A program made the translations under genes and the position numbers. Shown here piece by piece: positions 1 to 59,376 of a stretch of 59,376 nt of DNA. The notes under the pieces are model-generated. The model ran no database searches. It saw only the letters and a list, made by a program, of their open reading frames with translations, and had not been told where the DNA came from. This stretch comes from Frateuria flava (GTDB lineage: Bacteria; Pseudomonadota; Gammaproteobacteria; Xanthomonadales; Rhodanobacteraceae), in contig NZ_JAGJRS010000028.1 of assembly GCF_017837635.1 (NCBI RefSeq), positions 1-59,376 on the forward strand. Reading direction: 5' to 3'. Each line of letters begins with the position of its first letter. Within the stretch, counting starts at the first letter, position 1.

Positions 1-123
1 CAGCCTTGATTACCGACCTCCCATCACCCGCATCGCCATGAACAACCTGGTGGGTTTACACAGCTAGCCGCCGACTTCCGTCGCGCCGGCGTTTGCCCTA
101 CGTCCGCGCGATGCGAACCACCC

Positions 124-2235
124 TTACGCGCCGGCAGGCGAGCAAAGTCCCCCTTGCATGGGGCCTGCGTGTACCGCCCCCAGACAGCGCCGCTCGAACT
201 CGGCAGCGGGCATGGGGCGGGCCAGCAGGTAGCCCTGCACCTGGTCGCAGCCGAGCGCGCGCAATGCCGTGGCCTGCGCCTGGGTCTCGACGCCTTCGGC
301 CACCACTTCCATGCCCAGCGTGTGCGCCAGTTCGATGATCGCGGCGATGATCGCGCGCGGTTCGTGCCCGCCCTGGTCCAGTGCCTGGACGAAGAACTGG
401 TCGATCTTGAGCTGGCGCACCTGGAACTTCTGCAGGTAGGCGAGGCTGGAATAGCCGGTGCCAAAGTCGTCGATCGCGAACTCGAAGCCATGGGCCCGGA
501 AGTCCTGGAGGATCGCGGTCGTGCGCTCGGCGTCACGCATGGCCATGCTTTCGGTCACCTCGAACATGATCTGCGAGGTCTGCAGCCCGGCCGCGCCGAC
601 AATGCCCGCGGCGGTCTGCACCAGCCCCGGCTGCTGGATCTGCATGGGCGAGAGATTGATCGCGATGCGCACGGGCGCGAGGCCGCGATCATGCCAGTCG
701 CGCAGTTGGCGGCACGCTTCGCGGATCACCCATTCACCAAGCCGGGCGATCTGACCGCTGCGCTCGGCCACACCGATGAACTCCAGTGGCGAGACCGCGC
801 CCAGCTCGGGATGGCACCAGCGCAGCAGCGCCTCGGCGCCGACCAGCGCGCCGGTGTCGCCGTGGTGCTTGGGCTGGAAGTGCAGCGACAGGCTGCCGTC
901 CTCCAGCGCGGTCTGCAGGCCACGCTGGATCGCCAGCATGCGCATGGCGCGGTCGCGCATCGACGGGTCGTAGCAACGGTAGCCGTTGCGGCCGCCATCC
1001 TTGGCCTCGTACATCGCCGCGTCGGCGTGGGCAACCAGCTCCTCCACGCTTTCGCCGTCGAGCGGGTAATAGGCCACGCCGATGCTGGGGGTGACCCTCA
1101 GCGCGGTGCCGCGCACGTCGAAACTGTCCTGCATCAGTCCGATCAGTTGTTCGGCGATGCGCAGCGCCGATTCGGGGCTGCGCATGTGTTCGAGCACCGC
1201 GACGAATTCGTCCCCGCCCATGCGCGCCAGGCTGTTGATGTGCAGCGCGCCGGCCAGTCGTCCGGCCACGGCGCGAAGCAGGTCGTCGCCGAAGCCGTGG
1301 CCGAGCGTGTCGTTGATGGTCTTGAAGCCGTCCAGATCGATGTACAGCACGGCCAGGTGACCATGCCCCGCGCGGGCGTGCGTCAGCGCCCGCTCCATGC
1401 GTTCGGCCAGCAAATGGCGGTTGGGCAAACCGGTCAGCGGGTCGTGCGTGGCCAGATGGCGCAAGCGGCTGTTGAGGTGATCGAGCGAACCGGAAAGCCG
1501 TTGCGCGCGCACGTACAGCCTTGCCACAAGCTCGGACAGAGCCAGCGCCGATCCCATGGCCAGTACCGCTGCCATGCCCACCACGCTGCCGAGCCATACC
1601 GTGCCCGGCGAGGCCTCCAGCGTCGACACGGGCCGGTCGCCGTAGGAGAGCCGGGTGGTGAAGTCCAGCAGCACCACGATCAGTGCGCCCATCAGCGCCG
1701 ACAGGAACGCGCGTCGGACGTACAGCCCGCGCATCGGCCGCGGACGGAACGCGTGCATCAGGCGCAGACCGGCAGCGACCCCGAACGCGCACAGCAGGAC
1801 CCAGTAGAACCACACCCGCGGCTGATAAGTGACGCCGCCGGCCACGTGCAGCGCGCCTTCGCTGAACATGTGGATGCAGGCCACGCCCACACCCAGACCC
1901 AACGAGCCGCCAAGCCAGCGAAGCCGCCCCATCACCGCGCAATCGGCCACCCACAACAGGCCCAGGCCAACGGCCAGCGCGGCCATGCCGGAGGCCGTGC
2001 TCAATACCGGGTCGAACGTGCCTACCGCCTGTGGCAGGCGCGCCAGCATGCCGACGAAATGCACCGACCACAGGCCAAGGCCAACCATCCAGGCGCCCAC
2101 GCCATACCAAATCACGCGATGGGCGGGCGTACGCGAGGCGGCAATGCGTCGGGTGGCATCGACTGCCTGATACGCGATCAGGCTGCCGATGAGCAGCGAG
2201 AGCAGCTCCAGACTGAGGCGATAACTACCGACCAT
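124..2235 (-). CDS. MHYT-sensor GGDEF/EAL cyclic-di-GMP enzyme
   Basis: Membrane protein of 703 aa that turns over the second messenger cyclic-di-GMP. The first ~250 residues are hydrophobic helices with the MHYT-family pattern (SVHFVGM near residue 58), a domain proposed to sense gases or metals. A GGDEF domain follows with an intact MGGDEF signature. Then comes an EAL domain with AEALLRW, the INLS asparagine, FEVTE, the DDFGTG pair, LKID lysine and AEGVET glutamate, so the phosphodiesterase site looks complete. The RxxD inhibitory site expected just before GGDEF is absent (LHIN instead), so product inhibition of any cyclase activity is unlikely. ATG start at 2235. It is followed on the same strand by the hybrid kinase gene ~100 bp upstream. 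Net activity (cyclase, phosphodiesterase or both) cannot be read from sequence. No gene is supported in the 123 bases left of its stop. Confidence 0.93.
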
Positions 2236-2335
2236 GGCGTCCCCGAAGCCGACAAGCCGGCATTTCTCCGTGCTGTAGCGGCCACTGCGCCTGTTCCTTT
2301 AGCCCCGTCCCGACATCGCGGAAGGCCCTGCGCCG

Positions 2336-5308
2336 TCAGCCCGCGTCCTGGAGCAGCTCCCTGACCCGCGCCACCAGTTGGTCGATCACGAACGGCTTGG
2401 TCAGCACCTGCATCCCCGGCTCGAGCTGGCCGCTGCCCATCACGCTGGTTTCGGCGAAGCCGGTGATGAACAACACCCTTTGCCCCGGCAGCAAGGCGCG
2501 CGCGGCATCGGCGAGCTGGCGTCCGTTGAGGCCGCCGGGCAGGCCCACGTCGGTGATCAGCAGGTCCGTTCGCAGGCCAGCGCGCAACAGCTCCAGCGCT
2601 TCGCCGCCATCGGAGGCCTCCAGTACGGAAAAACCGTGATCGCCCAGCACGTCCACCACCAGCATGCGCACAGTCGGCTCATCGTCGACCACCAGCACCG
2701 TCTTGCCCTTCGGCAGATCGGCGACCGCCGCGAGCGTCGTGCGCCTTTCATCGACGGAAAACTCCCCCAGGTGCCGCGGCAAAAGCAGGCTGACGCACGT
2801 TCCCTCACCGGGTTGCGAACGGATCTGCACGCGGCCGCCCGACTGCTTGGCAAAACCGTAGATCATCGACAACCCCAGGCCGGTTCCCCGCCCCAGTGGC
2901 TTGGTGGTAAAGAACGGTTCGAACGCACGAGCGACCACCTCTTGCGGCATACCGATGCCGGTATCGCTCACGGTCAACTCCAGGTAATCGCCCGGGGCCA
3001 GGTCCAGCGCCCGCGCCGACGCCTCGTCGAGTCGTCGATTGGCGGTCCCGATGCGCAGCTCGCCACCCTCCGGCATGGCATCGCGCGCGTTGATGCACAG
3101 GTTGAGCAGCGCGTTCTCGAGCTGGTGCGCGTCGACCAGAATGATCCAGGGCGGATCGGCGTGGTCGACGCCCCATGCGACAGCCGGGCCAATCGTGCGC
3201 CGGACCAGCTCCTCCATGCCGCCGATCAATCGATGGGTATCGACCGGCCGCGGATCCAGCGTCTGCCGGCGCGAGAATGCCAGCAGTCGATGGGTCAGTG
3301 CGGCCGCCCGACGGGCGGCATCACGCGCGCCGTCGAGATAGCGAGGCAGCTGATCGGTACGGCCCTGATCGATGCGTGCCTGCATCATGTCCAGGCTTCC
3401 ACTGATGCCGGCCAGCAAGTTGTTGAAGTCGTGCGCCAGGCCGCCGGTGAGCTGGCCGACCGCTTCCATCTTCTGCGCCTGCAGCAGCTGCTCCTGCGTC
3501 TGGCGCAACGCCTCGGCCTGCTCGCGTTCGGCAGTGACATCACGCCCGTAGGCGTAGACCAGGCCGTCCTCGGCCGACGTGCTCCAGGAGATCCAGCGCA
3601 GCGTACCGTCGTGGTGGCGGTAACGATTCTGGAAGCCGGTCAGGCGCTGGCTGGCGGCCACCGCTTCGAGTGTGGATGTCTGGTCCGCGGGCCAGACCCA
3701 CTGCAGGAAGTGTTGTCCCAGCAGATCATCCGGCGCGTAGCCCAGGATCGCCGTCCACGCCGGGTTGACGCGCAGGAACAGGCCGGACGCGTCGACGACG
3801 GCCAGCAGATCGCGCGAGTTCTGCCAGATGCGATCGCGCTCGGCGGTGCGCTCCTCTACCTTGCGCTCGAGCGAAGCGGTGAGCTCGCGGACTTCCTGCT
3901 CGGCGCGACGGCGCTCGATGACTGCGCGCGTGCGCTCGCCCACTTCGCGGACGAAAGCCAGTTCCTCATCGGTCCACTCGCGCGCCGTGGCGTGATTGAG
4001 GTACAGCAACGCCACGAAACACCCGTCCTCGGTGATCGGCATGTTGACCACCGACTGCGCGCTGATCGCCTTGAGCGCGTCGGCGCGAAAGGCCGTGCGA
4101 GGGTCTTTTTCGGCATCGGCGAACACCACTGTTTCGCCGCGGCGCAGGTTCTCGATGTAGCGGCCGTAGTCGCGGAAATGCAGCACGCCGGCGAGACTGC
4201 GAATGCCTGGCGCGTTCCAGTCGCGCTCGATGGTGATGGTTTCTTCGGTAAGGTCGATCGTGCCGTAGCCGGCGCGGCTGACGTCCAGCGTGCGCCCGAG
4301 GATCTCGCCGGCCGCGAACGAAAGCTCGGCGGGCGATTGCGCGTCGCGCAGCCGGTCGCCCAGCTCGATCAGCAGCGCCTGGCGCCGCGCGTGGGAGTGC
4401 AGCGCCTGCTGTGCAAGGTGGGCCTCGGTGACGTCGTGGCCCTCGACGAAGATGCCGGTGATTTCGCCCGTCTCGCCGACCGTCGGCGCATACACGAAAT
4501 CGAGATAGCGCTCGACCGCCGGCAGGCCCGAAGCAGGCGTCAGGCGGATGGGAACGTGCGAGGCGACGTAGCGTTCGCCGCTGCGGTAGACCTCGTCGAG
4601 CAGCTCGTGAAAGCCCTGTCCTTCAATCTCGGGGAAGGCCTCGCGCACGGTGCTGCCGATCAGTTCGCGCCAACCGGTCAACTGGTGATAGGCGTGATTG
4701 ACGAACTCGAACTCGTGCCGCGGCCCGCGCAGGATCGCGATGAAACCGGGCGCCTGCTCGAACAGCTTGCGCTGCCGTTCGCGTGCGGCCGCCTGCTGGC
4801 GCTCCAGCGTCACCTTGCGGGTGGTTTCCATTGCCGAGGCGAGCAACCCGGCGATGTGCCCCTGCTCGTCGCGCAGCGGTGTGAAGGAGAAGCTGAACCA
4901 GCGTGGGTCATGGGTGGCGCCACCGGCAAGCGCGAAGGGCATGTCCTCGACCCACTGCGGCTGGCCGGCGAACACCTCGGCCACCATCGGCTCCAGGACG
5001 TCCCATATCTCGGCCCACAGCGCCGCCGCCGGTTGGCCAAGGCCCGCGGGATGCTTGGTGCCGAGGATCGGCAGGTACGCATCGTTGTAGATGGTGGTCA
5101 GCTGTGGCCCCCACGCCACCAGCATCGGCTGACGCGCCTCCAGCACGATGTCGACGACGGTCTTCAGACTTTGCGGCCAGCTCCGGAATGCACCCAGCGG
5201 GGTTTTCGACCAGTCATGGCTCCGGACCTGCATCGGCAACACTCCCCCGCCCGCCAGGCGCGTTTCGTCGGCTTCACTCGGAGACGCTGTCGTCGAATCG
5301 CTGTGCAT
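2336..5308 (-). CDS. PAS/GAF hybrid sensor histidine kinase with C-terminal receiver
   Basis: Soluble hybrid histidine kinase of about 990 aa with no obvious membrane segment. Order: N-terminal PAS-like domain (contains SWPQSLKTVV and AWGPQLTTIYNDAYLPILG), second PAS (~180-305), GAF (~320-475), third PAS (~495-605), dimerisation/phosphoacceptor domain with GGLAHDFNNLL (phospho-His), ATPase domain with NLCINARDAMPEGG, DTGIGM and GRGTGLGLSM boxes, then a receiver with VVDDEP and the phosphoacceptor Asp in LLITDVGLPG. Family members of this type often respond to light or redox, but the GAF shows no assignable chromophore residue, so the signal is unknown. No separate response regulator is adjacent. 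Start: ATG at 5308 chosen; an in-frame TTG at 5326 would add six residues, and neither has a clear Shine-Dalgarno sequence. Confidence 0.92.
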   Translation of the reverse strand: MHSDSTTASPSEADETRLAGGGVLPMQVRSHDWSKTPLGAFRSWPQSLKTVVDIVLEARQPMLVAWGPQLTTIYNDAYLPILGTKHPAGLGQPAAALWAEIWDVLEPMVAEVFAGQPQWVEDMPFALAGGATHDPRWFSFSFTPLRDEQGHIAGLLASAMETTRKVTLERQQAAARERQRKLFEQAPGFIAILRGPRHEFEFVNHAYHQLTGWRELIGSTVREAFPEIEGQGFHELLDEVYRSGERYVASHVPIRLTPASGLPAVERYLDFVYAPTVGETGEITGIFVEGHDVTEAHLAQQALHSHARRQALLIELGDRLRDAQSPAELSFAAGEILGRTLDVSRAGYGTIDLTEETITIERDWNAPGIRSLAGVLHFRDYGRYIENLRRGETVVFADAEKDPRTAFRADALKAISAQSVVNMPITEDGCFVALLYLNHATAREWTDEELAFVREVGERTRAVIERRRAEQEVRELTASLERKVEERTAERDRIWQNSRDLLAVVDASGLFLRVNPAWTAILGYAPDDLLGQHFLQWVWPADQTSTLEAVAASQRLTGFQNRYRHHDGTLRWISWSTSAEDGLVYAYGRDVTAEREQAEALRQTQEQLLQAQKMEAVGQLTGGLAHDFNNLLAGISGSLDMMQARIDQGRTDQLPRYLDGARDAARRAAALTHRLLAFSRRQTLDPRPVDTHRLIGGMEELVRRTIGPAVAWGVDHADPPWIILVDAHQLENALLNLCINARDAMPEGGELRIGTANRRLDEASARALDLAPGDYLELTVSDTGIGMPQEVVARAFEPFFTTKPLGRGTGLGLSMIYGFAKQSGGRVQIRSQPGEGTCVSLLLPRHLGEFSVDERRTTLAAVADLPKGKTVLVVDDEPTVRMLVVDVLGDHGFSVLEASDGGEALELLRAGLRTDLLITDVGLPGGLNGRQLADAARALLPGQRVLFITGFAETSVMGSGQLEPGMQVLTKPFVIDQLVARVRELLQDAG

Positions 5309-5743
5309 GGGCGCAAGCAGGTCCAAAACACCAGCTTACCGCCTGCACTCCCTCCTGCCTGCACTCCTCAGGCGATCTTTCTGCACGCGATTCCCACCGG
5401 CCGGCACGGCATATCGACTACTGCTCGACGCCACCGTCCCGCCGTTCGGGGCACGCGTCGGGAGGGCTGGCGAACATGGGAGGTACGCCGCCGGACATGG
5501 CCGACTCCCTCGCCAGGGCGGGCGCGAGACGTTGGATTACGGGGTGGCTGCTGGCGCTGGCGGGCAGCCGGATGGCGGGTTGGGACTCGTCGATAGGCAT
5601 GGCGGTGGATTCCGCGTTTCAAGTCGGGCGACGATGCACGAACGGCAGTGCAGCGGGCGTGTGTATGGCGAGGTGCCGCGCGGCGGGCCCGGCCCCACTC
5701 TTTGACGCCACCAATCCAAACGCGCCGTCGCCGGCTCACCCGT
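5309..5743. other. 435-bp region without a supported gene
   Basis: Lies between the hybrid-kinase start and the stop of the small disordered protein. It presumably holds the kinase promoter. One 60-codon minus-strand ORF (5418-5600) has an ATG but no ribosome binding site and no recognisable features, so it is not called. Confidence 0.5.
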
Positions 5744-6163
5744 TCAGGCGCGGCCACCGCGCGTCGGAGCGCCCGGCGGCGGATCGAGCCCGCCATCACC
5801 CTTGCCGCCAACGCCGTGGCCCTTGGTCGAGCCGACGCCGCTTTCCCGATGCTTGCGCTCTTCGATCTGCTGCTGCAGATCCAGGCCGGTGCCGCCGGTC
5901 TGGTAGGTGGGACCGTTTTCGGGCACCGGCAGGATCGCCTCCGGGTCGACTGGCTCGCCCATCGCCTTCTGCCCGTGCGGATCGCCGAAACCATGGTGCG
6001 GGCGCATCTGGCCGTTCCCACTTTCCCCGCCGGTGCCGCCGGCCGGCTCGATGGATTCGCGCGTTTCGCCCTCGACCTGGACCTGGTTCTGCTCGGCTCG
6101 CTTGGCGATGGCGTCCTGCAGGTTCTCGTTGGTTCGACCGCGCGGGTCGTCGATACTGCCCAT
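5744..6163 (-). CDS. small hydrophilic, probably disordered protein
   Basis: Hypothetical protein of 139 aa, not recognised. It begins MGSIDDPRGRTNENLQDAIA, is rich in Gly, Glu, Gln and Pro, and has no hydrophobic segment, suggesting a cytosolic, largely unstructured protein. Support for a real gene: ATG at 6163 preceded by GGGAG with six-base spacing (minus strand), and a composition unlike the Arg/Ala-rich translations of antisense shadows in this DNA. It stands alone, diverging from the cupin gene. The hydrophilic Gly/Gln/Glu-rich make-up is reminiscent of stress-induced hydrophilins, but that is only an impression and no function is assigned. Confidence 0.65.
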   Translation of the reverse strand: MGSIDDPRGRTNENLQDAIAKRAEQNQVQVEGETRESIEPAGGTGGESGNGQMRPHHGFGDPHGQKAMGEPVDPEAILPVPENGPTYQTGGTGLDLQQQIEERKHRESGVGSTKGHGVGGKGDGGLDPPPGAPTRGGRA

Positions 6164-6307
6164 GGGCTTCTCCCGTTCCGGTTGCTGGGTTCGATGGTGC
6201 CCGAGCGAAGGTCAGCAGCGCGTGCAGCGACAATGGCCGGAGCGTTAGGCGATTCGTGCACATGCGCCACGGCAAGCTCGCGCGACGCCATGTACAGGCC
6301 AACGACC

Positions 6308-6817
6308 ATGCAGACCGAAGCCTTCCGGCTCGCGCCCCACGACTGGGTCCCCAATCACCCGCGCCTGCCGGTGCTGCTCTACCACGAGGCGATCGACGAC
6401 CTCGGAGACGATGCCGCATCGACGTTCGAGACCCGCTTCGACGACAACGGATGGCCACCGCAGTGGCGCGCGGGCATCTACGACTTCCACCACTACCACT
6501 CGAGCGCGCATGAAGTGCTTGGCGTGGCCAAGGGCACGGTGCAGCTGGTGCTGGGCGGGCCGGGAGGTCGCGAGGTCAGGGTTGGCGCGGGGGACGTGGT
6601 GCTGCTGCCCGCCGGCACCGGACACTGCAGCATCGAGTCGAGCGACGACCTGCTGGTCGTCGGTGCCTATCCGCCCGGGCAGAAGTGGGACGTCTGCCGC
6701 GAGGCGCCGACGCAGGAGATGGTCGACCGCATCGCGCAACTGCCCTTCCCCGCGTGCGACCCGGTCAGCGGCGAACACGGCCCGATGCTTGCGTGCTGGA
6801 ACCTGTCGTCCTCGTGA
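6308..6817 (+). CDS. YjlB-like cupin protein
   Basis: Single-domain cupin of 169 aa. A metal-binding cupin pattern is visible: HHYHSSAHEVLGVAKG carries the His/Glu of motif 1, and GDVVLLPAGTGHCSI carries the His of motif 2, followed by VVGAYPPGQKWD, which is characteristic of the YjlB-type uncharacterised cupins. Predicted cytosolic; substrate unknown. ATG at 6308 chosen because homology to the family begins immediately after it (MQTEAFRLAPHDWVPNHPRL). It ends 15 bases before the stop of the convergent hydrate dehydratase gene. No operon partner on its strand. Confidence 0.85.
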   Translation: MQTEAFRLAPHDWVPNHPRLPVLLYHEAIDDLGDDAASTFETRFDDNGWPPQWRAGIYDFHHYHSSAHEVLGVAKGTVQLVLGGPGGREVRVGAGDVVLLPAGTGHCSIESSDDLLVVGAYPPGQKWDVCREAPTQEMVDRIAQLPFPACDPVSGEHGPMLACWNLSSS

Positions 6818-6832
6818 GCGCGCTCGCGGCGC

Positions 6833-7714
6833 CTACGAGGATCGGGATCTAAGGTGATCGAGGATGGCCGGCAGCGGCCCGGGAATTTCCCGCGCCAGGA
6901 ATCCGAGCGATCCGACCGAGGATTCCAGCGCACGCCCCGCCTCGGCATGCACGAACACGCCCCACAGCGCGGCCTGTAGCGGATCGCCACAGCGCGCGGC
7001 CAACCCCGCGATCACGCCGGCCAGCACATCGCCCGAGCCGGACGTGCCCAGTCCATGGCAACCGCCGGCGTGGACCCACAGCCGGCCGTCCGGTGCGGCG
7101 ACGTAGGTGGTGGCGCCCTTGAGCACCAGCACGCTGCGCGTGCGTCGCGCGAAGCTGCGCGCCAGCGTCTGCGGTTCCTGCTGGACCTGCGCTTTCTCCT
7201 GCCCGGACAGCTTGGCCATCTCGCCCGCGTGCGGGGTCAGCACCCAGGGCTCGCCGGGGGGCGCACGCAGGTCCGGCGAGAGTGCGCCGGCGTCGATCAC
7301 CAACGTGCCCGCGGCATGGCGCAGCACCCGCTGCAACAGCGTGGCCGTCGCCCGCGTAGGGCTCATGCCCGAACCCACCAGCGCTGCGTCGCAGCCGTCG
7401 AGCGCCTGGTCCAGCGCGGCGTTGCCGCGCACGATTTCGCCCTGGGCATCGACTGGCAGCCCCAGCACCAACGCCTCGGGCATCGCCACCGCGAAAGGCA
7501 ACGCCACGTCCCCGGCGGTGGCCACTTGCAGCTTGCCGGCACCGGCACGCAAGGCTCCGGTACCGGCGAGCAAGGCCGCGCCGGGCACGCGGCGTGAGCC
7601 GCCGATCACCAGCACCCTTCCGCGCTGTTCCTTGCCGCCGTCCGGATCGGGCAACGGCATGCCGCGCAGGAGCCGCGCGGTGAGCCGCTGCGGCTTCACC
7701 TCCGTCGGGCTCAT
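6833..7714 (-). CDS. nnrD: ADP/ATP-dependent NAD(P)H-hydrate dehydratase
   Basis: 293-aa stand-alone member of the YjeF C-terminal/carbohydrate-kinase-like family. It repairs damaged, hydrated NADH and NADPH by nucleotide-dependent dehydration. Visible family motifs: VLVIGGSRRVPGAALLAG near the N terminus, VLTPHAGEMAKLSG, VLKGATTYVAAPDG, and the catalytic GTSGSGDVLAG loop. The epimerase half (NnrE, YjeF N-terminal), fused in many bacteria, is absent here. ATG at 7714 overlaps the stop of the upstream histidine phosphatase gene by four bases (ATGA), so the two are translated as a coupled operon. Confidence 0.9.
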   Translation of the reverse strand: MSPTEVKPQRLTARLLRGMPLPDPDGGKEQRGRVLVIGGSRRVPGAALLAGTGALRAGAGKLQVATAGDVALPFAVAMPEALVLGLPVDAQGEIVRGNAALDQALDGCDAALVGSGMSPTRATATLLQRVLRHAAGTLVIDAGALSPDLRAPPGEPWVLTPHAGEMAKLSGQEKAQVQQEPQTLARSFARRTRSVLVLKGATTYVAAPDGRLWVHAGGCHGLGTSGSGDVLAGVIAGLAARCGDPLQAALWGVFVHAEAGRALESSVGSLGFLAREIPGPLPAILDHLRSRSS

Positions 7715-8481
7715 CGGGCGCCCTTGGGCCGGTCCGATTCGATCGTCACCGGCGAGCCGGCTTCCACCAGCGGTGCCACGAAATTGGTGCGCTGGAGCAG
7801 CAGACCGCAACCGTCCGGCGCCTCCATGTATTCGGTGATGCCGCAGTTGGGCACGTCGCCGTTGCGATCGATCGAGAGGATGGTGCTCTCGTCCATCTGT
7901 TCGAGCAGATAGCGGAAACAGTTCACGATGACCTGGTGGGCGACGATCATCACCCGTTCGCCCGCGTGGTTGCGCTGCAGGTCGCCAAGCATGCTGCGCA
8001 GGCGCAGGACCACGTCGCACCAGCTCTCTCCGCCGGGCGGGCGGAAGTAGAACTTGCCCACCAGCTGGCGTTGCTCGGCCAGCTCCGGGAACTTGGCGCG
8101 GATGCCGGCGCGCGTGTAGCGGTCGAGTACGCCGAACTCCTTCTCGCGCAGGCGCTCGTCGACCACCACGTCCTGGTGCACGCGCCCCAGCGCGGCGGCG
8201 ACCGCGATGGCGGTCTCTGTCGCGCGCTTGTAGGGCGAGGCCATGAAAGTGGTGGGCCGGTCGCTTTCCGGCAGTGCCCGTACCCAGGCGCCCAAGGCCT
8301 GCGATTGCTCCAGCCCCAGCGGCGACAACGGCACGTCGGCATCGCGATGCTTGAGGTCGATCAGCGACGCGCCCGACGCCTCTGCATGATCGCGCGCGAC
8401 GTTTCCCGCGCTCTCGCCGTGGCGGATGATCCACAGCCGCTGTGGCCAGCCCACGTTGCCCTGTATGACCGCTGCTCCCAC
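7711..8481 (-). CDS. histidine phosphatase superfamily protein
   Basis: 256-aa phosphoglycerate-mutase-like (branch 1) phosphatase. The nucleophile motif is RHGESAGN near residue 20. MASPYKRATETA carries the second arginine, EFGVLD the acid, and IVAHQVIVNCF the second histidine in place of the usual GH. Predicted cytosolic; substrate unknown. Starts at GTG 8481, which has GGGAGAG with good spacing. Its stop overlaps the nnrD start (ATGA), suggesting a joint role; whether it acts on a nucleotide or sugar phosphate tied to cofactor repair is conjecture. Confidence 0.9.
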   Translation of the reverse strand: MGAAVIQGNVGWPQRLWIIRHGESAGNVARDHAEASGASLIDLKHRDADVPLSPLGLEQSQALGAWVRALPESDRPTTFMASPYKRATETAIAVAAALGRVHQDVVVDERLREKEFGVLDRYTRAGIRAKFPELAEQRQLVGKFYFRPPGGESWCDVVLRLRSMLGDLQRNHAGERVMIVAHQVIVNCFRYLLEQMDESTILSIDRNGDVPNCGITEYMEAPDGCGLLLQRTNFVAPLVEAGSPVTIESDRPKGAR

Positions 8482-8712
8482 GCCGCTCTCCCGTTCTGCA
8501 ACAGGCCGAGCTTTGGCACGCCGCGCGTGAATGGCCGGTCGACCGGCGGCAGGCCGGCGCCGCCCCTGTGCCGGCCGCCGAGCGCCTGAGCTTTTTCCTA
8601 GCGTCCGTTAGACGATGGCCTCACGGTCGTCCGGCCAACATCACCTTACGGGCCGCCACCGCGTTGACGCCCGTCCGCCCACCGCGCCTGACCGTCGAAC
8701 GAGACCCACGCC

Positions 8713-8940
8713 ATGCGAAATCCCCTGCAACTGCGCTGCAACCAGTTGGAGCGCTCGATGCGCGCCCTGCACGACGAATGCGACCGCCTGATGCGCGAGA
8801 ACGCCATGCTGCGCGAGCGGATGCAGGGCGCCGGGCAGTCGGTGCAGCGGCTGGATGACGAACTGGCGCGCATCGCCTCCGGTCCGGACGCCGAACGGGA
8901 TGCTTTCGTGATACGCGCTTCGTCGATGCGGATGTACTAG
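8713..8940 (+). CDS. small coiled-coil protein
   Basis: 75-aa hypothetical protein of heptad-like composition (e.g. LERSMRALHDECDRLMREN), predicted to form one long alpha-helical coiled coil and having a hydrophilic tail. No signal peptide. Not recognised as a named family. It is convergent with hipA and divergent from the histidine phosphatase gene. The start is taken as ATG 8713; no strong Shine-Dalgarno sequence is seen, so the start is less secure than the existence of the ORF. Confidence 0.55.
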   Translation: MRNPLQLRCNQLERSMRALHDECDRLMRENAMLRERMQGAGQSVQRLDDELARIASGPDAERDAFVIRASSMRMY

Positions 8941-8955
8941 GAAGTGCCGCCCTGG

Positions 8956-8986
8956 AGTTCCCCCGACACGCCTGTCAGGGGGAACT
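8956..8986. terminator. possible hairpin between convergent genes
   Basis: Perfect 9-bp inverted repeat (AGTTCCCCC / GGGGGAACT) with a 13-base loop, spanning the 3' end of hipA and the gap to the coiled-coil gene. There is no convincing U-tract on either strand; it may be a weak bidirectional terminator or only RNA structure. Confidence 0.3.
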
Positions 8987-10324
8987 GTCGGCTTTTCGTT
9001 GGTCTGGCTCACTGCCAAGGCGCTTGGCGGCGTCCCGCATCCCTTTGCTGATGGCCTCGAATACGGCCCGCGGGTAGCCCTCAGGCAGGCGCTCACCCAG
9101 ATCATCCAGCACAACAGGCGTGCGCTCGACCAGCTCGGCAATCATCGCTGGAACCTCGGGCAGACCCAGGGATGTTCCCATCTCGACCCAGTGCCAGCGG
9201 TGAATGCCATAGAGATCATAGTGGCCATGTTTTCCCGATACCGCCATCGCCAGGCTCGCCTCGCGCGGATCCAAGCGATTGACACCGCGGCCCATGATGG
9301 GATAAGCGGAAAGGATGTCGTAAAGGGGCGCAAGACGGTAGTTTCCGCCAGGCAGCAGGGCCAGGCTGAAATTTTTTGCATGGCCGTCGGTGGCGCCCAT
9401 CAGCCAGAACAGCAGTTGGCTTCGAAAAAATGCCGTGCGATCCTTTTCGGCATGCTCGGAACCACGTAAGACATCCATGATTTGCCGGATGCCTGGGCCT
9501 CCATCGGCTTCATACTTCTTGCTCGGCATCACGCCCAACGCCTGGCAGAAGTCTTCCTGTGGGTTGCGTATCCACCACGAGTGATCGTCCGAGAGGGCGC
9601 GGTCGAAGCGTTCGACGACCAGGGCCTTCTGGTCTTCAAAGCGACCGATCTGTGTGCTGGCCACGGAAAGCCCGAAGGCGCGCGCGATTTCCATCGACAG
9701 CCACTCGATTTCGACCGAGTCGCGCATATCCGCCTGCATGTTGCCCACCAGGCCCAGCGGCAACTTGAATATGTGAGTGCTGGGGGTTGACCGCTGGGGG
9801 ATGCACCACTGTCCCTCATGCCGAAGAAGCGCCGTTTTCTCCTGGGCTCCGGCGATGGACAGGCGGAATGCCTCGCGCTCCCGCCGGCCCAATGGCCGGG
9901 CCAGCGTGGTGTCCCGCAAGACTTGCGCTACACCCGCCTCGGTCAGCGGATCGGCATGGATGGCGTGCACGTCGTCCGGCGACTTCCCGGCCGGCATCAA
10001 TTGCACCGCACCGACACAATCCCGTCCTATGGCCGCGAGCAGATCGAACGCGGAGGTGCTTGCGGCAGCGTATCGATCGCGCAATCGATGAAGAATGCGG
10101 TCGTTGTCGGGCAGAAGATTATCGAAGTAGGCAGCGACCGCTGGCGGAGGCAACGTGGCGCCTGCCGCAACGAAAGGCAGTGACAGGGACAACGGCCGGC
10201 CTTCGGGTGCCGCCATCCATGCGTCGTCATAGGTCAGTTGGTCGACCCCGCTTCGGGTGCGGGACCAACGGCCGACGTACAAGCCGTTCATCCAGATGTC
10301 GATGGCGCGAACGCGGCGAGCCAC
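8975..10324 (-). CDS. hipA: HipA serine/threonine kinase toxin
   Basis: 449-aa kinase toxin of a type II toxin-antitoxin pair; the family phosphorylates glutamyl-tRNA synthetase and induces persistence. The N-terminal subdomain (~8-110) is followed by the kinase core. SIAGAQEKTALL places the autophosphorylated serine at residue 156 (Escherichia coli Ser150). TDGHAKNFS places the catalytic aspartate at 313 (E. coli 309), and APLYDILS the metal-binding aspartate at 336 (E. coli 332). All key residues are present, so it should be active. Start is GTG at 10324, three bases after the hipB stop codon and without its own Shine-Dalgarno sequence, implying translational coupling that keeps the toxin below the antitoxin. 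Confidence 0.95.
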   Translation of the reverse strand: MARRVRAIDIWMNGLYVGRWSRTRSGVDQLTYDDAWMAAPEGRPLSLSLPFVAAGATLPPPAVAAYFDNLLPDNDRILHRLRDRYAAASTSAFDLLAAIGRDCVGAVQLMPAGKSPDDVHAIHADPLTEAGVAQVLRDTTLARPLGRREREAFRLSIAGAQEKTALLRHEGQWCIPQRSTPSTHIFKLPLGLVGNMQADMRDSVEIEWLSMEIARAFGLSVASTQIGRFEDQKALVVERFDRALSDDHSWWIRNPQEDFCQALGVMPSKKYEADGGPGIRQIMDVLRGSEHAEKDRTAFFRSQLLFWLMGATDGHAKNFSLALLPGGNYRLAPLYDILSAYPIMGRGVNRLDPREASLAMAVSGKHGHYDLYGIHRWHWVEMGTSLGLPEVPAMIAELVERTPVVLDDLGERLPEGYPRAVFEAISKGMRDAAKRLGSEPDQRKADSSP

Positions 10325-10327
10325 GGA

Positions 10328-10594
10328 TTACCAGGCCGCTTTGGCCGGAGTCGTGGATTTGACCGTTTTCGGCGTACCCGTCGATTTCTCTTGCAGACCG
10401 AGTTCCAGCCCCAGTAGCAGGCAAAGTCGATGGACGCGGTCGAAGGAAGCTTGGCCGGCGTTGTTCTCCAGCTTGGACACAGCCTGCGAGCTTATGCCGA
10501 GTTGCCTGGCAACATCCGCCTGAGTCATGCCGCGCTGCATGCGAGCAGCGCGAAGCTTCGGGCCGAGCTGGTTGGGGAGCCGGATGACATCCAT
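10328..10594 (-). CDS. hipB: HipB antitoxin, HTH autorepressor
   Basis: 88-aa XRE-type helix-turn-helix protein (LRAARMQRGMTQADVARQLG; recognition helix around ISSQAVSKLENN). It neutralises HipA and represses the operon. The length equals E. coli HipB. The chain ends in a flexible Thr/Lys/Pro-rich tail with a terminal Trp, as in E. coli HipB, whose unstructured tail governs Lon degradation; the same role here is inference. ATG at 10594 is used because family homology starts there. A 46-codon upstream extension would be translated through the operators and is rejected. The Shine-Dalgarno-like AGG lies inside the nearest operator. Confidence 0.93.
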   Translation of the reverse strand: MDVIRLPNQLGPKLRAARMQRGMTQADVARQLGISSQAVSKLENNAGQASFDRVHRLCLLLGLELGLQEKSTGTPKTVKSTTPAKAAW

Positions 10595-10600
10595 GGGACT

Positions 10601-10668
10601 CAACCTGCAGGTTGAAAGCGTCAAAACCAACTTACAGGTTGATAAGGCCGATATCAACTCCTGGGTTG
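10601..10668 (-). promoter_or_regulatory. three HipB-type operators at exact 27-bp spacing
   Basis: Three 14-bp dyads, CAACCTGCAGGTTG (10601-10614, perfect), CAACTTACAGGTTG (10628-10641) and CAACTCCTGGGTTG (10655-10668), share CAAC-N6-GTTG. Each begins exactly 27 bp after the last, immediately upstream of hipB. They are the obvious binding sites for the HipB dimer, by analogy with the multiple operators of E. coli hipBA. The nearest one abuts the hipB start and covers its ribosome binding site. Confidence 0.85.
10629..10657 (-). promoter_or_regulatory. putative hipBA promoter
   Basis: On the minus strand, TTGATA (complement of 10652-10657) and TAAGTT (complement of 10629-10634) are separated by exactly 17 bases. 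The -35 hexamer overlaps the distal operator and the -10 lies in the middle operator, so repressor binding would block polymerase. The -10 match to consensus is weak. Confidence 0.5.
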
Positions 10669-10775
10669 AGTCACGCTGGCCAGGTCTCAGGCCACAGTTT
10701 CCCCCGGAGATACGCCGTTCGGGGGCAGCCATGCCCAGGCAATTTCAGGCCAGCGTACCGTGGCGCGTGAACCAA

Positions 10776-10792
10776 GCCCCGCAGTGCGGGGC
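10776..10792 (-). terminator. short GC hairpin after purA
   Basis: Perfect 7-bp stem (GCCCCGC/GCGGGGC) with a 3-base loop, 27 bases beyond the purA stop. It has no real U-tract, so it is a tentative terminator. Confidence 0.35.
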
Positions 10793-10818
10793 ATAAGTGT
10801 TTGCCCGGGACGGATGCT

Positions 10819-12358
<1,540 letters not shown>

Positions 12359-12364
12359 CGACCG

Positions 12365-13228
12365 TCAGCGCTTGGCGCTGTCCTCGAAATAGCGCAGCAG
12401 TTGGGAATCGGGCTTGAGAACCAGCGTGCCGTGGCCATCGGCGAAACCGGTCTTGTACGCCGACAGGCTTCGATAGAACGCGAAGAACTCCGGATCCTGG
12501 CCATAGGCGCCTGCATAGATCGCGGCCGCCTGGGCGTCGCCCTGGCCACGCACGGCCGCCGCGTCGCGCTCGGCGTCGGCGCGCAGCACCTGACCCTGGC
12601 GGTCGGCGTCGGCGCGGATCTTCTCTGCCTGTTCCTGGCCGGTATAGCGCAGCTCGTTGGCCAGCTGCAGGCGCTCGGCGCGCATGCGCTTGTAGACCGA
12701 TTCGCTGACTTCCTCGGGCAGGTCGATGCGCTTGATGCGAACGTCGACCACGGCAATGCCGAGATTCTTGCGGGCGGCGGTATCGGTCTGCTTGCGCACG
12801 CGCTCGGTGATGTCCTTGCGGCCGCCAGCGATCAGGTCCTGCAGGCTGCGCGAGTTGAATTCGAAGCGCAGCGCGTCCTTGACAACCGGACTCAACCGCT
12901 GCGCCGCCTGGTTGGCGTCGCCGCTGGTGGCGCGGTAGTAGGCGGCGTTGTCGGCGATGCGCCACTTCACGTAGAAGTCGACGTTGACGCTCTTCTTTTC
13001 CGAGGTGAAGTAGCGCTCCGGCGGGGCGTCCAGGCCCTGGATGCGGCTGTCGAAACGCATCACCTGCTGGATCAACGGTGCCTTGAAGTGCAGCCCAGGC
13101 GTGTAGTCGGTCTGCACGATGCGACCGAACTGCAGCAGCAACGCGCTCTGCCCCTCGCGCACCACGAAGGCGCTGTTGAGCCCCAGCAGGACCAGCAGCA
13201 CGATGATCACGGTCCAGACGATCTTCAT
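12365..13228 (-). CDS. hflC: HflC, FtsH protease modulator
   Basis: 287-aa SPFH/band-7 protein. One N-terminal transmembrane helix (~4-22, IVWTVIIVLLVLLGL) precedes a periplasmic band-7 domain (from ~25, REGQSALLLQFGRIV) and a long Ala/Arg/Glu-rich coiled coil (~170-235). With HflK it forms the large membrane cage that surrounds and regulates the FtsH protease. Its ATG overlaps the hflK stop by four bases (ATGA), ensuring balanced synthesis. Length is slightly below the E. coli protein but all domains are present. Confidence 0.96.
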   Translation of the reverse strand: MKIVWTVIIVLLVLLGLNSAFVVREGQSALLLQFGRIVQTDYTPGLHFKAPLIQQVMRFDSRIQGLDAPPERYFTSEKKSVNVDFYVKWRIADNAAYYRATSGDANQAAQRLSPVVKDALRFEFNSRSLQDLIAGGRKDITERVRKQTDTAARKNLGIAVVDVRIKRIDLPEEVSESVYKRMRAERLQLANELRYTGQEQAEKIRADADRQGQVLRADAERDAAAVRGQGDAQAAAIYAGAYGQDPEFFAFYRSLSAYKTGFADGHGTLVLKPDSQLLRYFEDSAKR

Positions 13229-14262
13229 GGCTGGTTCCCCTTGTCGCTGGCGTCATCGGTGGTGACGGTGGCCGCCGCCGGGCTGGCCGGGGTGGTCGGC
13301 GGCAGGTTGATGATGGTTCGACCGTTGGAGCCGTCGATGACCTTGCGATTGCCGGCCATCACCTGCTCCATCGTTTCCAGCCACAGACGCTTGCGGGTGA
13401 CTTCGGGCGCGGCCTTGTACTGCTTGAGCAGCAGGCTGAAGCGTTCGGCATCGCCCTGCGCCCGGGCGATGCGTTCGGCCTTGTAGCCGGCCGCCTCGGC
13501 GGCGATGCGCGAGGCGTCGCCACGCGCTACCGGCACCACCTTGTTGGCGTAGGCCAGCGCGTTGTTCTCGATGCTCTGCTTGTCCTCGCGCGCCTTGTTG
13601 ACGTCGTCGAAGGCGTCCTTGACCTCGGCCGGCGGCGCGACGTTCTGGAAGCTCACGGCGGTCACCTGCAGGCCGCAGTGGTAGCTGTCCAGGGTCTTCT
13701 GCAGCGCCTGGCCGGCCTCGCTGACCAGCGCGGCGCCTTCGCCGGACAGGATCGTGTCCATGTCGTTCCGCCCGATCACCGAGCGCACGGCCGCCTCGGA
13801 AGCGGCGGCAATGGTGTTCTCCACATCGTCCACCGCGAACAGATACGCACGCGCATCGTTCACCTGGTACTGCACGGTGAAGTCGATCGTGATGATGTTC
13901 TCGTCGCGCGTCAGCATGCGCACGCTGTCCTGCAGCGAACGCACGCGGGTGGTTTCGACCTTGGTGACGGTCTCCACCGGCTGCGGCAGCTTGAAATGGA
14001 AACCTGGCGGCAGCGTGCGGCTGTACTGGCCGAAACGCAGCACGACGCCAGCCTGGCGCGCATCGACGATGGTGTAGCTGCTCAGCAGCAGCCAGGCCAG
14101 CACCAGCGCCAGCACGATGGTGATGATGCCGCCGGGGCCACCGTGCTTGCCCAGCCGGGCGCGCAGGCGCTGGAAAACATCGTCCAGTCCGTTGCCGTTG
14201 TTGCTGGGGCGCTTGCTGTTCCAGGGATCGCGCGGGCCGTTGCCGGGTTCGTTCCAGGCCAT
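13225..14262 (-). CDS. hflK: HflK, FtsH protease modulator
   Basis: 345-aa partner of HflC. A Gly/Asn-rich cytosolic N terminus (MAWNEPGNGPRDPW) leads to a transmembrane helix (~45-65, IITIVLALVLAWLLLSSY), a band-7 domain with AGVVLRFGQYSRTLPPGFHF, a coiled-coil stretch and a Thr/Pro/Ala-rich tail. First gene of the hflK-hflC-DUF2065 unit, probably with its own promoter in the ~300-base gap to hflX, although the order suggests partial read-through from hfq/hflX. Confidence 0.96.
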   Translation of the reverse strand: MAWNEPGNGPRDPWNSKRPSNNGNGLDDVFQRLRARLGKHGGPGGIITIVLALVLAWLLLSSYTIVDARQAGVVLRFGQYSRTLPPGFHFKLPQPVETVTKVETTRVRSLQDSVRMLTRDENIITIDFTVQYQVNDARAYLFAVDDVENTIAAASEAAVRSVIGRNDMDTILSGEGAALVSEAGQALQKTLDSYHCGLQVTAVSFQNVAPPAEVKDAFDDVNKAREDKQSIENNALAYANKVVPVARGDASRIAAEAAGYKAERIARAQGDAERFSLLLKQYKAAPEVTRKRLWLETMEQVMAGNRKVIDGSNGRTIINLPPTTPASPAAATVTTDDASDKGNQP

Positions 14263-14478
14263 CTCAGTCTCCTTGGGACAAGCGGCAGGCCGGCGGGACG
14301 GGCCGGTGAATGTGTTGCGGAATCAGGGTCATGGAAACGCGGCGTCGAGGTCGGGGATGGGTGAACCGCGGCGCGCCGCGATCGATCTCGGTGCGGGCGG
14401 AGCAAACGCCGCACAAACGCCGGTTAGTCTAGCAGAGGTGAATTGAGGCGTGGCTTCGACGTCGCACCGGTCCACTTT

Positions 14479-14550
14479 TGCAGGGAGCCCCGGGGCGATG
14501 CTTTTGACCGCCCTGCCCCGAAAGCATCAACCAGCCGGCTCCTGCGGGAG
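14479..14550. repeat. REP-like palindrome in the hflX-hflK gap
   Basis: The 304-base gap 14263-14566 contains an imperfect dyad: GCAGGGAGCC...GGGCGATGCTTTT on the left and AAAGCATC...GGCTCCTGC on the right. The same core (GGGAGCC...GGGCGATGC) recurs between prpC and prpB at 34782-34852, so it belongs to a dispersed REP-like family. Nothing else is seen in the gap. Confidence 0.6.
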
Positions 14551-14566
14551 GCGGCGCCCGAAGCGC

Positions 14567-15901
14567 TCAGGGCGCGTCGGGCGACCCGAGCACGCCCCGC
14601 AAAAGCGCCGCGTCCTGTGGATGTCCGCCGCCCAGCGGCGCAATCACGCTGCGTGGGGCATCGATCTGCAGGCGCCATCCATGCTCGTCCACCGACTCTT
14701 CGGCGATGGCGCCGGCGGCACGCAGACGCGCGTGCAGGCGACCGGCCGACAGCGGCAATTGCAGTTCGGTCTGCACGCGCTCGCCGCCGAGCAATTCGCC
14801 CAGCGCCTCACGCAGCAGGTCCAGTCCCTCGCCAGTGTGGGCGGACAGCCAGACCTGGGTAGGCCGCCCGTCGCCATCGCGCACGATCCGCGGCTCGGTG
14901 CCCGCGCGCGGTCCGTCTTCACCCTCGCGCAGCACGTCGATCTTGTTCATGACATGCAGCTGGGGCACGTCGCCGGCGCCGATCTCTTCGAGCACGCCGT
15001 CGACCACGCGGTGCAGGCGCACGCGCTCCTCGTCGGCCGCATCGCTGACATGCAGCAGCAGGTCGGCGTCGCGCGCTTCGGCCAATGTGGCGCGGAAGGC
15101 GGCAACCAGGTCATGCGGCAACTCGCGGATGAAGCCCACGGTGTCGGCGAGCACGGCCGGACCGCAGGAGAGGTCCTCGATCTTGCGTACCGTCGGGTCG
15201 AGCGTGGCGAACAGCAGATTCGCGGCGAACACCTCGCCCTCGGTCAGTGCGTTGAAAAGCGTCGACTTGCCGGCGTTGGTGTAGCCGACCAATGCCACTC
15301 GCGGCACCGTGTTGCGCAGGCGCGCACGGCGCTGCTGGGTGCGCTGCACCTGCACCTTCTCCAGGCGCCTGGTGAGCATCTTCACGCGCTCGCCGAGCAG
15401 GCGGCGGTCGGTTTCCAGCTGCGTTTCGCCGGGACCGCGCAGGCCGATGGCGCCACCGCGCTGGCGCTCCAGGTGGGTCCAGCCGCGCACCAGGCGGGTG
15501 GCCAGGTGCTTGAGCTGCGCGAGCTCCACCTCCAGCTTGCCTTCGTGCGAGCGCGCCCGCTGGGCGAAGATGTCCAGGATCAGCCCGGCGCGGTCGACCA
15601 CGCGCACGGCCAGCAGCTTTTCCAGGTTGCGTTCCTGCACTGGCGTGAGCAGGTGGTCGACCAGCACCACGTCCGCTTCGGTCGCACGTACCGCCTCGGC
15701 CACTTCTTCGGCCTTGCCGGTACCGATGTAGTAGCGAGGGTTGGGATCTTCCACGCGCGCGGAAACGCTGGCGAGCACCTCGGCGCCGGCCGAACGCACG
15801 AGCTCGGCGAATTCCTCCGCGCGGCGAGCAGCGTCGCCCTCGCCGCGGGCGTGGGGCAGCACCAGTACGGCGCGCTCGCCCTTCTTCTGTCTATCGAACA
15901 C
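14567..15901 (-). CDS. hflX: HflX ribosome-splitting GTPase
   Basis: 444-aa translational GTPase that splits stalled or hibernating 70S ribosomes during stress. The N-terminal HflX domain (YYIGTGKAEEVAE; LILDIFAQRARSHEGKLEVE) and linker (GAIGLRGPGETQLETDRR) lead to the G domain. G1 is GYTNAGKSTLF, G3 DTVGFIRELP and G4 MNKID, followed by SAHTGEGLD and a C-terminal domain. Complete relative to the family. ATG at 15901. Downstream of hfq on the same strand, as in E. coli. Confidence 0.97.
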   Translation of the reverse strand: MFDRQKKGERAVLVLPHARGEGDAARRAEEFAELVRSAGAEVLASVSARVEDPNPRYYIGTGKAEEVAEAVRATEADVVLVDHLLTPVQERNLEKLLAVRVVDRAGLILDIFAQRARSHEGKLEVELAQLKHLATRLVRGWTHLERQRGGAIGLRGPGETQLETDRRLLGERVKMLTRRLEKVQVQRTQQRRARLRNTVPRVALVGYTNAGKSTLFNALTEGEVFAANLLFATLDPTVRKIEDLSCGPAVLADTVGFIRELPHDLVAAFRATLAEARDADLLLHVSDAADEERVRLHRVVDGVLEEIGAGDVPQLHVMNKIDVLREGEDGPRAGTEPRIVRDGDGRPTQVWLSAHTGEGLDLLREALGELLGGERVQTELQLPLSAGRLHARLRAAGAIAEESVDEHGWRLQIDAPRSVIAPLGGGHPQDAALLRGVLGSPDAP

Positions 15902-16065
15902 TGGGTTGGCGTGGCCTGTGGGAACGGGTTCGCGCCATCGACGACAGGACGGCGCGGGGCCGGCATTGTATGCCCATCAGCACGCGGCCGTCGGCAAGGC
16001 GCCACGACCGATGGCCGCCGGCGGGCCAGGCAGCCCGCCAGCGGCGCGTGGAACCATCCGTGGGG

Positions 16066-16332
16066 TCAGTCTTCGCCCTCGGTGGGTGCGTGGTTGTCGA
16101 CATGGCCTTCGTGGCCATTGCCCATGCGCACGTTGCGGCTGGGCACGACGGTGGAGATGGCGTGCTTGTAGACCATCTGGCTCACCTGGTTGCGCAGCAG
16201 CACCACGAACTGGTCGAACGACTCGATCGTGCCCTGCAGCTTGATGCCGTTGACGAGATAGATGGCCACCGGAACGCGCTCACGGCGAAGTGCGTTGAGA
16301 AACGGATCTTGCAAAGACTGCCCTTTGGACAT
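16066..16332 (-). CDS. hfq: RNA chaperone Hfq
   Basis: 88-aa Sm-like hexameric RNA chaperone that pairs small RNAs with mRNAs. Sm1 region: [20 protein letters not shown]. Sm2 region: [15 protein letters not shown], with the KHAISTV RNA-binding signature. The proximal-face motif SLQDPFLN is at the start. A short acidic/His-rich tail ([18 protein letters not shown]) follows. Start ATG 16332 (MSKGQSLQ) is the universal Hfq start; a 22-codon in-frame extension is rejected. Lies between miaA and hflX. Confidence 0.98.
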
Positions 16333-16566
16333 GTTGTTGTACCCCCTCGCGAACCTTCGCGGGCCGGAGAAAAGACGCGCGCGTGGCGGCCGGCCCAAGT
16401 CGCAGCGATCTTAACCGCTTTTAAATGGCGGGCGGAAGCTCGGGAACCACGACGTGCGTCGCGGCATCGCCTGCTGCTTCGCGGGAACTCGTGAATGGCC
16501 CGTGGCGAGCAACAGACTGGGAAGCCCCGACCCAAGCGCGCCTTTCTGAAAAGCGCCGGACGGGCG

Positions 16567-17505
16567 CTACAGGAAGAGCTCCAGTGCACCACTGGCGCGC
16601 TCGAGCAGGCGCGGCCGGTCCGGGTCCAGTGCGCGAGCATCCAGTTCGGCGCGCAGCCAGGTGATCTGCCGCTTGGCCAGCTGACGGGTGGCGAAAATAC
16701 CCTTGTCACGAAACGTGCCCGCATCGGTGGCGCCATCCAGGTGCTCCCATGCCTGGCGATAGCCGACCGCGCGCAGCGCCGGCAGGTCCGGGGCGAGGTC
16801 GCCGCGTGCACGCAAGGCGCGCACCTCGTCCAGAAAGCCGGCCGCCAGCATGGCGTCGAAGCGCTGTGCGATGCGCGCGTGCAACGGGCCGCGGTCGGCG
16901 GGCAGCAGCGCCAGTTTGAGCACGCGCCAGGGAAAACGTCCGCCGCTGCCGCCCGTCTGCTGCTCGGAAAGCGGCCGCCCTGTCAGTTCGATCACTTCCA
17001 GCGCCCGCTGCAGGCGTTGGGCGTCATTCGGCCCGATGCGCGCGGCCGCCGCGGGGTCGTTGGCCGCCAGTCGCGCGTGCAGCGCGGGCCAGCCGTGTAC
17101 CGCCGCCTCCGCAGCCAGCCGCGCGCGGATGTCCGGCGCCGCATCCGGTAGCGCCGACAGGCCCCGCTGCAGCGCACGGAAATACAGTCCGGTGCCGCCG
17201 ACCAGCAGCGGCACCCGCCCCTGCGCGCGAATGCGCTCCATGGCCGCCAGCGCGTCGACGCGGAAATCGGCCGCCGAGTACGGTTCGGAAGGGTCGTTCA
17301 AGTCCAGCAGGGCGTGCGGATGCTGGGCCAGCGTGGCGGGATCGGGCTTGGCCGCGCCGATCTCCAGCCCGCGATAGACCAAAGCCGAATCCACGCTCAC
17401 CAGCTCGAGCGCGAAGCGTTCGCGCAGCGCGCAAGCCAGCGCGGTCTTGCCCGAGGCGGTCGGGCCCATCAGGAAAATGGCGGGTGGTCGGGCGTCGGCA
17501 GGCAT
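16567..17505 (-). CDS. miaA: tRNA dimethylallyltransferase MiaA
   Basis: 312-aa enzyme that transfers a dimethylallyl group to N6 of A37 in tRNAs reading U-initial codons. Visible motifs are the P-loop [10 protein letters not shown] near residue 13, [16 protein letters not shown] (the family DSxQVY motif with Ala for Met), [25 protein letters not shown] and the C-terminal [13 protein letters not shown] at 17505 gives the standard length; an ORF extension of 45 codons upstream has no family similarity. First gene of the miaA-hfq-hflX block. Confidence 0.96.
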
Positions 17506-17794
17506 CGGACCATTGTATCGGCGCCTTCGCATGGCCAAGCGTTTGACCCGGTCAAGGAAGGTCTGCCTGTTCCGTCCTACAACAGGATCACCGGGCCCTC
17601 CTGGAGGCACTATGAAGCCCATTCGACATGCTGCTGACACGCCCGTTTCCAGGGTGGCGCGTGGTCCGCAGTCAAAAGAAGGTGAATCCCGTCACGGCAT
17701 GGGTGATAATTCGACCAAACGCCCGAAGTATGGCTTGCCTGCAACCTGGCACCGGCACACCATCGACGCACGGCACACACATAGAATTCACGCC

Positions 17795-18046
17795 ATGGCG
17801 CACCGAATCGACGCGGAACATGATCAGGACGGCGGACCCGGCGCCGTTGTCATGCTGCGGCCGGGAGTCGCCACGTCCGCGCCACGCGTCCGTCCGGCCA
17901 GCCAGCCCCTGCCCTCGCGTCCGACGCAGGCAGAGCCGCCCTCGGGCCACAAGCCGATCTGGGACAAGGACAACTTCGGCTTCTGGCTGACCGTCTGCAT
18001 CGTTATCAGCCTGATCTTCTCGATCGCCTGGCGCGCCCTCGGCTGA
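17795..18046 (+). CDS. small tail-anchored membrane protein
   Basis: 83-aa hypothetical protein just upstream of tdh. A Pro/Arg-rich N-terminal region is followed by GHKPIWDKDNFGFWLTVC and one C-terminal transmembrane helix (LTVCIVISLIFSIAWRAL), so it is probably inserted in the inner membrane by its tail. Not a family I recognise. The C-terminal part reads as protein with confidence; the start is uncertain (ATG 17795 or an in-frame ATG at 17699), as neither has a good ribosome binding site. The separation of 78 bases from tdh does not prove co-transcription. Confidence 0.5.
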   Translation: MAHRIDAEHDQDGGPGAVVMLRPGVATSAPRVRPASQPLPSRPTQAEPPSGHKPIWDKDNFGFWLTVCIVISLIFSIAWRALG

Positions 18047-18124
18047 GTGCACGGCCCCCCGCGGCAAGGTCCTATAATCGTCCGCTTCCCCGCCCGCTCA
18101 CGCGGGCCAGACGATGGTGGTCCC

Positions 18125-19159
18125 ATGCCGCAGACGATGAAAGCCCTGGTCAAGCGCAAGCCCGAGCAGGGCATCTGGATGGAAGAGGTGCCGGTACCCC
18201 AGATCGGCCCCAACGAGGTGCTGATCAAGGTCGAGAAAACCGCCATCTGCGGCACCGACCTGCATATCTACAAATGGGACGAATGGTCCCAGCGCACGAT
18301 TCCCCAAGGCCTGACCATCGGTCACGAGTTCGTCGGCCGCATTGCCGAGCTCGGCAGTGCGGTGACCGGGTACAAGGTCGGCGACCGCGTCTCGGCCGAG
18401 GGCCACATCGTCTGCGGCCACTGCCGCAACTGCCGCGCCGGCCGCCAGCACCTGTGCCCGAACACCGTCGGTATCGGCGTCAACCGCAACGGCGCTTTCG
18501 CCGAGTACGTGGCGATACCGGCCTCCAACCTGTGGCCGATTCCCGACCAGATCCCGAGCGAACTGGCCGCCTTCTTCGACCCCTACGGCAACGCCGCGCA
18601 CTGCGCGCTCGAGTTCGACCTGATCGGTGAGGACGTGCTGATCACCGGCGCCGGCCCGATCGGCGTGATCGCCGCGGGCATCGCCAAACACGTCGGCGCG
18701 CGCAACGTGGTGGTCACCGACGTCAACGACTACCGCCTCAAGCTCGCCGCCGACATGGGCGCCACCCGCGTGGTCAATGTGTCCAACCAGTCGCTCAAGG
18801 ACGTGGTCAAGGACCTGCACATGGAAGGCTTCGACGTCGGCCTGGAAATGAGCGGCAACCCGCGCGCCTTCAATGACATGCTCGAGGTGATGTACCACGG
18901 CGGCAAGGTCGCCATGCTCGGCATCATGCCGCGCGGCGCCGGCATCGACTGGGACAAGGTGATCTTCAAGGGCCTGACCCTGCAGGGCATCTACGGCCGG
19001 CGCATGTACGAGACCTGGTACAAGATGACCCAGATGGTGCTTACCGGCTTCCCACTGCAGAAGGTGCTGACCCACCAGATCGCCATCGACGATTTCCAGA
19101 AGGGTTTCGATCTGATGGACGCCGGTCAGTGCGGCAAAGTGGTCTGTTCCTGGACCTGA
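18125..19159 (+). CDS. tdh: L-threonine 3-dehydrogenase
   Basis: 344-aa zinc alcohol-dehydrogenase-family enzyme oxidising threonine to 2-amino-3-ketobutyrate with NAD+; cytosolic tetramer. Catalytic zinc site: [14 protein letters not shown] and GHEFVG. Structural zinc site: [18 protein letters not shown]-binding site: [18 protein letters not shown]. Full family length. ATG 18125 chosen ([16 protein letters not shown]). kbl follows 124 bases downstream, giving the two-step threonine-to-glycine route. Confidence 0.97.
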
Positions 19160-19283
19160 CGCCTTCGCACCACCCACCCTGCTCAGCTCGCCCTTGCCGG
19201 ACGCCATTTCCGCGAACGCGGGGATGACGCCGCGGCGAGATCGCAGCAGCGCCCAGTCGCCGCCCTCAAGTTTGGAGACCACC

Positions 19284-20477
<1,194 letters not shown>

Positions 20478-20485
20478 TCTTCTGC

Positions 20486-20510
20486 GCCCTCTCCCCTCCA
20501 GGGAGAGGGC
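20486..20510. repeat. CCCTCTCCC hairpin downstream of kbl
   Basis: Perfect 10-bp stem GCCCTCTCCC/GGGAGAGGGC, 5-base loop, followed by TGGGATGAGGGG. Related hairpins occur at 38617-38639, 38687-38709, 58102-58124 and 58274-58296. It may also serve as a kbl terminator but lacks a U-tract. Confidence 0.75.
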
Positions 20511-20634
20511 TGGGATGAGGGGCCGCTCCTGCGACAACGTCACATCCCACAAGCGGCTCGACAAGCGGGGCCTGATTACCTTCCCCGCGAGCACTCATCC
20601 CTGACCCAACCCTCGTCCCGAGATCCGGGAGGGC

Positions 20635-21417
20635 TCAGATCCGGCCGCCGGTGGCGCGGGGGATCACGCGCAGCCCCTCGACCTCTTCCGCGGCCAGATG
20701 GCGCCACTGGCCTTTCGGCAGGTCGCCGAGCGCGAGCCCACCGATGGCCACGCGCACCAGCCGCAGCACGCCGATGCCGTGTGCCTCCAGCAGGCGACGG
20801 ATGTGCCGGTTGCGTCCCTCGTCCAGCACGATGTCCAGCCAGGCGTTCTTCTCGCCGGCGCGCAACAAGCCGACCCGTAGCACGGCCAGCCGCTCGCCGT
20901 CGTCGACCACGCCCTCGCCGAGCCGCGCCAGCAACGCCGCATCGGGCACGCAATCGACCTGCACGTGGTAGGTCTTTTCCTGGTGGGTGACCGGGTCGGT
21001 GATGCCCGCCGCCCAGGCGGTGTCGTTGCTCAGCAACAGCAGGCCCTCGCTGGCCTTGTCCAGCCGTCCGACCGCGCCCAGCCACGGCAGGCCGGCCTGG
21101 GCCAACGCGTCGTAGACCGTGGCGCGGCCTCGCTCGTCCGACGCGCTGACCACCAGGCCGCGCGGTTTGTTGAACATCACGTAGACCGGGGCGGCCTCCC
21201 CGATCGGCTGGCCGTCCACAGTAATGCCGCGCTGCTCCGGCGCGGTCGGATGCTCCGGGTCGCGCACCACGCGACCACCCACCGCTACCCGGCCGGCGCG
21301 CACCCACTGCTCGGCCTGGCTGCGCGAGCACACGCCTCGCTTGGACAGGACCCGCGCCAATCCGTAACGGGGGCCGGTGGGAGCGGAAGCAGGCGAGGGG
21401 CGGCGGGGCGCGGGCAT
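20635..21417 (-). CDS. RsuA/RluB-family pseudouridine synthase
   Basis: 260-aa rRNA pseudouridine synthase. An N-terminal S4 RNA-binding domain (LARVLSKRGVCSRSQAEQWV) precedes the catalytic domain with VMFNKPRGLVVSASDE, the catalytic Asp in AVGRLDKASEGLLLLSND, and GRNRHIRRLLEAHG. The long Gly/Arg/Lys tail of typical RluB is missing, so RluB, RluE or RluF cannot be distinguished. ATG 21417 chosen; an in-frame extension upstream reads through the divergent promoter region. It diverges from the desaturase gene with 106 bases between starts. Confidence 0.92.
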   Translation of the reverse strand: MPAPRRPSPASAPTGPRYGLARVLSKRGVCSRSQAEQWVRAGRVAVGGRVVRDPEHPTAPEQRGITVDGQPIGEAAPVYVMFNKPRGLVVSASDERGRATVYDALAQAGLPWLGAVGRLDKASEGLLLLSNDTAWAAGITDPVTHQEKTYHVQVDCVPDAALLARLGEGVVDDGERLAVLRVGLLRAGEKNAWLDIVLDEGRNRHIRRLLEAHGIGVLRLVRVAIGGLALGDLPKGQWRHLAAEEVEGLRVIPRATGGRI

Positions 21418-21523
21418 CGGCGAAGCGTATCGACCTGGCCGGAACACCAGCAAGCGGTTTGGTGCATCCGCCCGCGTGGCTGGTGCGTATTCACATGGGC
21501 AAGACGCATCGACAGGGCCCCCC

Positions 21524-22465
21524 ATGAACCACACCGCCGAAGCTGCTCCCGGATTCACCCGACGCCTGGCGACCGGCGTGCTGCGCTGGTTCGATACCAG
21601 CGCCGTCGAAGCGGCCGACGACGACCGCATCGACTGGGGTCGCGTACTGCCCTTCATCGGGATGCACGTGGCTTGCTTCGGGGTGCTGTGGGTGGGCTTT
21701 TCCTGGTTCGCGTTCTGGGTGGCGCTGGCGCTCTACGCCGTCCGCATGTTCGCGGTGACCGCGTTCTATCACCGCTACTTCTCGCACCGTGCCTTCCGTG
21801 CCTCCCGTGCCGTACAGTTCGCCTTCGCGGTGATCGGCGCAAGCGCGGTCCAGCGCGGCCCCCTGTGGTGGGCCGCCCACCACCGCAACCATCATCGCCA
21901 CGCGGATACCCCGGCCGACGTGCATTCGCCGGTCCAGCACGGCTTCTTCCGTAGCCACGTCGGCTGGTTCCTGAGCCGCAACGGCTTCCGCACGGACTGG
22001 AAAGTGATCCCGGACCTCGCGCGCTTTCCCGAACTGCGCCTGCTCGACCGCTTCGACCTGCTGGTGCCGGTGGCGCTGGCGGTGGGCCTGTACCTGTCAG
22101 GTGCCTGGCTGCACACCGCCCACCCGGCACTGGGGACGGACGGCCCGCAACTGCTGGTGTGGGGCTTCTTCGTCTCGACCATCGTGCTTTTCCACGTCAC
22201 CGTGACGATCAATTCCCTGGCGCACCGCTTCGGCAGCCGGCGTTTCGTCACGCGCGACAACAGCCGCAACAATTGGCTGCTGGCGCTGCTCACCTTCGGC
22301 GAGGGCTGGCACAACAACCACCACTTCTTCCCCGGCTCGGCGCGACAGGGCTTCCGCTGGTGGGAGGTGGACCTGACTTTCTATCTGCTCCGGTTGCTTG
22401 CGCTGTTCGGCGTGGTGCGCGAGCTGAAGGCCGTTCCGTCCGGCCTCAAGCGCGGCGGTGGTTGA
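21524..22465 (+). CDS. membrane fatty-acid (acyl) desaturase
   Basis: 313-aa integral-membrane di-iron desaturase of the delta-9 stearoyl-CoA desaturase type, introducing a double bond in acyl chains using O2. All three histidine boxes are intact: HRYFSH, HHRNHH and HNNHH (in GWHNNHHFFPG). Hydrophobic segments lie between them. Start ATG 21524 (MNHTAEAAPGF). The next gene begins two bases after its stop, so it heads a seven-gene unit; its product, an unsaturated chain, is the substrate class used by the two CFA-type methyltransferases further down. Confidence 0.93.
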   Translation: MNHTAEAAPGFTRRLATGVLRWFDTSAVEAADDDRIDWGRVLPFIGMHVACFGVLWVGFSWFAFWVALALYAVRMFAVTAFYHRYFSHRAFRASRAVQFAFAVIGASAVQRGPLWWAAHHRNHHRHADTPADVHSPVQHGFFRSHVGWFLSRNGFRTDWKVIPDLARFPELRLLDRFDLLVPVALAVGLYLSGAWLHTAHPALGTDGPQLLVWGFFVSTIVLFHVTVTINSLAHRFGSRRFVTRDNSRNNWLLALLTFGEGWHNNHHFFPGSARQGFRWWEVDLTFYLLRLLALFGVVRELKAVPSGLKRGGG

Positions 22466-22467
22466 AC

Positions 22468-23712
22468 GTGCGCATTGCGGTCATCGGATCGGGCATCGCC
22501 GGCATGGCCAGTGCGTGGCTGCTTTCGCGCCAGCACGAGGTCACGCTGTACGAATCGAACGCCTACATCGGCGGGCACACCCACACGCACGACGTCACGC
22601 TGGACGGACGCAACTACGCGCTCGACACCGGCTTCATCGTTTTCAACCGGACGCATTACCCGCTGCTGAGCCGCCTGTTCGACGAACTGGGCGTCGCCAC
22701 GCAGCCGACCACGATGAGTTTCGCCGTGCACGACGAGCGCAGCGGGCTCGAGTACGGCGCCGCGTCGCTACGCACCCTGTTCTGCCAGCGACGCAACCTG
22801 GTGTCGCCGCGCTTCCACGGCATGGTGCGCGACATCTTCCGCTTCTATCGCGAGGCGCCCGCGCTGCTGGCCCAAGATGGCGAAGGCCCGACGCTGGGCG
22901 ACTACCTCGACGCCCAGGGCTACGGGGCGATGTTCCGCGACGACCACCTGGTGCCGATGGCCTCGGCGCTGTGGTCCTCGCCCTCGCGGCAGATCCTCGC
23001 CTTCCCGGCCAGGTACCTGGTCGCCTTCATGGCCAACCACCAGATGCTGCAGGTGGAAGGCCGGCCGCAGTGGCGTGTGGTCAGCGGCGGCTCGCGCCGC
23101 TACGTCGACGCGCTACGTTCGCGCTGGCAGGTCCGCGAGCGCCTGGCCTGCCCCGTACTGGCCGTTCACCGCCCGGCGGTCGGTGGCGTGGAGGTGCAGA
23201 GCCTGGCCGGATCCGAGCGCTTCGACCAGGCCGTCCTGGCCTGCCACAGCGACCAGGCCCTTGCCCTGCTGGCCCAGCCAAGCGCCGCCGAAAAAGAGGT
23301 GCTCGGTGCGATCACCTACCAGTCCAACGACACGGTACTGCACACCGATACGCGCCTGCTGCCGCGCCGGCGCACCGCGTGGTCGGCCTGGAACGCGCTG
23401 GTGCCGCGCGACCGCGACGATGCCTGCACGGTCACCTACTGCATGAACCTGCTGCAGTCGATCCAGGCGCCGGAGACGTTCTGCGTGTCGCTCAATTGCA
23501 CCGGCCGTATCGACCCGGCGAAAGTCCTGCGCCGATTGAGCTACGCGCACCCGGAGTACACCCACGCCTCAGTCGCGGCGCAGCGGCGCAAGGCGGACAT
23601 CCAGGGCATCGACCGGGTCTGGTACGCCGGCGCCTACTGGGGTTGGGGTTTCCACGAAGACGGCATGCGCAGCGCCGTCGCCGTGGCCGAAGCGCTGGGG
23701 GTGCGCTGGTAA
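22468..23712 (+). CDS. COG2907-type FAD/NAD-binding oxidoreductase
   Basis: 414-aa flavoprotein related to amine oxidases and desaturases. Dinucleotide fold at the N terminus (IAVIGSGIAGMASAWLLSR), then LYESNAYIGGHTHTH, and a C-terminal FAD motif WYAGAYWGWGFHEDGM. Starts at GTG 22468, two bases after the desaturase stop; a longer ORF upstream overlaps the desaturase and is a shadow. COG2907 genes commonly neighbour DUF1365 and CFA-like genes; in Rhodobacter sphaeroides such a set has been linked to furan-fatty-acid formation and the singlet-oxygen response (from memory, not checked). A redox step on a methylated acyl chain is the likely role. Confidence 0.9.
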   Translation: MRIAVIGSGIAGMASAWLLSRQHEVTLYESNAYIGGHTHTHDVTLDGRNYALDTGFIVFNRTHYPLLSRLFDELGVATQPTTMSFAVHDERSGLEYGAASLRTLFCQRRNLVSPRFHGMVRDIFRFYREAPALLAQDGEGPTLGDYLDAQGYGAMFRDDHLVPMASALWSSPSRQILAFPARYLVAFMANHQMLQVEGRPQWRVVSGGSRRYVDALRSRWQVRERLACPVLAVHRPAVGGVEVQSLAGSERFDQAVLACHSDQALALLAQPSAAEKEVLGAITYQSNDTVLHTDTRLLPRRRTAWSAWNALVPRDRDDACTVTYCMNLLQSIQAPETFCVSLNCTGRIDPAKVLRRLSYAHPEYTHASVAAQRRKADIQGIDRVWYAGAYWGWGFHEDGMRSAVAVAEALGVRW

Positions 23713-24482
23713 TGGCCGCGCCGCTGGCCAGTGCGATCTATGAGGGCTGGGTGCGCCACCGGCGCTACGCACCGCGGCCGCATGCGTTTCGCTATCGCAT
23801 CGCGCTGCTCTATCTGGACCTCGCCGAGTTGCCCCGGTTGTTCGAGCGCCGCTGGCTGTGGTCCTACGGTCGCGCCAACCTGGCCCAGTTCCGCCGAAGC
23901 GATTACCTCGGGCCTGTCGAGCTGCCGCTCGATGAGGCCGTGCGCCGCCGCGTGGCCGAACGCACCGGCCACCGCCCCGAGGGGCCCATCCGCCTGCTCA
24001 CCCATCTGCGCTATGCCGGCCACTGCTTCAACCCGGTGAGCTTCTACTACTGCTACGGCGCCGACGGCCACTCGCTCGAGGCGATCCTCGCCGAGATCAC
24101 CAACACGCCCTGGAAGGAGCGCCACGCCTACGTGCTGCCACTCGCCGAGGCCGAGCGGCACGGCCACGTGTGCGCCTGGCGCTTTGCCAAGACCTTCCAC
24201 GTGTCGCCCTTCATGCCGATGGCGCGCGGCTACGACTGGCGCTTCTCCGAGCCGGCTGAAGCCCTGCGCGTGCACATGAACGTGCTGCGCGACGGCGACC
24301 GCGACTTCGACGCCACGCTCGTGCTCCAGCGCCGTCCGCTCGACGGCACGCAGCTGGCACGCGTGCTGTGGCGCTTCCCGCTGATGACCCTGAAGGTCGT
24401 CGCCGCCATCCACTGGGAGGCGCTCAGGCTCTGGCTCAAGCGCAACCCGGTTTACGACCATCCACGCCACCACGGGACCTGA
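23712..24482 (+). CDS. DUF1365 protein (COG3496)
   Basis: 256-aa DUF1365 family protein. Typical sequence features: YEGWVRHRRYAPRPHAFRY at the start, LLTHLRYAGHCFNPVSFYYC, TNTPWKERHAYVLP, and KTFHVSPFMPM. Predicted peripheral, without clear transmembrane helices. Biochemical activity is not established to my knowledge, but the family travels with COG2907 flavoproteins and CFA methyltransferases in lipid-modification clusters. The start codon overlaps the upstream stop by one base (TAATG), and the CFA gene begins one base after its stop. Confidence 0.92.
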   Translation: MAAPLASAIYEGWVRHRRYAPRPHAFRYRIALLYLDLAELPRLFERRWLWSYGRANLAQFRRSDYLGPVELPLDEAVRRRVAERTGHRPEGPIRLLTHLRYAGHCFNPVSFYYCYGADGHSLEAILAEITNTPWKERHAYVLPLAEAERHGHVCAWRFAKTFHVSPFMPMARGYDWRFSEPAEALRVHMNVLRDGDRDFDATLVLQRRPLDGTQLARVLWRFPLMTLKVVAAIHWEALRLWLKRNPVYDHPRHHGT

Positions 24483-24483
24483 C

Positions 24484-25833
24484 ATGGATCTGGAACTGAG
24501 TTCGTCCGACGAGCGCACCATCGATGGCATCGTCGATGCGCCCCGCTACGCGGACCGCCCCGCCGTCGCGAACCAGACGGAGTCGCCCGCGGCGTACGGC
24601 GCATTCGACCGCGCGCTGCGTTCGCGCCTGCTGGGACAGATGGGGCAACTGCGTGGTGCGCGGCTCGTGATCGTCGATGCGCTCGGCCGGCTGGAGCTTG
24701 GCCAGCCTGCCGATGGCGAGCCTGTGCTTCGCGTGCAGGTGCATGTCGACGACCCGCGCTTCTATCGCCTGGTCGCCGCCAACGGCAGCGTGGGGGCCGG
24801 CGAGGCGTACATGGAGGGCCTGTGGCACTGCGACGATCTGGTCGCGCTGATCCGCATCATGGTGCGCAACCGTGACCTGCTCGACGGCATGGAAACCGGC
24901 ATGGCGCGACTGGGCGGCTGGGCGCTCAGGGTCTGGCATGCGCTCAACCGCAACACCAGGCAAGGCAGCCGGCGCAACATCGCCGCGCACTACGACCTGG
25001 GCAACACGCTGTTCGACCTTTTCCTCTCCGACGACCTGATGTATTCCTCGGCGATCTTCGCGCATGAGGACGAACCGCTCGAGGTCGCCTCTCGTCGAAA
25101 GCTTCAACGCATCTGCGAGAAGCTCGCGCTCGGTCCGGATGATCACGTGCTGGAAATCGGCGCCGGCTGGGGCGGCTTCGCGCTGCACGCAGCCACCCAT
25201 CACGGCTGCCGAGTCACCACCACCACCATTTCGCAGGAGCAATACGAACTGGCCTGCGAGCGCGTCCAGGCCGCCGGCCTGGGCGATCGCGTCACGGTGC
25301 TGCTGCAGGACTACCGCGAGCTCACCGGCCGGTACGACAAGCTGGTTTCGATCGAAATGATCGAGGCCATCGGCGCGGCCTACATGCCCACCTACTTCGC
25401 CGCCATCTCGCGGCTGCTGAAGGACGACGGGCAGGCGCTGATCCAGGCGATCACGATCGAAGACCATCGCTACGCCAAGGCGCTCAGGTCGGTCGATTAC
25501 ATCAAGCGCTACATCTTCCCTGGCAGTTTCATTCCCGCGGTGAGCGCCATGCTCGATGCCGCACGACAGGCGAGCGACTTGCGCCTGTTCCACCTGGAAG
25601 ACATCGGGCCAAGCTATGCGCTGACCCTCAGGCACTGGCGCGAGCGCTTCATGGCCAAGCGCGATCACGTACTCGCGGCCGGCTACGACGAGCGCTTCGT
25701 GCGCATGTGGGAGTTCTACCTGGCCTACTGCGAGGGCGGATTCCGCGAGCGCTCCATCGGCGACGTGCAGATGCTGCTCACCCGGCCGGGTTGCCGGCGC
25801 GAGTCCTACCTGCCGGACCTGGGGCCTCGATGA
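24484..25833 (+). CDS. cyclopropane-fatty-acid synthase-type methyltransferase (copy 1)
   Basis: 449-aa SAM-dependent enzyme of the CFA synthase family, which methylenates or methylates cis-double bonds of phospholipid acyl chains at the membrane. SAM-binding glycine loop LEIGAGWGGFALHAA; SIEMIEAIG carries the conserved acidic residue that binds bicarbonate in CFA synthases; the active-site cysteine region is FYLAYCEGGFRER. It is ~65 residues longer than E. coli Cfa, with an N-terminal lipid-binding domain. Whether the product is a cyclopropane or a methyl-branched chain cannot be told from motifs. Its stop overlaps the DUF2878 start (ATGA). Confidence 0.93.
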   Translation: MDLELSSSDERTIDGIVDAPRYADRPAVANQTESPAAYGAFDRALRSRLLGQMGQLRGARLVIVDALGRLELGQPADGEPVLRVQVHVDDPRFYRLVAANGSVGAGEAYMEGLWHCDDLVALIRIMVRNRDLLDGMETGMARLGGWALRVWHALNRNTRQGSRRNIAAHYDLGNTLFDLFLSDDLMYSSAIFAHEDEPLEVASRRKLQRICEKLALGPDDHVLEIGAGWGGFALHAATHHGCRVTTTTISQEQYELACERVQAAGLGDRVTVLLQDYRELTGRYDKLVSIEMIEAIGAAYMPTYFAAISRLLKDDGQALIQAITIEDHRYAKALRSVDYIKRYIFPGSFIPAVSAMLDAARQASDLRLFHLEDIGPSYALTLRHWRERFMAKRDHVLAAGYDERFVRMWEFYLAYCEGGFRERSIGDVQMLLTRPGCRRESYLPDLGPR

Positions 25834-26372
25834 ACGTCTGGCTCAACGCCATCGGCTACCAGTTGGTCTGGCTGGCCGCGGTCTGGGGCGCCTCGCACCA
25901 GCGGGCCTGGCTCGGGCCGCTGCTGTTGCTCCCGTTCGCGCTGATCCACCTGCGCGGGCGCGACGGGCGGCTGGATGCGTGGCTGCTGCTCGCCGCGGCG
26001 TGTGCGGGCACGGCGCTCGATTCGCTCTATGCCGCCACCGGCACCATTGCCTACGCATCACCCTTTCCCACCGCGCACGTTGCGCCGCCGTGGATCTTCG
26101 CCCTCTGGGCGGCCTTCGCGCTGACGCTGCGGCACAGCCTGCGCTTCCTGCAGGGCCGCTGGCTGCTGGCGATGGTGTTCGGTGCCGTCGGCGCGCCGCT
26201 GGCCTACGTCGCCGCGGCGCGCGGCTGGCAGGCGGTCAGCTTCCCGCAGGGGCCGGTCGTGGCCGTCGGCGCATTGGCGCTGGGCTGGGCGCTCATGCTG
26301 CCGCTGCTCGTGCGCCTGGCCATGCTCATCGAAACGCAGCCACGTCCGCAGGCGAAACATGTCCACGGCTGA
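25830..26372 (+). CDS. DUF2878 inner-membrane protein
   Basis: 180-aa polytopic membrane protein, five to six predicted helices, of the DUF2878 family (YQLVWLAAVWGASHQRAWLG; TALDSLYAATGTIAY). Function unknown. Translationally coupled at both ends: its ATG overlaps the preceding stop by four bases and its last 14 bases overlap the DUF1295 start. The context suggests a membrane-bound step or scaffold in acyl-chain modification. Confidence 0.9.
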   Translation: MNVWLNAIGYQLVWLAAVWGASHQRAWLGPLLLLPFALIHLRGRDGRLDAWLLLAAACAGTALDSLYAATGTIAYASPFPTAHVAPPWIFALWAAFALTLRHSLRFLQGRWLLAMVFGAVGAPLAYVAAARGWQAVSFPQGPVVAVGALALGWALMLPLLVRLAMLIETQPRPQAKHVHG

Positions 26373-27150
26373 ACTTCTGCACCAGCCTGGCTGGGTGTGG
26401 GCGGCGAGCGCCATCGCGATGGCCCTTGGCTGGCTGGTCCAGCGACGCTCGCGCAACGCGGGCATCGTCGACGCGATCTGGACGGCCGGCATGGGCGGCA
26501 GCGCGCTCTATTACGCGGCCATGGGCGAAGGGCTGGCCGACCGCCGCCTGGCCCTGGCGCTTCTCGGCAGCCTGTGGGCGGCACGCCTGGGATTGCACCT
26601 GGGCCTGCGCATCCTCGGCGAAGCCGAGGATGGCCGCTACCGCCACCTGCGCCGGCACTGGCATGACGACCAGCGGAAGTTCTTCCTGTTCTTCCAGGCA
26701 CAGGCGCTGCTCGTGGCCCTGTTCTCGCTGCCGTTCCTGGCGGTGGCCGCCAACCGGGCTCCCTGGTCGGGCTGGGACGGCGCGGGCATCGCGGTGTGGC
26801 TGGTGGCGCTCATCGGCGAGAGCCTGGCCGACCGCCAGCTCGCACGCTTCCGAGCCGATCCGGCGCACCACGGCCGCACCTGCCGCCAGGGCCTGTGGCG
26901 CTACTCGCGCCATCCCAACTACTTCTTCGAATGGGTGCAGTGGTTTGCGTACCTGCTGCTGGCGGTGGGTTCGCCGCTGTCGTGGATGGCGCTGCTGGGC
27001 CCTGTGCTGATGCTGGCCTCGCTGTACTGGATCACCGGCATTCCGTTCGCCGAGGCGCAGGCGCTGCGCAGCCGTGGCGAGGACTACCGCGACTACCAGC
27101 GCCGCACCAGCCCCTTCTTCCCCTGGTTCCCCAAGGATTCTTCGCCATGA
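26359..27150 (+). CDS. DUF1295/steroid 5-alpha-reductase-like membrane enzyme
   Basis: 263-aa polytopic membrane protein of the DUF1295 (COG3752) family, related to 3-oxo-5-alpha-steroid 4-dehydrogenases and isoprenylcysteine methyltransferases. Characteristic C-terminal region: GLWRYSRHPNYFFEWVQW, ending SRGEDYRDYQRRTSPFFPW. Relatives reduce C=C bonds with NADPH, so a reductase acting on an unsaturated acyl intermediate is a reasonable but unproven guess. Start ATG 26359 inside the DUF2878 gene; its stop overlaps the next ATG (ATGA). Confidence 0.9.
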   Translation: MSTAELLHQPGWVWAASAIAMALGWLVQRRSRNAGIVDAIWTAGMGGSALYYAAMGEGLADRRLALALLGSLWAARLGLHLGLRILGEAEDGRYRHLRRHWHDDQRKFFLFFQAQALLVALFSLPFLAVAANRAPWSGWDGAGIAVWLVALIGESLADRQLARFRADPAHHGRTCRQGLWRYSRHPNYFFEWVQWFAYLLLAVGSPLSWMALLGPVLMLASLYWITGIPFAEAQALRSRGEDYRDYQRRTSPFFPWFPKDSSP

Positions 27151-28229
27151 CCGACAGCCTCGCGCTCGACACCGCCTCTGCCGCCGATCCCGAGCGCGGC
27201 CTGATCCATCTCGCCGAGCGCGGGCTGGTGCCCGATGCCCTGCTGCGGCTGGGCATCCGGCGCCTGTGCGCGCAGCGGCTCCGGGAGGAGCGACAGGGCG
27301 GCACCGAGGCGAGCTGGGAACGCTTCCGCGCCCTGCTGGAGGAGTTGCGCCACAGTCCGCTGGCACTGCACACCGACGCGGCCAACGCGCAGCACTACGA
27401 GCTGCCACCCGCTTTCTTCCAGCTCTGCCTCGGTCCGCGCCTGAAGTATTCGAGCTGCTACTACCCGCTCGGCACCGAAAACCTGGAACAGGCCGAAGAG
27501 GCGATGCTCGGGCTCTATGGCCGCCGCGCACAACTGGCCGACGGACAGGACATCCTGGAGCTGGGCTGCGGCTGGGGCTCGCTCACGTTATGGATGGCCG
27601 AACGCTATCCCGGCTCGCGCATCACTGCCGTGTCCAACTCGCGCCTGCAACGCGAGCACATCGAGGCGCGCTGCCGCGAGCGCGGGTTGCACAACGTCAC
27701 GGTGGTGACCTGCGACGTCAACCGCCTGACCCTGGATGCCGCGGCCTTCGATCGCGTCGTGTCGGTGGAGATGTTCGAACACGTGCGCAATTACCACCGC
27801 CTGTTCGAGCAGATTGCGCAATGGTTGCGCCCGGGCGGCAAGCTGTTCGTGCACATCTTCTGCCATCGCGAACTGATGTATCCGTTCGAAACGGCCGGCG
27901 GCGACAACTGGATGGGGCGGCACTTCTTCACCGGTGGACTGATGCCGGCGGCCGACACGTTCCTGCATTTCCAGGAGCACCTTGGCATCGAGCACCAGTG
28001 GCGCCTTCCGGGCACCCACTACCAGCGCACCGCCAACGCCTGGCTGGAGCGCCAGGATGCCAATCGCGCACAGGTCCTGCGCGTGCTGGCCGAGGCTTAC
28101 GGCGAGACGGCCGCGCCGCTTTGGCACCAGCGCTGGCGCATGTTCTGGATGGCCTGCGCGGAGCTGTTCGGCTACGACCACGGCAACGAGTGGCTGGTAG
28201 GCCACTACCGCTTCAGCCGACGCGACTGA
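27147..28229 (+). CDS. CFA-type methyltransferase (copy 2, coclaurine-methyltransferase-like branch)
   Basis: 360-aa SAM methyltransferase of the CFA superfamily but of the branch often annotated 'coclaurine N-methyltransferase-like'. Motifs: SSCYYPLGTENLEQAEEAML, the glycine loop LELGCGWGSLTLWMAERYPG, SVEMFEHVRNY, HIFCHRELMYPFE, MGRHFFTGGLMP and FWMACAELFGYDHGNEW. Bacterial members most likely methylate unsaturated lipids rather than alkaloids. It is strongly diverged from copy 1 (different length, different substrate-side sequence), so the two are unlikely to be redundant. Last gene of the operon, followed by a strong terminator. Confidence 0.93.
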   Translation: MTDSLALDTASAADPERGLIHLAERGLVPDALLRLGIRRLCAQRLREERQGGTEASWERFRALLEELRHSPLALHTDAANAQHYELPPAFFQLCLGPRLKYSSCYYPLGTENLEQAEEAMLGLYGRRAQLADGQDILELGCGWGSLTLWMAERYPGSRITAVSNSRLQREHIEARCRERGLHNVTVVTCDVNRLTLDAAAFDRVVSVEMFEHVRNYHRLFEQIAQWLRPGGKLFVHIFCHRELMYPFETAGGDNWMGRHFFTGGLMPAADTFLHFQEHLGIEHQWRLPGTHYQRTANAWLERQDANRAQVLRVLAEAYGETAAPLWHQRWRMFWMACAELFGYDHGNEWLVGHYRFSRRD

Positions 28230-28321
28230 GCGCGCAGGATGGGCTTCCGCCCACCGCGTTTGGTTTGCAGAACCAGGAAAGTTGGCCACTGCAACCACCC
28301 TACGGGCGCCCTCGGAACGTA

Positions 28322-28351
28322 AAAAAAGCCCGGCTTGCGCCGGGCTTTTTT
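28322..28351. terminator. bidirectional intrinsic terminator
   Basis: Stem AGCCCGGC/GCCGGGCT with loop TTGC, flanked by seven A's on the left and six T's on the right. It is a strong rho-independent terminator in both directions, serving the lipid operon (+) and the convergent ompA-type gene (-). Confidence 0.92.
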
Positions 28352-28370
28352 CATTGCGTTGCAGTTCCGG

Positions 28371-29510
28371 TTACTGCTGGACCTGCAGCTCCGTGCGGCG
28401 GTTGCGCGCGCGGCCTTCGTTGGTGTCGTTGGTGTCGATCGGGTCGGCTTCGCCGTGGCCGATCGGGCCTTCCAGACGGCTGGCGTCGATGCCGTGGGCG
28501 GTCAGGTAGTCGTACACGATCTTCGCACGACGCTCCGACAGCGCCTGGTTGTAGGCGTCGGTACCGACCGAGTCGGTGTAGCCGGCGACGGTCACGTGCA
28601 CCTGCGGGTAGCGCTGCAGGGTGTCGACGGCCTGGTCGAGGATGGCCAGCGAGTCGGAGGTCGGCTCGGCCAGCGCCTTGCTGATATCCATCTCGCCCTT
28701 CGACGGGCGATCGAACTTGAAGTTGACGCCGCGCAGGTCGATCACGACCTTCTGCGGGCAACCGTCCGGACCGACGATCGTGCCGGCGGCGGTAGCCGGG
28801 CACTTGTCTTCGCAGTCGTTCACGCCGTCGTTGTCGCTGTCCTGCGTGGAGCAGTCATTGGCCGGCGGGGGCGGCGGCGGAGCAGCTGCCGGCTCGGGCG
28901 CAGCCGCCGGCTCGCCGAAGCGCGAGACGATGCTGAAGCCCAGGAACCAGTCGCCGTAGCCGTCTTCCGTCGGCTGGCTCTTGTCGTCCCAGTCGTAGCG
29001 GTAACCGGTCTCGATGCGGATGTCCGAGCTTTCCGCAACGGTCTTGGACACGCCCACGCCCAGTTCGGCCGCCGGCGCCCAGCCGTGCTCGGCCGGGTTC
29101 TTGTGGTAGCTGCCCATCACGCCGGCAAGCACGTAAGGACGCCAGGCGTTCCAGTCACCGGCGTAGAAACGCGCGGCCACGCCGTAGTTGGTGCTCGACC
29201 AGTTGCTGCCGCCCACGGCGGTATCGCGATCGCGATTGGTGCGATCGATGAAGAGGTCGATCGAAGCGTTCGGAGCGATGAAACGACCCACGCCGAGCCC
29301 GTAATAGAACTGGCGGCTGTTGGTGTTGCGATCGGTGTCGTTGTAGTAACCGCCAAGCGTCGGGGCGATATACCAACGGCCGTCATAATCGCCCGAGGCA
29401 CTCATCGGCGCGGTGTCGCCCGCGGTATCGGCGGTATTGTCCTGCGCGTGAACGGCACCTACGCCGCCCAGGGCCAGGGCAATAAGGAAATACAAGCCCT
29501 TACGTTTCAT
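28371..29510 (-). CDS. OmpA-family outer-membrane porin/peptidoglycan anchor
   Basis: 379-aa outer-membrane protein. Signal peptide MKRKGLYFLIALALGGVGAV-HA, then an N-terminal eight-strand beta-barrel (~30-200), a Pro/Ala hinge, a short calcium-type repeat (DSDNDGVNDCEDKCP, with cysteines), and the OmpA C-terminal peptidoglycan-binding domain (VNFKFDRPS; VAGYTDSVGTDAYNQALSE; ARNRRTEL). The ATG at 29510 has AAGGAGA ahead of it. The region upstream to ~29650 is A/T-richer than the neighbourhood, consistent with a strong promoter and leader, but no clean hexamer pair stands out. Confidence 0.95.
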   Translation of the reverse strand: MKRKGLYFLIALALGGVGAVHAQDNTADTAGDTAPMSASGDYDGRWYIAPTLGGYYNDTDRNTNSRQFYYGLGVGRFIAPNASIDLFIDRTNRDRDTAVGGSNWSSTNYGVAARFYAGDWNAWRPYVLAGVMGSYHKNPAEHGWAPAAELGVGVSKTVAESSDIRIETGYRYDWDDKSQPTEDGYGDWFLGFSIVSRFGEPAAAPEPAAAPPPPPPANDCSTQDSDNDGVNDCEDKCPATAAGTIVGPDGCPQKVVIDLRGVNFKFDRPSKGEMDISKALAEPTSDSLAILDQAVDTLQRYPQVHVTVAGYTDSVGTDAYNQALSERRAKIVYDYLTAHGIDASRLEGPIGHGEADPIDTNDTNEGRARNRRTELQVQQ

Positions 29511-29757
29511 CAGGTGTCTCCTTCATTTATTGGTGTTCGCAGCCGTTTCACCTCATACGGACCGCGCGTCAAACTCACTTTGACTTCCGGAAGCTTGAGC
29601 CGCCCCCTCGCTTTATGTCCCTACGGGCAAGCGGCACGAGTGTAGCAAAACCGTTAAGCCGTTCTCACAACGGCGCGGGTCCCCCGGTGAGGCGTTGTTC
29701 AGCAAAGCCTCCGCGCTTATTGCCGCCCGAATGGCGTGGAACTGGCGTGAATACGCG

Positions 29758-29847
29758 AAAACCCGGCCGCCGGGGCCGGGTTTTCGGGGGTGGGTCCATT
29801 ACAGGCGCCAGCCTGCTTTTTATTCCCTCGCAATAGCTATTGCGAGG
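29758..29847 (-). terminator. terminator hairpins after prpD
   Basis: Two structures lie between the prpD stop and the ompA promoter. One is a perfect 22-bp palindrome at 29826-29847 (CCTCGCAATAG and its complement). The other is a 10-bp stem AAAACCCGGC/GCCGGGTTTT at 29758-29784, with T-runs on both strands. The second is a convincing intrinsic terminator for prpD on the minus strand. Confidence 0.8.
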
Positions 29848-29857
29848 CTAATTGTGG

Positions 29858-31309
29858 TTAAAGCGTGAAAAGCCCGAGGAAATGCTGGATCGGCATGGCA
29901 TCCAGCGCCGCCGGATCGGCGGTCGCCTCCAGAATGGCCTTGACCCGGTGTGCCGGCAGGTGCCCGCGCAGGGCCGCCTCGAACTTCTTCAGCAGCACGG
30001 GAATACCTTCGGCACGGCGCTTGCGGTGGCCGATCGGGTAATCGATGGACACCTTCTCGGTGGACGAGCCGTCCTTGAAGAACACCTGCACCGAATTGCC
30101 GATGTAGCGCTTGTCCGGATCGAAATAGTCCTTGGTGAACTGCGGGTTCTCGCGCACTTCCATCTTGTCGCGCAGCGCATCGATGCGTGGGTCGGCCGCA
30201 ACCTCGTCGTTGTAGTCCTCGGCGGTGAGGCGGCCGAAGATCAGCGGCACGGCGACCATGTACTGGATGCAGTGGTCACGGTCGGCGTAATTGGCCAGCG
30301 GGCCGGTCTTGTCGATGATGCGCACGCCCGCTTCCTGCGTCTCGATCACGATCTTTTCGATCTGGTCGAGCTTGCCGGCGACCTGCGCGTGCAGCTGCAT
30401 GGCGCACTCCACCGCGGTTTGCGCATGGAATTCGGCCGGGAAGCTGATCTTGAACAGCACGTTCTCCATCACGTAGCTGCCGAAGGGACGTTCGAACTCG
30501 AACGCGTTGCCCTTGAAGGCGACGTCGTAATAGCCCCAGGTCTTGGCGCTGAGTGCCGACGGGTAACCGACCACGCCGCGATAGACCGCATTGATCGCGT
30601 GGGTCACGGCGCGGCGGCAGGCATCGCCCGCGGCCCAGCTCTTGCGCGGCCCGGTGTTCGGCGCATGACGGTAGGTGCGCAGCGCGCCGTTGTCGATCCA
30701 GCTGTGCGACACGGCGGTGGTGATCTGCTCCTTGGAACCGCCGAGCATCGCGGTGGACACCGCGGTGGAAGCCAGGCGCACCAGAATCACGTGATCCTGG
30801 CCGACGCGGTTGTAGCTGTTCTTCAGCGCGTAGCAGCCCTGGATCTCGTGTGCCTTGATGGCGTAGCCCAGTACGTCGCGCACGGTGAACGGCTGGCCGC
30901 CCTCGCGTTCGGCCTTGCGGCTGAGGTAATCGGCGACCGACAGGATTGCGCCCAGGTTGTCCGACGGGTGGCCCCATTCGGCCGCGAGCCAGGTGTCGTT
31001 GAAATCCAGCCAGCGGATCTGCGTGCCGATCGCGAAGGCGCCCTGCACCGGATCGAGCTCGTGGCTGGTGCCCGGCACGCGGGTACCGCCCGGCAGCGTG
31101 GCGCCCGGCACCATGGGGCCCAGGTGCTTGACGCACTCGGGGAACTTCATCGCCAGCATGGCGGTGCCCAGCGAGTCCAGGAGCATGTAGCGGGCGGTGT
31201 CGTAGGCCTCCCTGGACTCGATCCGGTAGTCGGCCACGTAGTTGGCGATGTCGACCATCGGCTGGTCGGGATCGGGGCGAACGGCGGAGCGGATGTCGTG
31301 GGCACTCAT
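29858..31309 (-). CDS. prpD: 2-methylcitrate dehydratase (MmgE/PrpD family)
   Basis: 483-aa enzyme (the same length as E. coli PrpD) dehydrating 2-methylcitrate to cis-2-methylaconitate in propionate catabolism. Family features: LLDSLGTAMLAM, IRWLDFNDTWLAAEWGHPSD, SWIDNGALRTYRHAPNTGPR, SWAAGDACRRAV, and KISFPAEFHAQTAVE. ATG 31309 chosen; a 63-codon extension would run through the promoter and into the divergent riboswitch region. Unlike E. coli, prpD is separated from prpBC by an outer-membrane protein gene and a riboswitch-controlled terC on the other strand, so it has its own promoter. Confidence 0.95.
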   Translation of the reverse strand: MSAHDIRSAVRPDPDQPMVDIANYVADYRIESREAYDTARYMLLDSLGTAMLAMKFPECVKHLGPMVPGATLPGGTRVPGTSHELDPVQGAFAIGTQIRWLDFNDTWLAAEWGHPSDNLGAILSVADYLSRKAEREGGQPFTVRDVLGYAIKAHEIQGCYALKNSYNRVGQDHVILVRLASTAVSTAMLGGSKEQITTAVSHSWIDNGALRTYRHAPNTGPRKSWAAGDACRRAVTHAINAVYRGVVGYPSALSAKTWGYYDVAFKGNAFEFERPFGSYVMENVLFKISFPAEFHAQTAVECAMQLHAQVAGKLDQIEKIVIETQEAGVRIIDKTGPLANYADRDHCIQYMVAVPLIFGRLTAEDYNDEVAADPRIDALRDKMEVRENPQFTKDYFDPDKRYIGNSVQVFFKDGSSTEKVSIDYPIGHRKRRAEGIPVLLKKFEAALRGHLPAHRVKAILEATADPAALDAMPIQHFLGLFTL

Positions 31310-31488
31310 GGAGGGCTTCTCGCGGGAGGAAAAACCGCCATTGTATCCGGCCGGCCGCGTGGCTGCTTTCTCTCTTGCGCAAGCGCCCCCGGGGGCGACC
31401 GCCATCTCCAGCCACCCGGCAGGGCGGTCGTGCACAGGGCTCTCCCGCCAAGCCGCGCTTGACCGCCGCAGGCGTCGCCCTCGACAAT

Positions 31489-31620
31489 CGCCGCACACCC
31501 AAAGGGGAGTAGTTCCGGCGCCGCGATTTTCCTGCGGCGCCGTGCGGTGATCGTCATCACGGACGCCTTCGCGTCCCGGTCACGCCGGCGAGGTCCCTCG
31601 CGAACGAGACTTTTGCGGTG
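31489..31620 (+). ncRNA. yybP-ykoY-type (Mn2+) riboswitch aptamer
   Basis: Conserved elements of the manganese riboswitch occur in order. A P1 stem CGCCGCA (31489-31495) pairs with TGCGGTG (31614-31620). The signature AAAGGGGAGTAG (31501-31512) follows P1, then a perfect hairpin GGCGCCGC/GCGGCGCC (31517-31541). A CGTCATCACGG segment and AACGAGACTTT just before the 3' P1 arm complete the motif. The family binds Mn2+ and controls TerC/Alx, MntP and other metal-export genes in many bacteria; here it precedes a TerC gene. Identified by eye, not by a covariance model. Confidence 0.85.
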
Positions 31621-31629
31621 GTGCCGGGC

Positions 31630-31673
31630 CTCTGCGCGTGTCCGTCACCATCGCCATGAGTCACGCGCGGGAG
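31630..31673 (+). promoter_or_regulatory. riboswitch expression platform sequestering the terC ribosome binding site
   Basis: CTCTGCGCGTG (31630-31640) is complementary, with one bulge, to CACGCGCGGGAG (31662-31673), which contains the GGGAG Shine-Dalgarno six bases before the terC ATG. This predicts a translation-off hairpin that ligand binding would disrupt. No poly-U terminator is seen, favouring translational over transcriptional control. Confidence 0.6.
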
Positions 31674-31679
31674 TTCTGC

Positions 31680-32357
31680 ATGGACATCAGCGGTACCGAT
31701 TTCGTCTCCGGCCTCGTGGCCATCATCCTGCTCGACCTCGTGCTCGCCGGCGACAACGCGATCGTGATCGCGCTGGCGGCGCGCAACCTGCCCAAGGCGC
31801 TGCAGAGGAAAGCGGTGTTCTGGGGCACCTTCGGCGCAGTGGCGGTGCGCGTGGCGCTGACCGCCATCGTGGTCTACCTGCTCAAGCTGCCCGGCCTGAT
31901 GCTGGCCGGCGGCCTGCTGTTGTTGCCGATTGCCTGGAAGCTCATCAAGCCCGAACCGGAGGGCGGGCACGAGGTGAGTGCCGCCGACAGCTTCTGGGCC
32001 GCACTGCGCACCATCGTGGTGGCCGATGCGCTGATGGGCCTGGACAATGTACTGGCGATCGCCGGCGCGTCTAAGGGACACCTTGGCCTGGTCGTGCTGG
32101 GCCTGCTGATCAGCGTGCCGTTGGTGGTGTGGGGCTCGACCCTGATCCTGAAGCTGATCGAACGCTTCCCGTTCATCGTCTACGTAGGCGCAGGCGCGAT
32201 CGCCTGGACCGCGGGCCGCATGATCGCGCACGACCACCTGCTGCGCGCATGGTTTGACGCTCGCCCCTGGTATGGCTACGCGCTGGACTTCCTGCTGATT
32301 GCGCTGGTCTGCGGCGGTGGCTGGCTGGTCCAGCGCCGCAGGGCGAAAGCAGGCTGA
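31680..32357 (+). CDS. TerC-family integral membrane protein (metal efflux)
   Basis: 225-aa inner-membrane protein of the TerC/Alx/YjbE family with about seven helices. Signature acidic residues in membrane segments: LLDLVLAGDNAIVIALA and VVADALMGLDNVLAIAGAS. Relatives export manganese or load it onto secreted enzymes. Start ATG 31680 with GGGAG six bases upstream; the same ribosome binding site is the apparent target of the riboswitch, which fits manganese-induced synthesis. It sits between prpD and an outer-membrane protein gene, oriented oppositely to both. Confidence 0.93.
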   Translation: MDISGTDFVSGLVAIILLDLVLAGDNAIVIALAARNLPKALQRKAVFWGTFGAVAVRVALTAIVVYLLKLPGLMLAGGLLLLPIAWKLIKPEPEGGHEVSAADSFWAALRTIVVADALMGLDNVLAIAGASKGHLGLVVLGLLISVPLVVWGSTLILKLIERFPFIVYVGAGAIAWTAGRMIAHDHLLRAWFDARPWYGYALDFLLIALVCGGGWLVQRRRAKAG

Positions 32358-32394
32358 AAGGAGGGGCCGCAACCGGACACGGTTACGGCCCTGC

Positions 32395-33252
32395 TCACCA
32401 GCGAAGTTTGACGAAGGCCGACGGACCGCTGAGCGTCATGTCCAGGTCGGCATCGTAGGCACTGCGGTTCCAGTGCAGCTTGATCTGGCTGTAACCGTAT
32501 TCCAGCCCGAAGCCAAGGTTTTCCAGCGGCAGCCATTCCACGCCCAGCGCGGCGTTGTAGATGTGCCCACTGATGCGACCGCCGTTCTTGCGCACGCCCG
32601 AGGCGTCCAGGTACATGCGCCACTGGTCGTTGAACAGGTGGCGCCAGCCCAGCTGCAGCATGGGCGCCCAGGCGCTGTCGTTGCTGCCGGTAGTGACCGA
32701 TACCGGTTGCTCGCCGCCCTGCCCCAGGTCGTAGGCGCCCTCACCCACCAGTTCGGTCTTCACGCGATACCAGCCCGCGCCCAGGCCCACGCCATAGGCG
32801 TCGTTGCCCTCGCCGAACCACCACCGCCAGGCGACGCTGCCGAAATCGAAATCGAGCTTGGCGCGAATGTCCGCGTTGGCGCTGTAATCGACGCCGTCGT
32901 AGCTGATGTCGCGTGCCAGCGTCTGATGGCTGGCGCGGTCGATGCTGTAGTAGTCCAGCGCCAGGCCTTGGTGTTCACCGAAAAGGAAGTCGGCACGCAC
33001 GCGCGGCACGGTTTTGTTCTTGTCGAAGCCGAGGTCGTCTTCGAGATTGATGGTGCCGCTGAGCGTGTCGCTCGGGTCGGCCATGCGGACGTCCGTGTCC
33101 ACGCCGGCGTAGTAACCACCCAACCGCACACTGGCACGGTCGAGGACGGGCGCGTCCTGCGCCACGGCATGGGTGCTGGCAAGGACGAGCGGAATCAGGA
33201 CAAGGCCTGCGCCAAGCGCAGGCCGCGACGGACACTTTGCGGAATGTCGCAT
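32395..33252 (-). CDS. outer-membrane beta-barrel protein
   Basis: 285-aa exported protein. Signal peptide MRHSAKCPSRPALGAGLVLI... ends near VAQ-DAP, followed by alternating amphipathic strands (VRLGGYYAGVDTDVRM; YGVGLGAGWYRVKTELVG; WRMYLDASGVR) and a C-terminal aromatic residue after FVKLRW, the usual outer-membrane insertion signal. Probably an 8-12-strand OmpW/porin-like barrel; substrate unknown. ATG 33252. Convergent with terC, and 38 bases from it. Confidence 0.85.
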   Translation of the reverse strand: MRHSAKCPSRPALGAGLVLIPLVLASTHAVAQDAPVLDRASVRLGGYYAGVDTDVRMADPSDTLSGTINLEDDLGFDKNKTVPRVRADFLFGEHQGLALDYYSIDRASHQTLARDISYDGVDYSANADIRAKLDFDFGSVAWRWWFGEGNDAYGVGLGAGWYRVKTELVGEGAYDLGQGGEQPVSVTTGSNDSAWAPMLQLGWRHLFNDQWRMYLDASGVRKNGGRISGHIYNAALGVEWLPLENLGFGLEYGYSQIKLHWNRSAYDADLDMTLSGPSAFVKLRW

Positions 33253-33588
33253 GCAGGGCTCTCTCCGGGGATGTCGGGCCACGGTAGCGAGCCCACCGTG
33301 GACAGCCCGTGGATAGCTCGCATGCGTTGTCGCCGCCGAACGCCCAGGCGCGCCACTCTCCCTCGACCAGCCGTTCCCCGGCGCGTGATGGCATCGGGCC
33401 TCGGAGGCGAGCCCCGATCGCTTCGATCGGCCGCCACCCGGCGAAAACGGCAATCCACCGGGGTTCGGCTCTCACCGAAGCCAGGTGGATTGCCGCTGTC
33501 GCGGGGATGAGGCCCCGGGAAATGGACAGTGGCGTCGATCGACCCGACCAGATCCGCGTCCGGAAGGGTCTGGAATCCGCAGCGGCGG
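33253..33588. repeat. 336-base gap holding a long hairpin
   Basis: The gap between the barrel gene and the prpC stop contains a perfect 12-bp inverted repeat CGGCAATCCACC (33448-33459) / GGTGGATTGCCG (33484-33495). Between the arms is a second, inner stem (GGTTCGG/CCGAAGCC). It may act as the prpC terminator. The following GCGGGGATGA motif also occurs upstream of kbl. No gene is supported. Confidence 0.6.
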
Positions 33589-34734
33589 TCAGCGCTTCTC
33601 GATCGGCACGTAGGTCTGATCTTCCGGGCCGGTGTAGTTCGCGCTCGGGCGGATGATCTTGCCGTCCTGGCGCTGCTCGATCACGTGCGCGCTCCAGCCG
33701 GAGGTGCGCGCAATGACGAACAGCGGCGTGAACATGGCAGTCGGCACGCCCATCATGTGGTAGGCGCTGGCCGAGTACCAATCGAGGTTGGGGAACATTT
33801 TCTTCAGATCCCCCATCAGCTTCTCGATGCGCTCGGACACCTCGAACAGCGTCGGGTTGCCGCCCTCGGTGCAGAGCTTGCGCGAGATTTCCTTGATGAT
33901 CTCGTTGCGCGGGTCCGACACGGTGTAGACCGGATGGCCGAAGCCGATGATGATTTCCTTGCGCTCGACGCGTGCGCGGATGTCCGCTTCGGCGTCGTCG
34001 GCGTTGCGGTAGCGCGCGATGATCTCCATCGCCACTTCGTTGGCGCCACCGTGCTTGGGACCGCGCAGCGCGCCGATCGCACCGGTGATCGACGAATACA
34101 TGTCCGAACCGGTGCCGGCGATCACGCGGGCGGTGAAGGTTGAGGCGTTGAACTCGTGTTCGGCGTACAGCACCAGCGACTTGTCCAGCGCCTGCGCGTG
34201 CAGTTCACTCGGGGCCTTGCCGTGCAGCAGGTGCAGGAAGTGCGCAGCGATCGAGTCGTCGTCGGTCTGCGTTTCCACGCGCTTGCCGTTGTGGCTGAAG
34301 TGGTACCAGTACAGCAGCATCGAACCGAAGCTCGCCATCAGGCGGTCGGCGATGTCGCGGGCCCCGGTGAGGTTGTGGTCTTCCTTCTCCGGCAGCACGG
34401 TACCCAGCACCGAGCAGCCGGTGCGCAGCACGTCCATCGGATGGGTCGCCGCCGGCAGCAACTCCAGCGCGCCCTTGACCGGCGCCGGCAGGCCGCGCAG
34501 GCGCTTGAGCTTGGCCTTGTAGTTCTGCAGCTCGCGCCAGTTCGGCAGCACGCCGTGCACCAGCAGGTAGGCCACTTCCTCGAAGCTGCCCTTGGCGGCC
34601 AGGTCGTGGATGTCGTAGCCGCGGTAATGCAGGTCATTGCCGCTGCGGCCGACCGTGCACAGCGCGGTGTTGCCGGCCGCGACGCCGGACAGCGCGACGG
34701 ACTTCTTGGCCTTGGGGAGGACTTGCTCGGTCAT
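33589..34734 (-). CDS. prpC: 2-methylcitrate synthase
   Basis: 381-aa citrate-synthase-family enzyme condensing propionyl-CoA with oxaloacetate. Motifs: [14 protein letters not shown] and [13 protein letters not shown] at the N terminus (typical of PrpC), [13 protein letters not shown] (catalytic His region), [30 protein letters not shown], and the catalytic Asp region around [20 protein letters not shown] 34734 with AGGAGA upstream. 132 bases downstream of prpB on the same strand, with a REP-like dyad between. Confidence 0.96.
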
Positions 34735-34781
34735 CGGGTGTCTCCTGAGGTGCAGGTGGTGTTCCGTGTCTTGTCTTTCGC

Positions 34782-34852
34782 GGGAGCCTGCTTGCGGGCG
34801 ATGCTCTTGGCCTGAACGCAAGCAACGCCATCGCCCGCAAGCGGGCCCCTGC
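34782..34852. repeat. REP-like dyad between prpC and prpB
   Basis: Left arm GGGAGCCTGCTTGCGGGCGATG (split across 34782-34803) and right arm CATCGCCCGCAAGCGGGCCCC (34829-34849) form a near-perfect stem with a ~25-base interior. Same core as the palindrome at 14479-14550. Such structures inside an operon can stabilise the upstream message. Confidence 0.75.
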
Positions 34853-34866
34853 AAGGGCCGGGGATG

Positions 34867-35754
34867 TCAGCCTTTCTTTGCGAACAGCGCGTCGAGCTTG
34901 CGCTCGTAATCGTGGTAACCGATGCGCTCGTAGAGTTCCTCGCGCGTCTGCATCTGGTCGATCACGTTGCGCTGGTGGCCGTCGCGACGGATCGATTCGT
35001 ACACGTTCTCGGCCGCTTTGTTCATGGCGCGGAAGGCGGACAGCGGATAGAGCACGATGCCCACGCCCGCGGTGCGCAGTTCGTCCACGCTGAAAAGTGG
35101 GGTCTTGCCGAATTCGGTGATGTTGGCCAGCACCGGCACCTTCACCGCGTCGACGAAGCGGCGGTAGGTCGGCAGGTCATAGGCGGCCTCGGCGAAGATG
35201 CCGTCGGCGCCGGCTTCCACGCACTTGATGGCGCGTTCGATGGCGGCATCGACGCCATCCACCGCGATGGCGTCGGTACGGGCGATCAGGAAGAAGTCCG
35301 GGTCAGTCCTGGCGTCGGCGGCGGCTTTCACGCGGTCGGCCATTTCGCCGGTGCTGACGATTTCCTTGCCGGGGCGGTGACCGCAACGCTTGGCGCCGAC
35401 CTGGTCCTCGATGTGGCAGGCGGCAGCGCCAAACTTGATCAGGCTGCTGACCGTGCGCGCGATGTTGAAGGCGCTCGGGCCGAAGCCGGTGTCGATGTCC
35501 ACCATCAGCGGCAGGTCGCACACGTCGGTGATGCGGCGCACGTCGGTGAGCACGTCGTCCAATGTGTTGATGCCCAGATCCGGCAACCCCAGCGACCCGG
35601 CCGCGACGCCGCCGCCGGAGAGGTAGATCGCGCGGTAGCCGGCGCGCTTGGCCAGCAGTGCGTGGTTGGCGTTGATCGCGCCGATCACCTGCAAGGGCTG
35701 TTCTTCGGCCAGCGCGGCGCGGAACCGTGCGCCGGGGGATGCTTGGCTAGTCAT
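34867..35754 (-). CDS. prpB: methylisocitrate lyase
   Basis: 295-aa isocitrate-lyase-superfamily enzyme cleaving 2-methylisocitrate to pyruvate and succinate. Motifs: [27 protein letters not shown] (metal-binding Asp), [20 protein letters not shown] with the catalytic KRCGH cysteine, RTDA, and [14 protein letters not shown] 35754 is preceded by GGAGG at ideal spacing. First gene of prpBC; a PrpR-type regulator is not in the window. Confidence 0.97.
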
Positions 35755-36149
35755 GTCGCCTCCGGGGAAAAGCGGCATTTTACCGTATTGGCGGATCGGG
35801 CTTGCCGGCGGGGGCACTGGACGCCGGGGCAGAAGCGCCCCAACCGCCTGTCGGCGCCCTCCGCCGCGCTCGCGGCAGAAGGATCGGCAACGCAGCGACT
35901 CGACCCTCACCGGTTCACGGGGGGAGGATGCCCGAAGGATGAACGGGGGCGCCTTGCGGGAAGCTCGCCCGCCCCCCCCACCAGGACCGCCATCCGCCGG
36001 TGGCCTTCCCTCGAACCGGCTCGGAAATTCGGGAACGAACCCATGGCCACTTCCGTTCCGGCGTGTTCCGGGGACGGTGCACGCGGGAACCCCGGCTACC
36101 CCGCGTGCGGAATCTTGCGAAGCCGTCGCGCATTGGCCACAGTCGCCCC
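35755..36149. other. divergent prpB/symporter intergenic region with repeats
   Basis: 395 bases between the two diverging starts, presumably holding both promoters. 35825-35995 carries degenerate copies of the element found at 52714-53039: CCGCCTGTCGGCGCCC, GGATCGGCAACGCAGCG and GTTCACGGGGGGAGGATGCCCG here, against CCGCCTGTCGGCACC, GACGTTGCGC and GTTCACGGGGGAAGGTGCCCG there. No gene is supported. Confidence 0.55.
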
Positions 36150-37460
36150 ATGAGCACATCGACGCCGCTGGCGACACGCATTCTCTGGGGCCTGGTCATC
36201 GGCGTGGTGGCCGCGGTGGCCACGCTGGGTTTCGGGCAGTTCCATCCGGCGACGCTGCAGGCCATGCAAGCGATTTCCACGGCAGTGCTCGATCCGTTCG
36301 GGCAGGTCTTCCTGCGCATGCTGTTCTTCGTGGTGATCCCGCTGGTGTTCGCCTCGCTGGCCTCCGGCGTGGCGCAGCTGGGCAGGCTGGACCGGCTCGG
36401 TCCGCTGGCGCTGCGCACGTTCGGGCTGTTCGCGGCGAACATGCTGATCGGCGTGGCGATCGGCCTGCTGATGATGAACCTGCTGCAGCCGGGCCATCAC
36501 CTGGCCGAGGGCGCGCGGGCGCTGCTGATGCAGGAGTACGGCGGCGGCGCCATGCAGGCGGTCCAGCGCAAGGCCGAACAGCCGGGCCTGAGCCTGGCCG
36601 TGGTGGTGGAGATGTTCATGCCGCGCAATTTGTTCGGCGCCTTCGTTGGCAACAGCCGCAACGCGCTGGGCGACGTGCTGCCGTTGATCGTGTTCGCGAT
36701 CCTGGTCGGCGCCGCCGCCACCGCCCTGCCCGAGGACAAGCGCCGCAGGGTGCAGGACGGCCTGGACACGCTGAGCGAGCTGATGACGGGCATCGTCGGC
36801 TTCGCGCTGCGGCTGGCGCCGTATGCCGTGCCGGCGATGATCTATAGCGTGATCGTCAAAGTCGGCGTCGACGTGTTGCTGATCCTCTCGGTGTTCGTGG
36901 TCGGCTGCGCCGCGGCGTTGATGCTGCACCTGTTCGGCACGATGTCATTGTGGCTGCGCTTCCTGGCCCGACGCTCGCCGCTGGCCTTCTTCCGGCAGAT
37001 CCGCCCGCTGCTGGTCACGGCGTTCTCCACCAGTTCCAGCAGCGCCTGCCTGCCCGCCTCGCTGGCGGTGGCGCATGACGAGCTCAAGCTCTCACCCAGC
37101 ACCGCCGGCTTCGTGTTGCCGCTGGGCGCGACCATGAACATGAGCGGCACGGCGCTGTTCGAGGGCTGCGTGGTGCTGTTCGTGGCGCAGGCGTTCGGCA
37201 TCGAGCTGTCGCTGCTGCACCAGTGCGTGCTGATGCTGCTGGCGGTATTGAGCGCGGTCGCGGTCGCCGGGATTCCTGGCGGTTCGCTGCCGCTGATCGC
37301 GGGGCTGCTCGCCACCTTCGGCGTGCCGCCGGAAGGCATCGGCATCGTGCTCGGCGTGGACCGGATCCTCGACATGCTGCGTACCACCGTCAACGTCGGC
37401 AGCGACATCGTGACCGCCGCCGTGGTGGACCGGCAGGTGCGTCCCGCGGCCGCGGGCTGA
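36150..37460 (+). CDS. dicarboxylate/amino-acid:cation symporter
   Basis: 436-aa inner-membrane transporter of the DAACS (GltP/DctA) family with eight helices and two re-entrant loops. Signatures: the serine-rich loop [18 protein letters not shown], the helix-7 motif [25 protein letters not shown], and the substrate-binding [12 protein letters not shown] (Asp/Arg/Asn). The helix-7 motif usually reads NMDGT; here the aspartate that helps bind sodium is Ser, so ion coupling may differ. Diverges from prpB; uptake of C4-dicarboxylates or glutamate for central metabolism is likely. ATG 36150. Confidence 0.92.
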
Positions 37461-37565
37461 CGGCGGTCCGCATGACCGGGGCGCCCGGCCTCGCCAGCAC
37501 ATGCTTGACCCTCACGTAACGTCATCCCGGAAAGTGCCCGCCACGCATCCGAGGAGATCGAAGCC

Positions 37566-38582
37566 ATGCCCTTGACCGTCGGCGAACTCGCCCGCCGCTG
37601 CGGACTGACCGTCCGCACGCTGCACCACTACGACGCCATCGGCCTGCTCAAGCCCTCGCTGCGCTCCGATGCCGGCTATCGCCTTTACGACCGTGCCAAC
37701 GTCGAACGCCTGCACCGTATCCAGGCGTTGCGCCAGTTGGGCCTGCCGCTGGCCGACATCGGAACCGTCCTGTCCGGACCCCAACAGCCCCTGGGCGATC
37801 TCATCGACCGCCAGATCGCCCAGCTCGACCAGGAGCTCGATCGGGCCACCCGCCTGCGCGGGCGGCTGGTCGCGCTGCGCGGGCAGCTTGCCGCCGGACA
37901 GTCTCCCGACCTGGCCGCCTGGCTGGATACGCTGGAACTGATGACCATGTACGAGAAGTATTTTTCTCCCGAGGAACTGAAGCAGTTGCCGATGCACCAT
38001 GACCGTGACGCGCACGCCGAGTGGCAGGCGCTGATGGGCGCGGTACAGGCGGCCATCGACCGCGGCGCGCGACCGGACGATCACGACGCCCAGCTACTCG
38101 CGCTGCGCTGGATGCAGACCCTGCAGCGCGATACCGCCGGCAACCCTGATTTCCTGCTGCGGCTCAACGCCATGCACGACAACGAGCCGGGCATGGTGGC
38201 GCTGTCCGGGATCACGCCGGCGCTGAAGCAGTTCATCGAACAGGCCATTGTGGAAGCCCACCTGGCGATCTATGCGCGTTATCTGAAGCCGCACGAGCTG
38301 GCGTTCATGCGCGAACACTACCGCGAGCAGATGTACGCCTGGCCGCCACTGATCGCCGAGATGCGCAAGGCGATGGCGGCGGGGGTTTCGCCTTCGTCGC
38401 CCGAGGCAAAGGCACTGGCGCGGCGCTGGGCGGCCATGTTCCGCACGTACGCCGGCGATGATCCGGCCACGCATGCGCGGATTCGCGAGGCGAACATGAA
38501 GGAGCCGGACCTGATGAACGGAACGTGGGTGGACGAGGCGTTGCTGGCTTACCTGGGGCAGGCGATGCGGGCGGCGTCCTGA
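37566..38582 (+). CDS. MerR-family regulator with TipAS-like C terminus
   Basis: 338-aa transcription activator. N-terminal MerR winged helix (VGELARRCGLTVRTLHHYD; GYRLYDRANVERL), coiled-coil dimerisation helix (~75-115), then a TipAS-like ligand-binding region (MTMYEKYFSPEELKQL) that is extended and partly duplicated relative to TipA. No metal-binding cysteine pattern at the dimer end, so it responds to an organic ligand, possibly an antibiotic-like molecule. ATG 37566 with GAGGAGA upstream. No obvious target beside it. Confidence 0.92.
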   Translation: MPLTVGELARRCGLTVRTLHHYDAIGLLKPSLRSDAGYRLYDRANVERLHRIQALRQLGLPLADIGTVLSGPQQPLGDLIDRQIAQLDQELDRATRLRGRLVALRGQLAAGQSPDLAAWLDTLELMTMYEKYFSPEELKQLPMHHDRDAHAEWQALMGAVQAAIDRGARPDDHDAQLLALRWMQTLQRDTAGNPDFLLRLNAMHDNEPGMVALSGITPALKQFIEQAIVEAHLAIYARYLKPHELAFMREHYREQMYAWPPLIAEMRKAMAAGVSPSSPEAKALARRWAAMFRTYAGDDPATHARIREANMKEPDLMNGTWVDEALLAYLGQAMRAAS

Positions 38583-38616
38583 GGTTCCGAGGCACCTGCG
38601 TGAGGAACAGCCGCGA

Positions 38617-38709
38617 CCCTCTCTCCGGCGGGGAGAGGGAGCAAGGTTTGAGGGCAACCGGACATCCGCAGCGTGCCGGATCGGCTCCCTCTCCCCGCCG
38701 GGCAGAGGG
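38617..38709. repeat. two CCCTCTCCC-family hairpins
   Basis: Hairpins at 38617-38639 (CCCTCTC/GAGAGGG) and 38687-38709 (CCCTCTCCCC...GGCAGAGGG, followed by TTGGGGTGAG) between the convergent merR-type and mdh genes. They are members of the dispersed family noted after kbl. Confidence 0.75.
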
Positions 38710-38750
38710 TTGGGGTGAGCGGCCAAGGCTTGCGGGAAGTCGCTGAAAAA

Positions 38751-38773
38751 AAGGGCGGCCCAGGGCCGCCCTT
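38751..38773 (-). terminator. intrinsic terminator of mdh
   Basis: Perfect 10-bp stem AAGGGCGGCC/GGCCGCCCTT, 3-base loop, flanked by A- and T-runs, so it can work in both directions. It lies 23 bases beyond the mdh stop. Confidence 0.9.
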
Positions 38774-38795
38774 TTTCAAGCCACACCAGGTGGTC

Positions 38796-39782
38796 TTACT
38801 TCTTGGCGAACAGATGCTCCACGCCGCCGCGCTCCTCGCGCAGCTCCTTGTCGGTGGCATCCATCCGCCCACGCGAGAACTCGCCGATCTCCAGCCCCTG
38901 CACGATCGTGTACCTGCCGTCCTTGCAGGTCACCGGGTAGCCGTAGATCACGCCCGGCGCGATGCCGTAGGAGCCGTCCGACGGAATGCCCATGGACACC
39001 CAGTTGCCCTCTTCCGTGCCCAGCGCCCACGAGCGCATGTGGTCGATCGCGGCCGAGGCGGCCGAGGCCGCCGAGGAGGCGCCGCGGGCCTTGATGATCG
39101 CCGCGCCGCGCTGCTGCACGGTCGGGATGAAGTCGTTCTCGTACCAGGCCTGGTCCACCAGCGTCAGCGCCGGCTTGCCGTCGACGGTGGCGTGGTGCAG
39201 GTCCGGGTACTGGGTCGAGCTGTGGTTGCCCCAGATGGTGACCTTCTTGATTTCGGTCGTGTGCTTGCCGGTCTTCTCGGCCAGCTGGCTCAGCGCGCGG
39301 TTGTGGTCCAGGCGCACCATCGCGGTGAAGCACTTCGGATCCAGGTCCGGCGCGTTCTGCTGGGCGATCAGCGCGTTGGTGTTGGCCGGGTTGCCGACCA
39401 CCAGCACCTTGACGTCGCGCTTGGCGTGGTCGTTCAGCGCCTTGCCCTGCGGGCCGAAGATGGCGCCGTTGGCTTCCAGCAGGTCCTTGCGCTCCATGCC
39501 CGGGCCGCGCGGACGGGCGCCGACCAGCAGCGCGTAGTCGACATCCTTGAAGGCGACGTTGACGTCATCGGTGGCCACCACGCCGGCAAGGGTCGGGAAC
39601 GCGCAGTCGTTGAGCTCCATCACCACGCCCTGCAGCGCGGGCAGCGCCGGGGTGATCTCCAGCAGGTGCAGGATCACCGGCTGGTCGGGACCCAGCATGT
39701 CGCCGGCGGCGATGCGGAACAGCAGTGCGTAGCCGATCTGGCCAGCGGCACCGGTGACGGCAACTCGGACGGGGGCTTTCAT
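38796..39782 (-). CDS. mdh: malate dehydrogenase
   Basis: 328-aa NAD-dependent malate dehydrogenase of the cytosolic-type (MDH group with long alpha/beta insert) found in Xanthomonadales. NAD loop [37 protein letters not shown] active-site loop with the substrate-binding arginines, VGNPANTNA, and the catalytic His in [15 protein letters not shown]-cycle step malate to oxaloacetate. ATG 39782. The gap to the aminotransferase gene holds a short tandem repeat of GATTCGG units (39796-39826). Confidence 0.97.
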
Positions 39783-39840
39783 TGGTTGTCTCCGTGATTC
39801 GGGATTCGGGATTCGTGATTCGGGCAGGCGAGCGCCCGGC

Positions 39841-41040
39841 TTACTGGAGCTCGGCGAAGAATTGCTGAATGCGTTCCAGGCCCGGCTGCAGTTGTGCCGT
39901 CGGACAGGTGTAGGAAATGCGCAGCGAATGCGGCTCGCCGAAGGCCGAGCCGGGCACGCAGGCCACGCCCTTGGCCTCCAGCAGCGCCGCGCAGACGTCC
40001 ACGTCGCTGTTGATCGGCGTGCCGTTGTGCGACTTGCCGAAAGCGACGGAGATGTCCGGGAATGCGTAGAACGCGCCCTGCGGGCGCGGGCAGATCACGC
40101 CGGGGATCGCGCGCAGCGCGGTGACCACGATGTCGCGCTTGGCGGCGAACTCGGCACACCTGGCCTGCGGCACGTCCTGTGGGCCGCCGAAGGCAGCCAC
40201 CGCGGCGGCGGTGATCACTTCGGGCACGCTGGTGATGTGGTTGGAGTTGAGCGTGGTCACGGCCTTGGCCACGACTTCAGGCCCTGCCAGCATGCCCACG
40301 CGCCAGCCGGGCATGCCGTAGGTCTTGGACACCGAGTCGACGAACACCAGCCGCTCGCGCAGCTCCGGCCGGGCGAACACGAAGTTGTGGTAGCCGATCC
40401 CGTCGAACACCATCGAGTTGTAGATGTCGTCGGTGATGATCCAAGTGTCCGGATAGCGCACCAGCACGTCGGCCAGCGCGGCGATTTCCTCGGCCGTGTA
40501 GACCATGCCGGTCGGGTTGGACGGATTGTTGAACAGGAACACCTTCGGCTTGCGCTTCAGGGCTTCCTCCAGCTGCGCGGGCGCGAGCTTGTAGTTCTGG
40601 GTCGACGGGCACGGCAGCACGTTGATCTTCGCGCCGACGATGTCCGCGATGTCGCGATAGGTCGTCCAGTACGGCGCGGCGAAGCAGATCTCCTCGCCTT
40701 CGTCCAGCAGCGCCTCGGCCAGGTTGTAGAGCACCTGCTTGGCGCCGATGCCGATGGAGAGGTTCATGCGGCCGTAGCCGGAAAAACCGAGCGCCTCGAT
40801 GTGCTTGAGGAAGGCGTCCAGCAGCGGCTCGGCGCCACGGTTGCTGCCGTACTGGCCCGAGTCATGGCTGAGCGATTCGCGCGCCGCGGCGTAGACGTGC
40901 TCACCCGGCAGGAAGTTCGGCACACCGATCGAGAAGCTGATGATGTCCCTCCCCTGTGCCTTCAACTGCCTGGCCTTCTCGGCGATGACCATGATCGCGC
41001 TGGGCTTGGCGCGGCCGACACGCTGGGCGAGCTGGGGCAT
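39841..41040 (-). CDS. PLP-dependent class I aminotransferase (aspartate aminotransferase-like)
   Basis: 399-aa fold-type I aminotransferase of the AspC/Ib subgroup. Motifs: [46 protein letters not shown] (cofactor Asn), [13 protein letters not shown] (cofactor Asp/Tyr), and the PLP lysine in [16 protein letters not shown]. The C-terminal Arg is in LRISYTCPT. Transfers amino groups between aspartate (or a related amino acid) and 2-oxoglutarate; exact specificity is not readable. ATG 41040. Lies directly upstream of mdh on the same strand, 58 bases apart, consistent with an oxaloacetate-linked unit. Confidence 0.95.
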
Positions 41041-41218
41041 GGCTTCCTCGGGGTGTGGGAGTGAGGTAACCGGAGGATTTTAGCACGCGGCCCGGAGCCC
41101 TCGCCCCTGGACGGGAGCCCGGGGACGGGCCTGGTGCTGGGCTGCCGTCGGCCCGAGCGCCTCGGGACGGTCGGCGGGATGGCTTGCCGCCCGGCGGGCG
41201 GCCGCCGGCCATGCATGC

Positions 41219-41284
41219 AGGAGCGCCCTTGGGCGCGACCACGTCGCGCGGTTGTGCATGGCGGTCGCGCCCAAGGGCGCTCCT
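41219..41284. repeat. perfect 22-bp inverted repeat (AGGAGCGCCC family)
   Basis: In the 374-base gap 41041-41414, arms 41219-41240 and 41263-41284 are perfect complements (starting AGGAGCGCCCTTGGGCGCGA), separated by 22 bases. Related copies lie at 54547-54615 and 54707-54775, and a half-site occurs at the right end of the window (GTGGGAGCGCCCTCGG). This is a REP/BIME-type intergenic element. No gene is supported in the gap. Confidence 0.9.
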
Positions 41285-41414
41285 ACAAAGAGGGCCTCGG
41301 TGGCGGCGACCATCGCGAGGGGGACGTCGGCCCGCCTCGGAAAGCCAAGCGAAGCGGATTCCAGACGACAGACGTTCCCCCCGGCTGCGCCGGGGGAGAA
41401 CAGGCGAGAAGTAC

Positions 41415-41924
41415 TCAGCCGCGCTGGTCGAGCTTCTCGTTCCACTCCTTGATGCGATCGGCCTGCGCGGCCATCAGCGCGTCGACGTCACCTTCGACCG
41501 CGACCCGCTCGATCGTGTCGCCCTGGCGGATCGCGTTGACGACCTTCTGGTCGTCGCCGCTGACCACTTCGCCGAACACGCTGTGCTTGCCGTCCAGCCA
41601 CGGGGTCGGGCCGTGGGTGATGAAGAACTGGCTGCCGTTGGTGCGCGGGCCGGCGTTGGCCATGGACAGCACGCCCGGCTTGTCGTGGCGCAGCGAGGGG
41701 TGGAACTCGTCCTCGAACTTGTAGCCCGGGCCGCCGGTACCGGTGCCCAGCGGGCAGCCGCCCTGGATCATGAAGTCGTTGATGACGCGGTGGAACGACA
41801 GCCCGTCGTAATAGCCACGGCGGGCCAGGTTGACGAAGCTGGCGACGGTCACCGGCGCCTTGTCCTCGTGCAGGCGCAGGTGGATCGGACCGCGGTTGGT
41901 CTCGAAGGTGACGTTGATGGTCAT
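41415..41924 (-). CDS. cyclophilin-type peptidyl-prolyl isomerase
   Basis: 169-aa cytosolic cyclophilin accelerating proline isomerisation. Motifs: [30 protein letters not shown] (active-site Arg/Phe), [16 protein letters not shown] (Gln/Phe) and HSVFGEV. No signal peptide in the chosen form (ATG 41924, [10 protein letters not shown]); an in-frame ATG 12 codons earlier adds a basic stretch that is probably untranslated. A C-terminal extension with [11 protein letters not shown] is short. It lies 75 bases downstream of the trehalase-like gene on the same strand. Confidence 0.95.
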
Positions 41925-41999
41925 GGGCAAACCCTTGGGACGTGAGCGAAAGGCCGGCAAGAATAACGCAGCCGCCGGCCGTCGCCGTGAACCACCGTT

Positions 42000-43685
42000 T
42001 CAGTGCACCGCGGGCGCCTGCGTGCTCCGCGCGGGAGCGGGCGCCTGCGCAGGCATGCCCTGCAGCAACTGGTGCAGCTTCAGGTACACCGCGTTGGTCC
42101 AGCCGAAGCCGATCACGTTCGTCGTGTAACCGGCGGTGATCCGTACGTCCGCGTTGCCCTTCACCATGTTGTATTTCTCCCGGATCGTGCCGTCGTGGGC
42201 GAAGCCGGTTTCCACGGTGCCCATGAACTTGCGCGCCAGGCGCTGCGCGTCGCGGTGGAAGCCGTAGGCGTCCAGGCCGGAGATCGCCAGCCAGTTGGTG
42301 GGCGCCCAGCCGAACGGCTCGTCCCACTGCGCGCCGCTGCTCAGGTCGTCCATCGACAGGCCGCCCTTGCGCTCGAACACGGCCAGGTGCCTGTCCAGCG
42401 CAGCGGCCTGCGCCTTGGAGGCGAGCCCCGCCCAGAGCGGCCAGAAGGTGGTGACGTAGGGCTGTTCGGAGGCCTTGCCGCGGGTGAAGTCGTAGTCCAT
42501 GAACAGGCCGCGCTGGTCGTTCCACAGGTACTTGTCCATGGCCGCCTTGCGCGTGGCTGCGGCGTCCGCCCACTGCTGCGCCTCGCTTACCTTGCCCAGT
42601 TGCAGGGCGAGGTCGTGCAGGTCGCGTTCGTAGCGGTAAAGCAGGCTGTTCAGGCCCACGCCGGCGTAGTGGTGGGTGGTGCCGCCGTAGGGGCCGAAGT
42701 GGAAGTTGGTGTCGAAGCCGGACTCGCGCATGGCGCGGTCGCCCAGGTAGTAGTCGGCGCTCAGCCGATAGCCACTGGCCCAGGCACCGGCGCAGACGGT
42801 GGAGGCCTGGATGTCGCAGCTGCCGGTTTTGAGCTTCGCCATCTCGGCGGCATCGGGATGCTCGGAGGCCTTGACCAGGTAACCCGGATCCTTCGCCGGA
42901 TGCGCCAGTACCCAGGCGATCACGCCCCGGTAGTACTCGCTGCCGTGCATCTCCGGTACCGGCCCCTGGCCCAGGTCGAAGTAGCGCGCCAGGCCGGTGT
43001 CGCCGGCCCGGTGCTCGGGCCGCGTCCAGATGTGATAGTTCGCCACCACCAGCGGATAGGCGCGAGCCAGCCAGGCGTGCCGTTCGGCCTCGTCCTTGAA
43101 GGCTTTGGGCGCGGCCAGCACGTCGGACACCATGCGGCTGAGGAACGGCGGCTGCGAGCGGGTCAGGTAGTAGGTGCGGTTGGCATTGAGCACGCCGCCG
43201 TAGTGCTCGACCTCGAACAGCATGTTGTCGGTCATGTCGCGGGCCAGATCGTCGCGCTGGTCGGCGAGCAGGCCCAGCTGGATGAAGTAGCTGTCCCAGC
43301 CGTACATCTCGTTGAACTGGCCGCCGGGCACCACGTAGGGCCGGGGCAGGTAGAGCAGGCCTTCGGCGGGGAGCTTCGAGGGCATCAGGTCACCGAGCTG
43401 CCCGATGCGCCGGGGTAGCGTGCGTACCTCGACCTTGCAGCGCTTGGCGATGTCATCGATGCCGGCGGGCTTGTCCAGGTCGGCGGGCAGGTACAGCACC
43501 GGGCGCGCATCCATCTTCGGATCGTGCAGCGCCGAGCAATCGTCCAGCGAGCGCGTCAGGGTGTCCCAGGCCTTGTGAATGTAGGCCTGCGTCTTCGCCG
43601 GGCTGGGCGTGGCGGCGCTGGCGGCGGTGGAGAGCACCAGCGCCGTGGCGCCGAGCAGGGAGAGGATGCGCGGACGGGTCTGCAT
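42000..43685 (-). CDS. secreted GH37 trehalase-like glycosidase
   Basis: 561-aa exported glycoside hydrolase. Signal peptide MQTRPRILSLLGATALVLST...ASA. GH37 signatures PGGQFNEMYGWDSYF and AQWDEPFGWAPTNW are intact. The catalytic acid aspartate is in RESGFDTNFHFGP and the base glutamate in IREKYN. The glycine-rich lid loop before GFGWTN in classical trehalases (GGGGEYPLQ-type) is replaced here by RITAGYTTNVI, so substrate preference may not be trehalose. ATG 43685. Downstream of the GH65 gene in the LacI/TonB carbohydrate locus; periplasmic action on an imported disaccharide is expected. Confidence 0.88.
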   Translation of the reverse strand: MQTRPRILSLLGATALVLSTAASAATPSPAKTQAYIHKAWDTLTRSLDDCSALHDPKMDARPVLYLPADLDKPAGIDDIAKRCKVEVRTLPRRIGQLGDLMPSKLPAEGLLYLPRPYVVPGGQFNEMYGWDSYFIQLGLLADQRDDLARDMTDNMLFEVEHYGGVLNANRTYYLTRSQPPFLSRMVSDVLAAPKAFKDEAERHAWLARAYPLVVANYHIWTRPEHRAGDTGLARYFDLGQGPVPEMHGSEYYRGVIAWVLAHPAKDPGYLVKASEHPDAAEMAKLKTGSCDIQASTVCAGAWASGYRLSADYYLGDRAMRESGFDTNFHFGPYGGTTHHYAGVGLNSLLYRYERDLHDLALQLGKVSEAQQWADAAATRKAAMDKYLWNDQRGLFMDYDFTRGKASEQPYVTTFWPLWAGLASKAQAAALDRHLAVFERKGGLSMDDLSSGAQWDEPFGWAPTNWLAISGLDAYGFHRDAQRLARKFMGTVETGFAHDGTIREKYNMVKGNADVRITAGYTTNVIGFGWTNAVYLKLHQLLQGMPAQAPAPARSTQAPAVH

Positions 43686-43820
43686 GGAGGGGCTTCCTCT
43701 TGCGGTGGGGCGAGGGAAAACAACGCATGTCACAGGCGGTCGATGATGCGCCAGCGTGTGTGGTCAAGGTGCCTTTGCTGCCAGGCGCAGCCGCAGCGCC
43801 ACGCTTGATGAGACCACGCT

Positions 43821-46076
43821 TCATGGCAACGTCTCGCGCACCAGCCGAAGCTTGCCGTCGGCAGCGCGTTCGACGCGGATATCGAGGCGCTGTCCACGGA
43901 AATGCACGCCCTTGAGCGTCAGCCCGTGCCAGCCGGGCGGCAGTACCGGCGCGTACTTCTCGCTGAGGCCTTCGTCGTCGATGCGCAGGCCGGTGAGGCC
44001 GTAGAGCATGCTCTGCACGAAGCCGGCCGACGTTGCAAGGATGTAGCCGGCGTTGTTGGCGGCCGTCTCAGTGCGCACGTTGAACGGCGGCTTCAGGAAG
44101 CCGACCAGGTTGCGGTCGATCCACTCGCCCGCGGCCTTCGCATCGCCCAGTTCCGCAGCGCCCACGGCCAGCATCACCATCATCATCTCGTTCGGGTCGT
44201 CGCCGTGGCTCTTCAGCGCCTGCAGCTGGAAGTCGAAGTCATTGCGGCGCACCTGCGGCGACATCGGCAGGTCGAGGTTCGGGTACATCAGCCAGACCAG
44301 CGAGGAGCCCATCCAGGTGATCTTGTCGTGCGGCACCGACTTGTCGAAGTCCAGGTGGCGCTGTTCGGCTTCGTCGAACGGGATGTACATCTTCGCGGCG
44401 ATCTCGCTCCAGCGCGGATCGGCCCGGGCGCCCACGATGCCCGCGGCCTTCACGGCGATCTCCAGCGCCTTGCGCGCGGCGGCGTTGGTGAAGGAGTCGT
44501 TCGGCACGTCGTTGTAGGCCTCGTCGGGCGAGGTGACGTGGTGGATTTCGTAGCGGTCGTGTGCCTTGTCGTAGGTGACGCGGCTGGTCCAGAACGTGGC
44601 GATGCCTTCCAGCACCGGCCAGGCGTGGGTCTTCAGCCACGCCTTGTCGCCGGTGGCCAGGTAGTACTGCCACTGCGCGATGGCGATGTCGGCGTTGACG
44701 TGCACCTCGCGGTAGACCTCCCAGGCGAAGTGCGGTGTGACGTCCACGCCGGTCTGCGGATCGGCCTCCCACGGGTACATGGTGCCGGCCACGCCGTACT
44801 GGCGGGCGCGGGCGCGCGCCGGTTCGGTGGTGCGGTCGCGGAACATCACGATCGGTTTCGCGCGCTCCGGATGCAGCAGCAGCAGCGCGGGGAACACCCA
44901 CGAGTCGCTGTCCCAGAACGCGTGGCCCGCGTAGTTGGGCGTCAACGCGCAGGCGCCCATCGGCCAGGCGGTGCCGACGGTGCTGTTGGACAGCAGGTAG
45001 TAGAGGTCCGAATGCACCGCCTTCTGCACGGCCGGATTGCCGTCGATCACGATGTCGGACTGCCAAAGCCGGTGCCAGGCGTCCTGGTGGTCGGCCAGCA
45101 GGCGGTCGAAGCCGGTCGTGCGCGCGGCGGTGGCCAGGGCGAGCACGTCCTCGTCGTCGCCCCAGCCTTCGCGCGAGAGCGCCAGGTACTTGGTGAAGAC
45201 GTAGCGCTGTCCCTTGTGCAACGTGGCGGTGATCTCCAGCGACAACTTCGTGGACGTCCGTTCCAGCTTTACCGCGTCAGGGGAGAACCCCTGCGGCAAG
45301 CCGATCGCCGCTGCCTCGGCCATGCCCAGCCCGTGCTGCGCCCTGCCCTTCAACTGCAGCGTCAGCGCCTTGCTGTCGCCGCTGCTGGAAAGCACCTGCG
45401 TGTAGCCCGGATACCAGACCGGCGCACGGTCGGGCGTGGGCACCGGCTTGTTGTCCAGGGTCTGCCCGCTGGCGATGACCGCCGCGATCATCTCCTCGCC
45501 GCCCATGCTGGCGATCGGGAAGCGCGGCTGGTGCTCGGACCAGAGCCTGATCGGGAAACTGAGCTGCACCGGGCCGTCGAACTGCGGGGTGATCGCGATC
45601 TGCGTGGCGGCCAGGTGCGGCGAGGCCTGGCTGACGAAGGTGGTGACTTCGATGTCGCTGGCCTTGTTGGCATAGGCGAAGCGGTAGCGCGTGGTCAGCG
45701 TGGCGCCGTGCATGTCCAGCGTCTGCGCGTAGTCCTGGAAGATCCCCGCGTCCAGTCGCGTGCGGTTGAGCCAGCCGCCACCGGGGTTGTAGTCGATCTC
45801 GCTCCAGCCGGGAATGGCCGCAGGACGCGAGATGTCCCCCGGCTTGTAGTCCATGAAGGCCACCATGTATGCCGCGTTCGGCTCGGTGCCGCGCGGCGAG
45901 GTCATGGTGGAGAAGTAGCCGTTGGCCAGGTAGCTCGGGAAGTAGCTGCCGAAGTCCCTGGCCGTGGCGGTGAACAGGAAGCTCGGATCGGCGGCGGCGA
46001 ACGCCGGCGCGGCGAACGCCGCCGCGACGCAGCACGAAGCCCGGAACAACACGGCAAGCAGGCGACCGGATGTCAT
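43821..46076 (-). CDS. secreted GH65-family glycoside hydrolase
   Basis: 751-aa exported enzyme. Signal peptide with FRASCCVAAAFAAPAFA, then the N-terminal beta-sandwich (FGSYFPSYLANGYFSTM), and the (alpha/alpha)6 barrel with HAFWDSDSWVFPALLLL, YREVHVNADIAIAQWQY (position of the catalytic acid Glu in GH65) and SPDEAYNDVPNDSFTNAA, followed by a small C-terminal beta domain. GH65 contains trehalose, kojibiose and maltose phosphorylases as well as hydrolases; a secreted form makes hydrolysis of an alpha-glucoside likely, as phosphate esters are not usually used outside the cytosol. ATG 46076 with AGGAGG close upstream. Confidence 0.88.
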   Translation of the reverse strand: MTSGRLLAVLFRASCCVAAAFAAPAFAAADPSFLFTATARDFGSYFPSYLANGYFSTMTSPRGTEPNAAYMVAFMDYKPGDISRPAAIPGWSEIDYNPGGGWLNRTRLDAGIFQDYAQTLDMHGATLTTRYRFAYANKASDIEVTTFVSQASPHLAATQIAITPQFDGPVQLSFPIRLWSEHQPRFPIASMGGEEMIAAVIASGQTLDNKPVPTPDRAPVWYPGYTQVLSSSGDSKALTLQLKGRAQHGLGMAEAAAIGLPQGFSPDAVKLERTSTKLSLEITATLHKGQRYVFTKYLALSREGWGDDEDVLALATAARTTGFDRLLADHQDAWHRLWQSDIVIDGNPAVQKAVHSDLYYLLSNSTVGTAWPMGACALTPNYAGHAFWDSDSWVFPALLLLHPERAKPIVMFRDRTTEPARARARQYGVAGTMYPWEADPQTGVDVTPHFAWEVYREVHVNADIAIAQWQYYLATGDKAWLKTHAWPVLEGIATFWTSRVTYDKAHDRYEIHHVTSPDEAYNDVPNDSFTNAAARKALEIAVKAAGIVGARADPRWSEIAAKMYIPFDEAEQRHLDFDKSVPHDKITWMGSSLVWLMYPNLDLPMSPQVRRNDFDFQLQALKSHGDDPNEMMMVMLAVGAAELGDAKAAGEWIDRNLVGFLKPPFNVRTETAANNAGYILATSAGFVQSMLYGLTGLRIDDEGLSEKYAPVLPPGWHGLTLKGVHFRGQRLDIRVERAADGKLRLVRETLP

Positions 46077-46098
46077 CGCGCCTCCTCAAGTGAGGTCG

Positions 46099-46139
46099 AA
46101 AAAAAGATGTCTGCGCCCCGCCATCGAAGGCGGGGTGCA
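46099..46139 (-). terminator. intrinsic terminator/attenuator between receptor and GH65 genes
   Basis: Stem TGCACCCCGCC/GGCGGGGCGCA (one G-T pair) with a six-base loop, followed on the minus strand by ACATC and seven T's. It lies just after the TonB receptor gene and would let only part of transcription reach the enzyme genes. Confidence 0.8.
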
Positions 46140-46156
46140 GGCAATCCGGGGTTGCT

Positions 46157-48739
46157 TCAGAACAGGTACTTGACCTGCAGGTTGACCTCGCGGCCTTCCA
46201 GCGGGCGGGCCAGGATCACGCCGGTGGTGCCGGCGGCCGAACCGAAGATGCGCGAGTTGCTCTCGGTCAGGCCCAGCTCGTTGGTCATGTTGGTGCCCTG
46301 CAGTCGCAGCTGCCAGCTCTGCTGGATGTTGGCGACGATGCCGAAGTCCCAGGTGTGGTAGCTGCCCAGCTGCTGCAGCCCGGAGATGTCCTGCGTGTGC
46401 GCACCCACGTGGGTGAAGGTGACGAAGGCCAGCACGTCGCCCCAGCCGAAGGGGATCCTGTAGCTGGGCGTGAACATGTAGCGCACCTTCGGCTGGCGCT
46501 GCAGCTGCACGCCATTGATGAATGCGCAGCCGTCGCCCGCCACCGGGTTGGTGTAGGGCAGGCACGAGCGGTTGTGCGAGTAGTGGCCGTCCAGGTAATT
46601 GCCGACCAGCTGGAACTTCAGGTTCTCGGTCGGGCTCCAGGCGGTGTTGACGTTGACGCCCTTGGAATCGGAGCCGTAGGTGCTCTGCGGGCCGTTCGGC
46701 ACGCCGGCCGCATCGGTGGGCTGGTACAGCAGGCCGATGAACTGGCGGTGGTAGGCGCTCAGGTCGAGGAACCACTGCTCGCTCTGGTACTTGAAGCCGC
46801 CCTCGAAGTTCTGGATCTTCTGCATTGGCGCTGTGTTGCCGGTGGTGTTGCCGCGGATGCCATTGTCGAAGTCGTCGAAGTGACCGCCCTGGTTGGCGCG
46901 GAAGTACACGCTCATGTTGTCGGCGAGCTCGTAGTTCACGCCGAAGGTCCACGACGGATGGGTCTTGTCGTAGCGCGTACGCGCGAACGTGCCGTCGCAC
47001 ACCGGCACGGCGTTGTTGTAGAGCGTGTACGGGTTGCCGTCGGTGTCGATCACACCGTTGACAGGGTTGCCGTCGGCGTCGACGCGCCCGTCGCTCTGGA
47101 AGTTGCACACGTTGTTGGTGGCGTCCTGGTTCTCGATGCGGCCGGAAAGGTCGATCAGCCACCTGCCGATGCGCCAAATGTCGGACAGGTAGAACGCCTT
47201 GTTGGTCGCGCTGCCGTGCTGGGCGATGTTGTAGCCGCCGTTGTCCAGGAAGCCCTGGCCGTCGGTCAGGTAGTAGGTCTGGCCGCCGTCGGCGTAAGTG
47301 ACCGTGATCGGCCGCGCATTGGGGGTGTTGGTCATCAGCATCTGGTTGCCCAGCGCCCACTCGTCGTCCATGGTGTAGTGCGCCAGGTAGACGCCCGCGG
47401 TGAGCGTGTTGCCTTCGAAGATCTCCTTGCTCAGGCGGAAGTCGTTGCTGATGTTCTTCAGGTGCTTGTGGATGAACCACCAGCCCTGGTGGATCACGCT
47501 CTGGTTGGGATCGACCGCGCCGCCGCCGACGTAGCTGGCGGTGGCCGAGCCGGGCGCCAGGTTGAACGCGCCGATCTGGCTCTGGTCGCTGTAGAGCATG
47601 TCGTCGAGGCTGCCCGGGTTGGTGCCGGAGAACAGCGCATTGGTGTCGGCATCGCCACCGTCGATCAGGAACTTGTCCGAGATGCTCCAGCCGTTGCCCA
47701 GGTCGTAGTCGAAATTGCCGCCGAAGAAGCCGAACTGCGCACCGCGCCCGTTGGCGAGGTTCGCGTCGCGCCCGCCGCCCGGATAGCCGGCCAGGAACAC
47801 GTGCTGGATGGCCGGACCGTTGTAGGTGTCCGTGAGCGGATCGAAGCCCGGATAGGCGCTGAAGTGGTCCGTCCCGCTCTGCAGCAGCGGTATCGGCGTG
47901 ATGAACTGGTTGCGGTCGTTGAGGTAGCGCGCGTACAGCATCATCGTGCCGTTGTCGCTGTCGTGGGTGAACGTGCCGGTGAGCTGGCCACCCTTGTCCG
48001 CCGCGAATCCCGGATCGCGCACGCCGTCGGAATCGCGGTAGAAGCCGCCGATGCTGCCGTAGGTGTCCTTGCCCAGCGGGAAGCCGAAGAAGCCGTCGAT
48101 GCGCTTGAGGTTCTCGCTGCCGTAGGTGACCCCGACGCTGCCCGAGGGTACCTCGGTGCCCTGCTTGAGGATGAAGTTCTCGCTGGCGCCGATCTGGCCG
48201 TCGGCGAACACCACCGACGGGCCGCCCTGGATGATCTCCGCGCGATCGACGGTGTCGTCGAGCCGGAAGATGGACGTCTGTTCGAAGAACGACAGCGTGG
48301 GCATGCCATACAGCGGCGACCCCATCAGCTGCACCGTGTTGAACGGCGCATCGCCGCCGCCGGGAAAGCCGGCGATCTCGATGTTGGCGCCGGTCTGGCC
48401 GCCGGTGGATTCGGGCCACAGGCCCGGGGCGATCTTCAAGAGGTCCGCCGTGCTCTTGGGGTTGGCCATGCGGATCTGCTCGGCGGTGGCCGTGGTCACC
48501 GTGTAGCTGGTGTCGATCTTCTTCAGGCCGCCGGTGGCGGTGTTGCCGGTGACCACCACCTGTTCGAGGCTCTTGGCGTTCGCGGCGCTGGGCGCCTGTG
48601 CCTTCGACCGGGTCGGTTGCGTGGTGTTCGACGGCGGCGTGGTGTCCTGCGCCGCGTCGTTGTTCTGCGCCAGCGCAAGGCCGGGCATCAGGCAGGCGGC
48701 GATCGCCGCGGATAAGGCCAGTCGCACGTGCTTGTTCAT
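46157..48739 (-). CDS. TonB-dependent outer-membrane receptor (carbohydrate type)
   Basis: 860-aa receptor. Signal peptide MNKHVRLALSAAIAACLMPG...LAQ, a TonB-box-like region with EQVVVTGN, a plug domain (ADLLKIAPGLWPESTGG; DRAEIIQGGPSVVFADG) and a 22-strand barrel ending in the canonical aromatic EVNLQVKYLF. Genes of this class import oligosaccharides in Xanthomonadales and Caulobacter. Start ATG 48739, with GGGGAG eight bases upstream, preferred over an ATG six codons earlier. A LacI-type operator lies ~140 bases upstream, and the two enzymes that follow suggest an alpha-glucoside substrate. Confidence 0.94.
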   Translation of the reverse strand: MNKHVRLALSAAIAACLMPGLALAQNNDAAQDTTPPSNTTQPTRSKAQAPSAANAKSLEQVVVTGNTATGGLKKIDTSYTVTTATAEQIRMANPKSTADLLKIAPGLWPESTGGQTGANIEIAGFPGGGDAPFNTVQLMGSPLYGMPTLSFFEQTSIFRLDDTVDRAEIIQGGPSVVFADGQIGASENFILKQGTEVPSGSVGVTYGSENLKRIDGFFGFPLGKDTYGSIGGFYRDSDGVRDPGFAADKGGQLTGTFTHDSDNGTMMLYARYLNDRNQFITPIPLLQSGTDHFSAYPGFDPLTDTYNGPAIQHVFLAGYPGGGRDANLANGRGAQFGFFGGNFDYDLGNGWSISDKFLIDGGDADTNALFSGTNPGSLDDMLYSDQSQIGAFNLAPGSATASYVGGGAVDPNQSVIHQGWWFIHKHLKNISNDFRLSKEIFEGNTLTAGVYLAHYTMDDEWALGNQMLMTNTPNARPITVTYADGGQTYYLTDGQGFLDNGGYNIAQHGSATNKAFYLSDIWRIGRWLIDLSGRIENQDATNNVCNFQSDGRVDADGNPVNGVIDTDGNPYTLYNNAVPVCDGTFARTRYDKTHPSWTFGVNYELADNMSVYFRANQGGHFDDFDNGIRGNTTGNTAPMQKIQNFEGGFKYQSEQWFLDLSAYHRQFIGLLYQPTDAAGVPNGPQSTYGSDSKGVNVNTAWSPTENLKFQLVGNYLDGHYSHNRSCLPYTNPVAGDGCAFINGVQLQRQPKVRYMFTPSYRIPFGWGDVLAFVTFTHVGAHTQDISGLQQLGSYHTWDFGIVANIQQSWQLRLQGTNMTNELGLTESNSRIFGSAAGTTGVILARPLEGREVNLQVKYLF

Positions 48740-48879
48740 CAGCTTCGCTCCCCGCATAAGTGATGTTCAAACGGCCCGGGACCGCGCGTGCAGCCCTGCC
48801 GCTCCGCCTACTTGCGCCCACTTGTGTGCCTTGCGCCTGCGGCATCTCGAGCGCAGACCGGGGGCATGTTTGCCCTGCT

Positions 48880-48895
48880 TTGACAGCGCTGTCAA
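48880..48895 (-). promoter_or_regulatory. perfect LacI-family operator ahead of the TonB receptor
   Basis: TTGACAGCGCTGTCAA, a perfect 16-bp palindrome with the central CG typical of LacI/GalR operators, in the 193-base gap between the LacI-type gene and the receptor gene. Its first half is itself a TTGACA-like -35 hexamer on the minus strand, so a bound repressor would occlude the promoter. Confidence 0.85.
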
Positions 48896-48932
48896 TTTGC
48901 CGTGCAACAAATTTCTTACACGCACCTTTCCT

Positions 48933-49934
48933 TCACGCCGCCGGCGCGGTCGACTCGCGCAGCTCCAGCGAAAACGTCGCCTGCACCATCGCGCCAGGCC
49001 GTCCGCGCAGGGTGTCGAGCAATTGCAGCGCGGCGATGCGGCCCATCTCACGGCTGGGCTGGTGGATCGTGGTGAGCGTGGGCCAGATCTGGCGCGCGAT
49101 CGGGGTGTCGTCGAAACCGCAGACGGAAACGTCCCCCGGCACCGACAGGCCGTGCTCGCCGGCGGCCCAGATCACGCCGGCGGCCATGTCGTCGTTGGCC
49201 GCGAACACCGCGGTGGGGCCATGCGGCAACGAAAACAGCCGGCGCGCCGCCGCCACGCCGCTGCCGAAGGAAAAATCCCCCGCCACTTCCAGCGCCGGGT
49301 CGCACGGGAGCCCGGCGGCGGCCAGCGCCTGGCGATAGCCGGCCAGGCGCCACTGGCTGGCACCGTGGTCGGGATGACCGATCACGTGCGCAATTCGCCG
49401 ATGCCCCAGTTCAAGCAGCCTGGCCATCATCTGGCGCGCCGCTTCCGGCTCGTCGATGAAGGCACCGATGGTGCCGGTGCGCTCGATCGGCGAGATGCTG
49501 GCGTAGAGCACGCGCCGCTCGCGCAATCGCTGCAGCAGCGCGGGGTGATCGGTGAGCGGTGGGGTCAGCACCAGGCCGTCGGGGCGATGGTGCGTGATCA
49601 CCCGGTCGACGCGCTCGACGAAGTCGGCCTCCTCCATGTGCAGGGGGCGCACCATCATGCTGTAGTGGTGCAGGTCGCACGCTTCCAGTACCCCGGCCTG
49701 GATTTCGGTGAGGTAGTTAGCCGAGGGGTTGTCGTACAGCATGGCGACCAGAAACGAGCGGTTGCTCGCCAGGCTGCGCGCCGACTGGTGCGGGCGATAG
49801 TCCATCGCCGCCATCGCCGCGCGCACCTTTTCGCGCGTGGGGGCACGCACGTTCGCTTCGTCGTTGAGCACGCGGGAGACGGTCTTGGGCGACACCCCCG
49901 CGGCGCGTGCCACATCTTCCAGGCGTACCCGCAT
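48933..49934 (-). CDS. LacI-family transcriptional repressor
   Basis: 333-aa repressor. N-terminal helix-turn-helix and hinge (RLEDVARAAGVSPKTVSRVL; PHQSARSLASNRS), then a periplasmic-binding-protein-like sugar domain (VAMLYDNPSANYLTEIQAG; GHRRIAHVIGHPDH; FAANDDMAAGVIWAA; VCGFDDTPIARQIWP). The inducer is presumably a sugar released or imported by the downstream receptor and glycosidases. ATG 49934, upstream of and co-oriented with the TonB receptor gene; the palindromic operator between them is its probable binding site. Confidence 0.94.
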   Translation of the reverse strand: MRVRLEDVARAAGVSPKTVSRVLNDEANVRAPTREKVRAAMAAMDYRPHQSARSLASNRSFLVAMLYDNPSANYLTEIQAGVLEACDLHHYSMMVRPLHMEEADFVERVDRVITHHRPDGLVLTPPLTDHPALLQRLRERRVLYASISPIERTGTIGAFIDEPEAARQMMARLLELGHRRIAHVIGHPDHGASQWRLAGYRQALAAAGLPCDPALEVAGDFSFGSGVAAARRLFSLPHGPTAVFAANDDMAAGVIWAAGEHGLSVPGDVSVCGFDDTPIARQIWPTLTTIHQPSREMGRIAALQLLDTLRGRPGAMVQATFSLELRESTAPAA

Positions 49935-50008
49935 GGCGCGTCCCGCATCGACTGCTGGTGGCGGTCGACTATGCGTGTTGCGTCCGCCGGGCACAAGCGC
50001 GGTGGCGG

Positions 50009-51841
50009 CTACTCCAGGTCGAGCGCGGCCTTCGTGAGCACCTGCGTGCCGCGCGGATGTCCTGCCGGCGTACGGATGTCGGCCGGCCACGGCGCGCCGC
50101 CAGCCAGATGCGTCCACAGCCGGTCGAGCGCGGCGTAGCCATAGGGCAACAGGGGCAGGTGGCGCTCGCCGAAACCGGGCAGTGGCAGGAACGCATCGAA
50201 GTGCTGCGCGTGTGGCACCTTCCAGTACAGCGGGTGACGGCCCTCCGCGCGCAACCAGGCGATGTAGGGCTCGGAGGTGAAGGCGGTGGGCAGCAGGCCA
50301 TCGTCGGCACCGTGCACGACCCATAACGGCAGGTCCGCGCGAGGCAGTCGCGTGGCGGTCGCCTCGATACCCGCGTGCAGCGCGCGCGAGGTGGCGTCGT
50401 CGCCGGTCCAGAGTGCGCGCAAACACAGCTCGCCCACCAGCGTGGGATCGGTTGAACGGTCGACGCCGCCGAACAGGCCGATGCCGTTGCCGGGCGGGAT
50501 GCCGCCGCTGTCCGACCACCACGCCGCGCGCGTCGCCGCATCGGCCACGCCGGGCGTGCCGTCGGGCCTTGTCGCCGCGTAATGAAAGCCGCAAGGCATG
50601 TTGGCCGGGCCGCGGCGCAGGTAGGCCGCGGCGTAGCCAGCACTGATCGCGCGCCACAGGTCGAACGCGGTGGAGGTGGCCGCGACCTGCATGGCCGCGT
50701 CGGTCCAGCCGGCGGTGCGCAAGTGTTCGTACGCTTCGGCCGCCTGCGCCGCGGGCGCGTCGGCCTTGATGAGCCCCTGCGCATGCAGGCTGGCGCAGCG
50801 CTGCGCCCAACCCTGGGTCATCGGCGCGCGGGCGAACGGTACGGCATCGAAGCGCGCACCGCTCAGCGCGCACGGCAGCCAGATCGCCGCCTCGGTGGCG
50901 TAGTCGTAGAGCATGCGGCCCTGCCCCGCCAGTTGCACGTTCGGCTCCAGCGCGACCACGCCATCGAGCAGATGCCCGTCGTCGAGGCCCGCGGCCTGCA
51001 ACACTGCGCCGCCGCCGTTGGACAGGCCGGTGGCGATGATGCGCGTGTTCTGCGGCGTGAACGGCGCCAGGTCCGGATAGGCGCGATCGAGCATGGCCAG
51101 TCCGAAGCGGGCCGCCTGCAGCACGTGGTGGCCCCAGTCGGCCTCCGGATTGTCGCCCGAGTGCATGTGCTTGACCGCGATGCCGGCGGCGCTCGGCAGA
51201 GGCGCCGGGGTGAACTCCAGCGGCGCCTCGCCGCGCTTCGCGCGCCGGCCATCCAGCGCGACGCCGCTGTTGTCGGCGTAGTCGAAGAAACCGGTGCCGG
51301 CGCCCTTGTCGGTGTAGGCGACCGCACAACCCTTTGGCAGCCCCCAGGCGCCGGCCAGCGCGATCGCGCCGTAGATGCCGCGCGAACCGGACGATGCAGT
51401 GACCACCAGGCACCGCTTGTCCTTGTCGAACGGGTCGGGCGCCTGCAGCAGCACCCGATGGGGCTGGTGCGCGCCGCGGATCCACGCGAACGCCTGATAC
51501 TCGCGCCCCGGCACGCTCGGCACGCTGCCATAGACCTGCCCGTAGCCGCCCAACGGGCCGAGATCGGCGATGCCTTTCCAGCTCATCTGGATGGCACGGC
51601 GGCGCAGTTCCGCTGCGCTGGGGTCGGCCGGATCGGCGAACGGCACGGGCGCACCGGCCAGGCCCGCAAGGCCCAGGCCGGCGCTGAGCAGGTCATCGTG
51701 GTCGCGATGGGCGGTGACGCGCACCTCGCCAGGCACGAAATCGATCGATGGCATGGCAGCCTCCGTCGCCGCGGCGTGGGCGGCACCGCCGGCCAGGGCC
51801 GGCGCCAGCAACAGGGTCAGGCGCTTGAGTAACGCGTTCAT
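50009..51841 (-). CDS. D-(-)-3-hydroxybutyrate oligomer hydrolase
   Basis: 610-aa exported esterase of the 3HB-oligomer hydrolase family, cleaving soluble hydroxybutyrate oligomers to monomers. Signal peptide MNALLKRLTLLLAPALAGGAAHA. Catalytic serine in the lipase box ATGLSNGGGAVLQ; further family motifs are VTASSGSRGIYGAIALAG, VAYTDKGAGTGFFDY, LPLWVVHGADDGLLP (acid) and PHAQHFDAF (catalytic His). ATG 51841; the longer upstream ORF lacks similarity. Complements the depolymerase at 58312-59334; the two-component genes between them may link polymer breakdown with acetate/acetyl-CoA metabolism. Confidence 0.93.
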   Translation of the reverse strand: MNALLKRLTLLLAPALAGGAAHAAATEAAMPSIDFVPGEVRVTAHRDHDDLLSAGLGLAGLAGAPVPFADPADPSAAELRRRAIQMSWKGIADLGPLGGYGQVYGSVPSVPGREYQAFAWIRGAHQPHRVLLQAPDPFDKDKRCLVVTASSGSRGIYGAIALAGAWGLPKGCAVAYTDKGAGTGFFDYADNSGVALDGRRAKRGEAPLEFTPAPLPSAAGIAVKHMHSGDNPEADWGHHVLQAARFGLAMLDRAYPDLAPFTPQNTRIIATGLSNGGGAVLQAAGLDDGHLLDGVVALEPNVQLAGQGRMLYDYATEAAIWLPCALSGARFDAVPFARAPMTQGWAQRCASLHAQGLIKADAPAAQAAEAYEHLRTAGWTDAAMQVAATSTAFDLWRAISAGYAAAYLRRGPANMPCGFHYAATRPDGTPGVADAATRAAWWSDSGGIPPGNGIGLFGGVDRSTDPTLVGELCLRALWTGDDATSRALHAGIEATATRLPRADLPLWVVHGADDGLLPTAFTSEPYIAWLRAEGRHPLYWKVPHAQHFDAFLPLPGFGERHLPLLPYGYAALDRLWTHLAGGAPWPADIRTPAGHPRGTQVLTKAALDLE

Positions 51842-52053
51842 CCCGCGCACCTTAGCAAGCGCGCACGCGGCCGCCATCGTACGAAGGTCCATGCCCTGAC
51901 CCTGCGATGAGCTGATTGGCATCGCGAAAGTGGGAATCCTATGGCTCCAGTGGACAGCTCCTCGCCTCGCCCTGGCCGCCGCTCCCTCCGCGCAGCGAAA
52001 GGAGCCGAGCTTCAACTCGACGGGAAGGCCTCCGCCCGCTACTTTCCATCTTC

Positions 52054-52713
52054 ATGCCTTCCCTGCTGATCGCCGACGACCACCCGCTGTTCCGCGCCGC
52101 GCTGCGCCAGGCGGCGCTCGCCTGCGTCGCCGATGGCCAGGTGATCGAAGCGGCCGACCTTGCCGACGCCCTGGCCGCGCTCACCGCGGCGCCTGACACC
52201 GACCTCGTGCTGCTGGACCTGCACATGCCCGGCAGCCAGGGCCTGTCCGGCCTGGCCGCGCTGCGCGGCCAGCATCCGGGCGTGGCGGTACTGGTGGTGT
52301 CGGCGCACGACGAGCCGCGCACCGTGCGGCGCGTGCTCGACCACGGCGCGGCCGGCTTCATTCCCAAGAGCGCCAGCCCCGCGCAGATCGGCGAGGCGAT
52401 CCGCACCGTGCTCGATTGCGGCACCTGGGTTCCTCCCGAACTGGCCAGGGCCGTCGATGCACTCGCGCCCGACCCGCAGGACACCGACCTGGCCGCGCGG
52501 CTGGCGCGCCTGACCGAACAGCAGTACCGCGTGCTGGCGCTGATCGGCGAGGGCCTGCTCAACAAGCAGATCGCCGATCGTCTGGCGATCCAGGAGCGCA
52601 CGGTGAAGGCCCACGTGACGGCGATCTTCGAGAAGCTCGGCGTGCGCAACCGCACCCAGGCCGGCTTGTTGCTGCGTTCGCTGGACCTGGGCGAGCCGGC
52701 GCGGGTGTCGTAG
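52054..52713 (+). CDS. LuxR/NarL-type response regulator (CrbR/ErdR-like)
   Basis: 219-aa regulator. Receiver domain: IADDHPLFRAAL acidic pocket, phosphoacceptor Asp in LVLLDLHMPGSQG, and the conserved Lys in GFIPKSAS. LuxR helix-turn-helix: EQQYRVLALIGEGLLNKQIA and QERTVKAHVTAIFEKLGV. It is the single-receiver partner type expected for the symporter-fused hybrid kinase 2 kb away, which together resemble CrbS/CrbR (MxtR/ErdR), controllers of acetyl-CoA synthetase. Start ATG 52054 (MPSLLIADDHP); no obvious Shine-Dalgarno. Pairing is inferred from architecture and proximity. Confidence 0.9.
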   Translation: MPSLLIADDHPLFRAALRQAALACVADGQVIEAADLADALAALTAAPDTDLVLLDLHMPGSQGLSGLAALRGQHPGVAVLVVSAHDEPRTVRRVLDHGAAGFIPKSASPAQIGEAIRTVLDCGTWVPPELARAVDALAPDPQDTDLAARLARLTEQQYRVLALIGEGLLNKQIADRLAIQERTVKAHVTAIFEKLGVRNRTQAGLLLRSLDLGEPARVS

Positions 52714-53039
52714 GCGGTTTGAGGCAAGGCTTCCCCCATCCGCCTGTCGGCACCTTCCCCCGCGCAGCGGGGGAAGGCTCACTGGGTGACGTTGCGCGGA
52801 AGTGGTCTTGCCGCTTTGGTTTGTTTTGCCACGCGCGAGTGAACCGACGCGAGCTTTGGCGGCGGTTCGAGGCAAGGCTTCCCCCATCCGCCTGTCGGCA
52901 CCTCCCCCGCGCAGCAGGGGAAGGCTCGCTGGGTGACGTTGCGCAGAACCGGAAAGGCCTCACGGGTTGCGCTGCGGGAAGCTCATCCTTCCCCGTTCAC
53001 GGGGGAAGGTGCCCGGAGGGCGGATGGGGAAGCCTTGCC
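52714..53039. repeat. direct and inverted repeats in the gap after the response regulator
   Basis: A ~90-base unit starting GCGGTTTGAGGCAAGGCTTC at 52714 is repeated with few changes at 52861 (147-base period), both ending near GACGTTGCGC. A shorter inverted copy occupies ~52985-53040 (GTTCACGGGGGAAGGTGCCC...GGAAGCCTTGCCTCA), so the outer parts can fold back on each other. The internal CCCCCGCGCAGCGGGGG is itself a palindrome. Degenerate relatives occur at 35825-35995. No gene is supported. Confidence 0.85.
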
Positions 53040-53915
53040 TCAGCCCCACCCCAGCGACAACGCGCTACGGAACGCCCGCGACTGTCCGCTCAACGGATCG
53101 ACGAACGCCAGCCCGCACGCCAGCAACTGCAGCGGCCGGCTGAAATCGTCTTCTGCCTGCTCCTGCAGCTGCGGATAGAAACGATCGTTGCAAATCGGTG
53201 CGCCGAGCGCGGCCATGTGCACGCGCAGCTGATGTTTGCGTCCGGTATGCGGTTCAAGTGCATAGCGCCACAGCGTCGGCCCGCGTTCGATCACGTCCAC
53301 GCGCGTCTCGCTGTTGGCCTCACCCGCCACCTCACGCATGCGGAAGAACGGATCGCCCGCCTCCAGATGCGACCGGTGCACATGCGGAAACGAAAGTCGC
53401 GGCAACGGCGCAGCCAGCGCTTCGTATCGCTTGGCGATGCGCCGCTCGCGGAACAGCGCCAGGTAGGCATCGCGCGTCGCCGGCAACGCCGAGAACAGCA
53501 CCAGCCCGGCCGTATCGCGATCGAGCCGGTGCAACGGCACCAGCGCCGGATTGCCCAGCCGCTCCACGAGCCTGGCCAGCAGGGTCTGCCGCACGTAGCC
53601 ACCGGCCGGAATCACCGGCAGGAAGTGGGGCTTGTCGACCACCACCAGATGCTCGTCGGCGTGCAGCACCACCAACTCGCCGGAGATGGTCGGCTCGCTC
53701 GCGACCTCGCGGAAGTAGCGCAGCTTCATGCCCGCGCGAAAGGGCGTGTGCTCGTCGATCGGCCGGTCGTGGGCATCGAGCACGCGGCCGCGCCGCACGC
53801 GGTCCCGCCAGCGTTCACGGTCGATCCGTGGGAAGCAGGCACACAGGCCCTCGAACGCCGTCGTCCAGTCGCCCTGGGGCAGGTGCACGGTGCTGGGCGC
53901 GGTGGCGTGGATCAT
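53040..53915 (-). CDS. RluA-family pseudouridine synthase
   Basis: 291-aa RNA pseudouridine synthase of the RluA family. Catalytic Asp in LHRLDRDTAGLVLFS; other motifs DEHLVVVDKPHFLPVIP, KRYEALAA, EPHTGRKHQLRVHMAALG and the C-terminal PLQLLACGLAF. An N-terminal portion replaces a clear S4 domain (RWRDRVRRGRVLDAHD, S4-like). The rRNA or tRNA target is not readable from sequence. ATG 53915; divergent from the yaeQ gene with 61 bases between starts. Confidence 0.93.
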   Translation of the reverse strand: MIHATAPSTVHLPQGDWTTAFEGLCACFPRIDRERWRDRVRRGRVLDAHDRPIDEHTPFRAGMKLRYFREVASEPTISGELVVLHADEHLVVVDKPHFLPVIPAGGYVRQTLLARLVERLGNPALVPLHRLDRDTAGLVLFSALPATRDAYLALFRERRIAKRYEALAAPLPRLSFPHVHRSHLEAGDPFFRMREVAGEANSETRVDVIERGPTLWRYALEPHTGRKHQLRVHMAALGAPICNDRFYPQLQEQAEDDFSRPLQLLACGLAFVDPLSGQSRAFRSALSLGWG

Positions 53916-53976
53916 CCGGCCAGCTTAGCGCCCGCCGCGGCGTACAATGACCGATTGACCCGCACCAGGCACGACC

Positions 53977-54531
53977 ATGGCCCTCAACGCCACCATCCAC
54001 AAGGCCGAACTGTCGATCAGCGACATGGACCGGCACTACTACGCCACCCACGCGCTGACCCTCGCCCGCCACCCTTCCGAAACCGAAGAGCGGCTGATGG
54101 TGCGCCTGCTCGCCTTCGCGTTGCACGCGGACGATCGGCTTGAGTTCGGCAAGGGCCTGAGCGACGAGGACGAGCCGGCGTTGTGGCGGCGCGGGTACAC
54201 CGACGAAGTCGAACAGTGGATCGAGCTCGGCCAGCCGGACGAGGCGCGCATCCGCAAGGCCTGCGGGCGGGCCCGCCAGGTCGTCGTGGTCAACTACGGC
54301 GGACGCGTCGCCGACATCTGGTGGGACAAGGTGGGCGCCTCGCTCTCGCGCAACGACAACCTGACCGTGCTCGACATCGACGAGCCCACCGTGCGCGAGC
54401 TCACCGCCCTGTGCGAGCGCGGCATGCGGCTGCAGTGCCTGATCCAGGATGGCGAGCTGCAGGTGATCAGCGGCGATACGACCCTGGCGATCCGGCCACG
54501 CGCCCGCATGGGCGAATACGCCGCCGCCTGA
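53977..54531 (+). CDS. yaeQ: YaeQ family protein
   Basis: 184-aa conserved protein of the YaeQ family (PD-(D/E)XK-nuclease-like fold in structures). Typical start MALNATIHKAELSISDMDRH, then HPSETEERLMVRLLAFAL, GLSDEDEPALW, WIELGQPDEARIRKAC and the C-terminal LQCLIQDGELQVIS. Its biochemical role is unsettled; early reports of transcription-elongation suppression were withdrawn or disputed (from memory). Single gene, convergent with the symporter-kinase gene. Confidence 0.95.
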   Translation: MALNATIHKAELSISDMDRHYYATHALTLARHPSETEERLMVRLLAFALHADDRLEFGKGLSDEDEPALWRRGYTDEVEQWIELGQPDEARIRKACGRARQVVVVNYGGRVADIWWDKVGASLSRNDNLTVLDIDEPTVRELTALCERGMRLQCLIQDGELQVISGDTTLAIRPRARMGEYAAA

Positions 54532-54546
54532 CGCCCGACTTCCCAT

Positions 54547-54861
54547 GCAGGAGCGCAGCGGCACGCGACCGCCAATGCACAACCACGCGCCGTGGTCGCG
54601 CCCAAGTGCGCTCCCACACGCGACACAGCTGCCGCGACCCGCTGCAACAACCGCAATAGCGCCAGCAGCCTGAGCGGTCTGTAAAGCACACCGATCCCCA
54701 CACCGGGCAGGAGCGCACTTGGGCGCGACCGCCATGCACAACCGCGCGACGTGGTCGCCTACGTGCGCCGCTACACGCGCACGGCGGCTGCCACACGCTG
54801 CAGCAGTTGCCGCAGGGCCAGCGGCTTGAGCGGTTTGTAGAGCACGCCGATTCCCGCATCG
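54547..54861. repeat. diverged ~160-bp tandem duplication of a gene 3' end plus REP element
   Basis: Copy A (54547-~54706) and copy B (54707-~54861) both begin GCAGGAGCGC exactly 160 bases apart, then run in parallel. Each has a REP dyad, then a segment matching the 3' end of the symporter-kinase gene. In copy A that segment still encodes, on the minus strand, GIGVLYRPLRLLALLRLLQR, against GIGVLYKPLKPLALRQLLQR in the real gene (copy B). Copy A is a decayed, out-of-gene remnant. Confidence 0.85.
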
Positions 54862-57800
54862 AGCAGCCGCTGGCGCAACTCGCCGTCGCGGTCGGCGGTG
54901 AGCATCACCGTCGGCACGTCCGGATGGCGTCCGCTCAGTTTGCGCCACACGTCCCAGCCGGTGCGCCCGGCGTCGAGGTGGTAATCGAGGATGTGCAAGT
55001 CGGGCTGCCATGGCGCGGCCAGTGCCTGCGCGGCATCGCGCGCGGCATGCACCTGCCAGCCCCAGCTGGTCAGCAGCGCGCTGAGCGCCGCGAGCGCGGC
55101 CGGCTCGTTGTCCAGCACCAGCGCACGCCCGGCCGGCAGCGGTTGCGGCGGGGGCGTGACGGCCGGCAGGCTGGCCGGGCGCCGCGCCAGTGGTACGCCC
55201 AGGTCGAACACGCTGCCCTCGCCCGGCCATGAGCGAAGACCCAGCGGATGCCCCAGCAGCCCGGCCATGCGCCGGGCGATCGACAGGCCCAGCCCCAGGC
55301 CCTGCCCGCCCGCGGCGCTGCCACGGCGGAACTCCTGGAAGATCATCGCCCGCTCCTCCGGCGCGATGCCCGGTCCGGTATCCCACACCTCCACGCGTAC
55401 CTGCCGGCCGCATCGACGCACGCCCAGCAGCACACGGCCCCGCTCGGCATAGCGCAGTGCGTTGGACAGGAAGTTCTGCAACACGCGACGAAGCAACTGC
55501 GGATCGGAATGCACCCAGGCGCGCGTGCCGACCACGTCCAGCCGCACGCCGCGGTCGTGGGCGATGGCGCGGAACTCGGCAGCCAGCGGATCGAGCACCT
55601 CGGCCAGCGCGAACACGCGCGGCTGCGGCTGCAGCCGCCCGCCTTCCAGCCGCGCGATGTCGAGCAGGCCGGCGAGCAGCCCTTCGGTCGCCGCAAGCGC
55701 GCCGTTGAGGTTGGCCGCGATCGCTCCGTCGGCGCCGCGTTCGGTCAGCGTGTGGGCGAACAATTGCGCCGCGTGCAGCGGCTGCATCAGGTCGTGGGTG
55801 ACGGCAGCCAGGAAGCGGCTCTTCGCCTCGTTGGCGCGTTGGGCCTCGGCGCTGGCGGCGGCCAGGGCGCGGGTGCGCTCCTCCACGCGAAGTTCCAGCG
55901 TCTCGTTGACCTTCTTCAGCGCCTCCTCGGCGCGGCGGAAGGCGGTGACGTCGGTGAACGTGGCGACGAAGCCGCCGCCCGGCATCGGGTTGCCGCGGAT
56001 CTCGACGATGGTGCCGTCGGGAAAGCGCCGCTCGGACAGGTGCCGCGTACCGGCCTGCATGTGGGTGAGCCGGCGTTGCACCCGCGTTTCCACGTCGCCA
56101 TCGCCGATCAAGCCCTCGCCGATGATGAAGCGCGTCAGGTCGGCGACCGGGCGCCCCACCTGCAGCATGTCCGCCGGGTACTGGAACAGCCGCGCGTAGC
56201 AACGGTTCCAGGCGACCACACGCAGCTCCGCGTCGACCACGCAGATGCCCTGACTCATGTTCTCCAGCGCCGCTTCCAGCACGCGCTGGTTGAAGCGCAG
56301 GTCCTGGGTGGCCTCGCCCACGATGGCCGCGACCGTATCCAGCTGCGCACGGCCCTGCTTGTGCACCACCTCCAGCAGAAGTCGCGCCGAGGCCGCGCCG
56401 ATCACCGCGGCCAGCTCGTGCTCCACCGCATCTACGCGCGCCGGCCCGGCGGCGCCCTGGGCCGGGGCCGAGGCGAACAGGTGCGCCACGCGATCGGGCG
56501 GCAGGAAGCGCTCCGCCAGCGCGCGCAGTTCGGCCACGCCCACGTCGCCGACACCGGCCACGCGCGCGGCCTGGCCAAAGCGCGATTGCGCCACCAGCCA
56601 CATCACCGCCACGTTTGCCGCCAGGCTCAGCACCACGGCGCGCCCCAGCTGGCTCCAGTCGCCCAGGCCGAGCAAGTGTCCGGGCGACAGCCAGGCGATG
56701 CCGAACGGCCCGTCCGACAGCGACGCCGGCATCGTCGGCCACAACGACGGCAGCACCACGTAGAGCCACACCAGCGTCCCGCAGGCCAGTCCCGCTGTGA
56801 CGGCGCGCGGACCCACCTGCGGTCGGTAGACCGCGGCGAGCAAGGCCGGCGCCAGCCCGGCCAGCGCCGAGAACGAGATCGCCCCGATATCGGCCAGCGC
56901 CTCGTGGCTGGCCAGCACGCGGCTGTAGCCCCAGGCCAGCAGGATCACCACCACGATCGCCACGCGGCGTTGGTTGATCACCTCGCCGCGCAGGTCGCCG
57001 CGCTCGTCGCGGCCCCAGCCGGCGCGCACGCGCAGCGGGGCGATGAAATGGTTGACGATCATCAGGCTGAGCGCCAGCGTCGCCACCACTACCATGCTGG
57101 TGGCGGCGCTCAGGCCCCCGAGGAAGGCCACCAGCGCCAGGGCGTGCTGCCCGCGCGCCAGCGGCAGGGCCAGCACGTAGAGATCCGACGGCACGCCGCT
57201 GGGCCCAAGCCACGCGTCGCCGAGCTTCGCCAGCGGCAGGATCGGCAGCGCGATCAGCAACATGTACAGCGGAAACAGCCAGCGCGCGGTGCGCAGGTGC
57301 CCGCCGTCGCGGCACTCGACCACACCGGCGTGGAACTGGTGCGGCAAGGTGAACATCGCCAGCGCGCCGAGAAGGATCAGCGCGGGAAACCCGTTGGCTT
57401 CGTGCGGTACCGCCACCGGCGGTGGCAGGCCCGCGGGCAACGGCGTGAACAGCAGCGTGCCCAGCGCCAGCATCGCGCCGAGCTTGAACAGCGACTCGAA
57501 CGCCATGGCCAGCACCAGCCCTCGGTTGTGCGCGGTGGTGCTGGCGCGGCGGGTGCCGAACAGCATCGCGAACAGCGCCATCAGCAGCGCGATGTACAGC
57601 GCGCTGTCCTGCCAGGGTTCGGACTCGGCCAGTTGGCCGTGGCTGAGCAGCATGTAGCTCATTGCCACGGCTTTGAGCTGCAAGGCGATGTAGGGAACGA
57701 TGCCCAGCACCACCACCGCGGTGACCAGTGCCGCCAGTCCCGAGTGACGGCCCAGCCGCACCGCGATCAGGTCGGCCAGCGAGCCGGCGTTGTACTCGCG

Positions 57801-58076
57801 CGCCAGCTCCACCAAGCGGCGCAGCACGGCAATCGCCAGCAGGTACATGAGGATCGCGCCGACGAACGTCGGCGGCAGCCACCAGCCCGAGCGGCTGGCC
57901 TGGGTCACCGTGCCGTAGAAGGTCCAGGAGGTGCAGTGGATCGCCAGCGACAACGCGTAGACGATCGCCCAGCGCTTCTCGAACAACCGCGGGCGACGCT
58001 CGCCCAGCAGTGCGACACCGAACAGCAGACCGAGCCAGCAGGCGGCGGCGAGGGCGATCAGGGTGGGGCTGGGCAT
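54771..58076 (-). CDS. sodium/solute-symporter-fused hybrid histidine kinase (CrbS/MxtR-like)
   Basis: 1101-aa membrane sensor. Residues ~5-480 form an SSS-family transporter domain with 12-13 helices (AIHCTSWTFYGTVTQ; GIVPYIALQLKAVAMSY; LPHQFHAGVVEC; FSALAGLAPALLAAVYRP). A linker resembling the STAC region is followed by a PAS domain (LENMSQGICVVDAELRVVAW), a phosphoacceptor domain (FLAAVTHDLMQPLHAAQLF), an ATPase domain (NFLSNALRY; DTGPGIAPEE; GQGLGLGLSIARRM) and a C-terminal receiver (Asp in LHILDYHLD). CrbS-type kinases sense acetate or other small acids and act through a LuxR-type regulator, present 2 kb away. ATG 58076 (MPSPTLIAL) or 58100. The 3' end is part of a tandem duplication. 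Confidence 0.93.
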   Translation of the reverse strand: MPSPTLIALAAACWLGLLFGVALLGERRPRLFEKRWAIVYALSLAIHCTSWTFYGTVTQASRSGWWLPPTFVGAILMYLLAIAVLRRLVELAREYNAGSLADLIAVRLGRHSGLAALVTAVVVLGIVPYIALQLKAVAMSYMLLSHGQLAESEPWQDSALYIALLMALFAMLFGTRRASTTAHNRGLVLAMAFESLFKLGAMLALGTLLFTPLPAGLPPPVAVPHEANGFPALILLGALAMFTLPHQFHAGVVECRDGGHLRTARWLFPLYMLLIALPILPLAKLGDAWLGPSGVPSDLYVLALPLARGQHALALVAFLGGLSAATSMVVVATLALSLMIVNHFIAPLRVRAGWGRDERGDLRGEVINQRRVAIVVVILLAWGYSRVLASHEALADIGAISFSALAGLAPALLAAVYRPQVGPRAVTAGLACGTLVWLYVVLPSLWPTMPASLSDGPFGIAWLSPGHLLGLGDWSQLGRAVVLSLAANVAVMWLVAQSRFGQAARVAGVGDVGVAELRALAERFLPPDRVAHLFASAPAQGAAGPARVDAVEHELAAVIGAASARLLLEVVHKQGRAQLDTVAAIVGEATQDLRFNQRVLEAALENMSQGICVVDAELRVVAWNRCYARLFQYPADMLQVGRPVADLTRFIIGEGLIGDGDVETRVQRRLTHMQAGTRHLSERRFPDGTIVEIRGNPMPGGGFVATFTDVTAFRRAEEALKKVNETLELRVEERTRALAAASAEAQRANEAKSRFLAAVTHDLMQPLHAAQLFAHTLTERGADGAIAANLNGALAATEGLLAGLLDIARLEGGRLQPQPRVFALAEVLDPLAAEFRAIAHDRGVRLDVVGTRAWVHSDPQLLRRVLQNFLSNALRYAERGRVLLGVRRCGRQVRVEVWDTGPGIAPEERAMIFQEFRRGSAAGGQGLGLGLSIARRMAGLLGHPLGLRSWPGEGSVFDLGVPLARRPASLPAVTPPPQPLPAGRALVLDNEPAALAALSALLTSWGWQVHAARDAAQALAAPWQPDLHILDYHLDAGRTGWDVWRKLSGRHPDVPTVMLTADRDGELRQRLLDAGIGVLYKPLKPLALRQLLQRVAAAVRV

Positions 58077-58101
58077 GACGTTACACGCTGCCGGATGCAC
58101 T

Positions 58102-58296
58102 CCCTCTCCCCTGCCGGGAGAGGGTTGGGGTGAGGGGCGGGGGCTCGCAGGAAAGGATGCTCAGGCCGCCCCGTGTCGCCCCCCAGGTACGCAACCGGAA
58201 GCGCAAGACCGCAGCACCCGATGCACTTCGCTAAGCCCGGCAACATCACGGCCAGCCCCCACCACTCGCCCCGGCCCTCTCCCTGGAGGAGAGAGG
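58102..58296. repeat. two CCCTCTCCC-family hairpins upstream of the kinase gene
   Basis: 58102-58124 is CCCTCTCCC, a five-base loop and GGGAGAGGG followed by TTGGGGTGAGGGG, nearly identical to 38687-38709 and 20486-20510. 58274-58296 is a less perfect copy in opposite orientation. Both lie between the depolymerase stop and the kinase start. Confidence 0.75.
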
Positions 58297-58311
58297 GAGC
58301 AGAGCGTGAGG

Positions 58312-59334
58312 TCATCGGCCTTCTGGCAATCCCAGCGCACGCACGGCATCGACCAGCCAGCGCAATTGCACGCCCTGGCGCGTGTCGTAATCGGCTCCGG
58401 AGTATCCCCACCAGTCCCAGCATGCCTGTGGATTCAAGGGCGCGAAGCTCGCGCGTGCCTGAGGGTACAGCACGACCACGTCGTAGGCGTCGGCCCAGCG
58501 GTTGAAGCCGGCGTCGCGCACGAACGCCTCGCTCACCGCCTCGGCGTTCTGCTTGCAGCCGTGCAGCGCGACCAGCAGGCCGCAGGGTTTGCCGCCGGCG
58601 CAGGCAGGCGGCAGGTAGAGGTAGCCCTGGTCGGCGAGGAAAGCGTCCTTGCTGCCCGGGCGCAGCGCGTCCTGGTCGAACGTGCGCAGCTCGCCGCGCG
58701 GGGCGGCCACGGCACGCGCCGGCTTGCCGAACAGCTCGGCGAAGATCTCGCCCGCCGCATCGAAACCGCAGTGGCCCAGGAACGGCGACACCGACTTGCC
58801 GCAGTCGTCGCCCTTCCCCGCCACGGGCAGGTTGTGTGCGAAGGCGCGGCCACCGTCGTCGTGCACCTGCATGCTTTCCAGGCCCGGCACGTCGTCGCGC
58901 AGAGTTTGATAGAACTGCGCGCCGGCTTCGGCCACCGACGGCGCGACCATGGCGTCCTTCTTGCCGTGCAGCAGGTAGACGCGTGCGTGGGCCAGCTCGG
59001 CAAGCGCGCCGAGGCGTCCTTCGGCCGACAGCTTGCGCGCGCGGGCGACGAGCGCGGCCACGTCCGGCGCCGGCGTGCCCTTCATGCAGCTGCCCAGCGC
59101 CGTGGCGAGCTGTCCGCCGGCACAACCGTAGGGGCCGCCGGCGACGAGGGCGGCGCCATGGAAGATCTCGGGGTAGGCCATCTGCGCCTGGGTGGCCATG
59201 TAGGCACCGGAGGAGAGGCCGGCGACGGCGACGCGCGCGGGGTCGAGCTTGAGCGTTGGCAGCGACGGAGCATCGCCGGCATGGGCGAGCGCGCTGGCGA
59301 AAAGGAGGGCCAGCAGGCCGAGGGTCTTGCGCAT
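58312..59334 (-). CDS. exported PHB depolymerase-family esterase
   Basis: 340-aa secreted or periplasmic esterase of the poly(3-hydroxybutyrate) depolymerase family (Rhodospirillum-type). Signal peptide MRKTLGLLALLFASALAHA. Catalytic serine in VAGLSSGAYMATQ; further motifs YLLHGKKDAMVAPS, LLVALHGCKQNAE and ACWDWWGYSGADYDTRQG. Several cysteines suggest disulfides. ATG 59334 preceded by GGAG. The 3' flank carries repeat hairpins. With the 3HB-oligomer hydrolase it could convert exogenous or released PHB to monomers; no substrate-binding domain is attached, so soluble or amorphous polymer is more likely than crystalline. Confidence 0.9.
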   Translation of the reverse strand: MRKTLGLLALLFASALAHAGDAPSLPTLKLDPARVAVAGLSSGAYMATQAQMAYPEIFHGAALVAGGPYGCAGGQLATALGSCMKGTPAPDVAALVARARKLSAEGRLGALAELAHARVYLLHGKKDAMVAPSVAEAGAQFYQTLRDDVPGLESMQVHDDGGRAFAHNLPVAGKGDDCGKSVSPFLGHCGFDAAGEIFAELFGKPARAVAAPRGELRTFDQDALRPGSKDAFLADQGYLYLPPACAGGKPCGLLVALHGCKQNAEAVSEAFVRDAGFNRWADAYDVVVLYPQARASFAPLNPQACWDWWGYSGADYDTRQGVQLRWLVDAVRALGLPEGR

Positions 59335-59376
59335 GTCGATCTCCGGAGCGCGTGTCGTCTGTGGGAGCGCCCTCGG

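Follow-up and report, generated by a model that had tools for sequence, protein, structure and literature searches.

A seven-gene operon of Frateuria flava predicted to make furan fatty acids under ECF sigma-ChrR control

The UfaM, UfaD, UfaO and FufM steps of furan fatty acid (FuFA) synthesis have been demonstrated in Rhodobacter and Rhodopseudomonas, that is, in organisms other than the host considered here (PMC7380195). Halomonas UfaM, expressed in E. coli, yields 11-methyloctadec-12-enoate (PMC12089945). In Stenotrophomonas maltophilia, expression of a gene cluster increases 165- to 697-fold when ChrR is missing and comes back down without sigma-Ec, as seen in one RNA-seq run that was checked by qRT-PCR (PMC11832516). 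The ECF-ChrR gene mutants described in the same report are nearly wild-type in their tolerance of Rose Bengal and tBOOH; therefore, a singlet-oxygen role in S. maltophilia is not supported by that part of the report.

The window described here is a stretch of 59,376 nt of F. flava DNA. It contains an operon of seven genes that is predicted, with a probability of roughly 0.8, to encode a FuFA pathway acting on membrane acyl chains and driven by an ECF sigma-ChrR system. Because of the Ufa and FufM homologies, the DUF1295 neighbourhood and a shared promoter box, the most likely products of the operon are mono- and dimethyl-FuFA, made within a ChrR-type stress regulon. FuFA are membrane antioxidants, and the seven genes, as judged from their sequences, very probably make them. 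The stress sigma factor that very probably controls them belongs to a type described in responses to light and oxygen stress.

Layout and conservation of the operon

The seven frames, all free of internal stops, are listed in Table 1. The junctions from DES to CFA2 are, in order, a gap of 2 bases, an overlap of 1, a gap of 1, and overlaps of 4, 14 and 4, so that the tightly packed operon claimed in the earlier note, with gaps of at most 2 bases or overlaps, has the right coordinates. All seven proteins match Pfam families above cut-off (FA_desaturase, Amino_oxidase, DUF1365, CMAS, DUF2878, DUF1295 and CMAS). The upstream neighbour, on the opposite strand, is a pseudouridine synthase by Pfam; its longest frame reaches 21657 and overlaps DES, and its true start is probably later, because its first domain begins only at residue 100. 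The downstream neighbour, also on the opposite strand, reads as an OmpA-like protein by sequence alone.

Table 1. Features of the operon and its flanks (positions in the window)
Feature	Position	Strand	Remark
Promoter box of ECF sigma type, TGCATCC-N16-CGTA	21463-21489	+	34 bases between box end and DES start codon
DES, predicted membrane fatty-acid desaturase	21524-22465	+	PF00487, 9.4e-24
FAD, UfaD-type flavoprotein	22468-23712	+	GTG start; PF01593 Amino_oxidase, 1.2e-18
DUF1365, UfaO-type protein	23712-24482	+	PF07103, 9.8e-88
CFA1, UfaM-type fatty-acyl methyltransferase	24484-25833	+	PF02353 CMAS, 1.7e-77
DUF2878 membrane protein	25830-26372	+	PF11086, 2.9e-38
DUF1295 membrane protein	26359-27150	+	PF06966, 2.8e-71
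CFA2, FufM-family methyltransferase	27147-28229	+	PF02353 CMAS, 7.8e-39
Terminator-like hairpin with T run, 3' of operon	28332-28346	+	weak: 0.7 such sites expected in shuffles

Among 151 genomes of the host's order, which are related to one another, a strong CFA2 match together with DUF1365 is present in 106, CFA2 only in 3, DUF1365 only in 5, and neither in 37. In all 100 genomes that have the two on a single contig, no more than 5 kb separates them; in the remaining 6 they are on different contigs. Among the 109 order genomes in which CFA2 had a strong match (a contig-end fragment in G092 being left out), 40 loci were chosen for long contigs and spread. All seven genes occur in the same order in 25 of these, and the desaturase-FAD-DUF1365-CFA1-CFA2 core in 35, while DUF2878 and DUF1295 are each absent from some clusters. 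The gene order is therefore not accidental, a point on which the earlier note had made its reading depend.

Across the phylum, DUF1365 is found in 30/33 CFA2-positive genomes versus 121/365 others. In a scan of named genomes, from which the best 80 CFA2-family loci were kept, FAD and DUF1365 are both present in 58; the other 22 lack one or both, some of these loci being cut by contig ends. Outside the order, just 11 of the 20 loci from the phylum contain the two genes (26 genomes were CFA2-positive; 20 loci were examined, then two more), as do only 8 of the 16 loci examined out of 20 positives in one alphaproteobacterial family. The CFA2-FAD-DUF1365 linkage is not universal.

The two methyltransferases

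In the comparisons below, Rhodopseudomonas strains JSC-3b, AAP120 and B29 stand in for the R. palustris CGA009 and R. sphaeroides proteins. A tree of 61 CMAS rows, which includes roughly every other locus of the order and named sets, joins CFA1 to Rhodopseudomonas UfaM (support 98/98) and puts the 10 Cfa controls, including those of E. coli and of the host itself, in a separate clade (100/99). The Cfa site set Cys139/Glu239/His266/Ile268/Tyr317, the letters of which were confirmed in E. coli Cfa, has a role involving bicarbonate. CFA1 has S-E-Q-I-Y at these positions, with Ser and Gln replacing Cys and His. The same SEQIY is found in 36/38 order CFA1 and 3/3 Rhodopseudomonas UfaM sequences, versus CEHIY in all 12 Cfa-type sequences (10/10 Cfa and 2/2 RPA3082-like); L175-177, copies of L186-188, are left out of this comparison. 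Tree and site residues both mark CFA1 as a methyltransferase of UfaM type, separate from Cfa, and on the same two results a cyclopropane function for it was rejected.

It may be argued that the operon serves cyclopropane membrane remodelling, with both CMAS proteins cyclopropanating the desaturase product. Pfam does assign CMAS to CFA1 and CFA2, their best NCBIfam names are cyclopropane synthases (all far below cut-offs), and the S. maltophilia counterparts were named CfaS1 and CfaS2 by their authors (PMC11832516). However, such remodelling is very improbable, given the Ser/Gln pair of CFA1 and its position outside the Cfa clade, and it leaves FAD and DUF1365 unexplained. Moreover, the genome already has a separate Cfa gene on contig C1, and CFA2 resembles plant N-methyltransferases (coclaurine N-methyltransferase 6gkv, E 1.2e-72) more strongly than it does Cfa (1.9e-27). 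The earlier note had offered a furan, cyclopropane or methyl-branched product; furan now leads, through the UfaD-UfaO-UfaM matches, and the lack of the Cys/His pair in CFA1 counts against cyclopropane for this enzyme.

CFA2, which the earlier note had left as a divergent and unplaced second methyltransferase, belongs by homology to the FufM family of furan ring methylation and is predicted to add the second ring methyl. It has 48% identity to a Rhodopseudomonas member adjoining DUF1295, and the two form one clade (100/100) in the CMAS tree, which places CFA2 with the methyltransferases of the dimethyl form. This FufM candidate was chosen because it adjoins DUF1295 and because the other CMAS genes could be eliminated, the comparison being with it rather than with RPA0924 itself. 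In AAP120 and in B29 alike, two CMAS genes are strong and a third is weaker; the third spans most of the family (136-142 bits) and adjoins DUF1295, as would be expected for fufM; JSC-3b has one strong CMAS gene, not two (4.1 Mb searched). In the CFA2 family, all 16 rows compared carry Glu, His, Phe and Tyr at site positions 239, 266, 268 and 317, whereas position 139 is Ser in 11, Cys in 4 and Ala in 1.

Alternatively, the pathway may end at a mono-methyl furan or a methyl-branched unsaturated chain, with CFA2 and DUF1295 modifying another ring position, chain or lipid. The identity of only 48%, the N-methyltransferases as nearest solved kin of CFA2, and the predicted status of the DUF1295 function are consistent with this. 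It is nevertheless unlikely, considering that UfaD/UfaO homologues lie beside CFA2 in those 58 of the best 80 named loci, that DUF1365 occurs in 106 of the 109 CFA2-positive order genomes, and that FufM acts in vitro on 9M5-FuFA with no significant activity reported on 18:1 (PMC7380195).

The remaining proteins and the predicted pathway

DES contains three histidine boxes (HRYFSH, HHRNHH and HNNHH) and resembles the acyl-CoA desaturase structures 4zyo (3.5e-24) and 4ymk (7.3e-24). The FAD protein, with a GSGIAG motif, has 43-44% identity to the FAD proteins of FAD-DUF1365-CFA clusters in three Rhodopseudomonas genomes, and the DUF1365 protein has 36-38% identity to its counterpart there; the gene order of those clusters is that of the operon. 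FAD, DUF1365 and CFA1 correspond to UfaD, UfaO and UfaM, the first two adjoining the third as in the furan pathway. The AlphaFold2 model of the DUF1365 protein has a mean pLDDT of 89.1. A fold search against the PDB gives no confident match (best E 4.9e-3, TM 0.17) and a profile search only E 0.94 at best; therefore, structure yields no UfaO mechanism.

The DUF1295 model (mean pLDDT 94.4; alignment without L104, which has a stop codon) resembles sterol reductases in fold. Foldseek lists 4quv (E 3e-3) and 7c83 (E 0.1), each with probability 1.00 and none at E ≤ 0.001, and a profile match to 7c83 has E 3e-5. DUF1295 is a frequent neighbour of CFA2 (63 of the best 80 named loci). DUF2878 is dispensable in relatives: 6 of the 40 order loci have no tblastn match to it while retaining the other genes of the cluster, CFA1 and DUF1295 being spaced by only 36-191 bases, and it has no match in the named CFA2-family loci screened.

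In the proposed pathway, CFA1 would methylate a cis double bond and shift it, FAD would convert the methyl-branched monoene to a conjugated diene, DUF1365 would bring in O2-derived oxygen and close the furan ring, and CFA2 would add the second ring methyl. We infer that DES provides the cis double bond or raises its share, that DUF1295 probably acts as an NAD(P)H-dependent reductase on a lipid of the pathway or on the product of its oxidation, and that DUF2878 is an accessory membrane protein.

Singlet oxygen turns a furan chain into an unsaturated 1,4-dione, and a saturated dione can reclose to furan. With its sterol-reductase-like fold, the associated chemistry being enone reduction, DUF1295 might reduce the unsaturated dione, making the operon a self-renewing membrane trap for singlet oxygen; the dedicated desaturase would set an unusual chain position and so give a hitherto undescribed furan fatty acid. 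This is a long shot; no reductase for oxidised furan lipids was found among the matches listed in a literature search.

With the FuFA reading, a cluster conserved through the host's order would gain a chemical identity, a two-residue rule (Ser/Gln versus Cys/His) would separate UfaM from cyclopropane synthase, the DUF1295 family would be tied to FufM and ChrR across Proteobacteria, and the question of furan fatty acid producers becomes directly testable by GC-MS.

The promoter box and comparison with known systems

The promoter box was found by an unbiased gapped-word count over the upstream regions of DES in 36 loci. It also stands upstream of the ECF sigma-ChrR pair of the same genome. A relaxed form is present in 20/36 DES regions (window included; not an independent count, the box being derived from these regions) and 14/18 ECF-chrR regions (own included), versus 114/7200 random 300-base stretches; it is absent from 16 and 4 regions, respectively. 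The genome has six exact sites, one without an evident gene behind it, and with one mismatch allowed the box is hardly commoner than in the control (33 versus 29). The published P. syringae consensus is TGATCC-N16-CGTA, from which the box differs; TGATCC/TGATCG-N14-19-CGTA occurs in 0/36 DES upstream regions and a looser form in one.

Because the box is common to the operon and the ECF-chrR pair, as expected of an autoregulated pair and its regulon, the operon may be placed under ECF sigma-ChrR control; it would be transcribed from this box by an ECF sigma factor that a ChrR-type zinc anti-sigma factor keeps in check. ChrR is indeed absent from the window, as noted earlier, but the genome has the pair: its only ChrR-cupin match, on contig C6, adjoins an ECF sigma factor. 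Inspected by eye against the published zinc-ligand list (PMC6852236), this ChrR has the ligands, in HLSICAEC, HGHNGSE and a later H. Of the 17 order genomes that have both ChrR and CFA2, 14 carry them no more than 20 kb apart; in the other three, the host included, they are on different contigs. ECF and ChrR matches accompany 29 of the best 80 named CFA2-family loci.

The gene combination, which the earlier note could not name, is in print with the same annotated order for S. maltophilia smlt2375-smlt2367 (PMC11832516, 2025): desaturase, FAD oxidoreductase, hypothetical protein, CfaS2, two inner-membrane proteins and CfaS1, likened here by annotation only. That cluster, too, is under ECF sigma-ChrR control. 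It differs in that a periplasmic protein precedes it and a lipocalin follows, and its ECF-chrR pair is adjacent, whereas the pair here is on another contig. The account of the cluster in that report reads it as a sigma-Ec-controlled CFA cluster and makes no furan link; a literature search found no paper joining furan fatty acid and Stenotrophomonas, and the papers listed in other searches did not mention furan fatty acids.

The Aeromonas salmonicida NTF2-SDR-FAD-DUF1365-cfa-DUF2878 cluster shares the FAD-DUF1365-cfa-DUF2878 order, and is described without FufM, DUF1295 or a furan link (PMC10012899). In Halomonas, also a gammaproteobacterium, ufaM, ufaD and ufaO are consecutive, with FufM, DUF1295 and a desaturase not reported in the account of these genes (PMC12089945). 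For Arabidopsis AtUFAMD1, AtUFAO1 and AtFUFM1, the same four activities are proposed by homology, function being inferred there as well; one protein resembles both UfaM and UfaD, and the proteins are on lipid droplets (PMC10940516).

The operon has homologues of all four enzymes of the UfaM-UfaD-UfaO and FufM pathway of R. sphaeroides and R. palustris, and ECF-ChrR control is known in R. sphaeroides (PMC7380195). Its UfaD-UfaO-UfaM order is that of the Rhodopseudomonas genomes compared. Unlike here, fufM (RPA0924) is apart from ufaDOM (RPA2569-2571) in R. palustris, and the description of the pathway names no DES-type desaturase or DUF2878 alongside (PMC7380195). Relative to these systems, the assignment to FuFA synthesis, the signature of site residues and the linkage of FufM, DUF1295 and ChrR are new.

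Structure and conservation of the operon

The earlier note described a tight operon of seven genes, coding in order for a desaturase (DES), a flavoprotein (FAD), DUF1365, a CFA-type methyltransferase (CFA1), DUF2878, DUF1295 and a second CFA-type methyltransferase (CFA2). This is borne out: two of the junctions are gaps (2 and 1 bases) and four are overlaps (1, 4, 14 and 4 bases), each gene is confirmed by a Pfam family search, and the flanking genes lie on the opposite strand. The neighbourhood search proposed in that note found the complete set of seven, in unchanged order, in 25 of the 40 loci fetched from the Xanthomonadales. In the remaining 15, DUF2878 is absent in 6, DUF1295 is absent in 4, two are rearranged, and three show a partial gene set only, within the stretch fetched. 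A strong CFA2 match is present in 109 of 151 genomes of the order, together with DUF1365 in 106, and the two are ≤ 5 kb apart in all 100 genomes having both on a single contig, all counts for the order being inflated by kinship among the genomes. The gene content of the operon is common in this order. Outside it, CFA2 is linked with FAD and DUF1365 in 11/20 loci of the phylum, in 8/16 loci of one alphaproteobacterial family, and in 58 of the best 80 loci kept from the named scan.

Coordinates of the operon and related features
Feature	Location	Remark
Sigma box TGCATCC-N16-CGTA	window, 21463-21489	
Seven-gene operon	window, 21524-28229	+ strand
UfaD-type protein (FAD)	window, 22468-23712	nearest solved structure LkcE, described as amine oxidase (1e-40)
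CFA2	window, 27147-28229	
Exact box (L201)	host genome, C10:117923	ends 34 bases ahead of BLUF blue-light sensor gene
Exact box (L205)	host genome, C28:262294	directly ahead of likely ATG of methionine sulfoxide reductase
CFA2 copy of a relative	G121:C2:25739	one internal TGA; sequence error or decay
DUF1295 stretch of a fetched locus	L104:1986-2744	one stop; sequence error or decay

Assignment of the methyltransferases and DUF1295

Judged from its sequence, CFA1 is assigned to the UfaM type of the furan-fatty-acid (FuFA) pathway, not to the cyclopropane synthases (Cfa). In a tree of 61 rows, CFA1, its relatives in the order, the DUF1365-linked relatives and Rhodopseudomonas UfaM fall on one side of a branch (98/98), and a separate clade (100/99) holds the Cfa of E. 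coli, that of the host itself (contig C1) and eight others from the host's family. The residues at E. coli Cfa positions 139, 239, 266, 268 and 317, which we take to be the bicarbonate site, are CEHIY in 10/10 Cfa and 2/2 RPA3082-like proteins and SEQIY in 3/3 Rhodopseudomonas UfaM, the Rhodopseudomonas labels being assigned here by neighbourhood. SEQIY is also found in 36/38 CFA1 of the order (the other two have AEQIY and CEQIY) and in 34/41 other DUF1365-linked CFA1 (AEQIY in 5, incomplete in 2). Tree position and site residues speak against a Cfa identity of CFA1.

CFA2 is, on similarity, classed in the FufM family. Lemke et al. name UfaM, RPA3082 and RPA0924 (= FufM), and list single and combined deletions of RPA0923 and RPA0924 (PMC7380195); RPA0923 would be the DUF1295 gene. 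Among the matches kept from the named scan, the CFA2 family is present in Rhodopseudomonas AAP120, B29 and R. palustris JSC-3b, with DUF1295 adjoining it in all three. AAP120 and B29 each have two strong CMAS genes and a weaker one (136-142 bits, over most of the family), the candidate FufM; JSC-3b (4.1 Mb searched) has one strong and one weaker gene, and all three have a partial match (42-45 bits). Among solved structures, CFA2 is nearest to plant N-methyltransferases of the coclaurine and related types (E 1.2e-72), with Cfa far behind (1.9e-27). This closeness to the benzylisoquinoline N-methyltransferases of plants suggests that they and the FufM family share an origin.

DUF1295 occurs in 63 of the best 80 named CFA2-family loci. 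Its structure model is good (pLDDT 94.4) and resembles delta-14 sterol reductase 4quv (E 3e-3) and steroid 5-alpha-reductase 7c83 (E 0.1), both at probability 1.00, with nothing at E ≤ 0.001 in the structure search; the profile matches 7c83 (3e-5) and, more weakly, a methyltransferase of the same fold. Because of these resemblances, DUF1295 is likely a reductase. FabA is found in the host genome, and DES is therefore not the sole source of unsaturated chains; two more desaturases above the cut-off are encoded elsewhere in that genome. The roles of DES and DUF2878 are presumptive.

The sigma box and ECF-ChrR

Host contig C6 encodes an ECF sigma factor and a ChrR zinc anti-sigma protein bearing HLSICAEC and HGHNGSE motifs. 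The box TGCATCC-N16-CGTA came out of an unbiased count of gapped words in the sequence ahead of DES. In relaxed form it lies upstream of DES in 20/36 loci (window included) and upstream of ECF-chrR in 14/18 (host's own included), versus 114/7200 random stretches; as the DES regions served to define the box, the first of these counts is not independent of it. The exact box has 6 sites in the whole host genome versus 1.2 predicted by base composition (P 0.0014); with one mismatch allowed, there are 33 sites versus 29 control sites. Exact sites precede ECF-chrR, the operon, a BLUF blue-light sensor and a methionine sulfoxide reductase that carries a lipoprotein-like signal (read by eye); a PAS histidine kinase is farther off, and one of the six has no evident gene. 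The BLUF site fits a light-stress regulon. The box published for P. syringae is TGATCC-N16-CGTA, and those reported from Shewanella combine TGATCC with CGTA-type elements.

ChrR is matched in 18/151 genomes of the order, 17 of which have CFA2, within 20 kb in 14. ECF and ChrR matches both occur in 29 of the best 80 named loci; in L107, L110 and L126, for example, ECF-ChrR-DUF1295-FufM lies on the strand opposite to ufaM-ufaO-ufaD. Loci L016, L018, L025, L026, L028 and L031 have a different ECF (30-34% identity) upstream of DES, keep the box before DES, and gave no ChrR match; another anti-sigma may take its place there. In the host, the ECF factor of contig C6 presumably controls the operon.

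Comparison with known systems

The FuFA pathway has been established in R. sphaeroides and R. palustris: cis-vaccenate is methylated by UfaM, a methyl diene is formed by UfaD, an FAD protein related to the phytoene desaturases, the DUF1365 protein UfaO closes the furan using O2, and a second ring methyl is added by FufM (PMC7380195). The FAD-DUF1365-CFA order of the window is the same as in the Rhodopseudomonas loci, with identities of 43-44% (FAD), 36-38% (DUF1365) and 39-40% (CFA1). The DUF1365 model is good (pLDDT 89.1), and none of the solved structures matched it with confidence. We infer that the operon would make mono-methyl furan fatty acids, and probably dimethyl ones too, through reactions each presumed for this organism; a literature search found no such assignment in print for a cluster of this kind.

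In S. maltophilia, presumably a member of the host's own order, the cluster smlt2375-2367 has the same annotated gene order as the operon, and is raised 165- to 697-fold without ChrR and brought back without sigma-Ec, as measured in one RNA-seq run with selected genes by qRT-PCR (PMC11832516). Its deletion in a chrR mutant nearly reverses the raised menadione tolerance and ceftazidime susceptibility; the authors interpret it as cyclopropane modification, and their main text does not contain the word 'furan' (PMC11832516). Singlet-oxygen tests there showed almost no effect (PMC11832516), which counts against a purely singlet-oxygen reading. In Halomonas, ufaM-D-O are consecutive (PMC12089945), and an FAD-DUF1365-cfa-DUF2878 cluster is on record in Aeromonas (PMC10012899).
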